DNA of 47,144 nucleotides. It comes from a virus. Positions 1 to 47,144 of this stretch are shown in pieces. The notes beneath the pieces were generated by a model. It did not search any database. It had not been told where the DNA came from and saw nothing but the letters and a program-made list of their open reading frames with translations. The position numbers were made by a program, and so were the translations under genes. Each line of letters opens with the position of its first letter. The stretch's first letter is position 1. The stretch lies in IMG/VR virus record IMGVR_UViG_3300047585_000266, positions 1-47,144 of that record, one strand, 5' to 3'.

Positions 1-525
1 TCAGGCGACGGTGAAGTTCTTGGTGGCGTATTTGTTGGCCTGGTCGTCGCGGACCATGGTGACAACGGCGCCATTGATGGTGCCGGCGGTAAACACCCCG
101 GTCGGAACGAAATTGAAGGAATAGAACCGCGTCGACAGGCCTGCGGGAAACGCCGGCGGCCAGTCGAAGCGCGCCAGCACCTGGTCGGCGGTCAAATTGG
201 CGACCAGGATCTCGCCGGTCTCGACCAGCGTGGTCCAGTTGCCCGGCAGGTAGCCGCCGCCGACGCCGAGATCAGGTGCGGCCTGGAACTGGACGTTGAG
301 GCCGGCACCGCCCGCAAAGGCGTTCCCGAGCAGCACTTCGAGCTGCGCCTTCTTGCCGCCGATGCCGAGATCCGACGAAAAGATGGTGCGGTTGCCGATG
401 ATATTGGCCGGCGCGGTGCCCGGCCCCGATCCCAGAATATCATAGACATTGGAGCGGACGGGAATGCCGAGGATGGCAAGGTTGGTGCCGATCGGAATCG
501 GGTTGACGAGTGCGTCGGTGATCAT
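1..525 (-). CDS. Bbp16-like capsid cement (decoration) protein
   Basis: A 174-aa protein rich in Gly, Ala and beta-branched residues. It starts at an ATG with GGAG eight bases upstream and is the gene directly after the major capsid gene. In BPP-1-type phages this position holds the Bbp16 cement protein, a jelly-roll trimer that clamps the outside of the capsid lattice. The composition and the aromatic N-x-V-P motif near the C-terminus fit that family. The name rests on recognition of the family plus synteny. The gene runs to the first base of the window, so the late operon is cut here. Confidence 0.75.
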   Translation of the reverse strand: MITDALVNPIPIGTNLAILGIPVRSNVYDILGSGPGTAPANIIGNRTIFSSDLGIGGKKAQLEVLLGNAFAGGAGLNVQFQAAPDLGVGGGYLPGNWTTLVETGEILVANLTADQVLARFDWPPAFPAGLSTRFYSFNFVPTGVFTAGTINGAVVTMVRDDQANKYATKNFTVA

Positions 526-558
526 GGCGGGCGCTCCAGGCGGTTAAGGTTTCGGCGC

Positions 559-587
559 GTAGGCCAATTAATACTCAATTGGCCTAC
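559..587 (-). other. perfect hairpin between major capsid and cement genes
   Basis: An 11-bp perfect inverted repeat (559-569 with 577-587) and a 7-nt loop lie eight bases after the capsid stop codon. In the leftward mRNA no U-run follows, so it is not a standard intrinsic terminator. It may stabilise the capsid transcript or lower cement expression relative to capsid. The structure is seen; the function is inferred. Confidence 0.5.
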
Positions 588-594
588 AATCGAG

Positions 595-1638
595 CTAGCT
601 GACGACGGATTCCGTGTTGACGATCTGGTCGACGATCTTGATCGGGATATCGCGGTAGCCCATGCAGGGCATCCCGGCATAATCCTTGATTCCCAGAAGC
701 ACGTTGCGGTCGCGCAGCATCTGGATGTCCATCCAGTGCCTCAGGGTGCGGTTGCAGTACCAGACCGGGCGCGGGGTGACGTCGTCTTCCTGGTCATCGG
801 TGCGGGTGATGCCGGAGGTCGAAGCGGTGAGCTTCGGAAACAACAGCAGCATCTCGGCCATGGTGGCGAAGATATCGAGCGCGTTGGGGCCGGCGAGGCC
901 GGCATTGGTGACGTCGATGTTGCAGCAGCGCGCGCCATAGCGCCAGTCTTTCGGGCACAGGCCTGCCTGCTGGCGGAACCAGGACGTATAGGCTTCGAAG
1001 CGGTTGCCGAGCGAATCAAAGCCCGGCGTCACGTCGCCCTTGTCTTCCATGTCGAGGCCGGCGCGAGACCCGCGCGGGAACACGCCGAAGATCGATTCAG
1101 GCGACCAGCCGATCAGCCACAATGACGTGTTGGAATTGCCGGTACCGCCGCCATTGATAACGTTGGCGGCGTTCTGGGCGGTCGCGGTATTGACGGTGTT
1201 GTAGAATGGCGCCAGGCCCATGAACTCGGCCGGCGTCACGGTGGTGTTGCCGTACCAGAAGGTCTGGGCGATGGTCTGGCTCATGCCCTCGAGGAAGGCG
1301 CGGTCCATCGAGCGGCGGAAACCCTGGAGATCGCCGGAATGTTCGCCGAGCGCGCGGTCGACCTGGCTGTAATCTTCCAGCATGCCCATGCCGACGCGGG
1401 CTTTGGCCGTGGTGTTCTTGGAGTACGGCACGCCCTGGTTATACTGGCGCCAGGAGCCGCCGGGGATCGAGGTCTCGAACACGAATTCATGACCGGTGTG
1501 TTCGTTGCCCTCGACCCAGGGCAGGTCGTCGGAATAGTCATTGCTCTGGGAGAGCATGTGGGCAATGACGGGAATCTTTCCCTCCGGATCCATCCGGTTG
1601 GCGACGTCGACGATGGTAGGCCAGCTGCCAGTTGCCAT
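595..1638 (-). CDS. major capsid protein (BPP-1 Bbp17/gp7-like, HK97-type fold expected)
   Basis: A 347-aa protein preceded by a strong AAGGAG ribosome binding site. It forms the icosahedral shell. The family signature is seen near residue 230, where an SWF segment is followed by DWRY-x-AR-x-CNID, a conserved strand of this capsid family. The N-terminal motif SQSND is also typical. It lies between a scaffold-like gene and the cement gene, as in BPP-1-type phages. No separate prohead protease gene is obvious in the operon. Part of the DWRY motif recurs in the small protein at 46261-46662. Confidence 0.85.
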   Translation of the reverse strand: MATGSWPTIVDVANRMDPEGKIPVIAHMLSQSNDYSDDLPWVEGNEHTGHEFVFETSIPGGSWRQYNQGVPYSKNTTAKARVGMGMLEDYSQVDRALGEHSGDLQGFRRSMDRAFLEGMSQTIAQTFWYGNTTVTPAEFMGLAPFYNTVNTATAQNAANVINGGGTGNSNTSLWLIGWSPESIFGVFPRGSRAGLDMEDKGDVTPGFDSLGNRFEAYTSWFRQQAGLCPKDWRYGARCCNIDVTNAGLAGPNALDIFATMAEMLLLFPKLTASTSGITRTDDQEDDVTPRPVWYCNRTLRHWMDIQMLRDRNVLLGIKDYAGMPCMGYRDIPIKIVDQIVNTESVVS

Positions 1639-1649
1639 GGAAAGGCTCC

Positions 1650-2645
1650 TTAAGAGGTTTTCTGCGAGGACGGATGGTCGTACATGCGATCACGGGAACG
1701 CGAGGGATTCTGGCCGTTGGTCCTGGCCGGGCGCGGATCGACCGGCGGCAAACCGGGCTCGTCGAACGCGGCGGCGACGTTATGGAGAAAGCGCCAGAAC
1801 GAAGGATGGTCGCCCGCACCAGTGATGCGCAGGAAGGTTTCGAATTCGGCGAGGTCGCGCGTGTAACGCGGCGTGCCGGGCGGTTCGGAGGAGACAAACT
1901 GATCGCGCATCCGCGCCACGGCCCGCGCCGCGGTCTGGTAGCCCGAGCCACCGAATTCCTCGTCGGCCATAACGCGCTTATTCCACTCATCGCGCATTTT
2001 GTTGAACGTGGCGTGCTGGTTGGCGATCGCCCTGGCGTCGTAATCCTTGGCCCAGGCAGCCATGGTCTTGTCGTGCAGGTCGATCAGCGCCTGCGGTCCG
2101 GCGGCAACCGGGTCGCCTCGAAACACGTCAAGGGCGGTATGGAGTTCGGTCCTAAGACCGTCGTCCATCTTGAGCGTATCGGGAAGCTTGTACTGGTAGA
2201 CGACGGGCAGGAGCTCGGGCGGTTTGGCGGGCTCGGCTTCAGCGGGCTTCGCTTCCGCCGGCTTCACTTCCGTGGGCTTGGCCTCAACGGGCTTGGCCTC
2301 AACGGGCTTGGCCTCAACAGGTTTGGCGGCGGGGTCCGCCGGTTTGACAGGTTCGGCCTTCGGCTTGTCATCCGCGGGCTTCGGCTTGTCACCGACCGTT
2401 TCCAGCAGCGACGGACGCTCGCCGACCAGTTTGACCTCGACGGGTTCGATGACCGCAGGGACCTGCGCTGCGGCGGCTGGCGCCGGCTCTGTCAGGGTAG
2501 CCAGAGCCGGCGCAGCTTCCACAACCGGCTGCGCTGAGGACCCCTCAGGAGGCAACTGAGGCGAGACCGCTGGCGCGGACGCAGCCGGTTCGGGAGCGAC
2601 ACGCACCGCGAGCACCGGCGCGTCGATGGTAGGTTCACCCGCCAT
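1650..2645 (-). CDS. probable capsid scaffolding protein, Pro/Ala-rich
   Basis: A 331-aa protein encoded just before the major capsid gene, the usual place of the scaffold. Residues 1-150 are a low-complexity Ala/Pro/Glu region with tandem KPVEA repeats; at DNA level a 15-bp unit is repeated three times near 2274-2318. Residues 150-300 are charged and predicted helical, and the tail is basic. Scaffolds guide procapsid assembly and then leave. Function is inferred from position and composition. The start codon overlaps the previous stop (TAATG). Confidence 0.6.
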   Translation of the reverse strand: MAGEPTIDAPVLAVRVAPEPAASAPAVSPQLPPEGSSAQPVVEAAPALATLTEPAPAAAAQVPAVIEPVEVKLVGERPSLLETVGDKPKPADDKPKAEPVKPADPAAKPVEAKPVEAKPVEAKPTEVKPAEAKPAEAEPAKPPELLPVVYQYKLPDTLKMDDGLRTELHTALDVFRGDPVAAGPQALIDLHDKTMAAWAKDYDARAIANQHATFNKMRDEWNKRVMADEEFGGSGYQTAARAVARMRDQFVSSEPPGTPRYTRDLAEFETFLRITGAGDHPSFWRFLHNVAAAFDEPGLPPVDPRPARTNGQNPSRSRDRMYDHPSSQKTS

Positions 2646-3010
2646 TATTCGGAATCCCTTGGCGGTTTGCGAAACCGCGGATCATTCTCGAACTGCATGA
2701 GATTGGCGTTGTCGAAGTCCTGCAGCTGCAGGAACGCGAAGATCTGCTGGCCCAGCTGCTGCTCGCCGAGCGCATGCCATGTGGCCTGGTCCTGCGGGAA
2801 ACCATTGGGCCCGCAGGCAAAGCGGGTCTCGAATGCGTGCGCCATGACGCCGACGATGTTCCAGAGCTCGCGGCGGCCGATCGCGGAGCCGAGAATGTTC
2901 CGCCAAAACCGCAGACGCTCCTTATCACGCAGGTATTCTTCGGTGCGGGCACGATTGAACTCGGCCTCGGGATCGGCTTCCGGATCGAACGGCGCGAAGG
3001 TTTCCGACAC
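2645..3010 (-). CDS. Bbp19-like conserved phage protein
   Basis: A 121-aa protein with the core EYLRDKERLRFWRNILGS followed by GRRELW and a PNGFPQ-containing stretch. This is the pattern of the Bbp19-like domain found beside capsid genes in BPP-1-type phages. The molecular role is unknown; a head-assembly role is inferred from conserved position. The start is a GTG, with a GGGGA element about 12 bases upstream. Confidence 0.6.
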   Translation of the reverse strand: MSETFAPFDPEADPEAEFNRARTEEYLRDKERLRFWRNILGSAIGRRELWNIVGVMAHAFETRFACGPNGFPQDQATWHALGEQQLGQQIFAFLQLQDFDNANLMQFENDPRFRKPPRDSE

Positions 3011-3026
3011 TGGCTGGCGTTCCCCG

Positions 3027-3518
3027 TCATTGCAGCGCGGCAGAGCCGGGGAGAATCAGGCCGCCCTGAGATTTGCGGAAACCGACCGGGCGGGTGTCGC
3101 GCAGCGGCGCGGCCTGGGTGTCGGGGAGAATCATCCCGACGCGGCTGGTCTTGGCGTCGCGCAGCTTGATCATGCCGGCGTGAAGCGCGCGCAGATTCTC
3201 GGCCAGTTTGGTGAAGCAGTGGAAATTATGGCGTTCGGCCAGCCGAATGCGCTGGCCGCAGACCTTGCAGCCGCGCAGCCAGTCGCCGGCGGCCTGGTGG
3301 GCCTGTTCCATCTGCAGGCCGATCGGAAGCCAGCGGGTATCGCCGCGCCAGGCCGAAGCCTGACGGCAGGCACCTTCGATCAGCTTGAGTTCGGTTCGGA
3401 GCAGGTCATAGGTTTCACCCTCGCGCGGTTTTTTGGCGAGATCATCGCAATGCTCGGCGGCCAATTTGGCGTTGGCGCCAATGCAGTCGAAGATTTCGAT
3501 TTCGGTAAGATCACCCAT
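3027..3518 (-). CDS. hypothetical protein with a possible zinc site
   Basis: A 163-aa protein of unknown function in the head operon. The middle (about residues 85-105) holds CKVCG followed by HNFHC, which could bind zinc. The rest looks helical and charged. It is the first gene downstream of repeat copy A (3570-3603), so it may open a separate late transcription unit. Start is ATG 3518 or the adjacent GTG 3521; neither has a clear ribosome binding site. Confidence 0.55.
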   Translation of the reverse strand: MGDLTEIEIFDCIGANAKLAAEHCDDLAKKPREGETYDLLRTELKLIEGACRQASAWRGDTRWLPIGLQMEQAHQAAGDWLRGCKVCGQRIRLAERHNFHCFTKLAENLRALHAGMIKLRDAKTSRVGMILPDTQAAPLRDTRPVGFRKSQGGLILPGSAALQ

Positions 3519-3569
3519 CACGGTATGGGTGACGGGAACGATCTGATTTGAGAAGGGGGGAGAGTATAA

Positions 3570-3603
3570 GCCGGTATTACGCGGTAAAGGGCGGTATTAC
3601 GCG
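3570..3603 (-). promoter_or_regulatory. paired direct repeat, copy A (putative late operator/promoter element)
   Basis: Two 14-bp direct repeats read CGCGTAATACCGCC on the minus strand, start 20 bp apart (two helical turns) and are separated by TTTAC-containing spacer. The distal half-site here has one mismatch. The same pair recurs at 27859-27892 and 31109-31142, each time just upstream of a leftward late gene. The geometry suggests a site for an activator or repressor binding one face of the helix. The stop codon of the 74-aa gene lies inside the element. Confidence 0.6.
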
Positions 3604-3821
3604 GGAGTCGGTTCCAGTTTCCAGACACCATCAGCCCCACGCCGGAAATCCAGCATCGGACCGGTGCCTTGGAAATCCTGCGCTGGTCTTGCGTTGGCCT
3701 GCTTCCATGCACCCCAATGGAAATTGCTCTGCTGGCCCACCCGATGAAGCGCTTCGTTGACGATATCAAGAGGATCGATGCGCCGGTTGACAAAGCCAGT
3801 GCCCCGCTGCCAGTGCGGCAT
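3597..3821 (-). CDS. hypothetical 74-aa protein
   Basis: A small protein whose start (ATG 3821) overlaps the stop of the AlpA-like gene as TAATG, so the two are translationally coupled. It is rich in Arg, Gln and Trp (NFHWGAWKQA motif). No domain is recognised. Its TAA stop is formed by the repeat element that follows. Confidence 0.55.
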   Translation of the reverse strand: MPHWQRGTGFVNRRIDPLDIVNEALHRVGQQSNFHWGAWKQANARPAQDFQGTGPMLDFRRGADGVWKLEPTPA

Positions 3822-4087
3822 TAGACAATCCTCACGGTTCTCGCCCTGGACCATTTATCCAGGTCCTCACGGCGGTATCTTACCATGCCCCAGGCCACAC
3901 GGTCAAACGGAGGACCTTTGCCCTTGTTGTTGTTGGAAGCCATGTTGGCGAGGGTCTGGACCGAGATTGGAAGGCCGTTGTCGGTCAGATAGCGCGCGGC
4001 TTCCTTGCGGTTGTAATAGTCCTGCAGCGGCTTCTGGCGAGGACCCAGAACCGGGGAAATGATGGCGAGATCGGGAGGATTGCTCAT
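3821..4087 (-). CDS. AlpA/MerR-like helix-turn-helix DNA-binding protein
   Basis: An 88-aa protein. The segment YYNRKEAARYLTDNGLPIS, then QTLAN, ending in the RYRREDLDKW wing, is the winged-helix pattern of AlpA or excisionase-type regulators (helix_turn_helix_17-like). Such proteins act as excisionases or small transcription activators. It sits inside the head operon rather than near an integrase, so a regulator of late genes is as likely as an excisionase. No strong ribosome binding site is visible. Confidence 0.6.
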   Translation of the reverse strand: MSNPPDLAIISPVLGPRQKPLQDYYNRKEAARYLTDNGLPISVQTLANMASNNNKGKGPPFDRVAWGMVRYRREDLDKWSRARTVRIV

Positions 4088-4283
4088 TGGGTGTTCTGTT
4101 GGCTTTCCGGTCGCATTTATTTGCCTGTAATGAGCAATTCGGGACAGCGGGAACTTACTTTCAGCGGTATCGTGTATGCGGTAGCCCTCTTCCAGACCCC
4201 CGCCAGGATGGCTATCTTCGGGACACCTTACCGTGCCTCAGTCAAAGAACTATCGGAGTGTAACCGATCGGCAACTATCCGGC
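4088..4283. other. intergenic gap in head operon; possible rightward small RNA
   Basis: About 200 bases without a credible gene. A rightward reading frame here has no good start signal and runs through the terminator. The only strong signal is the rightward terminator at its right end. A -10-like TGTAAT occurs at 4126-4131, without a convincing -35. A rightward transcript of roughly 190 nt is possible but not shown. Confidence 0.3.
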
Positions 4284-4320
4284 GGGCCGGCCTCTTTCAT
4301 GGAGAGGCCGGCCCTTTTTA
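4284..4320 (+). terminator. strong intrinsic terminator oriented against the head operon
   Basis: A perfect 12-bp GC-rich stem (GGGCCGGCCTCT, 4284-4295, with 4303-4314), a 7-nt loop, then TTTTTA. The U-run exists only for rightward transcription; the leftward side reads into CCGCC. Every annotated gene nearby is leftward, so the terminator must serve an unannotated rightward transcript or block antisense transcription. Confidence 0.75.
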
Positions 4321-4322
4321 CC

Positions 4323-4532
4323 TCACTTGATGGGCGCCGGATCGCGGATCCGTCCCATACTGATGTTCTTGACACCGCGGACCTTGCTCTGGGGAAAATC
4401 CCAGATTTCCCGGGTCGAGGTGATGATCACGCTGTAGAGCGTATCGTGCTCCTGGCCGTAGTCGGTGCGCCAGAAGGCAAAACCCTCGCCCTTGGGGGTG
4501 TCGAGCGGCAGCATGGGATCGAGGCGGCTCAC
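4323..4532 (-). CDS. hypothetical 69-aa protein
   Basis: A GTG start overlaps the upstream stop (GTGA). The protein is small and mixed in composition, with no recognised domain. It is part of the coupled run portal - 62 aa - 69 aa. Function unknown. Confidence 0.55.
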   Translation of the reverse strand: MSRLDPMLPLDTPKGEGFAFWRTDYGQEHDTLYSVIITSTREIWDFPQSKVRGVKNISMGRIRDPAPIK

Positions 4533-4717
4533 AGCGGATAATACCTCGCGCTGCCGTTCTTTGCCGCCATCGCGATGGTGTTGATGTTCTGAAGCAGGTT
4601 GGTGATGAGCATCACACCGGCAAGGATGGCGGCCATATCGCCGGGCTTCGGTGCATTGTCCTTGATGATCGCGTTTGCGATTTCGGTCACGCTCGCGGCA
4701 ATCTCTTCGCTGGTCAT
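4529..4717 (-). CDS. hypothetical 62-aa helical protein
   Basis: A small Ala/Ile-rich protein, helical or weakly membrane-associated in the middle (AAILAGVMLITNLLQ). Its start overlaps the portal stop by an ATGA. It has no recognised family. The position directly after the portal suggests a minor head or connector role, but this is only inference. Confidence 0.55.
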   Translation of the reverse strand: MTSEEIAASVTEIANAIIKDNAPKPGDMAAILAGVMLITNLLQNINTIAMAAKNGSARYYPL

Positions 4718-6567
4718 TGCGGCCCTCCCGGCTGCTGCGTAGAGCCCGTCAGCAGCGCGTTGAGCGCGTTGCCGCCCGGCACCTGGGTATCGCTGAGGGT
4801 TTTTGCCGCGGTCACCGCGGCCATCGCCTGGCCGGGGGCGGCGGCCTGCTGCTGCGCCTTGGCGCGGATCTCGTCATGGGCCTTGATGACGTCGTCGGTC
4901 AGGATGCAGTTGGAGGGATAATTGTTCAGCTCGGCATAATGCTTGGCGCTTTTGTCGAGATCGAACACGCGGATCGGATCCGGCACGCCGGCCGCCTTGG
5001 CCGCGCTTGAGAGCTCGCCCATGGTGACGAAGACATCCTTCATGGCGATGGATTCCGCACTTCGCTGGGCAAGCCGCATGATCGAGGTATATTCGATCTT
5101 GAGCGGAATATTGAGCAGCGATTTCGGCAGCGGCTTGAGCATCCTGCGCCGGCGCATAATGTCGATGACGCGTTCCAGCCCGATCGAGAGTTCCTTTTCG
5201 TTGAGGCTGATGACGGGGCCGAGCTCCTGCAGGCGCTCGAGGTCGCGCTTGGTCAGTTCGAGCTCGTTGCGCGGCTGCACGCCCTCCATGCGCGAGATCG
5301 CCATGAAGAGATCGACGTAGAGGCAGGACTGAATTCGCGCAGAGATCTGCTTGAGGTCTTCGACCAAGACAGTGACCCAGTTCGCGGCCACCTCAAAAAG
5401 CGGGAAGAATCCTTTCTTGCCGGTCGAGGTGTCAAAAAAGGTGGTGTGGCCGGGCAGGATCGAGGCCGGCTCGTTCTTCAGCTCGGGGCCCGCACCCATC
5501 GGCGGCCGCACACCCTTTTCGATGAATTCGGCCTTGCGGCGGGTTTCCTGCTGGGTCTGTTTGTTGTCGCCGAGGCAATCCATCGTCGGGGCAAAGCCAT
5601 AGGCGTCGTTCGATACCGTGCCCCAGCGCAGACACATGAAGGGTTTCAGATGAAATCCGCGGCGCGAAAGCTCCTTCGAGGTCTTGTTGCCCTTGAGCCA
5701 ATAGACCTCGCGGTACTGGAAGATCGCCGGAACCACGCGGATCTCGCCGCCGGTTCGATCGGACAGCGCAAAATTGGGCTCAATGGCGTGGCACACCACC
5801 AGTTCCTGGTCCAGCGACGCACCGCCGGATTGCCAAAGCTTCTGCACCTCGGCGGGACAGTTTTTGAGCCGGAACATATCGACGATCTGCTTCACCGTCA
5901 GGGTGAACTCGCGCACCAGATCCGTCACCGCAAACCGGGCCCCGACGCCGAGATAATATTCGCCGGCGCAGGGCAGATAGAACCGCACCACGTCCTCGGT
6001 ATCTTCGTAGACGATCACGGGCGCGGTGCCGATCACCACCTCGTCCTTGAACGCCATCGCCATGGTGTCGTAGAAATTCGACTGATGCAGCACGGTCGAG
6101 ACCCGGCTGGTGGTGTCCTCGAGCCAGTCCTTGCCTTCTTCATCAAGCTCGATCCAGGGCAGGCCGATGTCGAATTTGAACCATGGGCGCGACGGCGAGG
6201 TGAGCCCGGTCCACATCCCGGAGGCGCAGGTGCGCACGGCCTGCAGGCCCACGGAATCGATGATCTGGTCGTTGACGGGGGAGCCGCGGTTCATCCGGTT
6301 GGCGACCACAAGCCAGTGATAGCGGCGCGGATTGAAGAAGGCTGCGAGCTGCGCCCAATAGATCCACCAGGAATAGCGCCAGACCCGCAGCGAACCTAAA
6401 CGGGCTTCCAGATGCGAGAAGATCACGGTCCAGTCGTTGTTGACCGGTTTGGGTCTGTCGGTGATGGTGACCGGCTGCTGGCTCAACAGCGAGGGCGACA
6501 TTTCCTCGTAGGGCGCGGAGCCTGCGGAAAGGGCTGCGGCGAGCTTTGGATCGACGCGCGCGTTCAT
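4714..6567 (-). CDS. portal protein (T7-type head-to-tail connecting protein)
   Basis: A 617-aa protein. The start (MNARVDP) overlaps the preceding stop by ATGA. Portal-family features are visible in the N-terminal half (LVVANRMNRG, then LQAVRTCASGMWTGLTSPSRPWF) and in the mid region (RRKAEFIEKGVRPPM), which match podoviral head-tail connecting proteins. Dodecamers form the DNA entry vertex and bind terminase and tail. Length is within the usual 500-700 aa. The C-terminus is Gln/Ala-rich. Confidence 0.85.
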   Translation of the reverse strand: MNARVDPKLAAALSAGSAPYEEMSPSLLSQQPVTITDRPKPVNNDWTVIFSHLEARLGSLRVWRYSWWIYWAQLAAFFNPRRYHWLVVANRMNRGSPVNDQIIDSVGLQAVRTCASGMWTGLTSPSRPWFKFDIGLPWIELDEEGKDWLEDTTSRVSTVLHQSNFYDTMAMAFKDEVVIGTAPVIVYEDTEDVVRFYLPCAGEYYLGVGARFAVTDLVREFTLTVKQIVDMFRLKNCPAEVQKLWQSGGASLDQELVVCHAIEPNFALSDRTGGEIRVVPAIFQYREVYWLKGNKTSKELSRRGFHLKPFMCLRWGTVSNDAYGFAPTMDCLGDNKQTQQETRRKAEFIEKGVRPPMGAGPELKNEPASILPGHTTFFDTSTGKKGFFPLFEVAANWVTVLVEDLKQISARIQSCLYVDLFMAISRMEGVQPRNELELTKRDLERLQELGPVISLNEKELSIGLERVIDIMRRRRMLKPLPKSLLNIPLKIEYTSIMRLAQRSAESIAMKDVFVTMGELSSAAKAAGVPDPIRVFDLDKSAKHYAELNNYPSNCILTDDVIKAHDEIRAKAQQQAAAPGQAMAAVTAAKTLSDTQVPGGNALNALLTGSTQQPGGPQ

Positions 6568-6746
6568 GAAGGCAAAGCTTTCATGAGAATATAGCGGGCC
6601 TTGTTGTAAAGCGTCCGCTTGTGATCGTCGGTCAACTCGAACTCGAAATTGCAATCGAGGCAGACACCGACCAAATCGTGCTTCCGCTCGAACACATCGG
6701 TTCGCGCGTGGGGGCAATCCTTAGGATCAAGGCGGGCGATCGTCAT
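6564..6746 (-). CDS. small zinc-binding-type protein
   Basis: A 60-aa protein with C11-x-H13 and C29-x2-C32, a likely zinc-binding set, and a helical C-terminus. Both ends overlap neighbours by ATGA (upstream 73-aa gene and portal), which supports translation. Function unknown. Confidence 0.55.
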   Translation of the reverse strand: MTIARLDPKDCPHARTDVFERKHDLVGVCLDCNFEFELTDDHKRTLYNKARYILMKALPS

Positions 6747-6964
6747 GAACCCAGCAGCTGCTGTTTGGCCGTGGCTGGCGCCGCGGCACCTTCCGAAGAG
6801 GTCTTCACGGTGCTGTCGAAGCCGAGGCCGCCGGAGGCTGCAGCAGCTGCGGCGCGAGTGGCCGCGCCGGCGTCCTGGACCGAGGCCGAGGCGAGCGTCG
6901 GCGGCGCCGGAGGCGGCGGCGGAGCGGCCGGAGGGGCTGGGGCTGCGGGGGCGAGAAAGGACAT
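6743..6964 (-). CDS. Pro/Ala-rich small protein
   Basis: A 73-aa protein whose N-terminal third is a Pro/Ala run, followed by an Ala/Ser/Gly tract. GGAGG lies 11 bases before the ATG. It looks disordered and may be a linker or minor virion component. Proteins of this composition are common between terminase and portal genes. No function can be assigned. Confidence 0.5.
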   Translation of the reverse strand: MSFLAPAAPAPPAAPPPPPAPPTLASASVQDAGAATRAAAAAASGGLGFDSTVKTSSEGAAAPATAKQQLLGS

Positions 6965-6970
6965 GGTTTG

Positions 6971-7255
6971 TCAGCCTCCGAGTAATACAAGGACACCGGC
7001 GATGGCTCCTGCGGCGGTCGACGCTCCGGTCAGGACGCCGGCGCAGTACGCCGCGGTATGTTTCAAACCCGTGGTTTCCATCTGCGGACGCACGATCTGG
7101 AAGCTGTAGGACAGGAAGCATAGCGCGGCGGAAATCAAAGCGAATTGGTAAGCATGGCCGTGGTGGACGAAGACCGAAACCACGAAACAGCCGGTCAGAT
7201 AGAGCGCGCTGTTGATGTAGCAGCCAATGGCGAGAAAGCGTTGATCGGGTGTCAT
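6971..7255 (-). CDS. integral membrane protein, about three helices
   Basis: A 94-aa protein with three hydrophobic stretches (about residues 8-32, 36-54 and 66-92). Its ribosome binding site (GGCAGG) overlaps the end of the large terminase gene. A membrane protein between terminase and portal is unusual, but no family is recognised. A holin role is possible though weakly supported, because the lysis genes are elsewhere. Confidence 0.5.
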   Translation of the reverse strand: MTPDQRFLAIGCYINSALYLTGCFVVSVFVHHGHAYQFALISAALCFLSYSFQIVRPQMETTGLKHTAAYCAGVLTGASTAAGAIAGVLVLLGG

Positions 7256-7258
7256 CGG

Positions 7259-8731
7259 CTACCTGCCCCCAAACGGATCGTATTCCGAAAGCTGCTTCTG
7301 CACCTTGGCATTGAGTTCGGCGAACGGATCATATTCGGCGATTCGCTGCAATGGCGGCGCTGTCGTTCTGGCCTTCTTGACCACAGGCTCGGCGAAGGTC
7401 AAGGCGCCGGCGTCTCCCCAGTCCGGAGAGCGGCCGAGCTTCTTCTTGACGATGTCCTTGGGCTCCAGCAGCAACCGATCGCCCTTGTGGCAATAGGTGG
7501 TCTCCGTCAGATCGCCGACCAGTTCGGGAACATCAGGCAGCGCGCCGCCGCGTTTGATCCATTGCACGAAGTCGAAATACATCTCGGTGCGTTTGTTGTA
7601 ATATAAATCGGCGTTGTGGGCGGCGTTGGCGAAGTTGACCGGGATCGGGGCGCGGTTCAAAACACGAAGCTGGTCGATCCACGACGAACCGAAGCCGCCG
7701 GTGTTGTCGACAAAGGCCGCGTCGACCTCCCAATCCTGCCATTTGCGGTTGACAATGCCGGCGCCCTGAAGGCCGTCGATGTTGCGAAACACCCCAGGCT
7801 TGAACATCTGCAGGCCCTGGCGCGGGAAGATCACGCTGGCGTCATCGCCTTCGCGGGCGACGTCGACGCCGAGGACTCTTGGGGCGTTCTGGATCTCGTG
7901 CTCGGTGCGGATCCTGGCCATCGCATCGCGCACTTGATCGGGGCCGATCAGCGAATTGAACGCGGAGGGCGGAAAGCGGCCGAAGATCGTAACTAAGATC
8001 CACGGATTGTCGCGGCCGTGTTGTTTGATCTGTTCGCGCGCGAATTCCACAGACACACGCGAGGTGCGCTTGGGATCATCCGGATCGGCGGTGATCTCGA
8101 TCAGGGCCCACAGATCGCGCGCGACCGTGCAGGCCTTGTAAAGCGGTCCCGAAAGCGCTGAAGGATTGCCGGCCTGGACGATATGGGCCTCCAGTGGAGA
8201 ACCCGCGAAGATGGTCTCCACCACGGGCATGATGGCCTCCGGATAGCCGCCGCTTTCGTCCAAAAGCCACATCACGTAATTGGCGTGCAGCCCGCGCAGC
8301 GCGTTGCCGATTTGGTTGGGATCGGCGTCCTTGGGCCAGGTGCGGGCTTCGATGCGCCAGGTCTGGTCGTGTTCGCGGTGATAGAACGCGGTCTTGGTCT
8401 GTTCGAAAATATGCTCGAGGATCGGCGCGCGGCCGCGCCAGCGCGCGAGTTCGGCCCATAAATTGGATTTGAGATTGTCGCCCGAGATCGAGGTCGCGCC
8501 AATCATCGGATGCATCCGCGTCAGCATGAAATTGATGCCGAGCCAGGCCAGCACCGCGGTCTTGCCGGGTCCAGCGCAGGCCTTCATGCAAAGCCGTCGC
8601 GAGGTCGGGAATTTCTCCAGCGCTTCTTCCTGCCAGGGGTCCGGGTCGACCTGGAACAGTTCGCGGACCATCTGGGCCGGATGTTCGGTCCAGTCGGCGA
8701 AACGCTCGACCAGATGCGAGGGAAGGTCCAT
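7259..8731 (-). CDS. terL: terminase large subunit (DNA packaging ATPase/nuclease)
   Basis: A 490-aa protein. The start (MDLPSHL) overlaps the small terminase stop as TGATG. Walker A is ACAGPGKT at about residues 51-58, and Walker B with catalytic acid is VMWLLDES near 153-160. The RNase H-like nuclease half begins with GVDVAREGDD near 288-297, and later carries DNTGGFG and SPDWGDA. It cuts concatemeric DNA and pumps it into the procapsid through the portal. Confidence 0.92.
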   Translation of the reverse strand: MDLPSHLVERFADWTEHPAQMVRELFQVDPDPWQEEALEKFPTSRRLCMKACAGPGKTAVLAWLGINFMLTRMHPMIGATSISGDNLKSNLWAELARWRGRAPILEHIFEQTKTAFYHREHDQTWRIEARTWPKDADPNQIGNALRGLHANYVMWLLDESGGYPEAIMPVVETIFAGSPLEAHIVQAGNPSALSGPLYKACTVARDLWALIEITADPDDPKRTSRVSVEFAREQIKQHGRDNPWILVTIFGRFPPSAFNSLIGPDQVRDAMARIRTEHEIQNAPRVLGVDVAREGDDASVIFPRQGLQMFKPGVFRNIDGLQGAGIVNRKWQDWEVDAAFVDNTGGFGSSWIDQLRVLNRAPIPVNFANAAHNADLYYNKRTEMYFDFVQWIKRGGALPDVPELVGDLTETTYCHKGDRLLLEPKDIVKKKLGRSPDWGDAGALTFAEPVVKKARTTAPPLQRIAEYDPFAELNAKVQKQLSEYDPFGGR

Positions 8732-9399
8732 CAGGCCGCGGAGGCTTGCGGCGCTTTCTCGGCGCGGCGCTCGGCCACCAGCGCGAGCGACGCCGCCACC
8801 AACTGCTCGAGCGGAAGATCCTGGCCGTCTTTGGTGGTGGCGGCGATCTTCTTCGGGGCTTCCCATCCGGCAATGCGCGCCATCAAGGCAACGGGGCCGA
8901 CGAGGTCGACCTTGGCTGGGCCTTTCAGCTTGATCTTGCGGGTGCGGCGCAGGGTTTCCGGCTCGCCTTCCTCGCCACTAATGGTTACCTCTTCATCCTC
9001 GATGCCGATCTCCGTGAGAAGGCGCAGTTTCTCAGGTGGCACCTCGGACAGATCGAAAAACCGCGAACCGTCATGGGCCGGCGGAGACAGGAAATCGTCG
9101 AGATTAAAACCCTCGATGTCGTCGGTGAGGCGCTTGAGCTTGAGCAATGCCCAGCCGGAATCGATCGCCGCCAGGGTCGCGGAATGCCCGGCCAGTTCGG
9201 TCAGGCGCGATTTGACCTCGGGCCGCGCGCAAAGCCTTCGCGTATTGGGTTTAAGCGCCTCGTCGTCGGGGTTTTCGCCGGTGTACATGGTTTCGCGGTA
9301 GGCGGAGAGTCTTGCTTTGGATTGCTTTTCGCCGGCCCACAGCCGCTTGTGCAGCGCCTGGGCGAAGCGTTCGTGCAGGAAGTTTTCAAGTACCGCCAT
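8731..9399 (-). CDS. terS: terminase small subunit (probable)
   Basis: A 222-aa protein encoded immediately before and coupled to the large terminase. The N-terminal part (residues 1-70) is helical and basic, the middle acidic, and the end Ala/Glu-rich. This fits small terminases that recognise the packaging site. Sequence similarity is not diagnostic, so the call rests mostly on position. The start is taken at ATG 9399; a TTG 12 bases upstream is possible. Confidence 0.6.
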   Translation of the reverse strand: MAVLENFLHERFAQALHKRLWAGEKQSKARLSAYRETMYTGENPDDEALKPNTRRLCARPEVKSRLTELAGHSATLAAIDSGWALLKLKRLTDDIEGFNLDDFLSPPAHDGSRFFDLSEVPPEKLRLLTEIGIEDEEVTISGEEGEPETLRRTRKIKLKGPAKVDLVGPVALMARIAGWEAPKKIAATTKDGQDLPLEQLVAASLALVAERRAEKAPQASAA

Positions 9400-9456
9400 T
9401 GCGATCAGCAACTCTTGGGAATCGATTCGGTTTGATTCCGGTTGGTAAGCTTTCGG

Positions 9457-9484
9457 AAAAAAGACCCCGGCATTGCTGTCGGGG
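9457..9484 (-). terminator. intrinsic terminator of the leftward early operon
   Basis: For leftward transcription, a 7-bp stem (CCCCGGC on the plus strand, 9465-9471, with 9478-9484, one G-U pair) is followed by TCTTTTTT. It lies between the replication-type gene and the terminase genes. It separates early and late leftward units, so a late promoter is expected between 9400 and 9456. Confidence 0.7.
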
Positions 9485-9549
9485 CCTCAAGTCTGGTGGT
9501 CTAAGAAAGCTCGACAGCGGTCAAACTACGCTGAGTCGGGGGGCAAAGG

Positions 9550-10785
9550 TCAAGCCTCGTTGGCGAGTTGTTCGCAATCCGCTTCCGCGGGGTCGCTCAT
9601 CGGGTCGTTCATGGGATCGTTCATGGGATCGTTCATGGGATCGTTTTGCGGTTCATCGTCGAGGTAGATCGTGCCGTCGATATTGGGCGGCCATCGGCAC
9701 GGCACCCGCAGGTAATCCTCGCCGTGACGGGGCGCTAGCGGCACGCCGAGCCATTTGACAAAACGCTGGCGCCAGGCGGCGGCTTCCGCCGAGCCCATCG
9801 GCGCGCGAGGCCAGCGCAAATCCGACTGGCCTTCGAAGGCGCGCATCGCCAACAGGTCCTCGCGCAATTCACCCATGCCTTCCCGCAGCAGGTGGCGATA
9901 ACCGGGCACGCCTTCGGCATTTTTGCGAACCATCGGGGAGGGTATCCGCGCCATCAGCCGCAGTAGCCGCAGTGCGAAGAATTCCGGCGAGCCTTCGGCG
10001 ATCCACACCTCGGCGGGTGGGGCACTGAGTTTGCCGCGGGCAAAATTCTCGAACAGCCGCTTTCTCAACCACAGATGGGCGTTCTTAGGCGCGCGGTCGC
10101 GAAGCTTGTGCAGTTCGGCGCTCAATGCTGGTAGCACGCTGGTGGCCCATTCGGCCTCGTCGAAGCTCAAGGCGTCGAGTTCCTCCCGGGCCAGGTTCTG
10201 GTCCATCGCCGCGATCCCTGGATAGCCGCTTTTGAACCTGACCCACAGCGCTTCGCGTTTGCCTTCCTGTTCCAGCTCAAGTTTTGAGCGAGAACCCCCT
10301 GGAAGGGGGTAGGGGGAAGATTCTTTGGATAGACTAGGAGGATCTATATGAAAGTCCCGCGACTGGGACTTTGGTCCCTCTGGGCTGGGACTTTGGTCCC
10401 CCTCGACCAAAGTCCCAGGCTGAGACTCTGGTATCTCGTTCATTTCTTCGTCTTGTGGATCGGTATCATCGTCCGTACTATTAGAGGTATCCTCGGTTTT
10501 CTTGCGGCGCCGGATCGGAAGGTCAATTTCGCAGCCGAAATTGAGCTGGATTTCGTAGCGGACCTCGCCCTTCTCGGTATAGAATTTCCGGCGTTCCAAT
10601 AGCGCGAACTGTTCGAATTCGCCCAGAATCCGGAACACGGTCGAGCGCGGCAGCCGCGCGTGCCGTTCCATATAGGGTGGGTTGCAGAACCTGGTGAGAC
10701 CGTCCGGATCGGCGGAATCCGCGATCACGTACAGCAATATCTGCTGCTGCGGCGTCGGCAGTTTCTGCTTGAGCGCCCAGTTCAT
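9550..10785 (-). CDS. helix-turn-helix replication-type protein
   Basis: A 411-aa protein. The N-terminal 90 residues form a winged helix-turn-helix (PTPQQQILLYVIAD, then LPRSTVFRILGEFEQ) typical of phage replication initiator or primosome-loader proteins. The middle is an acidic low-complexity linker, and the C-terminal half is helical. The C-terminus carries four NDPM-type repeats. The start at ATG 10785 overlaps the preceding small gene by ATGA. It may recruit host DnaB/DnaC-type factors, since no polymerase or helicase gene is seen. The function is inferred. Confidence 0.6.
   Translation of the reverse strand: MNWALKQKLPTPQQQILLYVIADSADPDGLTRFCNPPYMERHARLPRSTVFRILGEFEQFALLERRKFYTEKGEVRYEIQLNFGCEIDLPIRRRKKTEDTSNSTDDDTDPQDEEMNEIPESQPGTLVEGDQSPSPEGPKSQSRDFHIDPPSLSKESSPYPLPGGSRSKLELEQEGKREALWVRFKSGYPGIAAMDQNLAREELDALSFDEAEWATSVLPALSAELHKLRDRAPKNAHLWLRKRLFENFARGKLSAPPAEVWIAEGSPEFFALRLLRLMARIPSPMVRKNAEGVPGYRHLLREGMGELREDLLAMRAFEGQSDLRWPRAPMGSAEAAAWRQRFVKWLGVPLAPRHGEDYLRVPCRWPPNIDGTIYLDDEPQNDPMNDPMNDPMNDPMSDPAEADCEQLANEA
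9601..9648. repeat. 12-bp tandem repeat in the replication-type gene (iteron-like)
   Basis: Four consecutive 12-bp units of the form GGGATCGTTCAT (plus strand). Two are perfect; the first and last are variants. They encode NDPM repeats. In lambda the origin iterons lie inside the initiator gene O, so these could be initiator binding sites. They could equally be plain coding repeats. Confidence 0.5.
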
Positions 10786-10910
10786 GGCAACGACGGACAA
10801 AATTCACCTGTCAAAATGGGGCATTGACCCCGTTCATGTCTGGACAAACGCGGAACTCTACAGGAACAAAGAAGGGTTTCAGGTTGCAAACAGCGGCGCG
10901 GCGCCGTCAT
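10782..10910 (-). CDS. Cys-rich 42-aa protein
   Basis: This small gene is linked by ATGA overlaps at both ends, to the zinc-ribbon gene upstream and the replication-type gene downstream, which is the main evidence that it is real. It has five cysteines spread through a basic sequence, suggesting a small zinc-binding fold. No family recognised. Confidence 0.5.
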   Translation of the reverse strand: MTAPRRCLQPETLLCSCRVPRLSRHERGQCPILTGEFCPSLP

Positions 10911-11095
10911 CCGGGGTTCGGGGTTCGCTCGCACGGCGGAACCCTGTTGACCGAAACCTTCTCCAGGTCCCGCCAATATTCCTTCCAGTGGCTGTGATGC
11001 TCATGGCGGGAGGCTTCGACCATGCCGCAGTTCTGGCAGACCCGCTCGGTCTTGTGGATCGTGACCACGGTCTTTGGGCCCCAGCGATGGTTCAT
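10907..11095 (-). CDS. small zinc-ribbon-type protein
   Basis: A 62-aa protein with CQNCG near residues 20-24 and a His-rich EHHSH segment after it. It is coupled by ATGA overlap to the SANT-like gene upstream. It may bind nucleic acid through a zinc site. Function unknown. Confidence 0.55.
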   Translation of the reverse strand: MNHRWGPKTVVTIHKTERVCQNCGMVEASRHEHHSHWKEYWRDLEKVSVNRVPPCERTPNPG

Positions 11096-11631
11096 CGGAA
11101 CGGCCGGTTTGGCAGCGTGATGGTGGGACGATACCTCAATTGGCGACCGTCAGCCTCGACGACATCCTGCGTGCCGGCGAGTTTGGTATCCAGCGCACTG
11201 CGGCCGATCGGCGGCTCGCCGAGCTGCTCGCCGTAGGGCGTGCGGTAGGCCAGCGGGCGCAGTTTTCTCTGATGCTGGATCTGCAAGGCTGTCAGCCGCG
11301 GCAGGTTTTCCCGGGACGCGCGCTTGGTCAGGTGACAAAACCGAATCCGGCAGGCAAAGCCGCTGCGGCCGGGCAATGTGTGATCCGTGAGATCCTTGCC
11401 GCGGGCGTGAGACCTGATGACGGCGTCTTCCTCCGCGCTCCATTTCTGGTTCCTGGGCCGCGGTCTTTGACCGGTCAGGCGGTAATATTTCTTTTGTGCG
11501 GCAACTCCAGACACCCCGAAATTGCGGCCGCATTCATTGAAGCTTTTGCATTCGACCTCGCGCAGATGAATCAGCCTTGCGCAGGCTTCCGGATGCCAGA
11601 TTTCCACAATCTTTCGCTCGCGGGGGCTCAT
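11092..11631 (-). CDS. SANT/Myb-like helix-turn-helix DNA-binding protein
   Basis: A 179-aa basic protein with two helix-turn-helix-like segments. The first (about residues 20-52) contains FNECGRNFGVSGVAAQKKY. The second (about 63-97) contains KWSAEEDAVIRSHARG and resembles a SANT/GcrA-type recognition fold. It is probably a phage transcription regulator. It sits between the methyltransferase and zinc-ribbon genes, with ATGA overlaps on both sides. Confidence 0.6.
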   Translation of the reverse strand: MSPRERKIVEIWHPEACARLIHLREVECKSFNECGRNFGVSGVAAQKKYYRLTGQRPRPRNQKWSAEEDAVIRSHARGKDLTDHTLPGRSGFACRIRFCHLTKRASRENLPRLTALQIQHQRKLRPLAYRTPYGEQLGEPPIGRSALDTKLAGTQDVVEADGRQLRYRPTITLPNRPFR

Positions 11632-12983
11632 CGCGCCCCTCCGATCGAGGGCCGCTTGACCAGCAGCAGGTCGTCGTCGGAGAGTGGCAACGAGCCGCGG
11701 TGCAATCCAGCCTTACGGACAGGATCAGCCTCAGCATGCTGAGAGCCTGTTAAACCCAGCGGCTCGTCACCTGTCGTCTCTCCGACTGTCACCGCGCGTG
11801 AGCCCATCTCTGCGGTTGGAGGGAGGCCGCTCACTGGCCCTTCGGACGCCATCGCTGGCGAATTGCTCTCATTCCCCCACACTTCCCAATTCGGCGGCAG
11901 CGGGTCGGACTCATCGTGCCGGGCGAACAACTCCAGCACCGGCAGGCCCTCCGTCATCCGCGCGATCATCTGGCGGTAGAATGGCGGTTTCTTGGAATGT
12001 CCTAACGGTCTCGACCGCTCGCGATGATTGCTGCCGAAGATGTTTTCGGATTTCGGCCGCGGCAGCCCGTCGCCTTTCTTGTAGAGCACGAGGATCTCGT
12101 CCTGGTCGCGCGCCAGCAGGAACGTCCCATGCTCGTCGGGATGATCCTCGTCGGTCTTGGTCCACACAAAACAGGTGGAATAATCGCTCATCCCGAGCGC
12201 CCGCGCGATCGCCCAGATCAGGGGCTGCTTGATCGTGATCTCGTGAATGGAACCGTCATCGATCGCAATCTGGTATTTGACCGGATGCAGCGCCAGCATG
12301 TGGGCGCGCGGAATCCAGATGAAGGCCCAGGCATTGGGCTGCAGGCGCGGGGCGACCTTGCCCATGATGCCGATGATGTCAGCCCATTTCTCGGTCCGGT
12401 AATGGTTCTCATAGGCGCGGTCGCCTACGCCCGCTTTGCGGGAATAGGCCGGGTCGAGATAGACGCAGGGGAAGGTGCGATCGCCCGTCAGTTCGTGGCT
12501 GGTGTCGGAGAGCGCCTGGGCCAGCGTGCGGCGATGCTCGCGGCGGTTGATCGCGCGATCCTGTTCCAGAACCTCGAACGAATGCTTTTCGGGATGTTCC
12601 TCCGCATAGGCCCGGCAGCGCGCGACCAGGCGCTCGAAACTGTCTTTCGGGATCGCGGCGATCTTTTGCTCTTCGCTGGATTCGTCCCGGGTCAGTCCCA
12701 GGTCTTCCAGCGTCATCATGTCGTTCGGCTGCGACATGATCTTCTTGTTGCGGCCGACGGCCAGTTGCCCGTCCGCCTTCATCCGGGTTAGAATCTCGCC
12801 GCGGCGCTGTTTGGCGCGCACCCGGATCTCGATGGCGTCGATCTCGATCTGGCGGTTCTTGATGCGGCGGCCGTATTCACGCACGGCTGCGGCCTTGTCG
12901 ATCCAATCCGTGACCTCGTCGACGGTCTTGGCCTCGGCGATGGCGCGGCAGGCCGCATCGTATTTGAGCACAGCACCCGTCAA
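11628..12983 (-). CDS. MT-A70 family N6-adenine DNA methyltransferase
   Basis: A 451-aa protein. Residues 1-160 are a helical, charged region containing RRGEILTRMKADG, as in many phage MT-A70 proteins. The catalytic motif is YLDPAY (175-180), a variant of DPPY/DPPW. The C-terminal part of the fold is marked by LELFARHDESD (350-360) and WEVWGNE (366-372). About 80 residues of low-complexity tail follow. It likely methylates adenine in phage DNA and may protect it from host restriction or time gene expression. No cognate nuclease is adjacent. Confidence 0.85.
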   Translation of the reverse strand: MTGAVLKYDAACRAIAEAKTVDEVTDWIDKAAAVREYGRRIKNRQIEIDAIEIRVRAKQRRGEILTRMKADGQLAVGRNKKIMSQPNDMMTLEDLGLTRDESSEEQKIAAIPKDSFERLVARCRAYAEEHPEKHSFEVLEQDRAINRREHRRTLAQALSDTSHELTGDRTFPCVYLDPAYSRKAGVGDRAYENHYRTEKWADIIGIMGKVAPRLQPNAWAFIWIPRAHMLALHPVKYQIAIDDGSIHEITIKQPLIWAIARALGMSDYSTCFVWTKTDEDHPDEHGTFLLARDQDEILVLYKKGDGLPRPKSENIFGSNHRERSRPLGHSKKPPFYRQMIARMTEGLPVLELFARHDESDPLPPNWEVWGNESNSPAMASEGPVSGLPPTAEMGSRAVTVGETTGDEPLGLTGSQHAEADPVRKAGLHRGSLPLSDDDLLLVKRPSIGGAR

Positions 12984-13174
12984 AACAACTCAACTTTCAC
13001 CGGATTGCCGCAGGTGTCGCAGCCGTGGACCCAATCCGAACCTATTTTCCGGGCCTGCCAGCCTTCCCGCTTCATCATGGTCTGGGCCACGCCAAAATCA
13101 GCCTGATCGGTCTCCAATACCTTGCCGCAGACGTCGCATTCGAACACGAAATCGCCTTTCTGCTTGTCCATCAT
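12980..13174 (-). CDS. zinc-ribbon protein, 64 aa
   Basis: Two CxxC pairs, CDVCG near residue 13 and CDTCG near residue 52, make a classical zinc ribbon. It is coupled by ATGA overlaps to the genes on both sides. Small zinc ribbons of this kind are common in phage early regions and often bind nucleic acid; no specific role can be given. Confidence 0.6.
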   Translation of the reverse strand: MMDKQKGDFVFECDVCGKVLETDQADFGVAQTMMKREGWQARKIGSDWVHGCDTCGNPVKVELF

Positions 13175-13413
13175 GCGCTGACACCCTCGTTATTGCGCCG
13201 CCGTGCCTTGGCGGAGGCCCTGTTCAATTTAGGCAGATGGCCTTCCAGTTTCGCCTTGGCCCAGATCTCGTTGATATCGCTGGCGTGTAGTTTCCTGGCT
13301 CCGGTCGAGAACGCGGTTGCGATATGGGCGGCGGAGCCGGTTCCCCACCACGCGCCGATGATGGCGAGTTCGAGGGATCGCTTGCCTTGCGGGGTGTCGG
13401 GAGCGAAGATCAT
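13171..13413 (-). CDS. hypothetical basic 80-aa protein
   Basis: A small protein with a hydrophobic centre (IIGAWWGTGSAAHIA) and a basic C-terminus (KARRRNNEG). It is coupled by ATGA to the zinc-ribbon gene. No recognised domain; the basic tail might contact nucleic acid. Confidence 0.5.
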   Translation of the reverse strand: MIFAPDTPQGKRSLELAIIGAWWGTGSAAHIATAFSTGARKLHASDINEIWAKAKLEGHLPKLNRASAKARRRNNEGVSA

Positions 13414-13418
13414 TTGAG

Positions 13419-13853
13419 CTAGAAATCCCCCTCTGCCACCTGGGCGCAGGGTATCCCCGCCGCGCGCCAGGCCCTCACCACGCGGTTGCGATCATCGAAG
13501 GCCATGATCGGGTCAAAACCGTCGGCGCGGACTTGGGCCAACAGCTTGATTTTAAGGGTGTCGTCGTTCTCGTGGTCGCCCTGCTTGCGCATGTAGAGCG
13601 CGTCGCAAGGGAAACCGTGTCGGTCGAACCAATCGATGGTTTGTTGGCGCACCAGATCCGAGCGGCCGGAAACGTAGACGATGCGGGCGTGCTCGCTCAA
13701 GCCTATGACGACGGCGCGCATGTGTTCGATCGGCGCGTCCTTGCCACATTCCAGGAAATAATCGTCCCAGGCCTTGGGTTCCTTCTGGATATGATGCAGG
13801 CGATGATCGCCATTGGCGACGGTACCATCGATGTCGATCAGGAAGCATTTCAT
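13419..13853 (-). CDS. HAD-family phosphatase, PNKP 3'-phosphatase-like
   Basis: A 144-aa protein. The HAD nucleophile motif DIDGT is at residues 7-11. It is followed by the polynucleotide-kinase-phosphatase signature VSGRSD and a DRHGFPCDALYMRK-type block, and FDDRNRVV near residue 118 supplies the acidic magnesium ligands. This is the phosphatase domain of T4 Pnkp-type enzymes, which removes 3'-phosphates from nucleic-acid ends. The kinase half is absent. It may repair DNA or RNA ends cut by host defence nucleases. The start overlaps the Cro-like gene stop (ATGA). Confidence 0.75.
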   Translation of the reverse strand: MKCFLIDIDGTVANGDHRLHHIQKEPKAWDDYFLECGKDAPIEHMRAVVIGLSEHARIVYVSGRSDLVRQQTIDWFDRHGFPCDALYMRKQGDHENDDTLKIKLLAQVRADGFDPIMAFDDRNRVVRAWRAAGIPCAQVAEGDF

Positions 13854-14086
13854 AAAGTTTCCCCTTGGTTCGGTTGTACCGGATGCAGCGCCAGCAGATG
13901 ATCGCGTATCGCCAGTTCCCGCGCCACCAGCGCCGCCCCGATGCGCGCCAGCGTGTCGGTCCGGCAGGCCTTTCCGGTAAAGATATTATGGATGGTTCCC
14001 TCCGCGCAGCGGGCTTCGGAAGCCAGTTCCCGGCGCTGCAGGCCGATTGCCTCGCATCGTTCCCGAATGGAAATACCCTCGATCAT
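13850..14086 (-). CDS. Cro/XRE-like regulator
   Basis: A 78-aa helix-turn-helix protein: IRERCEAIGLQRRELASEA, then EGTIHNIFTG and LARIGAALV form the five-helix XRE core. It is the first well-supported gene of the leftward early operon and faces the rightward operon, the usual place of a cI/Cro-type switch regulator. The palindrome at 14235-14248 lies about 150 bp upstream and could be its operator. Confidence 0.65.
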   Translation of the reverse strand: MIEGISIRERCEAIGLQRRELASEARCAEGTIHNIFTGKACRTDTLARIGAALVARELAIRDHLLALHPVQPNQGETL

Positions 14087-14289
14087 GGTTGCATCTTTGT
14101 TGTGGGCCCAAGCCGAATCATCACATCCGATGCATAGAAAGCCTCAAGGATTTGACGCTGTAAAGCCATATCTTGGGGGTCGGCGTTAACCTTTCCACCA
14201 TCCCAAGCAGTAAAAACCAACCCCACGAAATAATGTTTCACGTGAAACTTTTGGGGGTCAAACACCAAATAGTTGTAGATTTTTAACAA
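14083..14289 (-). CDS. hypothetical 68-aa protein (start uncertain)
   Basis: The stop overlaps the XRE gene start by ATGA, which argues for translation. However, the only full-length start is a TTG with no visible ribosome binding site. The frame passes through the parS-like palindrome (residues FHVKH). Low confidence; the region could instead be a regulatory leader. Confidence 0.35.
   Translation of the reverse strand: MLKIYNYLVFDPQKFHVKHYFVGLVFTAWDGGKVNADPQDMALQRQILEAFYASDVMIRLGPTTKMQP
14234..14249. promoter_or_regulatory. parS-like palindrome
   Basis: TGTTTCACGTGAAACT agrees with the widely conserved ParB-binding parS sequence TGTTTCACGTGAAACA at 15 of 16 positions, and its inner 14 bases are a perfect palindrome. 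It lies between the divergent early operons. No parA or parB gene is present, so host ParB would be the binder. Alternatively it is an operator for the adjacent XRE regulator. Confidence 0.6.
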
Positions 14290-14333
14290 AAGGGTGTTTA
14301 TCGTAGCGACTCAACCCTGAGGGATGCAACCTT

Positions 14334-14588
14334 ATGCGGATGTACGCGAAAATCAGAGATTTTGACGCAACGGTTCCAGCCGGCATCATCACCACGTGGA
14401 ATATCGATTATGACGCCTGTCGCGCCGTCAACGGCGAGGCTGGCGTCGTCCAATTGCGCGCGTTCAACGATATCGAAGCACAAGGGGAGTTTACGCGCTA
14501 CATGAGAGCTCGCGGTCATAGCGTCAGGTGGGTCAAGGATTTTGAGCAGGCTTGGGCGGAAGCGCAGTGTTTGGCGGAGTGCGATTAA
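14334..14588 (+). CDS. hypothetical 84-aa protein, first gene of rightward early operon
   Basis: Preceded by GAGGG ten bases before the ATG. A mixed alpha/beta small protein (WNIDYDACRAVN, then FTRYMRARGHSVRWV) with no recognised family. The 14250-14333 stretch before it should hold the rightward early promoter, but no clean -35/-10 pair is visible. Confidence 0.55.
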   Translation: MRMYAKIRDFDATVPAGIITTWNIDYDACRAVNGEAGVVQLRAFNDIEAQGEFTRYMRARGHSVRWVKDFEQAWAEAQCLAECD

Positions 14589-14589
14589 C

Positions 14590-15024
14590 ATGGAACTCAC
14601 CTATCCCAAATACCGCCGCGGTCTCTCCAGTTCCAAGCGTGAGGAACTCTATGATCGCTGCCGCGGCAATCAGGAATTCCCGATCTGCAACCTATGCGGC
14701 AGCCCCGTGGATGGCACCCGTGAAGCCTGGGACGAAAGCCATGTCGGGGCGCCGGCCTGCTTCGGCGGCACGGACACCGGCGTGGCGCATCGCTCCTGTA
14801 ACCAGAAGCACAATCACGAGGTTGTCACGCCGATGAATGCCAAGGCCAACCGGGTCCGGCAGAATTTCATCGGGGCCTCGGTCTCCAGCTTTCCGATGCG
14901 GGGCGGCCGCAACGATACGATCAAGCGCACCATGAGCGGCCGCGTGGTGCCGCGACGTCCCAAGCCATCGTTCGAGGACGAACTCGAAGCGGTCGCCATC
15001 GAAATGGCCAAACCATGCGAATAG
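14590..15024 (+). CDS. HNH endonuclease
   Basis: A 144-aa protein. C33-x2-C36 and a second zinc pair around H67-x2-C70 hold the fold; the HNH core is seen in DESHVG (H51) and AHRSCNQKHNH (67-77). HNH proteins of this size are nicking or double-strand endonucleases, either free-standing homing types or packaging helpers. It is not next to terminase, so a free-standing or early host-DNA role is more likely. Start is ATG 14590, immediately after the upstream stop. Confidence 0.8.
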   Translation: MELTYPKYRRGLSSSKREELYDRCRGNQEFPICNLCGSPVDGTREAWDESHVGAPACFGGTDTGVAHRSCNQKHNHEVVTPMNAKANRVRQNFIGASVSSFPMRGGRNDTIKRTMSGRVVPRRPKPSFEDELEAVAIEMAKPCE

Positions 15025-15084
15025 CCGCTACCTTCTGAACCACTTTCCCGCGCCTCGGGGATTTTCAGGGGCAGGAGAAGATGA

Positions 15085-15377
15085 ATGGCTAACCATCCAA
15101 ACAGGTCCAAAGCGGCAGAGCGCGCCGTGCTGGTCACCACTTCGCATCGCGGCGTGTTCTTTGGCTACACGTCAGATACCGACGGCGCGACGATCGCGCT
15201 TCGTGCCGCGCGCAACTGCATCTATTGGCCCTCCGACAACAAAGGCTTCATGGGCCTTGCTGCGATGGGCCCGCTCAAGGGCGCGCGCGTTGGTCCGGCC
15301 GCCGATATCGAATTGCGCGATATCACGTCCGTCGCCGAATGCACCACTGCCGCGGTTGCCGCTTGGGAATCGGCGCC

Positions 15378-15387
<10 letters not shown>
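15085..15387 (+). CDS. DUF6948-like protein
   Basis: A 100-aa protein with the pattern VTTSHRGVFFG, then ARNCIYW and GLAAMGP, ending in AAWESAPW. This resembles the DUF6948 family found in many phages and prophages. It has a good ribosome binding site (GGAGAAG). Function is unknown. Its stop overlaps the ATG of the repeat protein (TAATG). Confidence 0.65.
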
Positions 15388-16138
<751 letters not shown>

Positions 16139-16148
<10 letters not shown>

Positions 16149-16405
16149 AAGGCGAGCGTCTCAGCAATCGGCAGATCGCGACGTTAAAGCACCTCGCGGT
16201 CTGCTGCTCCAATGGCGGCCAGGTGACGCTGACGCGCGATCAGCGCGAGGCCATGGTGCCGCTGTGGCGTCGTGAGTTAATCGAAATTTGGAACCGTCAG
16301 ATGCCGGGTGAAACGCCGCGCGGTCCATTCTTTCGTCCGTCTCCTAGTGGCTGGAATTTGATTGCGGCGGTACTCGCGGCAGCCGATGAAAGGACTGCCG
16401 CATGA
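16139..16405 (+). CDS. hypothetical 88-aa protein
   Basis: Overlaps the end of the repeat-protein gene by 10 bases. The N-terminus (LSNRQIATLKHLAVC) looks like a helix pair, and the rest is basic and Trp-containing. A winged-helix fold is conceivable but not diagnosed. Followed by an ATGA overlap with the next gene. Confidence 0.5.
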
Positions 16406-16521
16406 GAATAGCCGCGATCTTCGCGCTCGCCATTATCGCTCTGGCGACGATGTTCCGTATTGAACATCCTCGCTGCCAGGTTCCCACCCATCCTGATCAG
16501 ACCGTCGGAGGATGTCCATGA
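16402..16521 (+). CDS. small single-pass membrane protein, 39 aa
   Basis: ATGA overlaps at both ends link it to the 88-aa and 98-aa genes. One hydrophobic helix spans residues 3-18 (IAAIFALAIIALATMF), followed by a short polar tail with two cysteines. It could be a membrane peptide or an exported peptide. Confidence 0.45.
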   Translation: MRIAAIFALAIIALATMFRIEHPRCQVPTHPDQTVGGCP

Positions 16522-16814
16522 GCGCGATCAACAAAAACGAAACCGTCGGCGATAAGCCGATCTCGCCGGAATTCCGCGCAACCATGAATGCGATCGCGGA
16601 CACGATCGACGAAACCTTCAACGGTGACAAAAGAGGAGCCGATCGCGAGGTCGGTTTCGTGTTGCTGGTTTTTCCCTTCAAGGATGCTGCGGGCAATAAA
16701 TACCAAGGTCGCGCCAACTACATCTCCAACGCCAACCGCGACGACATCGTGGTGCTACTGAAGGAACAGCTCGCCCGCTTCGAGGGCCAACCGGACATCA
16801 GGGGGACAGCATGA
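16518..16814 (+). CDS. hypothetical 98-aa protein
   Basis: Start ATG 16518 is chosen because GGAGG lies six bases upstream and it overlaps the previous stop. The centre (VGFVLLVFPF) and NYISNANRDDIVVLL suggest an alpha/beta fold. This type of small phage protein is widespread, but no role is known to me. Confidence 0.5.
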   Translation: MSAINKNETVGDKPISPEFRATMNAIADTIDETFNGDKRGADREVGFVLLVFPFKDAAGNKYQGRANYISNANRDDIVVLLKEQLARFEGQPDIRGTA

Positions 16815-17026
16815 ATCATCTCGAATCCGCCGCTTTCGAATCCCGCGAAACCGACAACGATACCCGCTGGCTAAACTTCGTCGCCTCCGCCGAGGACATG
16901 CTCGGCCACGATCTGGACGGCGATCAGGCCGAAGACGGCTACTCGATCGACGGTGCCTACCGGGCTTTCTGCGAGGGCGCCAGCGTCGTGGAATACGTGC
17001 TCGACGTGAAGGGACGACGAAACTGA
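16811..17026 (+). CDS. hypothetical acidic 71-aa protein
   Basis: ATGA overlap with the upstream gene. Strongly acidic (DLDGDQAEDGYSIDGAY). Small acidic early proteins are often DNA mimics or inhibitors, but nothing specific supports that here. Confidence 0.5.
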   Translation: MNHLESAAFESRETDNDTRWLNFVASAEDMLGHDLDGDQAEDGYSIDGAYRAFCEGASVVEYVLDVKGRRN

Positions 17027-17063
17027 CGGACTAAATTCTAACCGCAACCCAGAGGCAACCACC

Positions 17064-17453
17064 ATGACCAATCTCGTTCGATACCAGCCTTTGCGCCTCG
17101 TTCCGGTCTCACCAGCACCGGATCCGCGCATCGCGCAAGCCGTGTTCTCGCGCACCTTCGAGGGCCGTACTGGCCTTGATTTCTCCGCGCTCAACGATGC
17201 CCTGGAATTCCTCTGGCATCGTGGCTTCTCAGTGGGGCCAGGTTGCGTCGGTCATCCCCAGGGCATCATGTACGGCCGCTGGAAGATCGCCAAATGGTAC
17301 AATCTCGATGCCGAGGAATGCGGGCAGTTGCACGGCATCCTCAGCGGCGAGCGCCGGCGGGGACCGGTTTTGATCTCGATCTTCATGTCGGCGCCGGCAT
17401 TCGCGATCGCCGCGGTTGCGTCGCCGGGACTGGCGGAAAGCTTCAATTCATGA
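17064..17453 (+). CDS. hypothetical 129-aa protein
   Basis: Starts after a 37-base gap and ends in an ATGA overlap with the XRE gene. The C-terminal 30 residues include a hydrophobic stretch (LISIFMSAPAFAIAAVA). No domain is recognised. Confidence 0.5.
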   Translation: MTNLVRYQPLRLVPVSPAPDPRIAQAVFSRTFEGRTGLDFSALNDALEFLWHRGFSVGPGCVGHPQGIMYGRWKIAKWYNLDAEECGQLHGILSGERRRGPVLISIFMSAPAFAIAAVASPGLAESFNS

Positions 17454-17875
17454 TCCCCAAAACCGGCCCCGATCCCGTCGACATCCACATCGGTTCGCGG
17501 ATCCGGATGCGCCGGCTGCAGCTCGGCATCACCCAGCAGGAGATCGCCGGGCGCCTGACCATGAGTTTCCAGCAGGTCCAGAAATACGAGAACGGCACCA
17601 ATAGGGTCTCCGGTTCCAGGATGGCGAAGATCGCCGAAATGCTGGGAGTACACCCCGGCTTTTTCTTCGCCAATCTTCCCGGCGGGAATATACTTCAACC
17701 GCATCCGCTGGTCGATTCGACCATGGACCGTTTCATGGCTTCCCGCGAGGGCCTGATGATCGCGCAGGCGTTCGTCCTGATCAGGAACCCGCAGGTGCGT
17801 GCCGCCATTGCCGGCTTTGTCAAACGAATGGGCGACGTCGAATGGCCGGACGTGGCCCCGGGAATACAACCATGA
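17450..17875 (+). CDS. XRE-family transcription regulator
   Basis: A 141-aa protein. The helix-turn-helix (IGSRIRMRRLQLGITQQEIA, then MSFQQVQKYENGTNRVS) is very close to a family of alphaproteobacterial XRE regulators. A C-terminal helical region of about 60 residues follows. It may be a lysogeny or early-gene regulator acquired from a host-type gene. The start is fixed by ATGA overlap with the upstream stop. Confidence 0.75.
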   Translation: MIPKTGPDPVDIHIGSRIRMRRLQLGITQQEIAGRLTMSFQQVQKYENGTNRVSGSRMAKIAEMLGVHPGFFFANLPGGNILQPHPLVDSTMDRFMASREGLMIAQAFVLIRNPQVRAAIAGFVKRMGDVEWPDVAPGIQP

Positions 17876-18045
17876 CGGAACGCGCAGCCAGCGGGAAAAC
17901 GGCGATCATCCTCACGGATCGGCCGGCCCGGCTCAATGTCGGCAACGTCGTCCAGAAAATGCGGCGCATCAGGACCGAGCTCGGACAAATGCTTCAGCAG
18001 CTAGATGACGCGCTGGAGCGGATTGAAACTGGTGATCCAGATTGA
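17872..18045 (+). CDS. hypothetical 57-aa helical protein
   Basis: ATGA overlap with the XRE gene. The C-terminal half (VVQKMRRIRTELGQMLQQLDDALERIE) is a likely helix or coiled coil (heptad-like spacing). It could be a small partner of the regulator upstream; this is speculation from adjacency. Confidence 0.5.
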   Translation: MTERAASGKTAIILTDRPARLNVGNVVQKMRRIRTELGQMLQQLDDALERIETGDPD

Positions 18046-18137
18046 AACCGCTCTGCCTCGCGCTCCTGATCTTTCTCGCAGCCATCGCGGTCGCAGAATG
18101 GCTGCTGCCCGATCTCAACTTCATTTTGTTTGGATAG
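18042..18137 (+). CDS. possible 31-aa membrane peptide (TTG start)
   Basis: A TTG codon overlaps the upstream stop (TTGA) and opens a 31-codon frame that is almost wholly hydrophobic (LCLALLIFLAAIAVAEWLL). No strong ribosome binding site is seen; translation would rely on coupling. Confidence 0.35.
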   Translation: MKPLCLALLIFLAAIAVAEWLLPDLNFILFG

Positions 18138-18147
18138 GAAAATCGCC

Positions 18148-18264
18148 ATGATGCGGATCGAGCAATCGGAGAAGCAATTAGCTCAATGCATGGTTGAGCT
18201 ATCCACCATCGCTGATCCGGAGCTTCGCAAGTGGTGCGAGGTGCAGAGCAGGAGGTTGCCGTGA
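18148..18264 (+). CDS. hypothetical 38-aa protein
   Basis: A small helical, charged protein (QSEKQLAQCMVELSTIADP). Its end contains the AGGAGG ribosome binding site of the next gene and overlaps its GTG start. The preceding GGAAAATCG offers a weak binding site. Moderate support from the compact gene packing. Confidence 0.4.
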   Translation: MMRIEQSEKQLAQCMVELSTIADPELRKWCEVQSRRLP

Positions 18265-18488
18265 GAACGTTTTTATTCAGTCTCGCCGCCTTCGGGTGGT
18301 TAGTTGCTTGGGGCGAAACGCAACACCCGCCGCAACGCGCCAAGGGCAGCATTGAATGTTTCAGTGATGGTCACGGCGAGATGTCGTTCGTTGACGTGTA
18401 CGGGCCTTTCTTCGACGCACACCAAGATGAAGTTAGGCGTCGTCTCAATGACGCAGTTACGCTGGTGTGCAGGGAAAGAGAGGCATGA
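18261..18488 (+). CDS. small exported protein, 75 aa
   Basis: The GTG at 18261 is the likely start: AGGAGG lies at the right distance and the GTG overlaps the previous stop. From this start the protein opens with a signal-peptide-like segment (RTFLFSLAAFGWLVAWG). The remaining 55 residues are polar with two cysteines. Probably periplasmic or membrane-anchored; no family known. Confidence 0.5.
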   Translation: MRTFLFSLAAFGWLVAWGETQHPPQRAKGSIECFSDGHGEMSFVDVYGPFFDAHQDEVRRRLNDAVTLVCREREA

Positions 18489-18733
18489 AACAGTCACAGC
18501 CAGGGAGTGCGGACATGGCCACCCCAACCGCAAAGGAAAAGTTTTCAGGTCTCGCAGTCGCGGGCGAGGATATCGGCGCTGGGAGCAGCGTTATGCTCGC
18601 TCTTGGAAGTAATCTGGTGTTCGCTACGGGCCAAGGTCACGCTGGCGAATATGTGGGTGAGGCGGTTGAGCAAATCCGGGAAGGTTTTCGGGTCAACATC
18701 AAGGATTGCGAAGTACGAGAGGATGATGCATGA
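18485..18733 (+). CDS. hypothetical 82-aa protein
   Basis: ATGA overlap and GGAAAGAGG upstream fix the start at 18485. The core (GLAVAGEDIGAGSSVML, then GHAGEYVGEAVEQIREG) resembles a beta-rich small domain. An internal MATPTAKEK segment resembles the start of the next gene, so a short duplication may exist. Confidence 0.5.
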   Translation: MKQSQPGSADMATPTAKEKFSGLAVAGEDIGAGSSVMLALGSNLVFATGQGHAGEYVGEAVEQIREGFRVNIKDCEVREDDA

Positions 18734-19419
18734 CCACCCCAACCGCAAAGACGAAGCTGGAATTGGCGGACGCCTTAGAAAAACTAGGCCCGCAAGGACA
18801 TGGCCGTATAGTTCTTGCATTAGAATTATCGGATCGTGATTTGATCGTTACTGCGTTGCGCCGCGAATCTCTATGGTGCGATGGGGCTGACCGCACCCCC
18901 GCGCCATCGGTCGCGGGGGAGGTGCGGGAGGCTATCGCATTTCAATTCTATCGGTTCTTGTACTACGCTAATTGCTGGGATTGGCCGCATGACCAAATGT
19001 GGGAAAACTTTCAAAGGTGCCGAGGTTCAGTTATCTGGGAACGATGTATGCGTTCCGCCGATGCCCTCGCCGCCCTCATGTCATCACGGCAATCAGGAGC
19101 CGGGGTGGATGCAGATCAGATTTGGAATGCACTTAAAAATCAATGTGCGGCCACCAAAGACAAATCTGAAGTTAAAACGCTCGTTACTGTACGCCGTTCC
19201 GATGTAATTGCAGCGTGTGCCGCCCTCACGCCATCTCGGCAATCGAGCGCCGGGGAAGCGGAGCCGGTCGCGTGGCTTTATGAGACATGGATTGGCGAAG
19301 ATTCCTGGTCACAGAAATTCACCGATACAAAACCGGCCGGAAATAAATGGGAGCGAAATATTCGTCCGTTGTATCTCGCCGCCCCTCTCTCCACCACTGA
19401 CACCGCAGAGGGAAGATGA
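18730..19419 (+). CDS. hypothetical 229-aa protein, phage Ea-like C-terminus
   Basis: The last gene of the rightward operon. An internal repeat (ALAALMSSRQSGAG and ACAALTPSRQSSAG) divides the protein. The C-terminal 45 residues (PVAWLYETW through RPLYLAAP) match the pattern that ends many phage accessory proteins of the Ea-type. Function unknown. It converges on the leftward cassette with a 23-base gap and no visible terminator. Confidence 0.55.
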   Translation: MTTPTAKTKLELADALEKLGPQGHGRIVLALELSDRDLIVTALRRESLWCDGADRTPAPSVAGEVREAIAFQFYRFLYYANCWDWPHDQMWENFQRCRGSVIWERCMRSADALAALMSSRQSGAGVDADQIWNALKNQCAATKDKSEVKTLVTVRRSDVIAACAALTPSRQSSAGEAEPVAWLYETWIGEDSWSQKFTDTKPAGNKWERNIRPLYLAAPLSTTDTAEGR

Positions 19420-19442
19420 TCGACCGCCGAGTTCGCCGCTAT

Positions 19443-19916
19443 CTAGGGCTGGCTAAACGCAGCGAACCCATAATAGGTCTGGTACGGCGATGGCGACACG
19501 ACCGACAGATTTGAATTAAGCGCATAGATGCCCCCGCCATTAAGCACCAGCCACGATGGCGCGACCGATGAACCCATAGCATTATAGGTGATCGTGTTTG
19601 CGGCCGTTCCCATGAACGTCTGGAAATAATATTCGGTCGTCGCCAGCGCATAAGATGAATTCTTCCATGTCACCAATGCTGTCGCGATCGTTGCGCAAGC
19701 CACAAACAGACAAGCGCCGGAATTAGGCAGCGCGCCGGAGAACGAGATTGAATTGTCGCCGCCAGTTTCGTCGGCTTCGCCGAGAGAGGTAAACGCCGGG
19801 TAGGTTACCGGAGCATTCACAAAACAGCACAACACCCCTGCATCGGATCGGATCCCAGATCCTATCAGGAGCGCGGACAGCAGCAGGAACGATAGGATGG
19901 GCTTGAAGATATTCAT
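19443..19916 (-). CDS. exported protein of the fibre cassette, 157 aa
   Basis: The last gene of the leftward late unit. The N-terminus (FKPILSFLLLSALLIGSG) is a Sec signal peptide. The mature part is beta-rich with Ser/Ala/Thr and aromatic residues and two cysteine pairs. It has no recognised family. AGGA lies seven bases before the ATG. It may be a small surface or adhesion protein. Confidence 0.55.
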   Translation of the reverse strand: MNIFKPILSFLLLSALLIGSGIRSDAGVLCCFVNAPVTYPAFTSLGEADETGGDNSISFSGALPNSGACLFVACATIATALVTWKNSSYALATTEYYFQTFMGTAANTITYNAMGSSVAPSWLVLNGGGIYALNSNLSVVSPSPYQTYYGFAAFSQP

Positions 19917-19932
19917 GGTCCGTTCCTTGGCG

Positions 19933-20145
19933 TCATTTAGCTAGTTCATTGCGCTTCTGCAGAGCCTGGGTTCGGCGCAAGGCGTTGTCGTGCTTGAGCT
20001 TGTCTTTGAATATCTGAGCGGCATTAGGCGAAGCCATTTCTTCCTTGGTCATGACCTGATCAACCGATTGCCATTTCTCAGCCGGGATGGGTTCTTCGGC
20101 AAAAGCAACTGTCGTAAATAAAACGAGGACAAACAAACTTCGCAT
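19933..20145 (-). CDS. exported 70-aa protein
   Basis: The start at ATG 20145 is set by GGGAGG upstream. It has a Sec signal peptide (RSLFVLVLFTTVAFAEE) followed by a short charged helical mature part. Function unknown; it may be a periplasmic helper for neighbouring exported proteins. Confidence 0.55.
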   Translation of the reverse strand: MRSLFVLVLFTTVAFAEEPIPAEKWQSVDQVMTKEEMASPNAAQIFKDKLKHDNALRRTQALQKRNELAK

Positions 20146-20146
20146 A

Positions 20147-21826
20147 TCAACCTCCCTGCACCCAAGAACCGCCATCTGTGCATGTCACTTTGCCGCGCGT
20201 AGTGGAGTAGGTGGACCCTATATAAGCGGCTCCAACTGATACTGTAGCAGGCAGGTCTGAAACGTAGACGCTCTCTCCAAGACACCACGTTCCTGCCGTA
20301 GGAATCGTAGTGTGCGTGTAAAAGAACTGATCCTTCACAAGCATCATCGACGTGTTAGGAGCAGAATTAGTAATCGGCACTGCAACGGCGAGTATGTGGT
20401 TGTTGGCGACGGTTCCGTACAGGAGATTGGTTGAGGCGATATTGATTCCCGTACCGATTCCGGCGTTGAAGACATAGCCGCTGATGTTGTTCGTCTGTAC
20501 ATTGAGATCGTTCGTGCTGTTGAAATCCATCGCCGGAACGGCCGACTGCCCTGCCGCAGGTCCGATCAGCTCGACAATATTTCCCGTAGCGCTAACGCCG
20601 GGCCAAAACAGCCCACCGGAAATCGGCTCAAAATAAAGAAACCGCTGCGAATTGAACGCGCCCTCATTGATATGAATATTGATGTTGGAGATGTTAACGC
20701 TAGTCGAGCCGAACGAGTTTATAAATGTCACCGCGTCACCGAGATAATTCTCAATGTGATTGATAACTAAATCGATATCGCTCGTCGTGCCGCTTGCCAC
20801 CGTAGTGAAATTATAAAAGCACCCCAAGGCATTGCCGCCGATACCCCAATTATCCAGCGCATCGAAGCCGCCGGCTGATGTTTGCTGAATGGCGCAAACC
20901 GTCGCCGACGTCCCATATGGTGCACCAGCATTGATGAATTGATTATGCGCGACAAAGTTGGCACCCTGATCAACCTGATGTGGATTGCTTATAGTCAGAC
21001 CAGCGACTGAGAAGAACTCAAAATAGCTGAACGTAATGTTGGCCTGCGTGCAATAGGCGCAGACGAATTCTGTCTGGAAATATCGGAAAGTGACGTTGTG
21101 GACTTGTATGTTTGAGATCGCGTTGGACGTATCGCTGGGAGCAAACACCAGACCATTCGAGAGTGGGGCTGATCCGAATGTATTGCTCAAACCCAACAAC
21201 GCGAAATTCTCGAACCTGGGACCGCCCGCCGATACATTGTTACCGGTGAACGTGACGGAATTGCCGGAAGCCGCTGTAGAGATCAGAGAAGAACAGGCCG
21301 TCAAAGGTTGCTGGCATGAGCCATCACCGAGAATGCCGCCAGATGGGATGGTGATGGCGCTGAATTTGTATCCCGCCGACGTGGCTGGATAATAGACGAT
21401 ACCGCCGAGATTATGCGCGTGCTGCATCGCGACAGTGTCATCGGCCACGTCATTGCCAACGGCCCCACACCACTTGACATTCAGCATCGCGCCGTTCGTG
21501 ATGCGATACCAGCGACGGTTCAAGCTATCGACATGGATCGTGCAGCCGTTATCGCTGGAGGTCGTGTCCGTGCTGACGTACTGCCATTGACCGCCGCCGC
21601 CATCTATTGTCGGCCAAGTCGCGGAGTAATTCAGCACGCTAACAAGTTGAACGTTGATGTTGCTAGGGACCGTACTCAGCGCGGCCAGATTGCCTACCGC
21701 AAGCGTGGAAACGATATCGTCGTTCGTCGTTCCGATTTCCAACCCGTTCAAGATTCGCTGCTGCGCATGGGACGACCCCATCAACAGCACAGACAGGAGG
21801 AAGAAGCGGATGAGGAAATATTTCAT
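20147..21826 (-). CDS. tailspike-like right-handed beta-helix protein with signal peptide
   Basis: A 559-aa protein. A Sec signal peptide (LIRFFLLSVLLMGSSHA, cut before QQ) precedes a linker. The motif WCGAVGNDVADDTVAMQ near residue 120 is the entry motif of pectate-lyase-like beta-helix tailspikes. About 350 residues of Asn/Ser/Thr-rich repeats follow, and a small C-terminal domain resembles those of phage receptor-binding proteins. Such proteins bind or cut surface polysaccharide. The signal peptide is abnormal for a virion tailspike. The ATG overlaps the stop of the 41-aa gene. Confidence 0.7.
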   Translation of the reverse strand: MKYFLIRFFLLSVLLMGSSHAQQRILNGLEIGTTNDDIVSTLAVGNLAALSTVPSNINVQLVSVLNYSATWPTIDGGGGQWQYVSTDTTSSDNGCTIHVDSLNRRWYRITNGAMLNVKWCGAVGNDVADDTVAMQHAHNLGGIVYYPATSAGYKFSAITIPSGGILGDGSCQQPLTACSSLISTAASGNSVTFTGNNVSAGGPRFENFALLGLSNTFGSAPLSNGLVFAPSDTSNAISNIQVHNVTFRYFQTEFVCAYCTQANITFSYFEFFSVAGLTISNPHQVDQGANFVAHNQFINAGAPYGTSATVCAIQQTSAGGFDALDNWGIGGNALGCFYNFTTVASGTTSDIDLVINHIENYLGDAVTFINSFGSTSVNISNINIHINEGAFNSQRFLYFEPISGGLFWPGVSATGNIVELIGPAAGQSAVPAMDFNSTNDLNVQTNNISGYVFNAGIGTGINIASTNLLYGTVANNHILAVAVPITNSAPNTSMMLVKDQFFYTHTTIPTAGTWCLGESVYVSDLPATVSVGAAYIGSTYSTTRGKVTCTDGGSWVQGG

Positions 21827-21948
21827 TTCTTGCCTGTGTGGACCACGAGCGGAGGCCGGTCGTTGAAGAAGTAGAGGGTGAAGGTCATCGCGAACGCCCC
21901 GGAGGCTGCGAGTAGCAGGCTAAGGGAAATCAGGAGTTTTTTAAGCAT
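21823..21948 (-). CDS. exported or membrane-anchored 41-aa peptide
   Basis: Good ribosome binding site (GAGG, six bases) and ATGA overlap with the tailspike gene. The N-terminus (KKLLISLSLLLAASGAFA) is a signal peptide or signal anchor; only about 20 residues follow (TFTLYFFNDRPPLVV). Confidence 0.5.
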   Translation of the reverse strand: MLKKLLISLSLLLAASGAFAMTFTLYFFNDRPPLVVHTGKK

Positions 21949-21987
21949 CTGGCACCTCGGTTTGAGGGGTTGTAGCACGTTAGGCGG

Positions 21988-24468
21988 CTAGTTGTACGTC
22001 CCGATCGCCGTCAATTGCGGTTGAGGCGTGATGTAGATGTCCGGGTCCATGATCGCCCACTGATTATCGGGACCGCCTCCGAGCTGGAACAGCGACGGAA
22101 ATTCACCGCCAGCCGTCGTGGTAAAATCATTGTACATTCCTGTGAGGACAGTTCCGCTGACGAGCGTACCGCCATTGATGGCGAGTGCTGCATCTGTCGT
22201 AAACTTCGAGAAGTAATTCAGGTAGGTGATATTTGTCGATCCATTGTTGATCGCGAAGCCGCCCTCATATGCATTCATTTTGAGCGCGTTGCCAGCATTG
22301 TTGGTGTAGCCGTTTCGGAACGTGAAGACGTTCTGATAGCAAACCACGTTGCTGTTGGTGTTCACGGTATCGACGAAGGCATTGAGCGCCGCCATTCCAG
22401 CGGAATTAATCAGCCGCATCGTCGTGCCGCTTGGAATAGATATCGAGCTATTGCTGATTGTCCATGTCGATCCGCTCCCGCCAGTCACGGTCACGCCGGC
22501 CGGGATCAAGCCATACAGATCAGTGAGCGTTTGCCCCGCAACCACAGTACCAAAAGCCGATGCCGATATCGTTAGGGTACCTGCGGATATGCTTCCGGTG
22601 ATCTGGGACGAGTTTGCCGCGAATGCCGCTTGCTGTCCCGTTCCGTCCGAAGTTACGCCGTAATAGACCGAGCAGCATACGTGCGTCGCCCAATTGGAGG
22701 CAGCGCTTTTGGTGTAGCCGGATTGAGGGGAAGCCGATTGAGCGAGGTATTCCGTCGATGTAAGGCGTGGTGACTGCGAGGTGTCCACAGAAACCTGAAA
22801 TGGCCCGGTCTGCACCCCAACCACGATCTGATAGCCCGCTCCGACAGCCCCACCATATGATGCGTTAACAGCCTGCCCGATTGTCGAGAGCGTTTTTCCG
22901 ACCCAATTGTTGCTGTCGAATTGACTTCCCCAATGAAGAAACGCCTTATTCCAAGCATATTCGGTCTGCCAAAAACCGAAAGCCGAATTCCAAAGCTCGT
23001 TACAACCCTCGAAACGAGGGATCATCCAGCTTGGCCCGTTGCTTTTGATGTAAGCCGCCGCCTGCGAATGCCAGTCCGTCATCGGATCAACGGCCATCAT
23101 CGGAGCAGGGAACCAAGGATGCGCTCCCATTTCCTTACAGAGTTGGATCATGATTTCAAACGGACAACCGTTACTTAAACCACCTGATCCCGTACCATCA
23201 CCGCCATTCTTGAGCCATGAGCTTAGATCAGCATCATAAACTAGCGTGGCAATCGTCGCGTTGGCCTGCGGCCCGGTTCCCTGATTAGTTAAATCGGTCG
23301 TGGGATTTCCTGAAAAATCCTTGATCGGAACAGCGCCACCGCCGTTTAGGTTCAACGTACATAGTCTCGTTCCGACTTGGCCGCCGCTTGCTCCTGTTGC
23401 GACAGTAATGGGCGAACCGCCAGGTGTCGCGGCGATCTGGAAGAAATTTGCAGTCAGACCCGCGGCTAACACATAATAGGTTTGACCTGATGAAATATTG
23501 GGGGGAGGAAATTGCAAAAATCCCGGCGTAAGCCCAATAGGTTCTCCACCGCTAAAGCCATGTGCCGTCCAGTTAACGCCGCCACCGGCACCCGTCGTGT
23601 ATGTGATGGATGCTGATTTAAAGGTCGATGTTTGATCAAAATACAGTTGGATGGTTTGCTTGTCCACGGGAGCACCTGACCCGAACGAAACAGCATAATC
23701 ATAGCCATTAAAACTTCCTTCGCTGGTGGTGCCCGCGAATAGACTGGCTCGATACTCTACGTCAGCATAGGTGAAATAATTTAGCGGCTTCCGTGTTGCC
23801 CACGTCGTAACATTAGATTGATTGGCAGGCATCCAGTTCAAGAACCGATAAACGCCCCAACCGCCTTGTTTCAGGATCGCCTTAAACTGCGTCCCGAATA
23901 TCTCACCCGCATTATAAGCTGGGAGATCGGCCGTGTAGACGATAGAAATTGAACTGACATAATTGAGCGGGGAAGCGCTAATTGTGTTGACGCCAAAGCG
24001 TACTTGCTGCGGGCTGGTCGTGGCGTTCGGTTGGAGTGTCACCCATCTGGTGCCGTCATTCGCTCCCGTAAGCGACCCCGACACGACTGTTCCAAATCCA
24101 CTCATAACAGTCGTGCTGTCTCCACCGACCCATGTCATACTGTAAGTCCCGCCGCGAACTATCGTGGCAGGGAGATATGCTAACGAGTAATATCCTTGGG
24201 ACTGGCACTGCGTCGGATAGCCGTTGGCGTCATTAAATTGCGGGCTTACCTGCGCGTTGGCATTCGGGTTTGAAGAATAGTTCCATGCTTGTGCGGTCTT
24301 CACGATATTGAGGAATGGAAACTCGTTGCCGAAGCTAGGAAAGTTGAAGTTGACCTGTGATTTTCCGTTATTGAAAAAAGACGAGGCGCTACGCTTTAAA
24401 AAAGCGATTGCTGGAGTGGGCATTAACGCAATAGCGCTTGAACCCGCGAGAAAAGCACGCCTGTTCAT
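21988..24468 (-). CDS. Tat-exported glycoside-hydrolase-like protein (clan GH-A type)
   Basis: An 826-aa protein. The start at ATG 24468 overlaps the upstream stop as TGATG and gives a twin-arginine signal (NRRAFLAGSSAIALM, then APAIA-type cleavage). The N-terminal 400 residues are beta-rich. A barrel-like region carries FEGCNELWN with candidate acid/base E491, and NAYEGG with candidate nucleophile E735. The pairing NE-x-W and YEGG is that of clan GH-A hydrolases. A Gly/Ser/Thr beta domain is inserted between them. The likely substrate is an exopolysaccharide. Tat export implies folding before secretion. Confidence 0.65.
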   Translation of the reverse strand: MNRRAFLAGSSAIALMPTPAIAFLKRSASSFFNNGKSQVNFNFPSFGNEFPFLNIVKTAQAWNYSSNPNANAQVSPQFNDANGYPTQCQSQGYYSLAYLPATIVRGGTYSMTWVGGDSTTVMSGFGTVVSGSLTGANDGTRWVTLQPNATTSPQQVRFGVNTISASPLNYVSSISIVYTADLPAYNAGEIFGTQFKAILKQGGWGVYRFLNWMPANQSNVTTWATRKPLNYFTYADVEYRASLFAGTTSEGSFNGYDYAVSFGSGAPVDKQTIQLYFDQTSTFKSASITYTTGAGGGVNWTAHGFSGGEPIGLTPGFLQFPPPNISSGQTYYVLAAGLTANFFQIAATPGGSPITVATGASGGQVGTRLCTLNLNGGGAVPIKDFSGNPTTDLTNQGTGPQANATIATLVYDADLSSWLKNGGDGTGSGGLSNGCPFEIMIQLCKEMGAHPWFPAPMMAVDPMTDWHSQAAAYIKSNGPSWMIPRFEGCNELWNSAFGFWQTEYAWNKAFLHWGSQFDSNNWVGKTLSTIGQAVNASYGGAVGAGYQIVVGVQTGPFQVSVDTSQSPRLTSTEYLAQSASPQSGYTKSAASNWATHVCCSVYYGVTSDGTGQQAAFAANSSQITGSISAGTLTISASAFGTVVAGQTLTDLYGLIPAGVTVTGGSGSTWTISNSSISIPSGTTMRLINSAGMAALNAFVDTVNTNSNVVCYQNVFTFRNGYTNNAGNALKMNAYEGGFAINNGSTNITYLNYFSKFTTDAALAINGGTLVSGTVLTGMYNDFTTTAGGEFPSLFQLGGGPDNQWAIMDPDIYITPQPQLTAIGTYN

Positions 24469-25340
24469 CAGAGGCCCCAACGCGATCTGGCATTCGACTG
24501 GACGGCTGAATTATAAGTCGTTGGATAAATACCAAATTCCCCGATGTACCCCGTTACAAAATTTACACCGCTGTTGAACTGACAAAAATTCAAAGCACCA
24601 GACCCGATATTATTGCTGGCTGAATTTCCAGTGGTTTGCGTTACGCCATCGACGTCGATGGTGCTGCTGGCTGCGTTTGCCGTCATCTGCAGAACGTGTG
24701 GAGCGGAATCAGCCGCAGTCTGACTGAGCACAGCACCATTGTACATCCCGACCGTGTTCGCTCCTTCGAATCCAAACTGGGAGTTAAAGCCGTCCCCTGT
24801 TGCGTTACCCAAAATATTTTGATTTGCGCTGAAGTTTCCGGTCCTCTCTGCCAGAGCTTCGAAAGTATAAGGCTGCGCCTGTGCAACGACAGTCGCGGCC
24901 ATTGCCGACGATCCGGTGCAGTTAATAACCGGAAGGCTATGTACGGCAGCAAATGCGATCTGCGGCATGTTTGCAAGCGTCGCCTGCGTCCATCCCGTCG
25001 TGTTTCCGGTTTTGTCGTAAACCTTCGCCACGCTGCACGCCGTCGCGCATGCATGTCCTGCACTTTGCGCAGTCGTATAGTTGACCGTACCCGCTGACGT
25101 TACGTGAACGGTATCAGCAACGAGGCCGGTTGCGGTGTCAACGAGATCACAGGCAGCGCTGCCAGAAACAGCGTCGGCGGTAGAGAATGCGTAGGAACAA
25201 GAGCCCCATTGATTGAAGGCTTGGCTGTCTCCTGGGCCAACGTAGGCAGGAGCCGCCGACTTCACCATTCCAAACAACACCTGCGCATCGCACGGCGCCG
25301 TTAAGGCAGCGAGAATGGCTAATAGCTTGAGGATTTTCAT
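24468..25340 (-). CDS. exported LamG/arabinofuranosidase-B-like lectin-fold protein
   Basis: A 290-aa protein. The start at 25340 overlaps the stop of the 31-aa gene. Signal peptide ILKLLAILAALTAPCDA. The mature protein shows the pattern of the concanavalin-like domain of alpha-L-arabinofuranosidase B (AFSTADAVSGSAACDL, then VYDKTGNTTGW, and a C-terminal GYIGEFGIYP). This domain is common in phage tail proteins and usually binds sugar. It directly precedes the glycosidase gene, so the two may act together. Confidence 0.6.
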   Translation of the reverse strand: MKILKLLAILAALTAPCDAQVLFGMVKSAAPAYVGPGDSQAFNQWGSCSYAFSTADAVSGSAACDLVDTATGLVADTVHVTSAGTVNYTTAQSAGHACATACSVAKVYDKTGNTTGWTQATLANMPQIAFAAVHSLPVINCTGSSAMAATVVAQAQPYTFEALAERTGNFSANQNILGNATGDGFNSQFGFEGANTVGMYNGAVLSQTAADSAPHVLQMTANAASSTIDVDGVTQTTGNSASNNIGSGALNFCQFNSGVNFVTGYIGEFGIYPTTYNSAVQSNARSRWGL

Positions 25341-25432
25341 GTCGTCCATCCTATCTCTTCACACAATCGAATGTATTCCCTGACCGTCATGTAATTGGCT
25401 TCAGTGAGGGCGCGGGCGAGGGTTTGGGTCAT
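25337..25432 (-). CDS. 31-aa coupled peptide
   Basis: A 31-codon frame bridging the S74 gene and the lectin-like gene with ATGA overlaps on both sides. The product is helical and charged (TEANYMTVREYIRLCEEIG) with no signal peptide. It could act mainly to couple translation. Confidence 0.45.
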   Translation of the reverse strand: MTQTLARALTEANYMTVREYIRLCEEIGWTT

Positions 25433-26925
25433 CGGATACCGAACACTCTGCACTTCCAGTTGTCGTTGCATGCGCGGAGATTGTCGTTCTCCGATTTCAG
25501 TTCCTTGATTGCGCCTGCTAGGATGGCCGTGAGTTGCTGGTATCGAACACCGCGGACTTCGCCGTCATCCCCGCGCGCAGTTAAACGCTCGTCAATCTTG
25601 GCAACGTCCTCGGCGACAAAGCCGACTTGCACATCATGATCAACATTGCCGCCGAACTCTTCCTTCTTGCGGAAGGAAACAGGTTCAAGCTGCATCGCAG
25701 TATTGAGTGCATCTTTGCTGGTAATACTTTGGATGTCCTGCTTGAAGCGCAGCGATGATGTCAGGCACCCGAGCGTGGCATCATAGGTGAGTAGCCCGGT
25801 GCCTGAATTGAAACAGACCGTCCCGGTTTGAGCTGCGGACGTTTGCCCCATATTAGTGACGGCAAGCGTGCCAGCGAAGGTTGCTGCCGACGTACTTGGT
25901 GTGCCTCCCCCGGAGATCGTCAATACCGGACCAGCACCGGGGCAGACAAAGAAAGTGTCATTTACATTGCTCGTATCACAGATATCGCTGCTGCCATTTG
26001 TTGCAGATAAAACGATATCCTGAGCACTGTTGGTCTGAGCGTCGCCCGCAAACGCACCTAAAAATAAGTGCCCACTTCCTGCGGTGAGCGCGCTTCCGAC
26101 GTTATAGCCAAGGCCAGTATTTCCCACGCCGGTCATAAGCCCGGCATTATTCGTCCCACCACTACCGCCAGCTTGAAAGCCGATCCAAGTCGCCCAGCGA
26201 TTTGCAACATTCCGCCCAGCACCTTGCCCTATCAATGTGCCGCCGCCGCCAGTACCTTGGATATTGCGACCTGCATCATCACCCATGCAGGTCCATGACC
26301 CGGTATTTAAGGTCGTCCCCCCATTGCCGCACGCATTGTGTCCGAAGGCACTGTTTTGATTGGCTATACCGTTGAAAGCCCAGCCCGCTTTATCGCCAAA
26401 AAATGTCGCTTCATTTCCTGCAAATAATGGCTGTCCCGTATCGCCCTGTCCGAGGTTCAAAATCAGGTTACCGTTTGAATTTGTAGTTCCGCCAGTACTC
26501 AGCATCGGAAAGCTAATATAGGAAGCGATAACTCCAAGTGATGCCGTCACTGTGTAGCCAGTTCCAACCCCTGATGTGGATGCTTGTGAGCAACTAATCG
26601 ATCCGCTAGGCACAGCGCCGGAAGTAATGCCTGGCATCTCAAGAATGCCTTGAGTCACCGCCCCCGTCGTAACGGTATTTACACCAATTACCGGAGAAGA
26701 TGTGAAATTCACTCCAGTACATTGAAGTGTAATCGTGTCGCCAGCCACGTATCCCGTCATCGTCCCACCGGGCGCGCTAATACTGCCGGGAGCGAGTGCG
26801 AATTGGAGGCCGCCAAAGGCTGATACAATTGGGCCTAAAGTAGTGGGCTGCGTCGCCGTCGCAGTCTGTGCAATCGCCTGCCCCACCCAAAGAGAAGCAA
26901 CCAGTGCCAGGATGATCTTCTTCAT
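25429..26925 (-). CDS. tail-fibre protein with C-terminal S74 chaperone domain and signal peptide
   Basis: A 498-aa protein. GAGG six bases before ATG 26925 favours that start over the upstream TTG. Signal peptide KKIILALVASLWVGQAIAQ. The middle is a Gly/Asn/Thr-rich fibre shaft with repeats of the G-x-N-x-G type. The last 110 residues are a Peptidase_S74 intramolecular chaperone: SSLRFKQDI holds the Ser and Lys (five residues apart) used for self-cleavage. It trimerises the fibre and is then released. Exported S74 fibres are unusual for a phage. Confidence 0.75.
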   Translation of the reverse strand: MKKIILALVASLWVGQAIAQTATATQPTTLGPIVSAFGGLQFALAPGSISAPGGTMTGYVAGDTITLQCTGVNFTSSPVIGVNTVTTGAVTQGILEMPGITSGAVPSGSISCSQASTSGVGTGYTVTASLGVIASYISFPMLSTGGTTNSNGNLILNLGQGDTGQPLFAGNEATFFGDKAGWAFNGIANQNSAFGHNACGNGGTTLNTGSWTCMGDDAGRNIQGTGGGGTLIGQGAGRNVANRWATWIGFQAGGSGGTNNAGLMTGVGNTGLGYNVGSALTAGSGHLFLGAFAGDAQTNSAQDIVLSATNGSSDICDTSNVNDTFFVCPGAGPVLTISGGGTPSTSAATFAGTLAVTNMGQTSAAQTGTVCFNSGTGLLTYDATLGCLTSSLRFKQDIQSITSKDALNTAMQLEPVSFRKKEEFGGNVDHDVQVGFVAEDVAKIDERLTARGDDGEVRGVRYQQLTAILAGAIKELKSENDNLRACNDNWKCRVFGIR

Positions 26926-26933
26926 GATGGACC

Positions 26934-27788
26934 TCAATTATACAAAGCTGAAATGAAAGCGTGCGCTGATGATGTCAGCGTAAAGCAGCCCGTCGTGCTA
27001 ACGCCGACCGTGATGCCGGTAGCCATCGTCACACCCGGAACAGGATCGGAAACCGAATAGGACGTGGTCCCGGAAGGCAGCGCCACGCATCCTGCGGGAG
27101 TTATCGCGCCATTGGATGGAAATGACGTGGCGTCAAAAATAACAACCCACCACGGAGCGGCAGAAAGCGTCGTATCGGCTGAGATTTGATAGCCGTACAA
27201 TTGTCCTGCGGAAGCCTTGGCCACGAGGCTTGATGCTAATGCCGATGTTTGGGCGTGCGTGGCGTAGTTGAGAAGCTGCTGCGGCGAAATGAGCAGATTG
27301 CCGTAGAGATCGCAGCCGAGCTTGGTCACCGTATTGGAACCCACCTGGCTCGCAGTCGTGGCGTTGGTGTAGCCCTGGCAAGTGGAGGCGGCGATCAGTG
27401 CTGCATATAGATTGTTGTTCGTAGTTGGAGTATCGACGTTCAGCGCGCGGTACTGGTTGAGCGAAAACGTGCCTTGGGTGCCGGAGGTAAGTGCAGTTGG
27501 AGAGGAGTTATATTCGCCGCCGCCGGGAGTGAAGTTCGAGGTGCCGGCGGTGAATGTCGCGCCGTCCTGGACAGAAAGGCCGCCGCCTCCCCCGCCGCTG
27601 ATCACCAACGGATTTCCGCTGTCGCAGGGGGCCCAGGAAAGCGGCGAGGTCGGCACCGTGCCGTTGTAGCAATAGAGATAGGCGACCGGGGCGCCGTCAT
27701 TGAGGGCAAGTAGCGGCCCGCTCCACGACAGCAGGAGGAGCGTGGCAGCAAGGGCCAGCCTAGCGGCAGCCCTGATTGTCGCCTTCAT
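26934..27788 (-). CDS. exported virion-like protein, first gene of the cassette
   Basis: A 284-aa protein. The start at ATG 27788 has GGAGAAG at good spacing; a longer upstream frame would only translate the repeated leader. Signal peptide TIRAAARLALAATLLLL. The mature part contains ATFTAGTSNFTPGGGEYN and ALTSGTQGTFSLNQYRAL, a pattern typical of phage structural proteins with a short repeat domain. A Gly-rich hinge precedes it. The role is probably adhesion or fibre; export is predicted. Confidence 0.6.
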   Translation of the reverse strand: MKATIRAAARLALAATLLLLSWSGPLLALNDGAPVAYLYCYNGTVPTSPLSWAPCDSGNPLVISGGGGGGLSVQDGATFTAGTSNFTPGGGEYNSSPTALTSGTQGTFSLNQYRALNVDTPTTNNNLYAALIAASTCQGYTNATTASQVGSNTVTKLGCDLYGNLLISPQQLLNYATHAQTSALASSLVAKASAGQLYGYQISADTTLSAAPWWVVIFDATSFPSNGAITPAGCVALPSGTTSYSVSDPVPGVTMATGITVGVSTTGCFTLTSSAHAFISALYN

Positions 27789-27793
27789 GACAT

Positions 27794-27814
27794 CTTCTCC
27801 AATTTGGGGAGAAG
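27794..27814 (-). promoter_or_regulatory. hairpin sequestering the ribosome binding site, copy B
   Basis: CTTCTCC and GGAGAAG form a perfect 7-bp stem with a 7-nt loop in the leftward mRNA. The 3' arm is the Shine-Dalgarno sequence of the gene at 27788. When folded, initiation should be reduced, so release could time late expression. Confidence 0.6.
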
Positions 27815-27858
27815 GATGAATCCATCGGGCGGGATTCGGCAACGGCGAAAGGTAATTG

Positions 27859-27892
27859 GCGGTATTACGCGGTAAGGGGCGGTATTACGCGG
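27859..27892 (-). promoter_or_regulatory. paired direct repeat, copy B
   Basis: Two perfect CGCGTAATACCGCC half-sites (minus strand) spaced 20 bp, about 70 bp upstream of the exported cassette's first start codon. TAATAC could be a -10-like element, but no matching -35 is clear, so an activator-dependent promoter is suggested. Confidence 0.6.
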
Positions 27893-27933
27893 GAGTCTGG
27901 GAATTGCCGCACAGGAAGTCTGCCGGACAACCG

Positions 27934-28326
27934 TCAGATGCCGCTTCCCTGGACGAAACAGAAAACAAACAGGCTGCGACTGACGAACAGGACGTTATGT
28001 CCGGTCGGATTGCCCTTGTCCCATTTCAGCTTCTGGTCTGGAATCAGGACCTCGGTACCGACATCGAGATGCGGTCGGCCGAGCGGCTCATCGGGACGAT
28101 CGTCGGTGATCACCGCGAAGGTCTGGCCATCGCGGACATGGACCGTATCCGCATAATAGGCGTCGGCTTCTTTGCAGCAGGGCGCGATGACGTTATCGGG
28201 CTGCATCAGATTCTGGTACCAGTCATGGATTCCCGGATCGGTATTTTCCCATTGTCCGAGGTCGCGCGCCGGGGCAGCTGCGCAGGCCAGCAGTGCGATC
28301 GCCAGCAGGGTGCCCCTCAGATCCAC
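27934..28326 (-). CDS. secreted Cys-containing protein of Bradyrhizobium phage/prophage type
   Basis: A 130-aa protein. Start GTG 28326 has GGAGAAG upstream. Signal peptide GTLLAIALLACAAAPA. The mature part includes QWENTDPGIHDWYQNLMQPD, a CC pair, DDRPDEPLGRPH and KWDKGNPTGHNVLF. I recognise this as a small protein recurring in Bradyrhizobium-type genomes, without known function. It lies at the end of the lysis block. Confidence 0.55.
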   Translation of the reverse strand: MDLRGTLLAIALLACAAAPARDLGQWENTDPGIHDWYQNLMQPDNVIAPCCKEADAYYADTVHVRDGQTFAVITDDRPDEPLGRPHLDVGTEVLIPDQKLKWDKGNPTGHNVLFVSRSLFVFCFVQGSGI

Positions 28327-28433
28327 TCGTTCTTCTCCAGCCAATCCACGGCCCAAACCAGGCCACCCACGATACCCACGACAGCTGCCAGCGTTCCGAT
28401 CCAGGACAGCCAGGTCAGCGAATGCGGAATCAT
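28317..28433 (-). CDS. 38-aa single-pass membrane protein
   Basis: ATGA overlap with the 107-aa gene upstream and out-of-frame overlap with the GTG-started gene downstream. One transmembrane helix (IGTLAAVVGIVGGLVWAVDW) and a short charged tail (LEKNEW). Its location in the lysis block suggests a pinholin- or spanin-like role, unproven. Confidence 0.5.
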   Translation of the reverse strand: MIPHSLTWLSWIGTLAAVVGIVGGLVWAVDWLEKNEWI

Positions 28434-28753
28434 CCCGTCGCCCCGAAATCAATGCCGCCTGTTTCGGGAGGTTTGACGAAGCCGCGGTAATGACGCAGCT
28501 CGCGGACATCATCCTCGAGGTGGATGATGCGTCGGTTCTGGTCGGCCTGGTTGATCAGCACCTCGCCGATTTTCTTGATCTCGCTCTGGATGTCGCCGAT
28601 GGATTCCTTGGTCTCGCGCTTGCTTTCGGCCACCTCTTCCTTCAGCGAGAAAACCGTGGAGCGTAACGCGCCTAGGGCATAGATGCCGCCGGCAAGGAAG
28701 ATCGCGGTCTGGATAATGCCGCCGAGCCCGATCGAGGGGTCAAAGGTGATCAT
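28430..28753 (-). CDS. membrane-anchored coiled-coil protein (possible Rz-like spanin or holin accessory)
   Basis: A 107-aa protein. N-terminal membrane helix (GGIIQTAIFLAGGIYALGAL), then a long charged coiled coil (FSLKEEVAESKRETKESIG and on to about residue 90). An i-spanin has this layout (inner-membrane anchor and periplasmic coiled coil), as do several small phage membrane proteins. Start ATG 28753 lies downstream of the terminator of the porin gene. Confidence 0.5.
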   Translation of the reverse strand: MITFDPSIGLGGIIQTAIFLAGGIYALGALRSTVFSLKEEVAESKRETKESIGDIQSEIKKIGEVLINQADQNRRIIHLEDDVRELRHYRGFVKPPETGGIDFGATG

Positions 28754-28775
28754 CGGGTCTGGATATCCTTTCCAG

Positions 28776-28810
28776 CAAAACAACGCTGCCCGGGGTTGGT
28801 CCGGGCAGCG
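28776..28810 (-). terminator. intrinsic terminator after the outer-membrane protein gene
   Basis: A perfect 10-bp stem (28784-28793 with 28801-28810) and 7-nt loop; leftward it is followed by TTGTTTTG. It lies eight bases after the porin stop codon. Genes downstream would need read-through or another promoter. Confidence 0.7.
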
Positions 28811-28817
28811 GTCACAT

Positions 28818-29483
28818 TCAGAAATGATAGGTGAAACCCATCTCGCCGCGATTTTCCGTGGTCGCGGTCTGGCCTGGCGCGATCGTGGTCGCGCCATATT
28901 GCGCATTATAGTAGACGGCATCGACCGTCCACTTGCTGTTCGGGATAAACAGATGCCCGGCAGCACCGGTGCAGTAGCCCTTCAGGAAAGTGCCGTTCTG
29001 GCAGGCACCGACCCGGATGGTCGGGACCGCATTGGCGAGGAAACCCGTGAGAGGCGCGATGTTGCTGAACATCGGCATCTGCGAAAGCGCGCCGCCGAAC
29101 TCCATGCCTTCGAAGGCGAACAGCTTGTTGCCGAAACCGCCGCCCACGATGTCAGAGGATGGCTGCGCGACCGCGTAGGACACATCGGCAATGACGCCGA
29201 GCCAGTAGGTGCCGTTGAAAAACTGGTAGCCGCCGTTGATGCCCATATAAGTGCCGTCCGCGGACAGCGAGCCGAGATTAACGACATCGACGCCGGTACC
29301 GGAACCGGAGATCGAGCCGCCGAGGAAGAAGCCGGAACAGCCGTTGAGCGAGCATGGATTGGCGGGGGCGGCATAGACCGGGGCCTTGATGGGAAGGGTC
29401 TGCGCGGCGAGATCGGCGGCAAAAACCGGCGAGATCAGCGCTGCCGCGAGAATGACAGCCGAAAACAATCGAAGCCTCTTCAT
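28818..29483 (-). CDS. outer-membrane beta-barrel (porin-like) protein
   Basis: A 221-aa protein. Start ATG 29483 has GGAG eight bases upstream. Signal peptide RLRLFSAVILAAALISPVFA, then the IKAPVYAAPANP linker and SGFFLGG strand common in rhizobial outer-membrane proteins. It has alternating polar and hydrophobic strands and a C-terminal Phe (GFTYHF), the signal for BAM insertion. Its own terminator marks it as an accessory (moron-type) gene. It could alter the cell surface of a lysogen or block superinfection. Confidence 0.7.
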   Translation of the reverse strand: MKRLRLFSAVILAAALISPVFAADLAAQTLPIKAPVYAAPANPCSLNGCSGFFLGGSISGSGTGVDVVNLGSLSADGTYMGINGGYQFFNGTYWLGVIADVSYAVAQPSSDIVGGGFGNKLFAFEGMEFGGALSQMPMFSNIAPLTGFLANAVPTIRVGACQNGTFLKGYCTGAAGHLFIPNSKWTVDAVYYNAQYGATTIAPGQTATTENRGEMGFTYHF

Positions 29484-29592
29484 GGGGAATTCTCCGGGTT
29501 GAAAGACCAATTCACGCCACGAAAGAAACGCCAGCGATTGATTCGCGGAAAGCTGCAACGCGTTATGCATCGCACAATCCGGATGGTTGTGA

Positions 29593-29901
29593 CTATTTTG
29601 CCACTACATTGTCCGGCAGCTTATCCGCCAGCGCGCGTTCGGCCGCGGACAGGATGATCTGCGGCTCCGGCGTCGATGCATCCCTGGGCTTTGAAGCCTT
29701 GCGCAGGATCGCCTCGCGGGTGGTATCGATTAGGGTCCACCCCATGCCGATCAGGATTGCCAGCGGGCCCGCGACGAGCTCCGCAGTCGTAACCCATCCG
29801 GCTTCCTTGTTGGCACCGAAGGCGATCAGGATTGCGCCCAGCGCCGGCAGAGCGAGCTGCAGCTGCGACTTGATCTGGTCAGTCGAAGGAATGAAACTCA
29901 T
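29593..29901 (-). CDS. putative holin, 102 aa, two membrane helices
   Basis: Start ATG 29901 after AGGAGA. Two hydrophobic segments (LQLALPALGAILIAFGA and AGPLAILIGMGWTLI), then a charged cytoplasmic tail rich in Arg/Lys/Glu. Size, topology and location near the endolysin are those of class II holins. The 109 bases between this gene and the porin gene hold no feature I can name. Confidence 0.6.
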   Translation of the reverse strand: MSFIPSTDQIKSQLQLALPALGAILIAFGANKEAGWVTTAELVAGPLAILIGMGWTLIDTTREAILRKASKPRDASTPEPQIILSAAERALADKLPDNVVAK

Positions 29902-29914
29902 GGCCGATTGTCTC

Positions 29915-30148
29915 CTATCCGTTATGTGACGAAGAAATGCAGTTTGGGTCCCAATGCCAAAAGAAATGCACGGCCAAGCCACCGGCCAGCATTCCCATCA
30001 GCCAGATCGACAGGGGCCACGACTGGCCCATATTGTAGATCCAGCGCGACAGCGTGTTCTGCGAAGTCGGAAAATCGAAAGCCCGCTTTTCGAAATAGGC
30101 AAAGAACACGATCGCCACCATTGATCCGACGATCCAGGGAGTGTTCAT
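29915..30148 (-). CDS. small membrane protein of the lysis block, two helices
   Basis: A 77-aa protein. Helices about residues 6-20 (IVGSMVAIVFFAYF) and 48-66 (SIWLMGMLAGGLAVHFF), with a cytoplasmic or periplasmic loop between. AAGGGA lies upstream of the ATG. It may be a second holin or an antiholin. Confidence 0.55.
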   Translation of the reverse strand: MNTPWIVGSMVAIVFFAYFEKRAFDFPTSQNTLSRWIYNMGQSWPLSIWLMGMLAGGLAVHFFWHWDPNCISSSHNG

Positions 30149-30177
30149 GCTGTGATATCCCTTTTTTGAAATCTCAA

Positions 30178-30411
30178 TCAAAGCAGCGATGGAGGTGCAG
30201 CGGGCGCCGTGACAATGGCGATCGCGGCCTTGCGGGCCCTGCGCGCATTCTGGAAAGTCTTGGTCGCCTGCCCCAGAGCATCGTCGAAGGTGCGGATCGG
30301 AGCCGCGCCGAAGGTCGTGAGATCGACATAGCATTGACCGACTGCGCGTTTGAACGCCTCGTCGATCGCATCGAGCGCCAAGTCAGTCTCGTCGGGACGG
30401 TCCGCCATCAT
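30178..30411 (-). CDS. hypothetical 77-aa protein of the lysis block
   Basis: Begins at the end of the endolysin gene (ATG 30411 or 30408). Helical and Ala/Arg-rich (ALDAIDEAFKRAV, then ARRARKAAIA). No signal or membrane segment. Role unknown. Confidence 0.5.
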   Translation of the reverse strand: MMADRPDETDLALDAIDEAFKRAVGQCYVDLTTFGAAPIRTFDDALGQATKTFQNARRARKAAIAIVTAPAAPPSLL

Positions 30412-30412
30412 G

Positions 30413-31039
30413 TCATGCCGGTTGCCCGGGTCCGTCAATCGCTTCGGCTTCCTGCTCGATCTCGCTGTCGCGCCGCAACCAGTCCTTGCCGAACCATCTG
30501 AAGCCGGGGATCGCCTCATAAAAGCGGTCGCAGGCATTCTTGTAGTCGATGATGGCCTGCGAAGGATTGCCGGCCGCCTGCAGCGTGATCACAGCCTCTT
30601 CGGTGCCAGGACCCCACACCCCATCGGCAGAAATATGCAGCACGATCTGCAGTTCCTTGATCGCGCGGGTCCCGCCGCCATTGACCGACATGTTGAAAAA
30701 TTCGAGGTTCATGCCGTCGGGCAGTTTCGGGCAATAGGGCAGCCAGTACCTGGTATAATAGATCGTGCGCTCTTGATCCTTGGTCATGTTGCGTACCGGC
30801 GTCAGCGGCAGTCCCCACTGCTGCAGGATGACGAAATATTCCTTTTGGGTGATGCCCTCGCCTGTCATTCCGCCGGGATCATGCGCATCGTTTGACCAGG
30901 CGCGGCCGGGCATCGGTCCAGAGGACCAAGCCACGCCTTCCTGGAGTTCGATGTCAGGCAGGCATTTGTCAAAATCCGGATCGGTGCCAGGCGCATAGGG
31001 CACGAAGCTGCGATCGTGCGCGGTCGGGATCGCCTTCAT
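30413..31039 (-). CDS. endolysin, GH108-type lysozyme with peptidoglycan-binding domain
   Basis: A 208-aa protein. Start ATG 31039 has GGAGAAG inside the leader hairpin; a longer frame would read through the repeat. Catalytic region: LQEG with candidate E34, then DPGGMTGEGIT at 54-64, the GH108 core. The C-terminal domain contains ELQIVLHISADGVWGPGTE, a PG_binding_3-type cell-wall-binding helix set. No signal peptide, so release needs a holin. It hydrolyses peptidoglycan at lysis. Confidence 0.82.
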   Translation of the reverse strand: MKAIPTAHDRSFVPYAPGTDPDFDKCLPDIELQEGVAWSSGPMPGRAWSNDAHDPGGMTGEGITQKEYFVILQQWGLPLTPVRNMTKDQERTIYYTRYWLPYCPKLPDGMNLEFFNMSVNGGGTRAIKELQIVLHISADGVWGPGTEEAVITLQAAGNPSQAIIDYKNACDRFYEAIPGFRWFGKDWLRRDSEIEQEAEAIDGPGQPA

Positions 31040-31044
31040 GACAT

Positions 31045-31065
31045 CTTCTCCAATTTGGGGAGAAG
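31045..31065 (-). promoter_or_regulatory. hairpin sequestering the endolysin ribosome binding site
   Basis: Same 7-bp stem and 7-nt loop as copy B; the 3' arm GGAGAAG is the endolysin Shine-Dalgarno sequence. Holding back endolysin translation until late infection is a plausible purpose. Confidence 0.6.
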
Positions 31066-31108
31066 GATGAATCCATCGGGCGGGATTCGGCAACGGCGAA
31101 AGGTAATT

Positions 31109-31142
31109 GGCGGTATTACGCGGTAAAGGGCGGTATTACGCG
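31109..31142 (-). promoter_or_regulatory. paired direct repeat, copy C
   Basis: Two perfect CGCGTAATACCGCC half-sites with 20-bp spacing, about 70 bp upstream of the endolysin start and 15 bp after the stop of the 47-aa gene. Confidence 0.6.
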
Positions 31143-31156
31143 GGATTAGGTTTAGA

Positions 31157-31300
31157 TCAGGACCCCGTCAGTGTGCGCTTGATCCGATACGCCGGCACCG
31201 CCTTGATCCTGGCCTTGCGCAGGTTAGCGCGTTTCCTGCGCTTGGGCGCCTTGGCCTGGCGGGGCGGATGGGCGGGCGCGGCGGTTGGAGCGTCGGTCAC
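31157..31300 (-). CDS. highly basic 47-aa protein (GTG start)
   Basis: GTG start preceded by GGGAGAAG. After a Pro/Ala N-terminus it is packed with Lys and Arg (KAPKRRKRANLRKARIK), net charge well above +10. It may bind nucleic acid or the packaged genome. It is not recognised as a family. Confidence 0.5.
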   Translation of the reverse strand: MTDAPTAAPAHPPRQAKAPKRRKRANLRKARIKAVPAYRIKRTLTGS

Positions 31301-31310
31301 GGCTTCTCCC

Positions 31311-31391
31311 TCAGGTCAGGTAGATCATCGCCCACACCCAGCATCCGGCCAGCACTATGCCACCGAGATAGCCCCAATGCAGAAGGTCCAT
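31311..31391 (-). CDS. 26-aa membrane peptide
   Basis: Very strong ribosome binding site (GGGGAGGTGA) before an ATG opening 26 codons. The product is nearly all hydrophobic (GYLGGIVLAGCWVWAMIYL). The strength of the site makes this a likely real membrane peptide, possibly a lysis accessory. Confidence 0.55.
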   Translation of the reverse strand: MDLLHWGYLGGIVLAGCWVWAMIYLT

Positions 31392-31393
31392 GC

Positions 31394-34120
31394 TCACCTC
31401 CCCATAATGGCGCGGTCAATACGCGACGGCGCCATGCTGCCCCAGGGCGTGACCAGGAATTCCGTGCCCTGCAGCTGTTTCTGGCGCTGCTCGCTGCGCT
31501 GTAGATATCCCGGATTAATGGCCTCCTGCAAGCGGTGCCAGATAATGGCGTCCGTGGCCTGGTGGGTCAACCATAGATTCATGAACGGGGTATTGTTCTT
31601 AACCATTTTTAAGGCCGTCGCCGCCCGTTCTTTCATGGCGGATGCCGAGAGCGTTCCCGGTGCCGAACTTTCGCCGGCATGCAGCAACTCGGCAAGGTCG
31701 TCGATCTGGCCAAATGTCGGGCCGAGCATATTGGCGGCAGCCGAAAGCCCATGGCGATCGAATTGACCGAGCAGAAAATCACCGACGATCGACCCCATAC
31801 CCGAACGCTGCGCGCCCGCGGCGACGGCCGCAATCGGATGGTTGCGGATTTTAGCCAGCGGATCCTCACCCTTGATCAGGTCGCGCAGACCCTCTGCCAG
31901 CACGCCGAAGATTACGGCACCGACCGCCATCTCGGCGATCCCGCCGAAACGATCCAGCGCGCCATCGCCGATGGTGCCATAGATCTGCCGTTCCCAAGCG
32001 CGGGTGATGACGTCGGCGGGCCAAAGCTTAAACTGCCAGAACAGTTTTAGAGCGACATTCCATTTCGATCCCGGCGCGTAATGTTTGCCGAAAAGCATCG
32101 CCCGGATCCGCGCGCCCGGCGCGGGGATGCCGTAGCCGCTGCGGTCGGTATAGGCCGTCACCAGTTTGAGCGCCAGATTCTCGCGGGCCAACCCGATATC
32201 TTCCGGCGTATGCGTCAGCCCGGTCCCGGGCGGATGGGCTTCGTCGATATAACTGCGGACTTGATCGTCGTTCAATTTCATGGCGTCCGAAGGATAGAGC
32301 AGCGTGCGGCCGCCGATCTCGGTCCATTCGACACTGTTGAGCGCCTTCCACTCAGCCGGACCGATGCCGAACAGATGTAGGATGCGGCTTTCTTTGCGTC
32401 CCACTTCCTCGAAGGATTTACCTCGGTAGAGCCCAAGCTGCTGTGCAAACACAACCTCAAGATCGGCGCGCTGGCGATCGATCACCCGAGACACTCCCGT
32501 GAGATCCCAGAAACGCGCTTCATTGCGGGATATCCAGCCAGCTGGCGTATCGGCGGCATCGTAGGCCTGCAGGTTATGACCGAGCGCGTTTTCGGAAAGT
32601 GCCAGGGTCATGTCCAACATCTGGCGCCGTTCGCTGCCCTCGGCACCAACCCCGAAACCCCGGAATACCGAGGCGTAGCGCTTCTCCCAACTCACGCCCC
32701 AGTGCCGCGCCTCCAGCGGCTTGGAGATCAACGAAGCAAAATGGGTGGCAAAGATATTGCCGAGCTTCGATAGGCGCTGGAATGCCATCCAGTTGGCCAG
32801 CCGCTGCGCGCGGGCGCGGTTGACCGGTTTCTTCGAAGTGCCATCAACCTGCGCAAAACGGTTGTCGAGACCTTCAATCCAGTTTTTTAGATCCTCGAAG
32901 CGACCAGAGGTGGCCTTGATCCGCTCGCGCAACTCCGTCATTTCGGATTCGATCTTGGCCTTGGCGGCCGCATCCGCCGCTGGCGAACTCAGCGCGGTTT
33001 CCAGCGCATGCAGTTTCGAGGTCAGGGCGTCATCGGCGCGCTGTAGTTTGCCCAACTGCCATGCCTTGTCGCGCTCATAGGCTTCGCGCGGTTTGGTGCC
33101 GAATTCCGCCATCAGGGCCGCGCGGCGCGCGTTGGTGACGAAGGCTGCCACCACGGTTTCGGTCGGATTGGCGGCGCCGTATTTTTCGTTATATTCGCGC
33201 CAGGACTTGCCGTCCTTGAAATGCAGTTCGCGGCTGGCTGATGCCCGCTTGGCGATATTGGGATACAGCGGCTCGTCGCGCGGCTGGCCGTAATCGAAAT
33301 GGTCGCCGGACTTCATCGAATTCCACATATGAAATAGCGCTTCGCGGGCGGCGGCGGGATCGCGGGTGCCGAAGGTGCGCTTCAAGTCCAAGAGCGGGAG
33401 GGTATCGTTGATCCATTTCTCCGGACCTGCGACGCGGATCAGATCGGGATCGTGGCTGGTTCGGGTGACATACCCCGTATAGCTGCGGATCCACGCGCCA
33501 AGCCGGTTCAAGGTCGACATCGAATTCTTCTGCCACTTCTGGATCGTCTTGGCGATGGCGAGGGCCTGGGCATCCTTGGTGATGCCGGGCTTGCCTTCCG
33601 CACCGCGCGACAACTGAAACAGTTCATCGACCCAGTTGGCCTCGAGCTGGCGGCTGGCGAACAACTTCATCATGCCGGTGCGCCTGAGGTCGTCGGCGAA
33701 GCCGCCTAACCAGAGATTATGATAACCATTATAGCGCGAGTCGACCGAATCCCGGCTCCGCCAGAACGGCAGATTAACCCCGGAAATCTTGGCTTCCATC
33801 GCGAGCCGCGGCGCTGTCTCGACGTGTCTCGGCGACAGTTCGGAGATTTCCTTTTCGGCCTTGTCGTAGTCACGATGCCGGCTTGATTCCAGCCGCATAT
33901 CCATGATGGCGCCGCGGCGCGCCTTGGCATAGTCGGCGGCAGCCTGCGCCAGGAATTCATCGCGGGCACGGTCATAAGCATCGTCGCGGCGCATGCCATC
34001 ATATTCATAACCCTCGGCGCGGTTGAAAATCTCGTCGAGCGCATCCTGGACGTCCTCGCGCTTGACGCCGGTCTTGCCGGCGATGTCGTCAAAACAATCC
34101 TTGCGGGTGCGGCGCGGCAT
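31394..34120 (-). CDS. large internal virion/ejection protein, 908 aa
   Basis: A large, helical, charged protein with coiled-coil regions (about residues 370-420) and few cysteines. It is the last of three large proteins in the order 1099, 1814 and 908 aa, matching the internal core or ejection proteins of podoviruses. These enter the host envelope ahead of the DNA. No enzyme motif is seen. The N-terminus (MPRRTRKDCFDDI) has a diverged copy upstream at 34624. The start overlaps the preceding stop (TGATG). Confidence 0.6.
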   Translation of the reverse strand: MPRRTRKDCFDDIAGKTGVKREDVQDALDEIFNRAEGYEYDGMRRDDAYDRARDEFLAQAAADYAKARRGAIMDMRLESSRHRDYDKAEKEISELSPRHVETAPRLAMEAKISGVNLPFWRSRDSVDSRYNGYHNLWLGGFADDLRRTGMMKLFASRQLEANWVDELFQLSRGAEGKPGITKDAQALAIAKTIQKWQKNSMSTLNRLGAWIRSYTGYVTRTSHDPDLIRVAGPEKWINDTLPLLDLKRTFGTRDPAAAREALFHMWNSMKSGDHFDYGQPRDEPLYPNIAKRASASRELHFKDGKSWREYNEKYGAANPTETVVAAFVTNARRAALMAEFGTKPREAYERDKAWQLGKLQRADDALTSKLHALETALSSPAADAAAKAKIESEMTELRERIKATSGRFEDLKNWIEGLDNRFAQVDGTSKKPVNRARAQRLANWMAFQRLSKLGNIFATHFASLISKPLEARHWGVSWEKRYASVFRGFGVGAEGSERRQMLDMTLALSENALGHNLQAYDAADTPAGWISRNEARFWDLTGVSRVIDRQRADLEVVFAQQLGLYRGKSFEEVGRKESRILHLFGIGPAEWKALNSVEWTEIGGRTLLYPSDAMKLNDDQVRSYIDEAHPPGTGLTHTPEDIGLARENLALKLVTAYTDRSGYGIPAPGARIRAMLFGKHYAPGSKWNVALKLFWQFKLWPADVITRAWERQIYGTIGDGALDRFGGIAEMAVGAVIFGVLAEGLRDLIKGEDPLAKIRNHPIAAVAAGAQRSGMGSIVGDFLLGQFDRHGLSAAANMLGPTFGQIDDLAELLHAGESSAPGTLSASAMKERAATALKMVKNNTPFMNLWLTHQATDAIIWHRLQEAINPGYLQRSEQRQKQLQGTEFLVTPWGSMAPSRIDRAIMGR

Positions 34121-34569
34121 CAGATCACGGGAATTAAAACGATGGGAATCTCCCGAAACCGTGGAACAACACCGTCAACAAAACCAATCACGGATCCTCC
34201 CACCATGGCGGATTCCCTCACGGGAAATTCATCGGGAATTTCAGCCAGCGCCGCATGGAACATTTTAGTCAAACCATCCTTTTCCTCTATCTGAAGAGAT
34301 GCGAAAAGTTCCTTCAGGTAGGCTTTCGATGGGGGGTTCGTCGGGATTCTGTCCTGCCTTCGGATCATCTCCAACGCATCCTGATCGGCCAAGAACACGG
34401 CATCCTTGAGATCCGGCAGGTAGAGCATTGCCTGGGACATCGCCCTCCCTACATCGATCTCGAAGCCACTTCCATTCGGATCAAGAGGGTCATCTATGCT
34501 CTCAAGCACGTTCACATCAAAACGTGAATCTGATGCCGATCGAGTCTGATCCGTTAGATTTAGCTTCAT
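34120..34569 (-). CDS. hypothetical 149-aa protein
   Basis: GGAGAAA seven bases before ATG 34569 favours that start. Mixed alpha/beta, with acidic stretches and a beta-rich C-terminus (VPRFREIPIVLIPVI). Its stop overlaps the start of the 908-aa gene. It appears placed between a vestigial and an intact copy of the 908-aa gene's start. Function unknown. Confidence 0.5.
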   Translation of the reverse strand: MKLNLTDQTRSASDSRFDVNVLESIDDPLDPNGSGFEIDVGRAMSQAMLYLPDLKDAVFLADQDALEMIRRQDRIPTNPPSKAYLKELFASLQIEEKDGLTKMFHAALAEIPDEFPVRESAMVGGSVIGFVDGVVPRFREIPIVLIPVI

Positions 34570-34624
34570 GGTGCATTTCTCCATCGATATCGTCGAAACA
34601 GTCCTTGCGGGATTTACGGGGCAT
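34517..34624 (-). pseudogene. vestigial copy of the 908-aa gene's start
   Basis: A 35-codon frame beginning MPRKSRKDCFDDI, almost the same as MPRRTRKDCFDDI at the start of the 908-aa protein. After about 14 residues the match ends and the frame closes inside the 149-aa gene. Best read as a leftover of gene insertion, but it could still be translated (TGATG coupling). Confidence 0.5.
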
Positions 34625-34737
34625 CAGTCAACAACGACCTGCGTCATACGTATTAGATCGTTATATAGCGACCAAACTAAAAAACCCCGCATGCGTGCCA
34701 TCCTCCAATCACGGACGTGTTGATCCTGTTGCTGCAT
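34624..34737 (-). CDS. 37-aa coupled small protein
   Basis: Follows the 1814-aa gene with an ATGA overlap and ends in a TGATG overlap with the vestigial frame. Helical, basic and aromatic (RMARMRGFLVWSLYNDLIR). It may be membrane-interacting; no family. Confidence 0.4.
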   Translation of the reverse strand: MQQQDQHVRDWRMARMRGFLVWSLYNDLIRMTQVVVD

Positions 34738-37700
34738 CATCCGATCGCTCCCGCCAGGCACGCCGCACCCTGCTGGATCACCTGTGCCCTGGTCTCGGCA
34801 TCCAGCTTCAGTTTGTCCATGACGTCGTTCACCAAGGCGCGTTCTTCCTCGGTCAAGGTCGGTTCGAGCTTGCGCCAGACTTCTTCGGCGTCGGCGGCGG
34901 CTTTTTCAAGGGCCGAGAGAGATTTTATGGGGGACAATGTCGAATCCGGTTCCGGCAGTTTCTCGGCCGCCTCGGATTCGGCCAGCGTCTCGGGATCGTC
35001 ATAATCCGGCTTGACGCTGGCGAGTTCGCGCCAGCGCGGGTCGGCAGCGGCCTGCGCCGGCGTGGATTTCAGTTTGGCTGGTTGCGGCGCTCGATCGCCT
35101 GGGCCAGCTGCTCGTGCCCCGTTGCCAGGGTTTCCGCCTTGTCCGGGCTCGGGCCTCCCGGCTGGCCTGCCTTGGCCCGCAAGATCTGCGCCATCTGGCG
35201 ATGCTGGGCGCTGGTCAGCAGGAACGTCCCATCCCTCGATGTGGCCGAGTTCGGGGTCGCCGGCTCGGGCGTCGTTGACGGCATTATACCTCTCCTCGTC
35301 TTCCATGATCGCACGTTCATAGGCGGCAAGCACGTCATACTCGCCTTCGTTCTGGATGATGTCGACCACGCGCCTTTCCAGATCGGCATCGATCTCGATG
35401 CCTTTCTGGCCGGTGGTGGCTTCGAGTTCGTCGTGCAGGGCCGAAACAATATGGCCCTCTTCCTCTTCGAGCGAGATCGCCCGGTCGTGCTGGGCGCGGT
35501 CGAGCCGGTAGATCTTGCGGCCGCGGCTTTCCTCGTCGATCCGGTCCAGGAGATCGCGCGGGGTCAATGAAGCCTCGCCGCCGGTGATATCGGCATTGTC
35601 GAACAAATAATGACCGTCCTTGGCGGAGCGCAGCGCCTCGTCGAGCGGCATGCCGGCCTTCCTCAATAGTGGCCCGAAGCCGCCGATCATCGGACCACGC
35701 TTGCCGCCGAAGATCGCTTCCAGTTCCGGATCGGGTTTGAGACCGCCTTTGGACGCCAGATACTCGAACAGCGACCAGGACTGCGGATCGGCGGCGGCGC
35801 GGCCGCGCAGGGATTCGGTTTTGGCTATGGTCTTGGCGTTGCGCTCGTCGGCATAATCCTGGATCTCGCGGTCGGTCGCCAGCAGCCGGTCCATCACGCC
35901 CTTGATCTCGGGGGGAATTTGCTGGCCGGACCGCGAGAGGGCCTGGTAGATTTCCGTGAGCCAGCGCTTGAAGGCGTCGAAGGCGGCTTTCAGGGCCGAG
36001 GAGGGTGCCTCTCCGGACCTAAGATATTGTTCGAAACCGTCGGCCCATTTCTCATGTTCCGGCGTGCCTATCTCGCTGGCGTCCTTGACGCCGAGCCATT
36101 TCAAAACCGTATCGCGATCGGATTTCAGTTGATCGGAGGCTTCCGGATGGCTGGCATCGCGCATCAGTTCATCGAGCCATAGATGACCGGATTCATGCAT
36201 GAAGGTGGAAGCATCGCGGGTATGAAACAGATCGATGATGGCGCGGTTGTCGGAGAGCGTAATGCGGCCGCGGGGATTTTCCCCGCCCTGGAACAGGGGG
36301 AAGCCCTGCTCGATTGCGGCATTGCGGAGTTCCGGGGTGATATCGACGGCGTGGACCTTTGCCGCAGGTGACGATGCGATATTGCCGGTCGTCTCCCAGC
36401 CCGTCACGTTGCGCGGATCTCCGGTCGGGACTTCTCCCTCTTCCACCTTCGCCCCGAACTTCTTTACCAGCTTGTTCACGGTCGCCGGCAGTATCTTGTC
36501 GTAGAAGCCGTGCATGCCTTCGCCGCCGACTTTGAGATCGAGACCTTCGAGTTTACGCTGACGCACGCCGAAGCCCGCGGAACGCGCTTCCTTCGGTTCG
36601 ACGCTCATGATCTTGTCGGCGGCTTCCTTGCCGATCAGATCCGGAATCTCTTTCGGGTCATAAACGTATTTAGACAATACTTCGCGGCCGCTGTGGTCGT
36701 AGGCGTGTAGCATTCCGCCTGAGAAAGGACCGTCCATTTCCGGTCGACCGATTCCGCCGCTTGAATTGTCCTCAAGAGTCACCCGACTGATCTGTTTGCT
36801 CAGATCATACCGCTCCGCATTGGTCGCTCCAGTGTCCCAGCTGATACGATCATAGCCGTTCTCGGCGGCATAACGGATCATCCGTTTCATCGAGAGTTCG
36901 GGCCATGTGGTCTTGAAGGGGGCGTCGGGGACACCAGATTTACCGCGCTCTAAAGCCTCATTTAAAGCTCTAGCTGTTTCAATACTTTTATCGTAAGCAG
37001 CGGCGCGTTCCTTACTATCATTTACATATTCTTGAGCGCGTCTAAGCTCATGCCTATCAATGCCAGTATCGGTCCATTGCCTTAAATTTTCAGCTTTACC
37101 GCCAGTTGCTTCTTTCCAAGCTTTTTCAGTTGCGGAGCTAACAGCCATTCTAGCTTCGCTATCAGCCTTAACTAGCCTCATTATTTCTTCTTCACTAGCT
37201 TCAGCTTGAGGGTTTTTATACCCCTTATCCCTCCCCTTCTGATGCCAGTCGCTTTGCACTTCAGCGACGTGCAAAGTTTTCTTGCCGTCGCTGATGCGAT
37301 CGTCGAAACGGATGTGGGCGAGAACGTTTGGTTCTTCCCAGTGAGCACCCTTGAAATCCTCACCTTTTTTGCTGGCTGGAAGGCGATCCCAGGTCTCACG
37401 GATCATGCGCTCGTGAAGCGCCTCGCGTTCCGCCTCCAACCTTTGGAGAATGATCACCTCGCCGGCATGGGTGGCGTTCTCCGTGAGACCAGCGGCGCGC
37501 ATCCTCTGGCGGGCAGCGTCTATTTTCAGGTTCAATTCCTGCCATGCCGGGACGTGATCAATCTCGGCTTGCCGGTCCGGAACGGTCGTGTCGAACTTCG
37601 GTTTCTCCGGCAGCGTCAGCAGCAGCTCGCGATAATTCTCGCCGCCAGGGAGGGTGTAGGAGGAGTATTTCGGGCCACCCTCGCCACCTGCATAATTACG

Positions 37701-40181
37701 GAATGGATTGAGCAATTCGTCAGGGACGCCGAGGCCCTCAAGGTAAGCGGCCGTATCCCGGCCGTTCGCGCGACCTTCCTCAAGATCTCCAATCGCCATC
37801 TGAACCTGTTCGAGATCCGCGGGGTTCGACCGATCGGCCCAGTCCAGAACGGCATCTGATTGTGCTATCGTTGGCTTTGGACCACCGGGACCCTTCGCAA
37901 CTTCCTTCACCTCAATCTGATTGGCTCGGATATAATCCTGGATCTGGGCCTTAGTGACCGGACCTTTCTGTTCATGGAGCCAGTCTTCAAGCCCGAGATA
38001 TTTCATCTCTTCGGGTTTGACGCCGGGCATGTTCTTCAGGCTTGCCGCCCATTGTTCGGGCGAGGCTTTGTCCTGCTTGAAATTATCGACGGTGCGGCCG
38101 ACGGCGGAATAGAAAGTTGGCGCGGTCGGGCGGGACTGGAAGAACGATTTCTGGTCTTTCTCGTCGCCAAACAATCCCTCATCCGCCGGCTTCTGCGCTA
38201 CTTTGGGCTTCAAGGCTTCGTTGGCGCGGCGCTGGGCCAGTTCGGCGTCGGAGATTCGCTCGGTCTGCGGCAGGGAAGCCTGACCTTGCGCTTCACGTTC
38301 GGCAAAGAGATCGGGGCCGGGAGGGCGGCGCTGGTTGAGCACGCGGCCGGCCTCTCCGGAAGGCTCGCCGGTCCTGACGTCAATTCCCTCTCCGGCATAC
38401 AGATCCATCGCCGTGGCGCCGGTGCCCAATCGATCCGCTCGCGTCGCGTACCGTGCGGCGGCCACGCCGGCATTGTGGTGGGCTTCCTCGGGGGACAAAC
38501 CCGCAGCCACCAGCTTGCCATAGACATCCCGGAACACGGCCTCGCGGGCCATGATGGGAACCTGGCGCTCGATCTCGGCATCGGGAGCATTGCGCGCGGC
38601 TTCCCCGGCCCGGTTAAACGGATCCATCGTCTCGGCGATCCTCGGATCGTGGTCGGCGGCGATATTGAGCATTTCGGCGGCTTGGACCGGTTCGCCGTGA
38701 ATAACGCCGGCCATGGCGGCATGGAGAGCGTCCTCGCGGGCGGCGGGCGGCAGATCAGCGATGACCTCGCCGGGGTGGAGGGGAAGGGTCGCGGCCTGAT
38801 CCACGGTGGGATTTTTCCGATGGAATTCGGCGCGTTCCGCGATTTTGCCCCTGGTAAGCGTAGACATCAGCCCGTCATCGCCCACCTCAAATCCTTGCGC
38901 CCGCAGGAAAGCAACTTCACTCGGAACGAGCTGCGGCCGCGCCTGCACCCGATTGGTCCAATCGGTATTTTGAAGTTCGGCGGCGATATCGTGAAATTGC
39001 TTTGCCTGCTCTGGCGTCGTTGAAAGCAATTGTTTTTTTCGATCCAGCGCGCCATGATTTAGGGGAAGGGTCGCGGCGTCGATCTGAGGTTGAGCGTACG
39101 GCGCTGGTGACACTGGAGCGGGCTCAGCCGGTGAAGTTGTCGGCGCCTCAGGCGTGATGCCTGGAACTTCCTCCGCAGACGGCGCCGTAGTGGCCGCAGG
39201 AGCCTGCGAAGGCGCTGGGCTAGCCCGGCGCAAGGCCTCAGGTCCGGCGCTGGCTGGGAGTTTACCCTCGCGCCAGAGTTCGTAATTTCCCTTCAGCCCC
39301 AGCGCCCGGTTCAATTGCTCGTCGGGCTGGCTGCGGAACGCATCACGGATGGCGTTGTCTGTCGGCGAACCTTCGAGGGGCAGATTCCTCTTATAGCGAT
39401 CACGGATATCCCTGTAGGTCGCTGGCAGCGCATGAAACGCCGCGCCCATGCCGGCGCCCATCGCGATGTTCTCCATCGCCTGCGCCATGGTGTAATCCTG
39501 GCCGTCCTGGGTGTGCAGCCACCAGTCGAACGGCTGCAGCGCCGTGGTGCCGACCGCACCCTGGGCGGCGCCGCGGCCGGCTTGGAGCGCGCTACGGGCG
39601 GCGATGGAGTCGCCGGCGGAGGCCAGTATCTTGCCCCAGCGGGCCTCGCCGATCACCGGAATCATGAAGGCGGCATCGTTGATCGGGTCCAGCATGCCGA
39701 CGCCGAGCGAGGTCACCAGGCCGAGCGCGCCGGGGAATAATCCGGACGGTCCGCGCTCGATCGCGGCGTCGCGGTCGCGCTTGGCGTGTGCGGCATCGAT
39801 CCGCATCTGCAGTACGGGAAGCTTGTGGGAGGGCGCATCGCCGAGCGGAACATCGGATTCGCTGAGGCTTTCCTGCTTCAGAAGAGCTTTCGCATCGGAC
39901 TGGCTGATGTCCGGGATTGAGGCCTTCTGGCTGTCGATGACGGATTGCTGGGTCTCCAGCGGCACACCGCTGTAGACATCGGCCTCGCCATATTGCCCGA
40001 CGGCTTGGTCTTCGCCGCCGGCATGGGCCTCGCGGGCGGACCTAATCAGCCGCATGGTCGGGTTGTCGAGGAAACCGCCCAGCGCCTGGGCGCCGATACT
40101 GCCGGCCAGCGAAGTATGGGCATCGCTGGCTTTGGGTGCCGGAGATTCGGTTTCGTCGGGGGTGGTGAAGGTGTCGGTCAT
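34737..40181 (-). CDS. giant internal virion/polyvalent protein with metallopeptidase motif
   Basis: 1814 aa; start ATG 40181 by ATGA coupling. The N-terminal 300 residues include membrane-active-looking Gly/Ala helices (GLVTSLGVGMLDPINDAAF). Pro/Ala linkers follow. A conserved block (about residues 890-1270) has HWEEPNVLAHIR, VAEVQSDWHQKG, MKRMIRYAAENGYDRISW and DLKVGGEGMHGFYDK, which recurs in large phage polyvalent proteins. Next comes a zincin motif HESGH at 1329-1333. The C-terminus is charged and Pro-rich. Probably ejected with DNA, and could cleave or modify host targets. Confidence 0.65.
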   Translation of the reverse strand: MTDTFTTPDETESPAPKASDAHTSLAGSIGAQALGGFLDNPTMRLIRSAREAHAGGEDQAVGQYGEADVYSGVPLETQQSVIDSQKASIPDISQSDAKALLKQESLSESDVPLGDAPSHKLPVLQMRIDAAHAKRDRDAAIERGPSGLFPGALGLVTSLGVGMLDPINDAAFMIPVIGEARWGKILASAGDSIAARSALQAGRGAAQGAVGTTALQPFDWWLHTQDGQDYTMAQAMENIAMGAGMGAAFHALPATYRDIRDRYKRNLPLEGSPTDNAIRDAFRSQPDEQLNRALGLKGNYELWREGKLPASAGPEALRRASPAPSQAPAATTAPSAEEVPGITPEAPTTSPAEPAPVSPAPYAQPQIDAATLPLNHGALDRKKQLLSTTPEQAKQFHDIAAELQNTDWTNRVQARPQLVPSEVAFLRAQGFEVGDDGLMSTLTRGKIAERAEFHRKNPTVDQAATLPLHPGEVIADLPPAAREDALHAAMAGVIHGEPVQAAEMLNIAADHDPRIAETMDPFNRAGEAARNAPDAEIERQVPIMAREAVFRDVYGKLVAAGLSPEEAHHNAGVAAARYATRADRLGTGATAMDLYAGEGIDVRTGEPSGEAGRVLNQRRPPGPDLFAEREAQGQASLPQTERISDAELAQRRANEALKPKVAQKPADEGLFGDEKDQKSFFQSRPTAPTFYSAVGRTVDNFKQDKASPEQWAASLKNMPGVKPEEMKYLGLEDWLHEQKGPVTKAQIQDYIRANQIEVKEVAKGPGGPKPTIAQSDAVLDWADRSNPADLEQVQMAIGDLEEGRANGRDTAAYLEGLGVPDELLNPFRNYAGGEGGPKYSSYTLPGGENYRELLLTLPEKPKFDTTVPDRQAEIDHVPAWQELNLKIDAARQRMRAAGLTENATHAGEVIILQRLEAEREALHERMIRETWDRLPASKKGEDFKGAHWEEPNVLAHIRFDDRISDGKKTLHVAEVQSDWHQKGRDKGYKNPQAEASEEEIMRLVKADSEARMAVSSATEKAWKEATGGKAENLRQWTDTGIDRHELRRAQEYVNDSKERAAAYDKSIETARALNEALERGKSGVPDAPFKTTWPELSMKRMIRYAAENGYDRISWDTGATNAERYDLSKQISRVTLEDNSSGGIGRPEMDGPFSGGMLHAYDHSGREVLSKYVYDPKEIPDLIGKEAADKIMSVEPKEARSAGFGVRQRKLEGLDLKVGGEGMHGFYDKILPATVNKLVKKFGAKVEEGEVPTGDPRNVTGWETTGNIASSPAAKVHAVDITPELRNAAIEQGFPLFQGGENPRGRITLSDNRAIIDLFHTRDASTFMHESGHLWLDELMRDASHPEASDQLKSDRDTVLKWLGVKDASEIGTPEHEKWADGFEQYLRSGEAPSSALKAAFDAFKRWLTEIYQALSRSGQQIPPEIKGVMDRLLATDREIQDYADERNAKTIAKTESLRGRAAADPQSWSLFEYLASKGGLKPDPELEAIFGGKRGPMIGGFGPLLRKAGMPLDEALRSAKDGHYLFDNADITGGEASLTPRDLLDRIDEESRGRKIYRLDRAQHDRAISLEEEEGHIVSALHDELEATTGQKGIEIDADLERRVVDIIQNEGEYDVLAAYERAIMEDEERYNAVNDARAGDPELGHIEGWDVPADQRPASPDGADLAGQGRPAGRPEPGQGGNPGNGARAAGPGDRAPQPAKLKSTPAQAAADPRWRELASVKPDYDDPETLAESEAAEKLPEPDSTLSPIKSLSALEKAAADAEEVWRKLEPTLTEEERALVNDVMDKLKLDAETRAQVIQQGAACLAGAIG
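36950..37240. other. low-G+C island inside the giant gene
   Basis: By hand count the rows at 37021, 37081 and 37141 have 27, 25 and 25 G+C of 60, against 39 of 60 in the row at 37381. The frame stays open but uses A/T-ending codons, unlike the flanks. It encodes a charged helical stretch (ASEEEIMRLVKADSEARM and onward), as if patched in by recombination. Confidence 0.65.
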
Positions 40182-40609
40182 CCCTTGATCGTTTCTGCCG
40201 TGCCAGGTTCCCATCTAATCTGGGTGATAATCCACGCCCTCATCTTCTCGAAACGGTGTTCGGGTGTCTCGCGGTCGAACCATTCGTCGTTGGTGTAGAC
40301 GACCTCGCGCGCCAACTTATCGGAAATGCCGAACAGGTGAGCAACCGTTTCGGCATCTTCCGGATCGATATTCGCCATGTCGATTTTACGGGCCTTTCCT
40401 AACGCCCCGATGGCGCAGACCGCGCCGTTGGCGGTTTCCAATTCGCCGGCAATCAATTTTTTCTCGGGCAACGCGTCCATAGCAGCAAGCATCTCGCGCA
40501 GAAATGTTTGACCGCGCTTGCCCCTGATCGCGCTAGCGACCGCACCTCGATAGAGATTTGCTTGACCCTCATCCCAATCGTAATCTTCACAATATCCGGA
40601 TCTGCTCAT
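40178..40609 (-). CDS. conserved phage protein of unknown function, 143 aa
   Basis: The pattern MSRSGY, then YRGAVASAIRGKRGQTFLRE, GAVCAIGALG and NDEWFDRETPEHRFEKMRAW, is one I recognise as recurring in many phage and prophage genomes. No function is known. ATGA overlaps join it to the 1099-aa and giant genes. It may be a chaperone or regulator of the ejection proteins, by position only. Confidence 0.6.
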   Translation of the reverse strand: MSRSGYCEDYDWDEGQANLYRGAVASAIRGKRGQTFLREMLAAMDALPEKKLIAGELETANGAVCAIGALGKARKIDMANIDPEDAETVAHLFGISDKLAREVVYTNDEWFDRETPEHRFEKMRAWIITQIRWEPGTAETIKG

Positions 40610-43600
40610 GGCATCTGCTCACTTCCTTGCAATGCTCTGGTTGCTTCCGTGGCCTTGGCTTCTTTCGTGCCGCCCATCTGCGCCAGCTGCGCCCAGGTCA
40701 GCAGGATCGGGCGCCCATCAGCCCCTGAAACAAAGCCGTTATGATAGGCCAGATTCAATCCGTCATTGCGCGGCGACGTGACGAAGATGCCGTCGCGAGA
40801 GAAGTTGGATCTGGAATCGGCCTCGTTGTCGGAGAGACCGAGATCGTTGGTCTGGAGCGTGATGTTGCCGAAGGGATTGGCAGCGCGCGCCTGTTGATAG
40901 GCACCGGTGTCGCGTTCCATGTATTTGTGCATCGCGTCGTAGCGCGCGTCGGCTTCTTCGGCACTGGCGTAAGAGGGGAAGCTATCCCAGCCGGTACGCC
41001 GGACGTTGTCCATCGCGGTTTTGTTGGGGATGTCAAACACCTTGCCGTCTTCCGGTCGGGTCCATTTCTCGGTTTCGATCTTGCCGTTCCAGACCGTCGG
41101 CACATTGTAGAACTTGCCGTCGTGTTCCTGGACCGATTGATAGAGGCTCGAGCGCGAACCGTCCGGATTGTCGACACCCCCGGCACCTCTCAAATTTGTC
41201 AGGTGGCGCTGATAAAGCGCTTGTTCCTGCGGATTGAGGTTGAGATCAGCTTTTGCTTGCGGCAGGTTGTTCTGGAAGTCGACGCCACGCAACATTGATT
41301 GCCGCGCCTCATAGGCGCCGCGCTGGATCGTCGCCGGATCGATCGCCGGATCCTTTGGAATCCGGTAGGTATCGGCGAACGTATAGCGATTGCCGATCAG
41401 GTCGTTGAAGGCTTTCTGCGCGGCTTCCTTTTCGCCCATGCCGTCCTTGCCGACATAGAGCGAGGCCAGTTCGGTTGCGAGGTTGAAATAGCCGTTATAG
41501 TCGCGGTCGCGCTGGATGCCGACCATGGAGGATTTGAATGGTGCGAGTTCGGTATTGAGCGCGGTCTGCAGGTTGCGGGCGGTGACTTCGTTCTGTTCTT
41601 TAAGGATTTTCGAGGGCTGTTTTGCTTCTTCTTTCGGGAGTGTCAACAGCCTGCGGATCGCTTCCGGATCGGTGCCGGCCGCCGCGGCCTTGACCAGCGG
41701 CAGCGATCCTGGCGGGGCCAGTTTCGGCGCAACTTCAGGCCAGGCTTCGCCCCAGAGCTGCTGCTGCTGCTTGATCATATCGATGACGCCGACCCGGTCC
41801 TTGGGGTCTTCCGACGTCGCCGCGGTCGTGATCTTGTCGCGGATCGGCTTGGCATAGCTTTCCGGAACCACGCTGCGGGCTTCCTTCGGGATACCCAAGC
41901 GATCTTCTTCGGCCAGGATCTTGCTGGCGTAGATCTGCGCGTAGGCGGTCTTCATCGCGGGCGGGGTCTTGGGATCGGAGGTCAGTTCGACCAGTTGTGC
42001 GAAACTGGTCTTTCCCACTTCGGTCTTGGCCGTGACATAGGCCGCGGGATCGTCCTTCTTGGCTTCGTCATTGGCTGCGATTGCCTTTTCCAGGATGGAT
42101 CTTCGCTTGACCTGGTCGATGTAATCTTCCGCGCCCGGTTTGGGCACATATTGCGCCCGCAGTGCCGTGATCTCGTTTGGCGTCATCGAGGCCGTGGCCC
42201 TGATGTCGCCGCCGAGCTGCACCGTCGACAGATATTCCTGGTATTCTTTATCGCCGTCCTGCGCGCCGTAGGTGCCGATGAATTCTTCCCGTGCGATCGG
42301 CTTGGTCACCGCACCCGTATCCAGCGCCTCGGCCTTGGTGTTCTGGACCCGCACCTTGAAGGCGGCATCGTCCTGCGCCAGCGTCAGGCGCTGGGCGGCA
42401 AACACCTGACCGACCCTGGAGAGCGCTGCGTTCTGTTTCTGCGGATTGGCGGTCATGTCGGGATCGTCGAGGATCGCCAGCTTCAGTTCGCCCTCGCGAT
42501 GCGACAGCGCGGCGCCGTTACCGGCCTCGCCGGTCGCCAAAGATGCACCGTCGAATTTTTGTTGCCACATCGAGGTGAACGCGCGTGCCGGCGCATTCGG
42601 ATCGCCGCCGTTCTGGCGAATAGCCTCATCGCCGACCAGATCGCCGGCCCGCGTATTGGGTTGGCTCAGGAGCTTGGAGGCTCCGTTGGCGCCTTGCTGA
42701 TGGGCCAGATAGAGTTCGGCATCATCTGGGGCATGTCCAAGGTTCTTGGCGAGCACCGGGGCGTTCTTGGCCGACAGTGCGGCGATGCCGCGGACGGACT
42801 GTTCGGGATCGCTCCGGTTGGTAATTCCAACGCCAGCCGCAGTCTCAGCATCAAATGATCCAAGTCCGACATGGCTGGTACCCTTTCCTGAATCCGGATT
42901 GCCGCTGCTTTCCAGTTGCACGGTGCGCGCGACGCCGTTGGCCGACATCCCGCCGGGATTGGCCGCGGCGGCGGCGGCATAGGACGGATTGCCGGCATTG
43001 GCATAGGGTCGCGCGCTCGATGCGGCGATGCGCCGGTCGGCGTCGCTGATGCCGTCCTGCTGGTCGACGCGGCCGCGCAGCCGTTCGGCCAGTTGCGGAT
43101 AATCGGCGCCGGCGATGTCGCGGTTCTTGTCGAGGATGCGCTGTGCTGCGGCGGGATCCGTGACTTCTTTGGTTGCGATCTCGGCCTTGAGCAGGTCCTG
43201 CTTGGCCTGCGCCACGGTCTGGCTCACGATGGTGGGATCATCGCCGTATTTGAGCTGCGCGTTGCGCACGCGATAGTCGATGTAATCCTTGGCGTGGTTG
43301 ATCTTTTCCGGAGCGTTGTCGAGGTTGGCGACATAGCCGTCGAGCGAATGCTTGGCGCTGTCGTCGTTGACGCCGGCGACCCAGGTCTTGTACTGGGTCT
43401 CGGCATGCTGGCCGATGCGCTGCTCGGCATCGGAATATAAACGTCTGGTCTGGGCGTCGTATTCGAGCTGGGCCTGCGGCGAGGCAAGATTATTGCGCTC
43501 CTGTTCGCGCAGGTCCTTCAGCTGCTTGAGGACGCTTTCGCGCTGGTAGGCGGCGGCCGAGCCCTGCAGACCAAAGTAGCCGGTATCCGGCATCGGCTTG

Positions 43601-43905
43601 CCGTCGGGGCCCTTGACGGGGGAACCATCGGGTCCGGTCGCGGGTTTCGACGGATCGCCATAGAGCAACTTGTTCCGGGCATCGGTGAAATTATTGGTGG
43701 AATAGTCGGCGTTGACCTTCTCCTTGAACTGGGCGATGTCGAACAGCTGCGCCCCGGCCTGGCTGATACCAGCGCCGGCTTTCTCTTCGCCTTGCGCGAT
43801 CGCCCCGCCGAACGAGGAGGGATTGGCCTGGATATGTTGCAGATCGTCCGGGACTTTCGTGTCCGGAGCTACGGAAGGCAGTAGTGCGGAAGAGGCGTCA
43901 GCCAT
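40606..43905 (-). CDS. internal virion protein with lytic transglycosylase domain
   Basis: A 1099-aa protein. The transglycosylase (SLT-like) region spans about residues 315-440, with candidate catalytic E332 in LESSGNPD, then HVGLGSFD, YLAHQQGANGASKLL and a GLAxG-like fold. The large helical remainder resembles T7 gp16-type ejection proteins. A C-terminal block (SLYQSVQEHDGKFYNVPTVW, then PSYASAEEADARYD) is widespread in phage virion proteins. It opens the cell wall during DNA entry. Confidence 0.78.
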   Translation of the reverse strand: MADASSALLPSVAPDTKVPDDLQHIQANPSSFGGAIAQGEEKAGAGISQAGAQLFDIAQFKEKVNADYSTNNFTDARNKLLYGDPSKPATGPDGSPVKGPDGKPMPDTGYFGLQGSAAAYQRESVLKQLKDLREQERNNLASPQAQLEYDAQTRRLYSDAEQRIGQHAETQYKTWVAGVNDDSAKHSLDGYVANLDNAPEKINHAKDYIDYRVRNAQLKYGDDPTIVSQTVAQAKQDLLKAEIATKEVTDPAAAQRILDKNRDIAGADYPQLAERLRGRVDQQDGISDADRRIAASSARPYANAGNPSYAAAAAANPGGMSANGVARTVQLESSGNPDSGKGTSHVGLGSFDAETAAGVGITNRSDPEQSVRGIAALSAKNAPVLAKNLGHAPDDAELYLAHQQGANGASKLLSQPNTRAGDLVGDEAIRQNGGDPNAPARAFTSMWQQKFDGASLATGEAGNGAALSHREGELKLAILDDPDMTANPQKQNAALSRVGQVFAAQRLTLAQDDAAFKVRVQNTKAEALDTGAVTKPIAREEFIGTYGAQDGDKEYQEYLSTVQLGGDIRATASMTPNEITALRAQYVPKPGAEDYIDQVKRRSILEKAIAANDEAKKDDPAAYVTAKTEVGKTSFAQLVELTSDPKTPPAMKTAYAQIYASKILAEEDRLGIPKEARSVVPESYAKPIRDKITTAATSEDPKDRVGVIDMIKQQQQLWGEAWPEVAPKLAPPGSLPLVKAAAAGTDPEAIRRLLTLPKEEAKQPSKILKEQNEVTARNLQTALNTELAPFKSSMVGIQRDRDYNGYFNLATELASLYVGKDGMGEKEAAQKAFNDLIGNRYTFADTYRIPKDPAIDPATIQRGAYEARQSMLRGVDFQNNLPQAKADLNLNPQEQALYQRHLTNLRGAGGVDNPDGSRSSLYQSVQEHDGKFYNVPTVWNGKIETEKWTRPEDGKVFDIPNKTAMDNVRRTGWDSFPSYASAEEADARYDAMHKYMERDTGAYQQARAANPFGNITLQTNDLGLSDNEADSRSNFSRDGIFVTSPRNDGLNLAYHNGFVSGADGRPILLTWAQLAQMGGTKEAKATEATRALQGSEQMP

Positions 43906-43916
43906 TTAGGTTTGCC

Positions 43917-44504
43917 TCAAGAAATCGGATTGCCGGAATTGTAATTTGATACTGCAGGCGAGGTGATCGGATTACTTCCCGAGAATGGATTGGATCCGCC
44001 GGCCGTCTGCCATTTGAATCCCAGCGCCGAGGCCGAAGACAGAAGACCGCCGGCTGCGCCAATATCGGCTCCAACAGGGGCCTCTTCTGCGGTCAGTTGC
44101 TCAAGGCCTGCGGTTGCCTCATCCGACACCGCTGCAGTTCGATAGCCATAGGCCTGCAGGTCGGCATTGCTGAGCACGGTTTCGGTATCGAGCTGCGAGG
44201 CTTCCTTCTGGCCACTCTGGACCGCGACCGTCGATCCGGTATTGACATCGACCCCGGAGGCGGCCTGGCCTGCCTTGAGTTTGCCGGCCGTAGAGGCGCC
44301 TTTGAGCGCGGTCGCCGTGGCCTGGGCCTCGCCGGCTTCCTCGGCATAGGTGGCGTTCTGGCCTTCGATGGTGGCGTTGTTGCGGGCGACCTGGGCTTGA
44401 TAATTCGCCGCATTGGCCGTGGCCTGGCCGCCGGTAATGGCACCGACGGCGGAGGTGAGACCTCCCGCGACGCCTGCGATCAGTCCTGCGGTCGCAAAGC
44501 ACAT
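43917..44504 (-). CDS. internal virion protein, T7 gp14-like
   Basis: A 195-aa protein. N-terminal hydrophobic Gly/Ala helix (AGLIAGVAGGLTSAVGAI), then an Ala/Gln/Asn helical region and AGQAASGVDVNTGSTVAVQSG, a motif of podoviral internal core proteins. Such proteins form the outer-membrane pore of the ejection channel. Start overlaps the upstream stop (TGATG). Confidence 0.65.
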   Translation of the reverse strand: MCFATAGLIAGVAGGLTSAVGAITGGQATANAANYQAQVARNNATIEGQNATYAEEAGEAQATATALKGASTAGKLKAGQAASGVDVNTGSTVAVQSGQKEASQLDTETVLSNADLQAYGYRTAAVSDEATAGLEQLTAEEAPVGADIGAAGGLLSSASALGFKWQTAGGSNPFSGSNPITSPAVSNYNSGNPIS

Positions 44505-45055
44505 CAGGCCGCCTCTTCCCTGTGATTCGCCGCATGATAGCCCAGCGCGATATAATAGCCAGCGCCGACCGGATGACGCAGGTCCGGACAGGATTCGATA
44601 TAGGATTTGAGATAAGCGCGGGAGATGCGGGAACAGGCCGCGGCGCCCGGGCCGTCATCTTCGACGTGGAACCCCAGAAACACCGCCAGCCGCAGCGCGG
44701 CCTCGTCACCCCCCAAAACCGTGGTCGCAAGCTCGATCCTTGTGGCCATGATCTCGCGGAGCTGCCTCTGCGCCAGCCGGACGATGGTGGTCGGATATTT
44801 GATCGCAGCTTGCGTCAGCGCCAGCCAGACGAATCCGGTCGCCGACATCAGTCCGCCGGTGACCCCGCCCAATCCCGCCAGCGAACCGTCGATCGTCAGC
44901 GCCCGGCGCAACGAGGACTGCTCGAATACGGCGCGCAGTTCGCGATGGGCATCCTGGCCGACACGATCTGCGGCGATCGCATGCTCGGCGCGGAGCCGGC
45001 GCACCATCATTCCGCAATGGAAGGGACGGGCAGGGACGATGCGGAAATCAGGCAT
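44504..45055 (-). CDS. GNAT-like virion protein (T7 gp13 position)
   Basis: A 183-aa protein. The C-terminal half has AALRLAVFLGFHVEDDG, the acetyl-CoA-side helix and turn of GNAT folds, preceded by a hydrophobic helix (GFVWLALTQAAIKYP). Proteins with this look precede gp14-like genes in podoviruses and may be degenerate acetyltransferases. Catalysis is unproven. The start at ATG 45055 overlaps the 53-aa gene by eight bases. Confidence 0.5.
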   Translation of the reverse strand: MPDFRIVPARPFHCGMMVRRLRAEHAIAADRVGQDAHRELRAVFEQSSLRRALTIDGSLAGLGGVTGGLMSATGFVWLALTQAAIKYPTTIVRLAQRQLREIMATRIELATTVLGGDEAALRLAVFLGFHVEDDGPGAAACSRISRAYLKSYIESCPDLRHPVGAGYYIALGYHAANHREEAA

Positions 45056-45209
45056 TGGCGCGGCCCTGTTCCAGCAGCGCGAAAATATCCGGCGGCGGCG
45101 CGTCCTCGGAGGTCTCGATACCGGCGATGCGATCGACCCAATTGATCGGTCCGGCGCGCGGTTTGCGCGCGTCCAGGACAGAGCGATCAATGGTGAGGGT
45201 TTCGGGCAT
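45048..45209 (-). CDS. hypothetical 53-aa protein
   Basis: GAGGG five bases upstream and TGATG overlap with the hypermodification gene. Short acidic protein ending in a helix (DIFALLEQGRANA). No family recognised; probably a minor virion component. Confidence 0.5.
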   Translation of the reverse strand: MPETLTIDRSVLDARKPRAGPINWVDRIAGIETSEDAPPPDIFALLEQGRANA

Positions 45210-46078
45210 CAGTACCCTCTGCCCGGCACATAGAGGGCGCGTGGCTTGCCTTCGCCTTTCTTGACGCGCAGATATTTGTCGGTTTCGCAGAGGATGTTCG
45301 GCACATCCGAGAAATCCATCGCGACGGCGGTTTCGGATTCCACGATCTCATAGATCGCCCGCATTTCCTTCAGCGCTTGTTCCTGCGAGAGAGCAAAGTT
45401 GAGGCCACGGCCGTGCAGCCGATTTAGGCCCCGCAAAGTCCCGGGCCCAGCCGCCGCCCAGGTCAAGGCATCGCCAGCATGCTGCAGCAGGTGTGTAAAG
45501 CGCATGTCGACGACGGCCTGATAGGCCATGAACTGGCCCCAGCCGTTCGAACGCATGATCAATTCGTGGGTCCGGCGCAGCGTAGGGACGCCAGCGAGGT
45601 GCTTTTCGAAGATATCGCGACGTTTCCAGAGATCGCCGATCACGGTTTCGGAGATATAGGCCTGCTTGTCAGCGCCTTTAGTCGACGGTGCTGAGATCAT
45701 GTACGCGCCGGTATAGACCTTCTGGCCCATAAGCTTTCGCTTATTGAGGACCATCGTCATTTCGGTTGGCTGGAAATTTTCCTGATCCGGCCACGCACCG
45801 TCGCTGATCAATTGCGCCAGCGTATCGGGCCAGTTGATCTGCCGCCCGATGCAGAGCATCAGCCAGAGCATCGGATCGTCGTGATATGGCCCACGGATAT
45901 TTTCTCGAATCCAGATCGTGCCGCGGTCGTTCTCGCGTCGCACATTGCAGAAGCGATAGGTTGCAAAAATGGGATCGAGCGTCCACGGCTGAGCGTCGCG
46001 ATGGACCTCCTTGCGCAACCTGATTTGCTCGCGTTCGCGGACCCAATTCCACAATGGCTGATAATTCGGGATGCTCAC
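45209..46078 (-). CDS. DNA base-hypermodification enzyme, aGPT-pyrophosphorylase / 5-hmdU kinase helical-domain family
   Basis: A 289-aa protein starting at GTG with GGAGG seven bases upstream. Family signatures: LWNWVREREQIRLRKE, PWTLDPIFATYRFCNVRREN, GQKVYTGAYM, GWGQFMAYQAVVDMRF, GPGTLRGLNR and CETDKYLR. These belong to the predicted alpha-glutamyl/putrescinyl thymine pyrophosphorylase and 5-hmdU DNA kinase helical-domain group, which build modified thymines on phage DNA. No dUMP hydroxymethylase is seen here. It lies among virion genes, not replication genes. Confidence 0.75.
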   Translation of the reverse strand: MSIPNYQPLWNWVREREQIRLRKEVHRDAQPWTLDPIFATYRFCNVRRENDRGTIWIRENIRGPYHDDPMLWLMLCIGRQINWPDTLAQLISDGAWPDQENFQPTEMTMVLNKRKLMGQKVYTGAYMISAPSTKGADKQAYISETVIGDLWKRRDIFEKHLAGVPTLRRTHELIMRSNGWGQFMAYQAVVDMRFTHLLQHAGDALTWAAAGPGTLRGLNRLHGRGLNFALSQEQALKEMRAIYEIVESETAVAMDFSDVPNILCETDKYLRVKKGEGKPRALYVPGRGY

Positions 46079-46140
46079 GCCTCAACCTCCGCTATGCTGG
46101 TTTCGTCGAGGGGGGGTGCGTGGCGGGGAATATCAGCCAT
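46075..46140 (-). CDS. possible 21-aa leader peptide
   Basis: A 21-codon frame whose stop overlaps the GTG start of the hypermodification gene (GTGA). GAGGAC lies upstream. Too short to classify; likely a coupling peptide. Confidence 0.35.
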   Translation of the reverse strand: MADIPRHAPPLDETSIAEVEA

Positions 46141-46252
46141 CCAAGCCGTCCTCGAAATCGTTGAGTTCCTGGTCAAGATCGCTTCTGGTCCTGATCGCCG
46201 TCAGGATCAAGGCGACGGCGGCCAGCGTTGAGAGCATGATGGAATGCCACAT
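46133..46252 (-). CDS. 39-aa membrane-anchored peptide
   Basis: One N-terminal hydrophobic helix (SIMLSTLAAVALILTAI) and an acidic tail (DLDQELNDFEDGLDG). It overlaps the 21-codon frame by eight bases. Weak ribosome binding site. Confidence 0.45.
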   Translation of the reverse strand: MWHSIMLSTLAAVALILTAIRTRSDLDQELNDFEDGLDG

Positions 46253-46260
46253 TTTAGAAT

Positions 46261-46662
46261 CTACCTGCTCTCTTCGGAGGTCTCGATGTTGCAAGCGCGT
46301 GCGGCGTAGCGCCAGTCTTCAATAAGGACTGGCTTCGTCAGGGTGAACCAGCTCCGGTCCGGCGTCCGAAGGCCTTCGGCCAAGAGTCCGAGAAATGGAT
46401 TCGGCGCGCTCATATCCCGCTTCCAGGCCTCGTTCCACGAGATGCCACCCTTGATCTCGAAGCGATGAACCTGCCATTCGGGATAGGTTTTGCCGTGTTT
46501 CCGCTTGACGGGTTCGATACACTTTCGGTGCCAGTAGGTATTGCTATAGAGAGAGGCCGGCAAATACCAATGATACTTGCGCGGAACCAGCGCGCTCGTA
46601 ATCGAGACGCCGAGTGCGCGGGCGGCGGTCTGGAGGCGCCTCACACGGAAGAAGCGGGTCAT
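46261..46662 (-). CDS. hypothetical 133-aa protein with a capsid-like motif
   Basis: Basic N-terminus, Trp/Tyr-rich centre (PRKYHWYLPASLYSN), and near the C-terminus SWF followed nine residues later by DWRYAARACNIE. The same spacing and residues occur in the major capsid protein (SWF, nine residues, DWRYGARCCNID). Nucleotide similarity is also visible at that spot. It could be a capsid-derived or connector protein; true function unknown. It is coupled to a 28-aa frame by ATGA. Confidence 0.5.
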   Translation of the reverse strand: MTRFFRVRRLQTAARALGVSITSALVPRKYHWYLPASLYSNTYWHRKCIEPVKRKHGKTYPEWQVHRFEIKGGISWNEAWKRDMSAPNPFLGLLAEGLRTPDRSWFTLTKPVLIEDWRYAARACNIETSEESR

Positions 46663-46745
46663 GCGCGCAAATCCATCCGGTTGTGAACCAACAGCGGCGG
46701 ATTGACTATCTTATCGATCATCTCGGAACGGGCCTGCGGCAGCAT
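46659..46745 (-). CDS. 28-aa coupled peptide
   Basis: GGGGA eight bases before ATG 46745 and ATGA overlap with the 133-aa gene. Contains IDKIVNPPLLV, vaguely like the V-x-PP motif of portal proteins. Too short for a firm call. Confidence 0.4.
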   Translation of the reverse strand: MLPQARSEMIDKIVNPPLLVHNRMDLRA

Positions 46746-46790
46746 CACCATATCCCCTGATCTAGTATTTCGGCCATAGGAGATTGACCC

Positions 46791-47144
46791 ATGGCCATCG
46801 AAGTCCGCGAAACCACGCTAGCCACGGATGGCGACGCGACCACTGTGCAGCTTCATATTGCCGACGCGCCAGTATCCGATGAAACCGCCGCATTTCGTCT
46901 AAATCTCGTTGTGCGACTGCCGCGCTACAAAGCGCCACTTGTTTTCCAAGTGCAGCGCGAGGCGATCCTTCGGGCGCGTGATGCCCTTGAGAAGATCGCA
47001 GTGATGCACCAATATTCAAAACCATGGTCAGCGATGGTTCCTCAATTTTTCCCGTCGATACAATCGAGCATGAAGGGAAGCTATGGCTTGTCTTACGATG
47101 GCTACTCCCTCAATCCAAAGAATGGAGAGAGCCAGAGAGACTAA
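46791..47144 (+). CDS. isolated rightward hypothetical protein, 117 aa
   Basis: AGGAG eight bases before the ATG. The only rightward gene outside the early operon, and antisense to late transcription if the map is circular. Beta-rich N-terminal half (TTVQLHIAD, then AAFRLNLVVRLPRYKAPLVFQVQ), helix, then a polar tail. No family recognised. Position suggests a moron-type accessory gene. Its stop is the last base of the window, abutting the cement gene's stop at base 1. Confidence 0.55.
   Translation: MAIEVRETTLATDGDATTVQLHIADAPVSDETAAFRLNLVVRLPRYKAPLVFQVQREAILRARDALEKIAVMHQYSKPWSAMVPQFFPSIQSSMKGSYGLSYDGYSLNPKNGESQRD

Follow-up and report, generated by a model that had tools for sequence, protein, structure and literature searches.

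The window analysed here, a 47,144-nucleotide stretch of viral DNA (positions 1 to 47,144 of IMG/VR record IMGVR_UViG_3300047585_000266), carries a cassette of fibre and tailspike-type genes whose products, judging from their sequences, are very likely exported and cleaved. Eight of the nine genes at 19443-27788 begin with strong signal peptides, seven of the Sec and one of the Tat type, and we think that the exported fibres probably dock on virions at lysis. The cassette and its neighbours are as follows (^, predicted cleavage site).

26934-27788, minus strand: 284-aa protein; Sec signal MKATIRAAARLALAATLLLLSWSGPLLA^; 6 Cys in the mature part
25429-26925, minus strand: 498-aa protein; Sec signal MKKIILALVASLWVGQAIA^Q; 10 Cys; tail-fibre profiles and C-terminal Peptidase_S74
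25337-25432, minus strand: putative 31-aa peptide without a signal, between the 498- and 290-aa genes
24468-25340, minus strand: 290-aa protein; Sec signal MKILKLLAILAALTAPCDA^Q; 6 Cys
21988-24468, minus strand: 826-aa candidate hydrolase; Tat-type signal MNRRAFLAGSSAIALMPTPAIA^; 8 Cys
21823-21948, minus strand: 41-aa protein; Sec signal MLKKLLISLSLLLAASGAFA^; mature part only about 21 aa
20147-21826, minus strand: 559-aa protein, tailspike/EPS-depolymerase-like; Sec signal MKYFLIRFFLLSVLLMGSSHA^Q; 10 Cys
19933-20145, minus strand: 70-aa protein; Sec signal MRSLFVLVLFTTVAFA^
19443-19916, minus strand: 157-aa protein; Sec signal MNIFKPILSFLLLSALLIGSGIRSDA^G; 4 Cys
27934-28326, minus strand: small exported protein with a CC motif, conserved in relatives L004 and L012
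28818-29483, minus strand: exported outer-membrane-barrel-like protein ending in F, with a homologue in L013
31394-34120, minus strand: 908-aa virion protein (phrog_684), Cys-free after residue 25

The original prediction, that eight of nine coupled leftward genes start with Sec or Tat signals and only the 31-aa peptide lacks one, held on both counts. With a signal-peptide scorer custom-made for this analysis, none of the eight N-termini was rejected (scores 13.0-16.5), and no signal was seen on the 31-aa peptide. On the same scale, 17 known E. coli signals scored 11.7-16.5 and 99.9% of 2237 internal protein segments scored 11.8 or less, none of them as high as any window N-terminus. All eight starts are present in the sequence at ATG codons, seven with a Shine-Dalgarno-like motif 5-9 nt upstream and the eighth, that of the 826-aa protein, coupled to the stop of the preceding gene; when tested in the sequence, the true starts did not fall downstream of the signals. 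Two more exported genes (27934-28326 and 28818-29483) lie directly upstream of the cassette in the same direction, and the rest of the window gave one marginal signal call among about 48 genes.

Ordinary fibres assembled in the cytoplasm have no signal peptide, unlike eight of the nine window genes. The same combination of signal and fibre, which the earlier note had proposed to look for in related phages, proved widespread in IMG/VR: a signal peptide precedes 55 of 61 distinct fibres with the motif P..P.G...N..ASTAFV, as well as 9 of the 12 aligned fibres whose tail-attachment domain is T7-gp17-like. Fibres with predicted export tags occur in dozens of relatives from several lineages. The predicted cleavage site coincides with the start of signal-less homologues (A^TVNSS vs. 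MTVNSS; before T[VI] vs. MTV). Among relatives the signals are more diverged than the mature regions (29% vs. 62% identity), yet all still score as signals. Since 3 of the 12 aligned T7-like fibres have no signal, the domain can work without export.

A second signature comes from cysteine. After cleavage, 84 of 94 exported proteins with 2-14 Cys (89%) have an even number, compared with 166 of 319 non-exported proteins of the same phages (52%; p ~1e-15), and this excess is robust to threshold, to family and to taking one protein per contig (49 of 56). All six large window proteins are even (6, 10, 6, 10, 4 and 8 Cys). Even Cys counts are a marker of periplasmic disulfide bonding (PMC7678975, PMC3608174), and the signature therefore argues that export is functional. 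Both features expected of Sec/Tat-exported, disulfide-bonded periplasmic proteins, a cleavable N-terminal signal (by the custom scorer) and a preference for even Cys numbers, were found. Cys content is 2.15% in the Sec set and 0.34% in head/virion proteins. Of the 55 exported forms, 50 have a Cys pair adjoining the ASTAFV motif, and of the 6 signal-less forms none has; this locus-by-locus count replaced a stricter-motif version (p 0.03) that dropped duplicates and odd motifs. The whole-body Cys content of ASTAFV fibres did not differ significantly between the exported and the six signal-less forms (p 0.32). The conserved Cys pair of the T7-like domain, suggested as diagnostic by three sequences, is present in just 3 of the 9 exported forms, and the argument does not lean on it.

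The signal calls are predictions, and one could read these N-termini as uncleaved membrane anchors or wrong starts, with ordinary cytoplasmic fibres as the mature proteins. We consider this very improbable: the even-Cys bias is confined to signal-bearing proteins, cleavage falls where signal-less homologues begin, the signals have diverged faster than the rest while remaining signals, and ribosome-binding sites are well placed at seven of the eight window starts. The claim that a set of receptor-binding proteins is exported is thus strongly supported by the signals, the even-Cys signature and the cleavage sites.

The fibre identity of the cassette rests on profile matches. The predicted S74-chaperoned fibre was borne out in the 498-aa protein, which has a Peptidase_S74 intramolecular chaperone at residues 390-446 (Pfam 5.4e-11) and matches tail-fibre profile phrog_1980 (1.5e-12). 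Residues 44-145 of the 559-aa protein match EPS-depolymerase and tail-fibre profiles (phrog_4250, 7.5e-11), and tail-protein profiles match in relatives. The NELWN and YEGGF motifs of the 826-aa protein are shared with a signal-less 806-aa protein of another virus (L005). For the lectin and GH-A folds proposed earlier, neither profiles nor the PDB gave a match; the AlphaFold2 models made for the 290- and 826-aa proteins were of low confidence (pLDDT 31 and 28) and did not enter any fold search. Sequence searches of the PDB yielded no usable hit, NCBIfam gave no match, a nucleotide search of cultured phages gave no match, and viral scans found no relatives of the 284- and 559-aa proteins.

Position points the same way. 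The 908-aa protein served as the anchor for comparison with known phages, in which the tail-fibre gene comes after its homologue; the cassette lies downstream of it, after the late virion genes, at the fibre position of Pseudomonas phage Ab31. The window phage encodes terminase, portal and capsid proteins of tailed-phage type. We judge it reasonably likely that this soil-type phage is a podovirus and the cassette its tail-fibre/tailspike module with exported receptor-binding proteins. Both the barrel-like gene and the podovirus family hint at a Gram-negative host; a host search matched 2 of 398 sampled genomes, and a plasmid search gave no match to the barrel-like protein. The genes could conceivably be lysogenic-conversion cargo of a prophage, altering the host surface outside the lytic cycle: the barrel-like gene (28818-29483) is reminiscent of lambda lom and other conversion genes, and the cassette has a lower GC content (53.8% vs. 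60.6%). This is hardly credible given a strand and position matching a late fibre module, the S74 fibre, and the attachment domains of relatives. The lambda Lom/Bor-type conversion genes encode an outer-membrane or exported product near fibre genes; they are not fibres, and only 28818-29483 is comparable.

Those attachment domains carry the argument for docking. In relatives L004, L017, L129 and L138, a virion-attachment N-domain is present; starting close to their first position, the phrog_1640/13893 tail-protein profiles match the residues that directly follow the signal. The attachment domain occurs in one copy per phage record, always the exported one (8 of 8 records). In a second lineage, fibre genes lie among structural genes (portal, capsid and tail proteins in L163). 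The window proteins carry other N-domains, with no hit to the two best-documented ones (A4 and A7), so that docking is argued from relatives. One window N-domain is shared with a signal-less podovirus protein: residues 37-137 of the 284-aa protein resemble the N-terminal region of a nearly Cys-free 689-aa protein of podovirus MW202647, which adjoins an internal virion protein.

In our preferred reading, receptor-binding proteins would be produced late in infection as precursors with removable Sec signals (Tat in one case). After crossing the inner membrane they would lose the signal to signal peptidase and become disulfide-bonded in the periplasm; the fibres of relatives would then begin with the same N-terminal tail-attachment domain as signal-less fibres. 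Heads and tails would be built in the cytoplasm without fibres. Once the envelope is breached by holin and endolysin, oxidised fibres already in place would dock onto particles, and any excess would be released as unattached enzymes or binding proteins. The sequences strongly support the export signals, the position of cleavage, the disulfide signature, the identity as fibres and the single copy; the timing, the docking at lysis and the gain for the phage (fibres hardened by disulfides and kept from assembling too early) are what we infer. The original prediction spoke of secretion: its export part stands, but no outer-membrane route was found and the term goes too far for a Gram-negative host, the proteins likely staying in the periplasm until lysis. 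Of the three purposes it offered, extracytoplasmic docking on virions has the best fit: in relatives the exported proteins carry single-copy attachment domains, and their genes map to the fibre locus or the structural cluster.

The same two observations speak against a reading in which the exported proteins never join the virion and are soluble decoys or depolymerases, freed at lysis to strip polysaccharide or to cover receptors on debris and neighbouring cells. The window search also found no other fibre gene; the record is linear and no tail-tubular genes were found in it, so an ordinary fibre may lie outside the view. Enzyme-type products (the 826-aa candidate hydrolase, the depolymerase-like 559-aa protein, a Tat-signal SGNH hydrolase in L004 (Pfam 3.6e-8), a BNR-type protein in L016) would suit free decoys, as would the export of several proteins by each phage, where a single fibre would need fewer. 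Pseudomonas phages AF (AF_025) and Orisa03 likewise have a signal peptide ahead of a repeat-type fibre-like protein near lysis and tailspike genes, but these proteins are annotated as hypothetical and have 0-2 Cys. AF pairs its exported protein with an ordinary signal-less tailspike, which also speaks for free decoys. We regard free decoys as rather unlikely.

Periplasmic superinfection exclusion, in which the fibres bind receptors in transit or parts of incoming phages and block later infection, is quite improbable. T4 Spackle (gp61.3) is an exported, signal-cleaved tailed-phage protein that acts in the periplasm (PMC7650644), and a barrel-like gene adjoins the cassette; however, Spackle is a small inhibitor of the tail lysozyme, unlike the window fibres, and for exclusion both the attachment domains and a series of large enzymes would be superfluous, and the phage would be left fibreless.

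Export followed by docking at lysis has partial parallels. Known podovirus fibres and tailspikes (T7 gp17-type N-domain; phrog_1640, phrog_13893; Ab31 ORF17) share the attachment domain of the relatives, and resemble the window in their place after the 908-aa homologue, their C-terminal enzyme or binding types and the S74 chaperone (498 aa). They start MTV without a signal, whereas the relatives here have a cleavable signal before the domain and even Cys, and the window fibres have other N-domains. The nearest analogue, with no homology claimed, is M13 g3p, a disulfide-bonded receptor-binding protein of a filamentous phage, with a cleaved Sec signal, that resides in the envelope until it becomes part of the virion. 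M13 g3p has a C-terminal membrane anchor, and M13 particles are extruded at the inner membrane with no lysis of the cell; the phages here are tailed, build heads in the cytoplasm and lyse the host.

The earlier statement that no phage system of this layout has been described agrees with our searches: no precedent was found in cultured tailed phages, and no report of exported tail fibres in the literature searched, where papers with signal prediction used it only as routine annotation. Export before docking at lysis is probably an undescribed route for tailed-phage fibres. Tailed-phage assembly is, by textbook, wholly cytoplasmic. We see an even chance that virion completion outside the cytoplasm is shared by a wide range of tailed phages, comprising two or more podovirus lineages and, probably, further ones; their receptor-binding apparatus would be exported, oxidised in the periplasm and attached to otherwise finished particles as the cell lyses. 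Prior export of fibres would turn host Sec, Tat, signal peptidase and Dsb enzymes into assembly factors, and infectivity would hinge on the host disulfide machinery. Fibres could be shared among particles of different phages within one lysate, the cysteine-rich fibres of environmental phages would be explained, and a signal peptide on a viral contig need not mark an auxiliary metabolic or host-derived gene.

On the basis of PHROG matches to capsid, protease, portal, terminase, internal virion proteins and endolysin, we place the window phage with the podoviruses, as distant kin of Pseudomonas phage Ab31 and of phiV10. No tail-tubular genes were found in the window, so this linear IMG/VR virus record (47,144 bases) appears incomplete. 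From 46 kb its late genes point leftward, with the 908-aa virion protein and the endolysin followed by a series of small genes and the cassette (27788-19443):

31394-34120, leftward: 908-aa virion protein
30413-31039, leftward: endolysin
28818-29483, upstream of the cassette: further exported gene, by signal score
27934-28326, upstream of the cassette: further exported gene, by signal score

In Ab31, the tail-fibre gene directly follows the 908-aa homologue; thus, the cassette occupies the expected site of a fibre module. Its GC content is 53.8%, vs. 60.6% in the structural region, and lowered GC is common in exchangeable fibre modules.

Genes, signal peptides and cysteines were scored with our own scripts, using n-, h- and c-region rules for the signals. 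Known E. coli signals (n = 17) scored 11.7-16.5, and 99.9% of the internal segments taken from window proteins (n = 2237) scored 11.8 or less. The eight cassette N-termini scored 13.0-16.5, and none of the 2237 segments reached any one of them, in agreement with the original prediction of eight signal-bearing starts. The exported set is larger than first stated, however, as it includes 27934-28326 and 28818-29483; the remaining ~48 genes gave one marginal call. All eight cassette genes start with ATG, seven with a Shine-Dalgarno-like motif 5-9 nt upstream, while the 826-aa gene instead overlaps its neighbour's stop. The lectin and GH-A folds originally named among the products are unproven, candidate assignments. 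The N-domains of the window fibres differ from both best-documented families (ASTAFV and T7 gp17-like), and the 284-aa protein has ~100 residues in common with a podovirus protein that lacks a signal and is almost devoid of Cys.

An exported protein resembling an outer-membrane barrel lies beside exported fibres in two phages (window 28818-29483 and L013:20437-21075; 36% identity over 107 aa). It terminates in Phe, like BAM substrates, and is a candidate surface-modifying or exclusion gene. An invariant CC motif marks a small exported protein (window 27934-28326, L004:12814-13158, L012:15996-16397) that is present in L012 even though that locus lacks exported fibres. Acyltransferase-like genes near fibre genes, on the opposite strand (L002:15358-16512, L016:17242-18327 and L008:16699-18627, the last being Ab31 ORF18, annotated as a peptidoglycan O-acetyltransferase), possibly modify the host surface.

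Signal-bearing fibres are a recurring pattern beyond this single window. Relatives were fetched with the 908-aa protein as anchor, blind to signal peptides. Among close relatives with downstream sequence, fibres were signal-bearing in L004 and L017, L013 and L016 had a signal on one large protein each, and no fibre had one in L002, L009, L011, L012, L014, L015 or L019; L004 also encodes an SGNH hydrolase with a Tat-type signal. Distant relatives of the anchor carried mostly ordinary signal-less fibres. Two follow-up scans enlarged the set. The fibre motif P..P.G....N..ASTAFV occurred at 63 viral loci, with a signal directly preceding the fibre in 55 of 61 distinct ones; because the loci are mutually related and the scans targeted exported families, such figures do not give frequencies in phages generally. 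Fibres with T7-like N-domains (L100, L101, L104, L126, L129, L136, L138) join the exported group, and multi-gene cassettes of large exported proteins recur (e.g. three consecutive in L138). In a second podovirus lineage (L163), the exported fibre sits among structural genes, after portal (phrog_332) and between capsid (phrog_212) and tail proteins (phrog_394, phrog_376); L159, L161, L171, L173 and L184 have similar gene lengths. In that lineage an exported protein of ~206-211 aa follows the capsid genes (L163:5314-5943, with similar-length genes in L159, L171, L173 and L184), an unusual place for a signal peptide. At L189:3981-7742 (MW202444, Manatee Spring phage), a 1254-aa protein starts with a strong signal peptide.

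Because cysteines pair, periplasm-folded proteins favour even cysteine numbers (PMC7678975); of 55 Novosphingobium periplasmic proteins, 53 had an even number once the signal was removed, 33 of the 53 with zero Cys (PMC3608174). Across all fetched loci, the 110 signal-bearing proteins with a length of 200 aa or more averaged 1.65% Cys, and 84 of the 94 with 2-14 Cys (89%) were even in the mature part (binomial p ~1e-15). In contrast, signal-less proteins of the same phages averaged 0.42% Cys and were even in 166/319 cases (52%; Fisher p ~6e-12), or 82/165, as by chance, when restricted to those with at least 1% Cys. The bias persisted under a stricter signal threshold (64/72), outside both named N-domain families (45/49), with one protein per contig (49/56) and in loci retrieved independently of signals (9/10). 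In the window, cysteine counts are 6, 10, 6, 10 and 4 for the Sec proteins and 8 for the Tat protein; Cys makes up 2.15% of residues in the Sec set, vs. 0.34% in the head and virion proteins (p 2e-11). Among ASTAFV fibres, 50/55 exported vs. 0/6 signal-less forms have a Cys pair close to the motif (e.g. NPNCIVPTAP vs. NPNWIVPTAP), and two of the five exported exceptions (L132, L171) appear mis-cut by the scorer. This signature, which is independent of the predictor's verdict on function although the two groups were sorted with our scorer, strongly supports the view that the signal-bearing proteins really exit the cytoplasm.

In L004, L017, L129 and L138, the signal directly precedes a virion-attachment domain: the residues next to it match PHROG tail-protein profiles 1640 and/or 13893, with the match entering the profile at position 2-4 (the 1640 match starts slightly later in L017 and L138). 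At the cleavage site, the exported fibres have A|TVNSS, A|TINSA and the like, where signal-less relatives start M|TVNTA, M|TVVSS or M|TVSTT. Initiator Met is removed before Thr, so cleavage by signal peptidase would give an exported fibre the same N-terminus as a signal-less one. Signal sequences were 29% identical vs. 62% for the first 130 mature residues, and lower in 36/36 pairs, as would be expected if export function alone were conserved. Whole-record searches of eight exported-fibre phages, some of the records perhaps fragments, found exactly one attachment-domain copy each, always the signal-bearing one. The main alternative, in which the exported proteins do not become part of the particle, is made less likely by these attachment domains and by the failure to find any other fibre. 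It may nevertheless hold for some members. Pseudomonas phage AF carries an ordinary tailspike and, besides it, a single exported fibre-like protein.

A conserved signal-less protein of ~110-120 aa adjoins exported fibres in several lineages and could be a particle-side acceptor; it was not found in the window:

L138:5827-6183
L129:7592-7933
L017:15353-15703
L004:15296-15661
L136:5112-5453
L163:7579-7941
L126:7567-7923
L140:7669-7998

Export signals, cleavage position, disulfide-type Cys counts, fibre identity and, in relatives, the single attachment-domain copy are strongly supported at the sequence level. We propose that fibres would be synthesised late, exported by Sec (by Tat for the 826-aa protein), cleaved and oxidised in the periplasm, and would dock on cytoplasm-built particles once lysis mixes the compartments. 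Docking after assembly is physically plausible, given that ready-made P22 tailspikes attach late to finished particles in vitro. Excess molecules may serve as free depolymerases or decoys, a role that does not exclude docking.

The cassette is probably a tail-fibre module taking a different cellular route. The nearest functional analogue is the receptor-binding protein of filamentous phages, which is exported and disulfide-bonded; the nearest exported tailed-phage protein found was T4 Spackle (PMC7650644). The literature searched, with few subscription journals and no preprints in it, gave no account of tail fibres being exported. A tblastn search of 50,697 phage records with an exported ASTAFV N-terminus gave eight weak matches only; the cultured-phage match examined, in Rhodobacter phage RcCWillis, lacks both signal and Cys. 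Exported fibre-like proteins poor in or devoid of Cys and annotated as hypothetical occur in Pseudomonas-type phages:

L026
L029:13281-14318
L096:3941-4963 (Pseudomonas phage AF_025)
L097:3437-4357 (Orisa03)

The cultured phages of this type are systems in which export could be tested.
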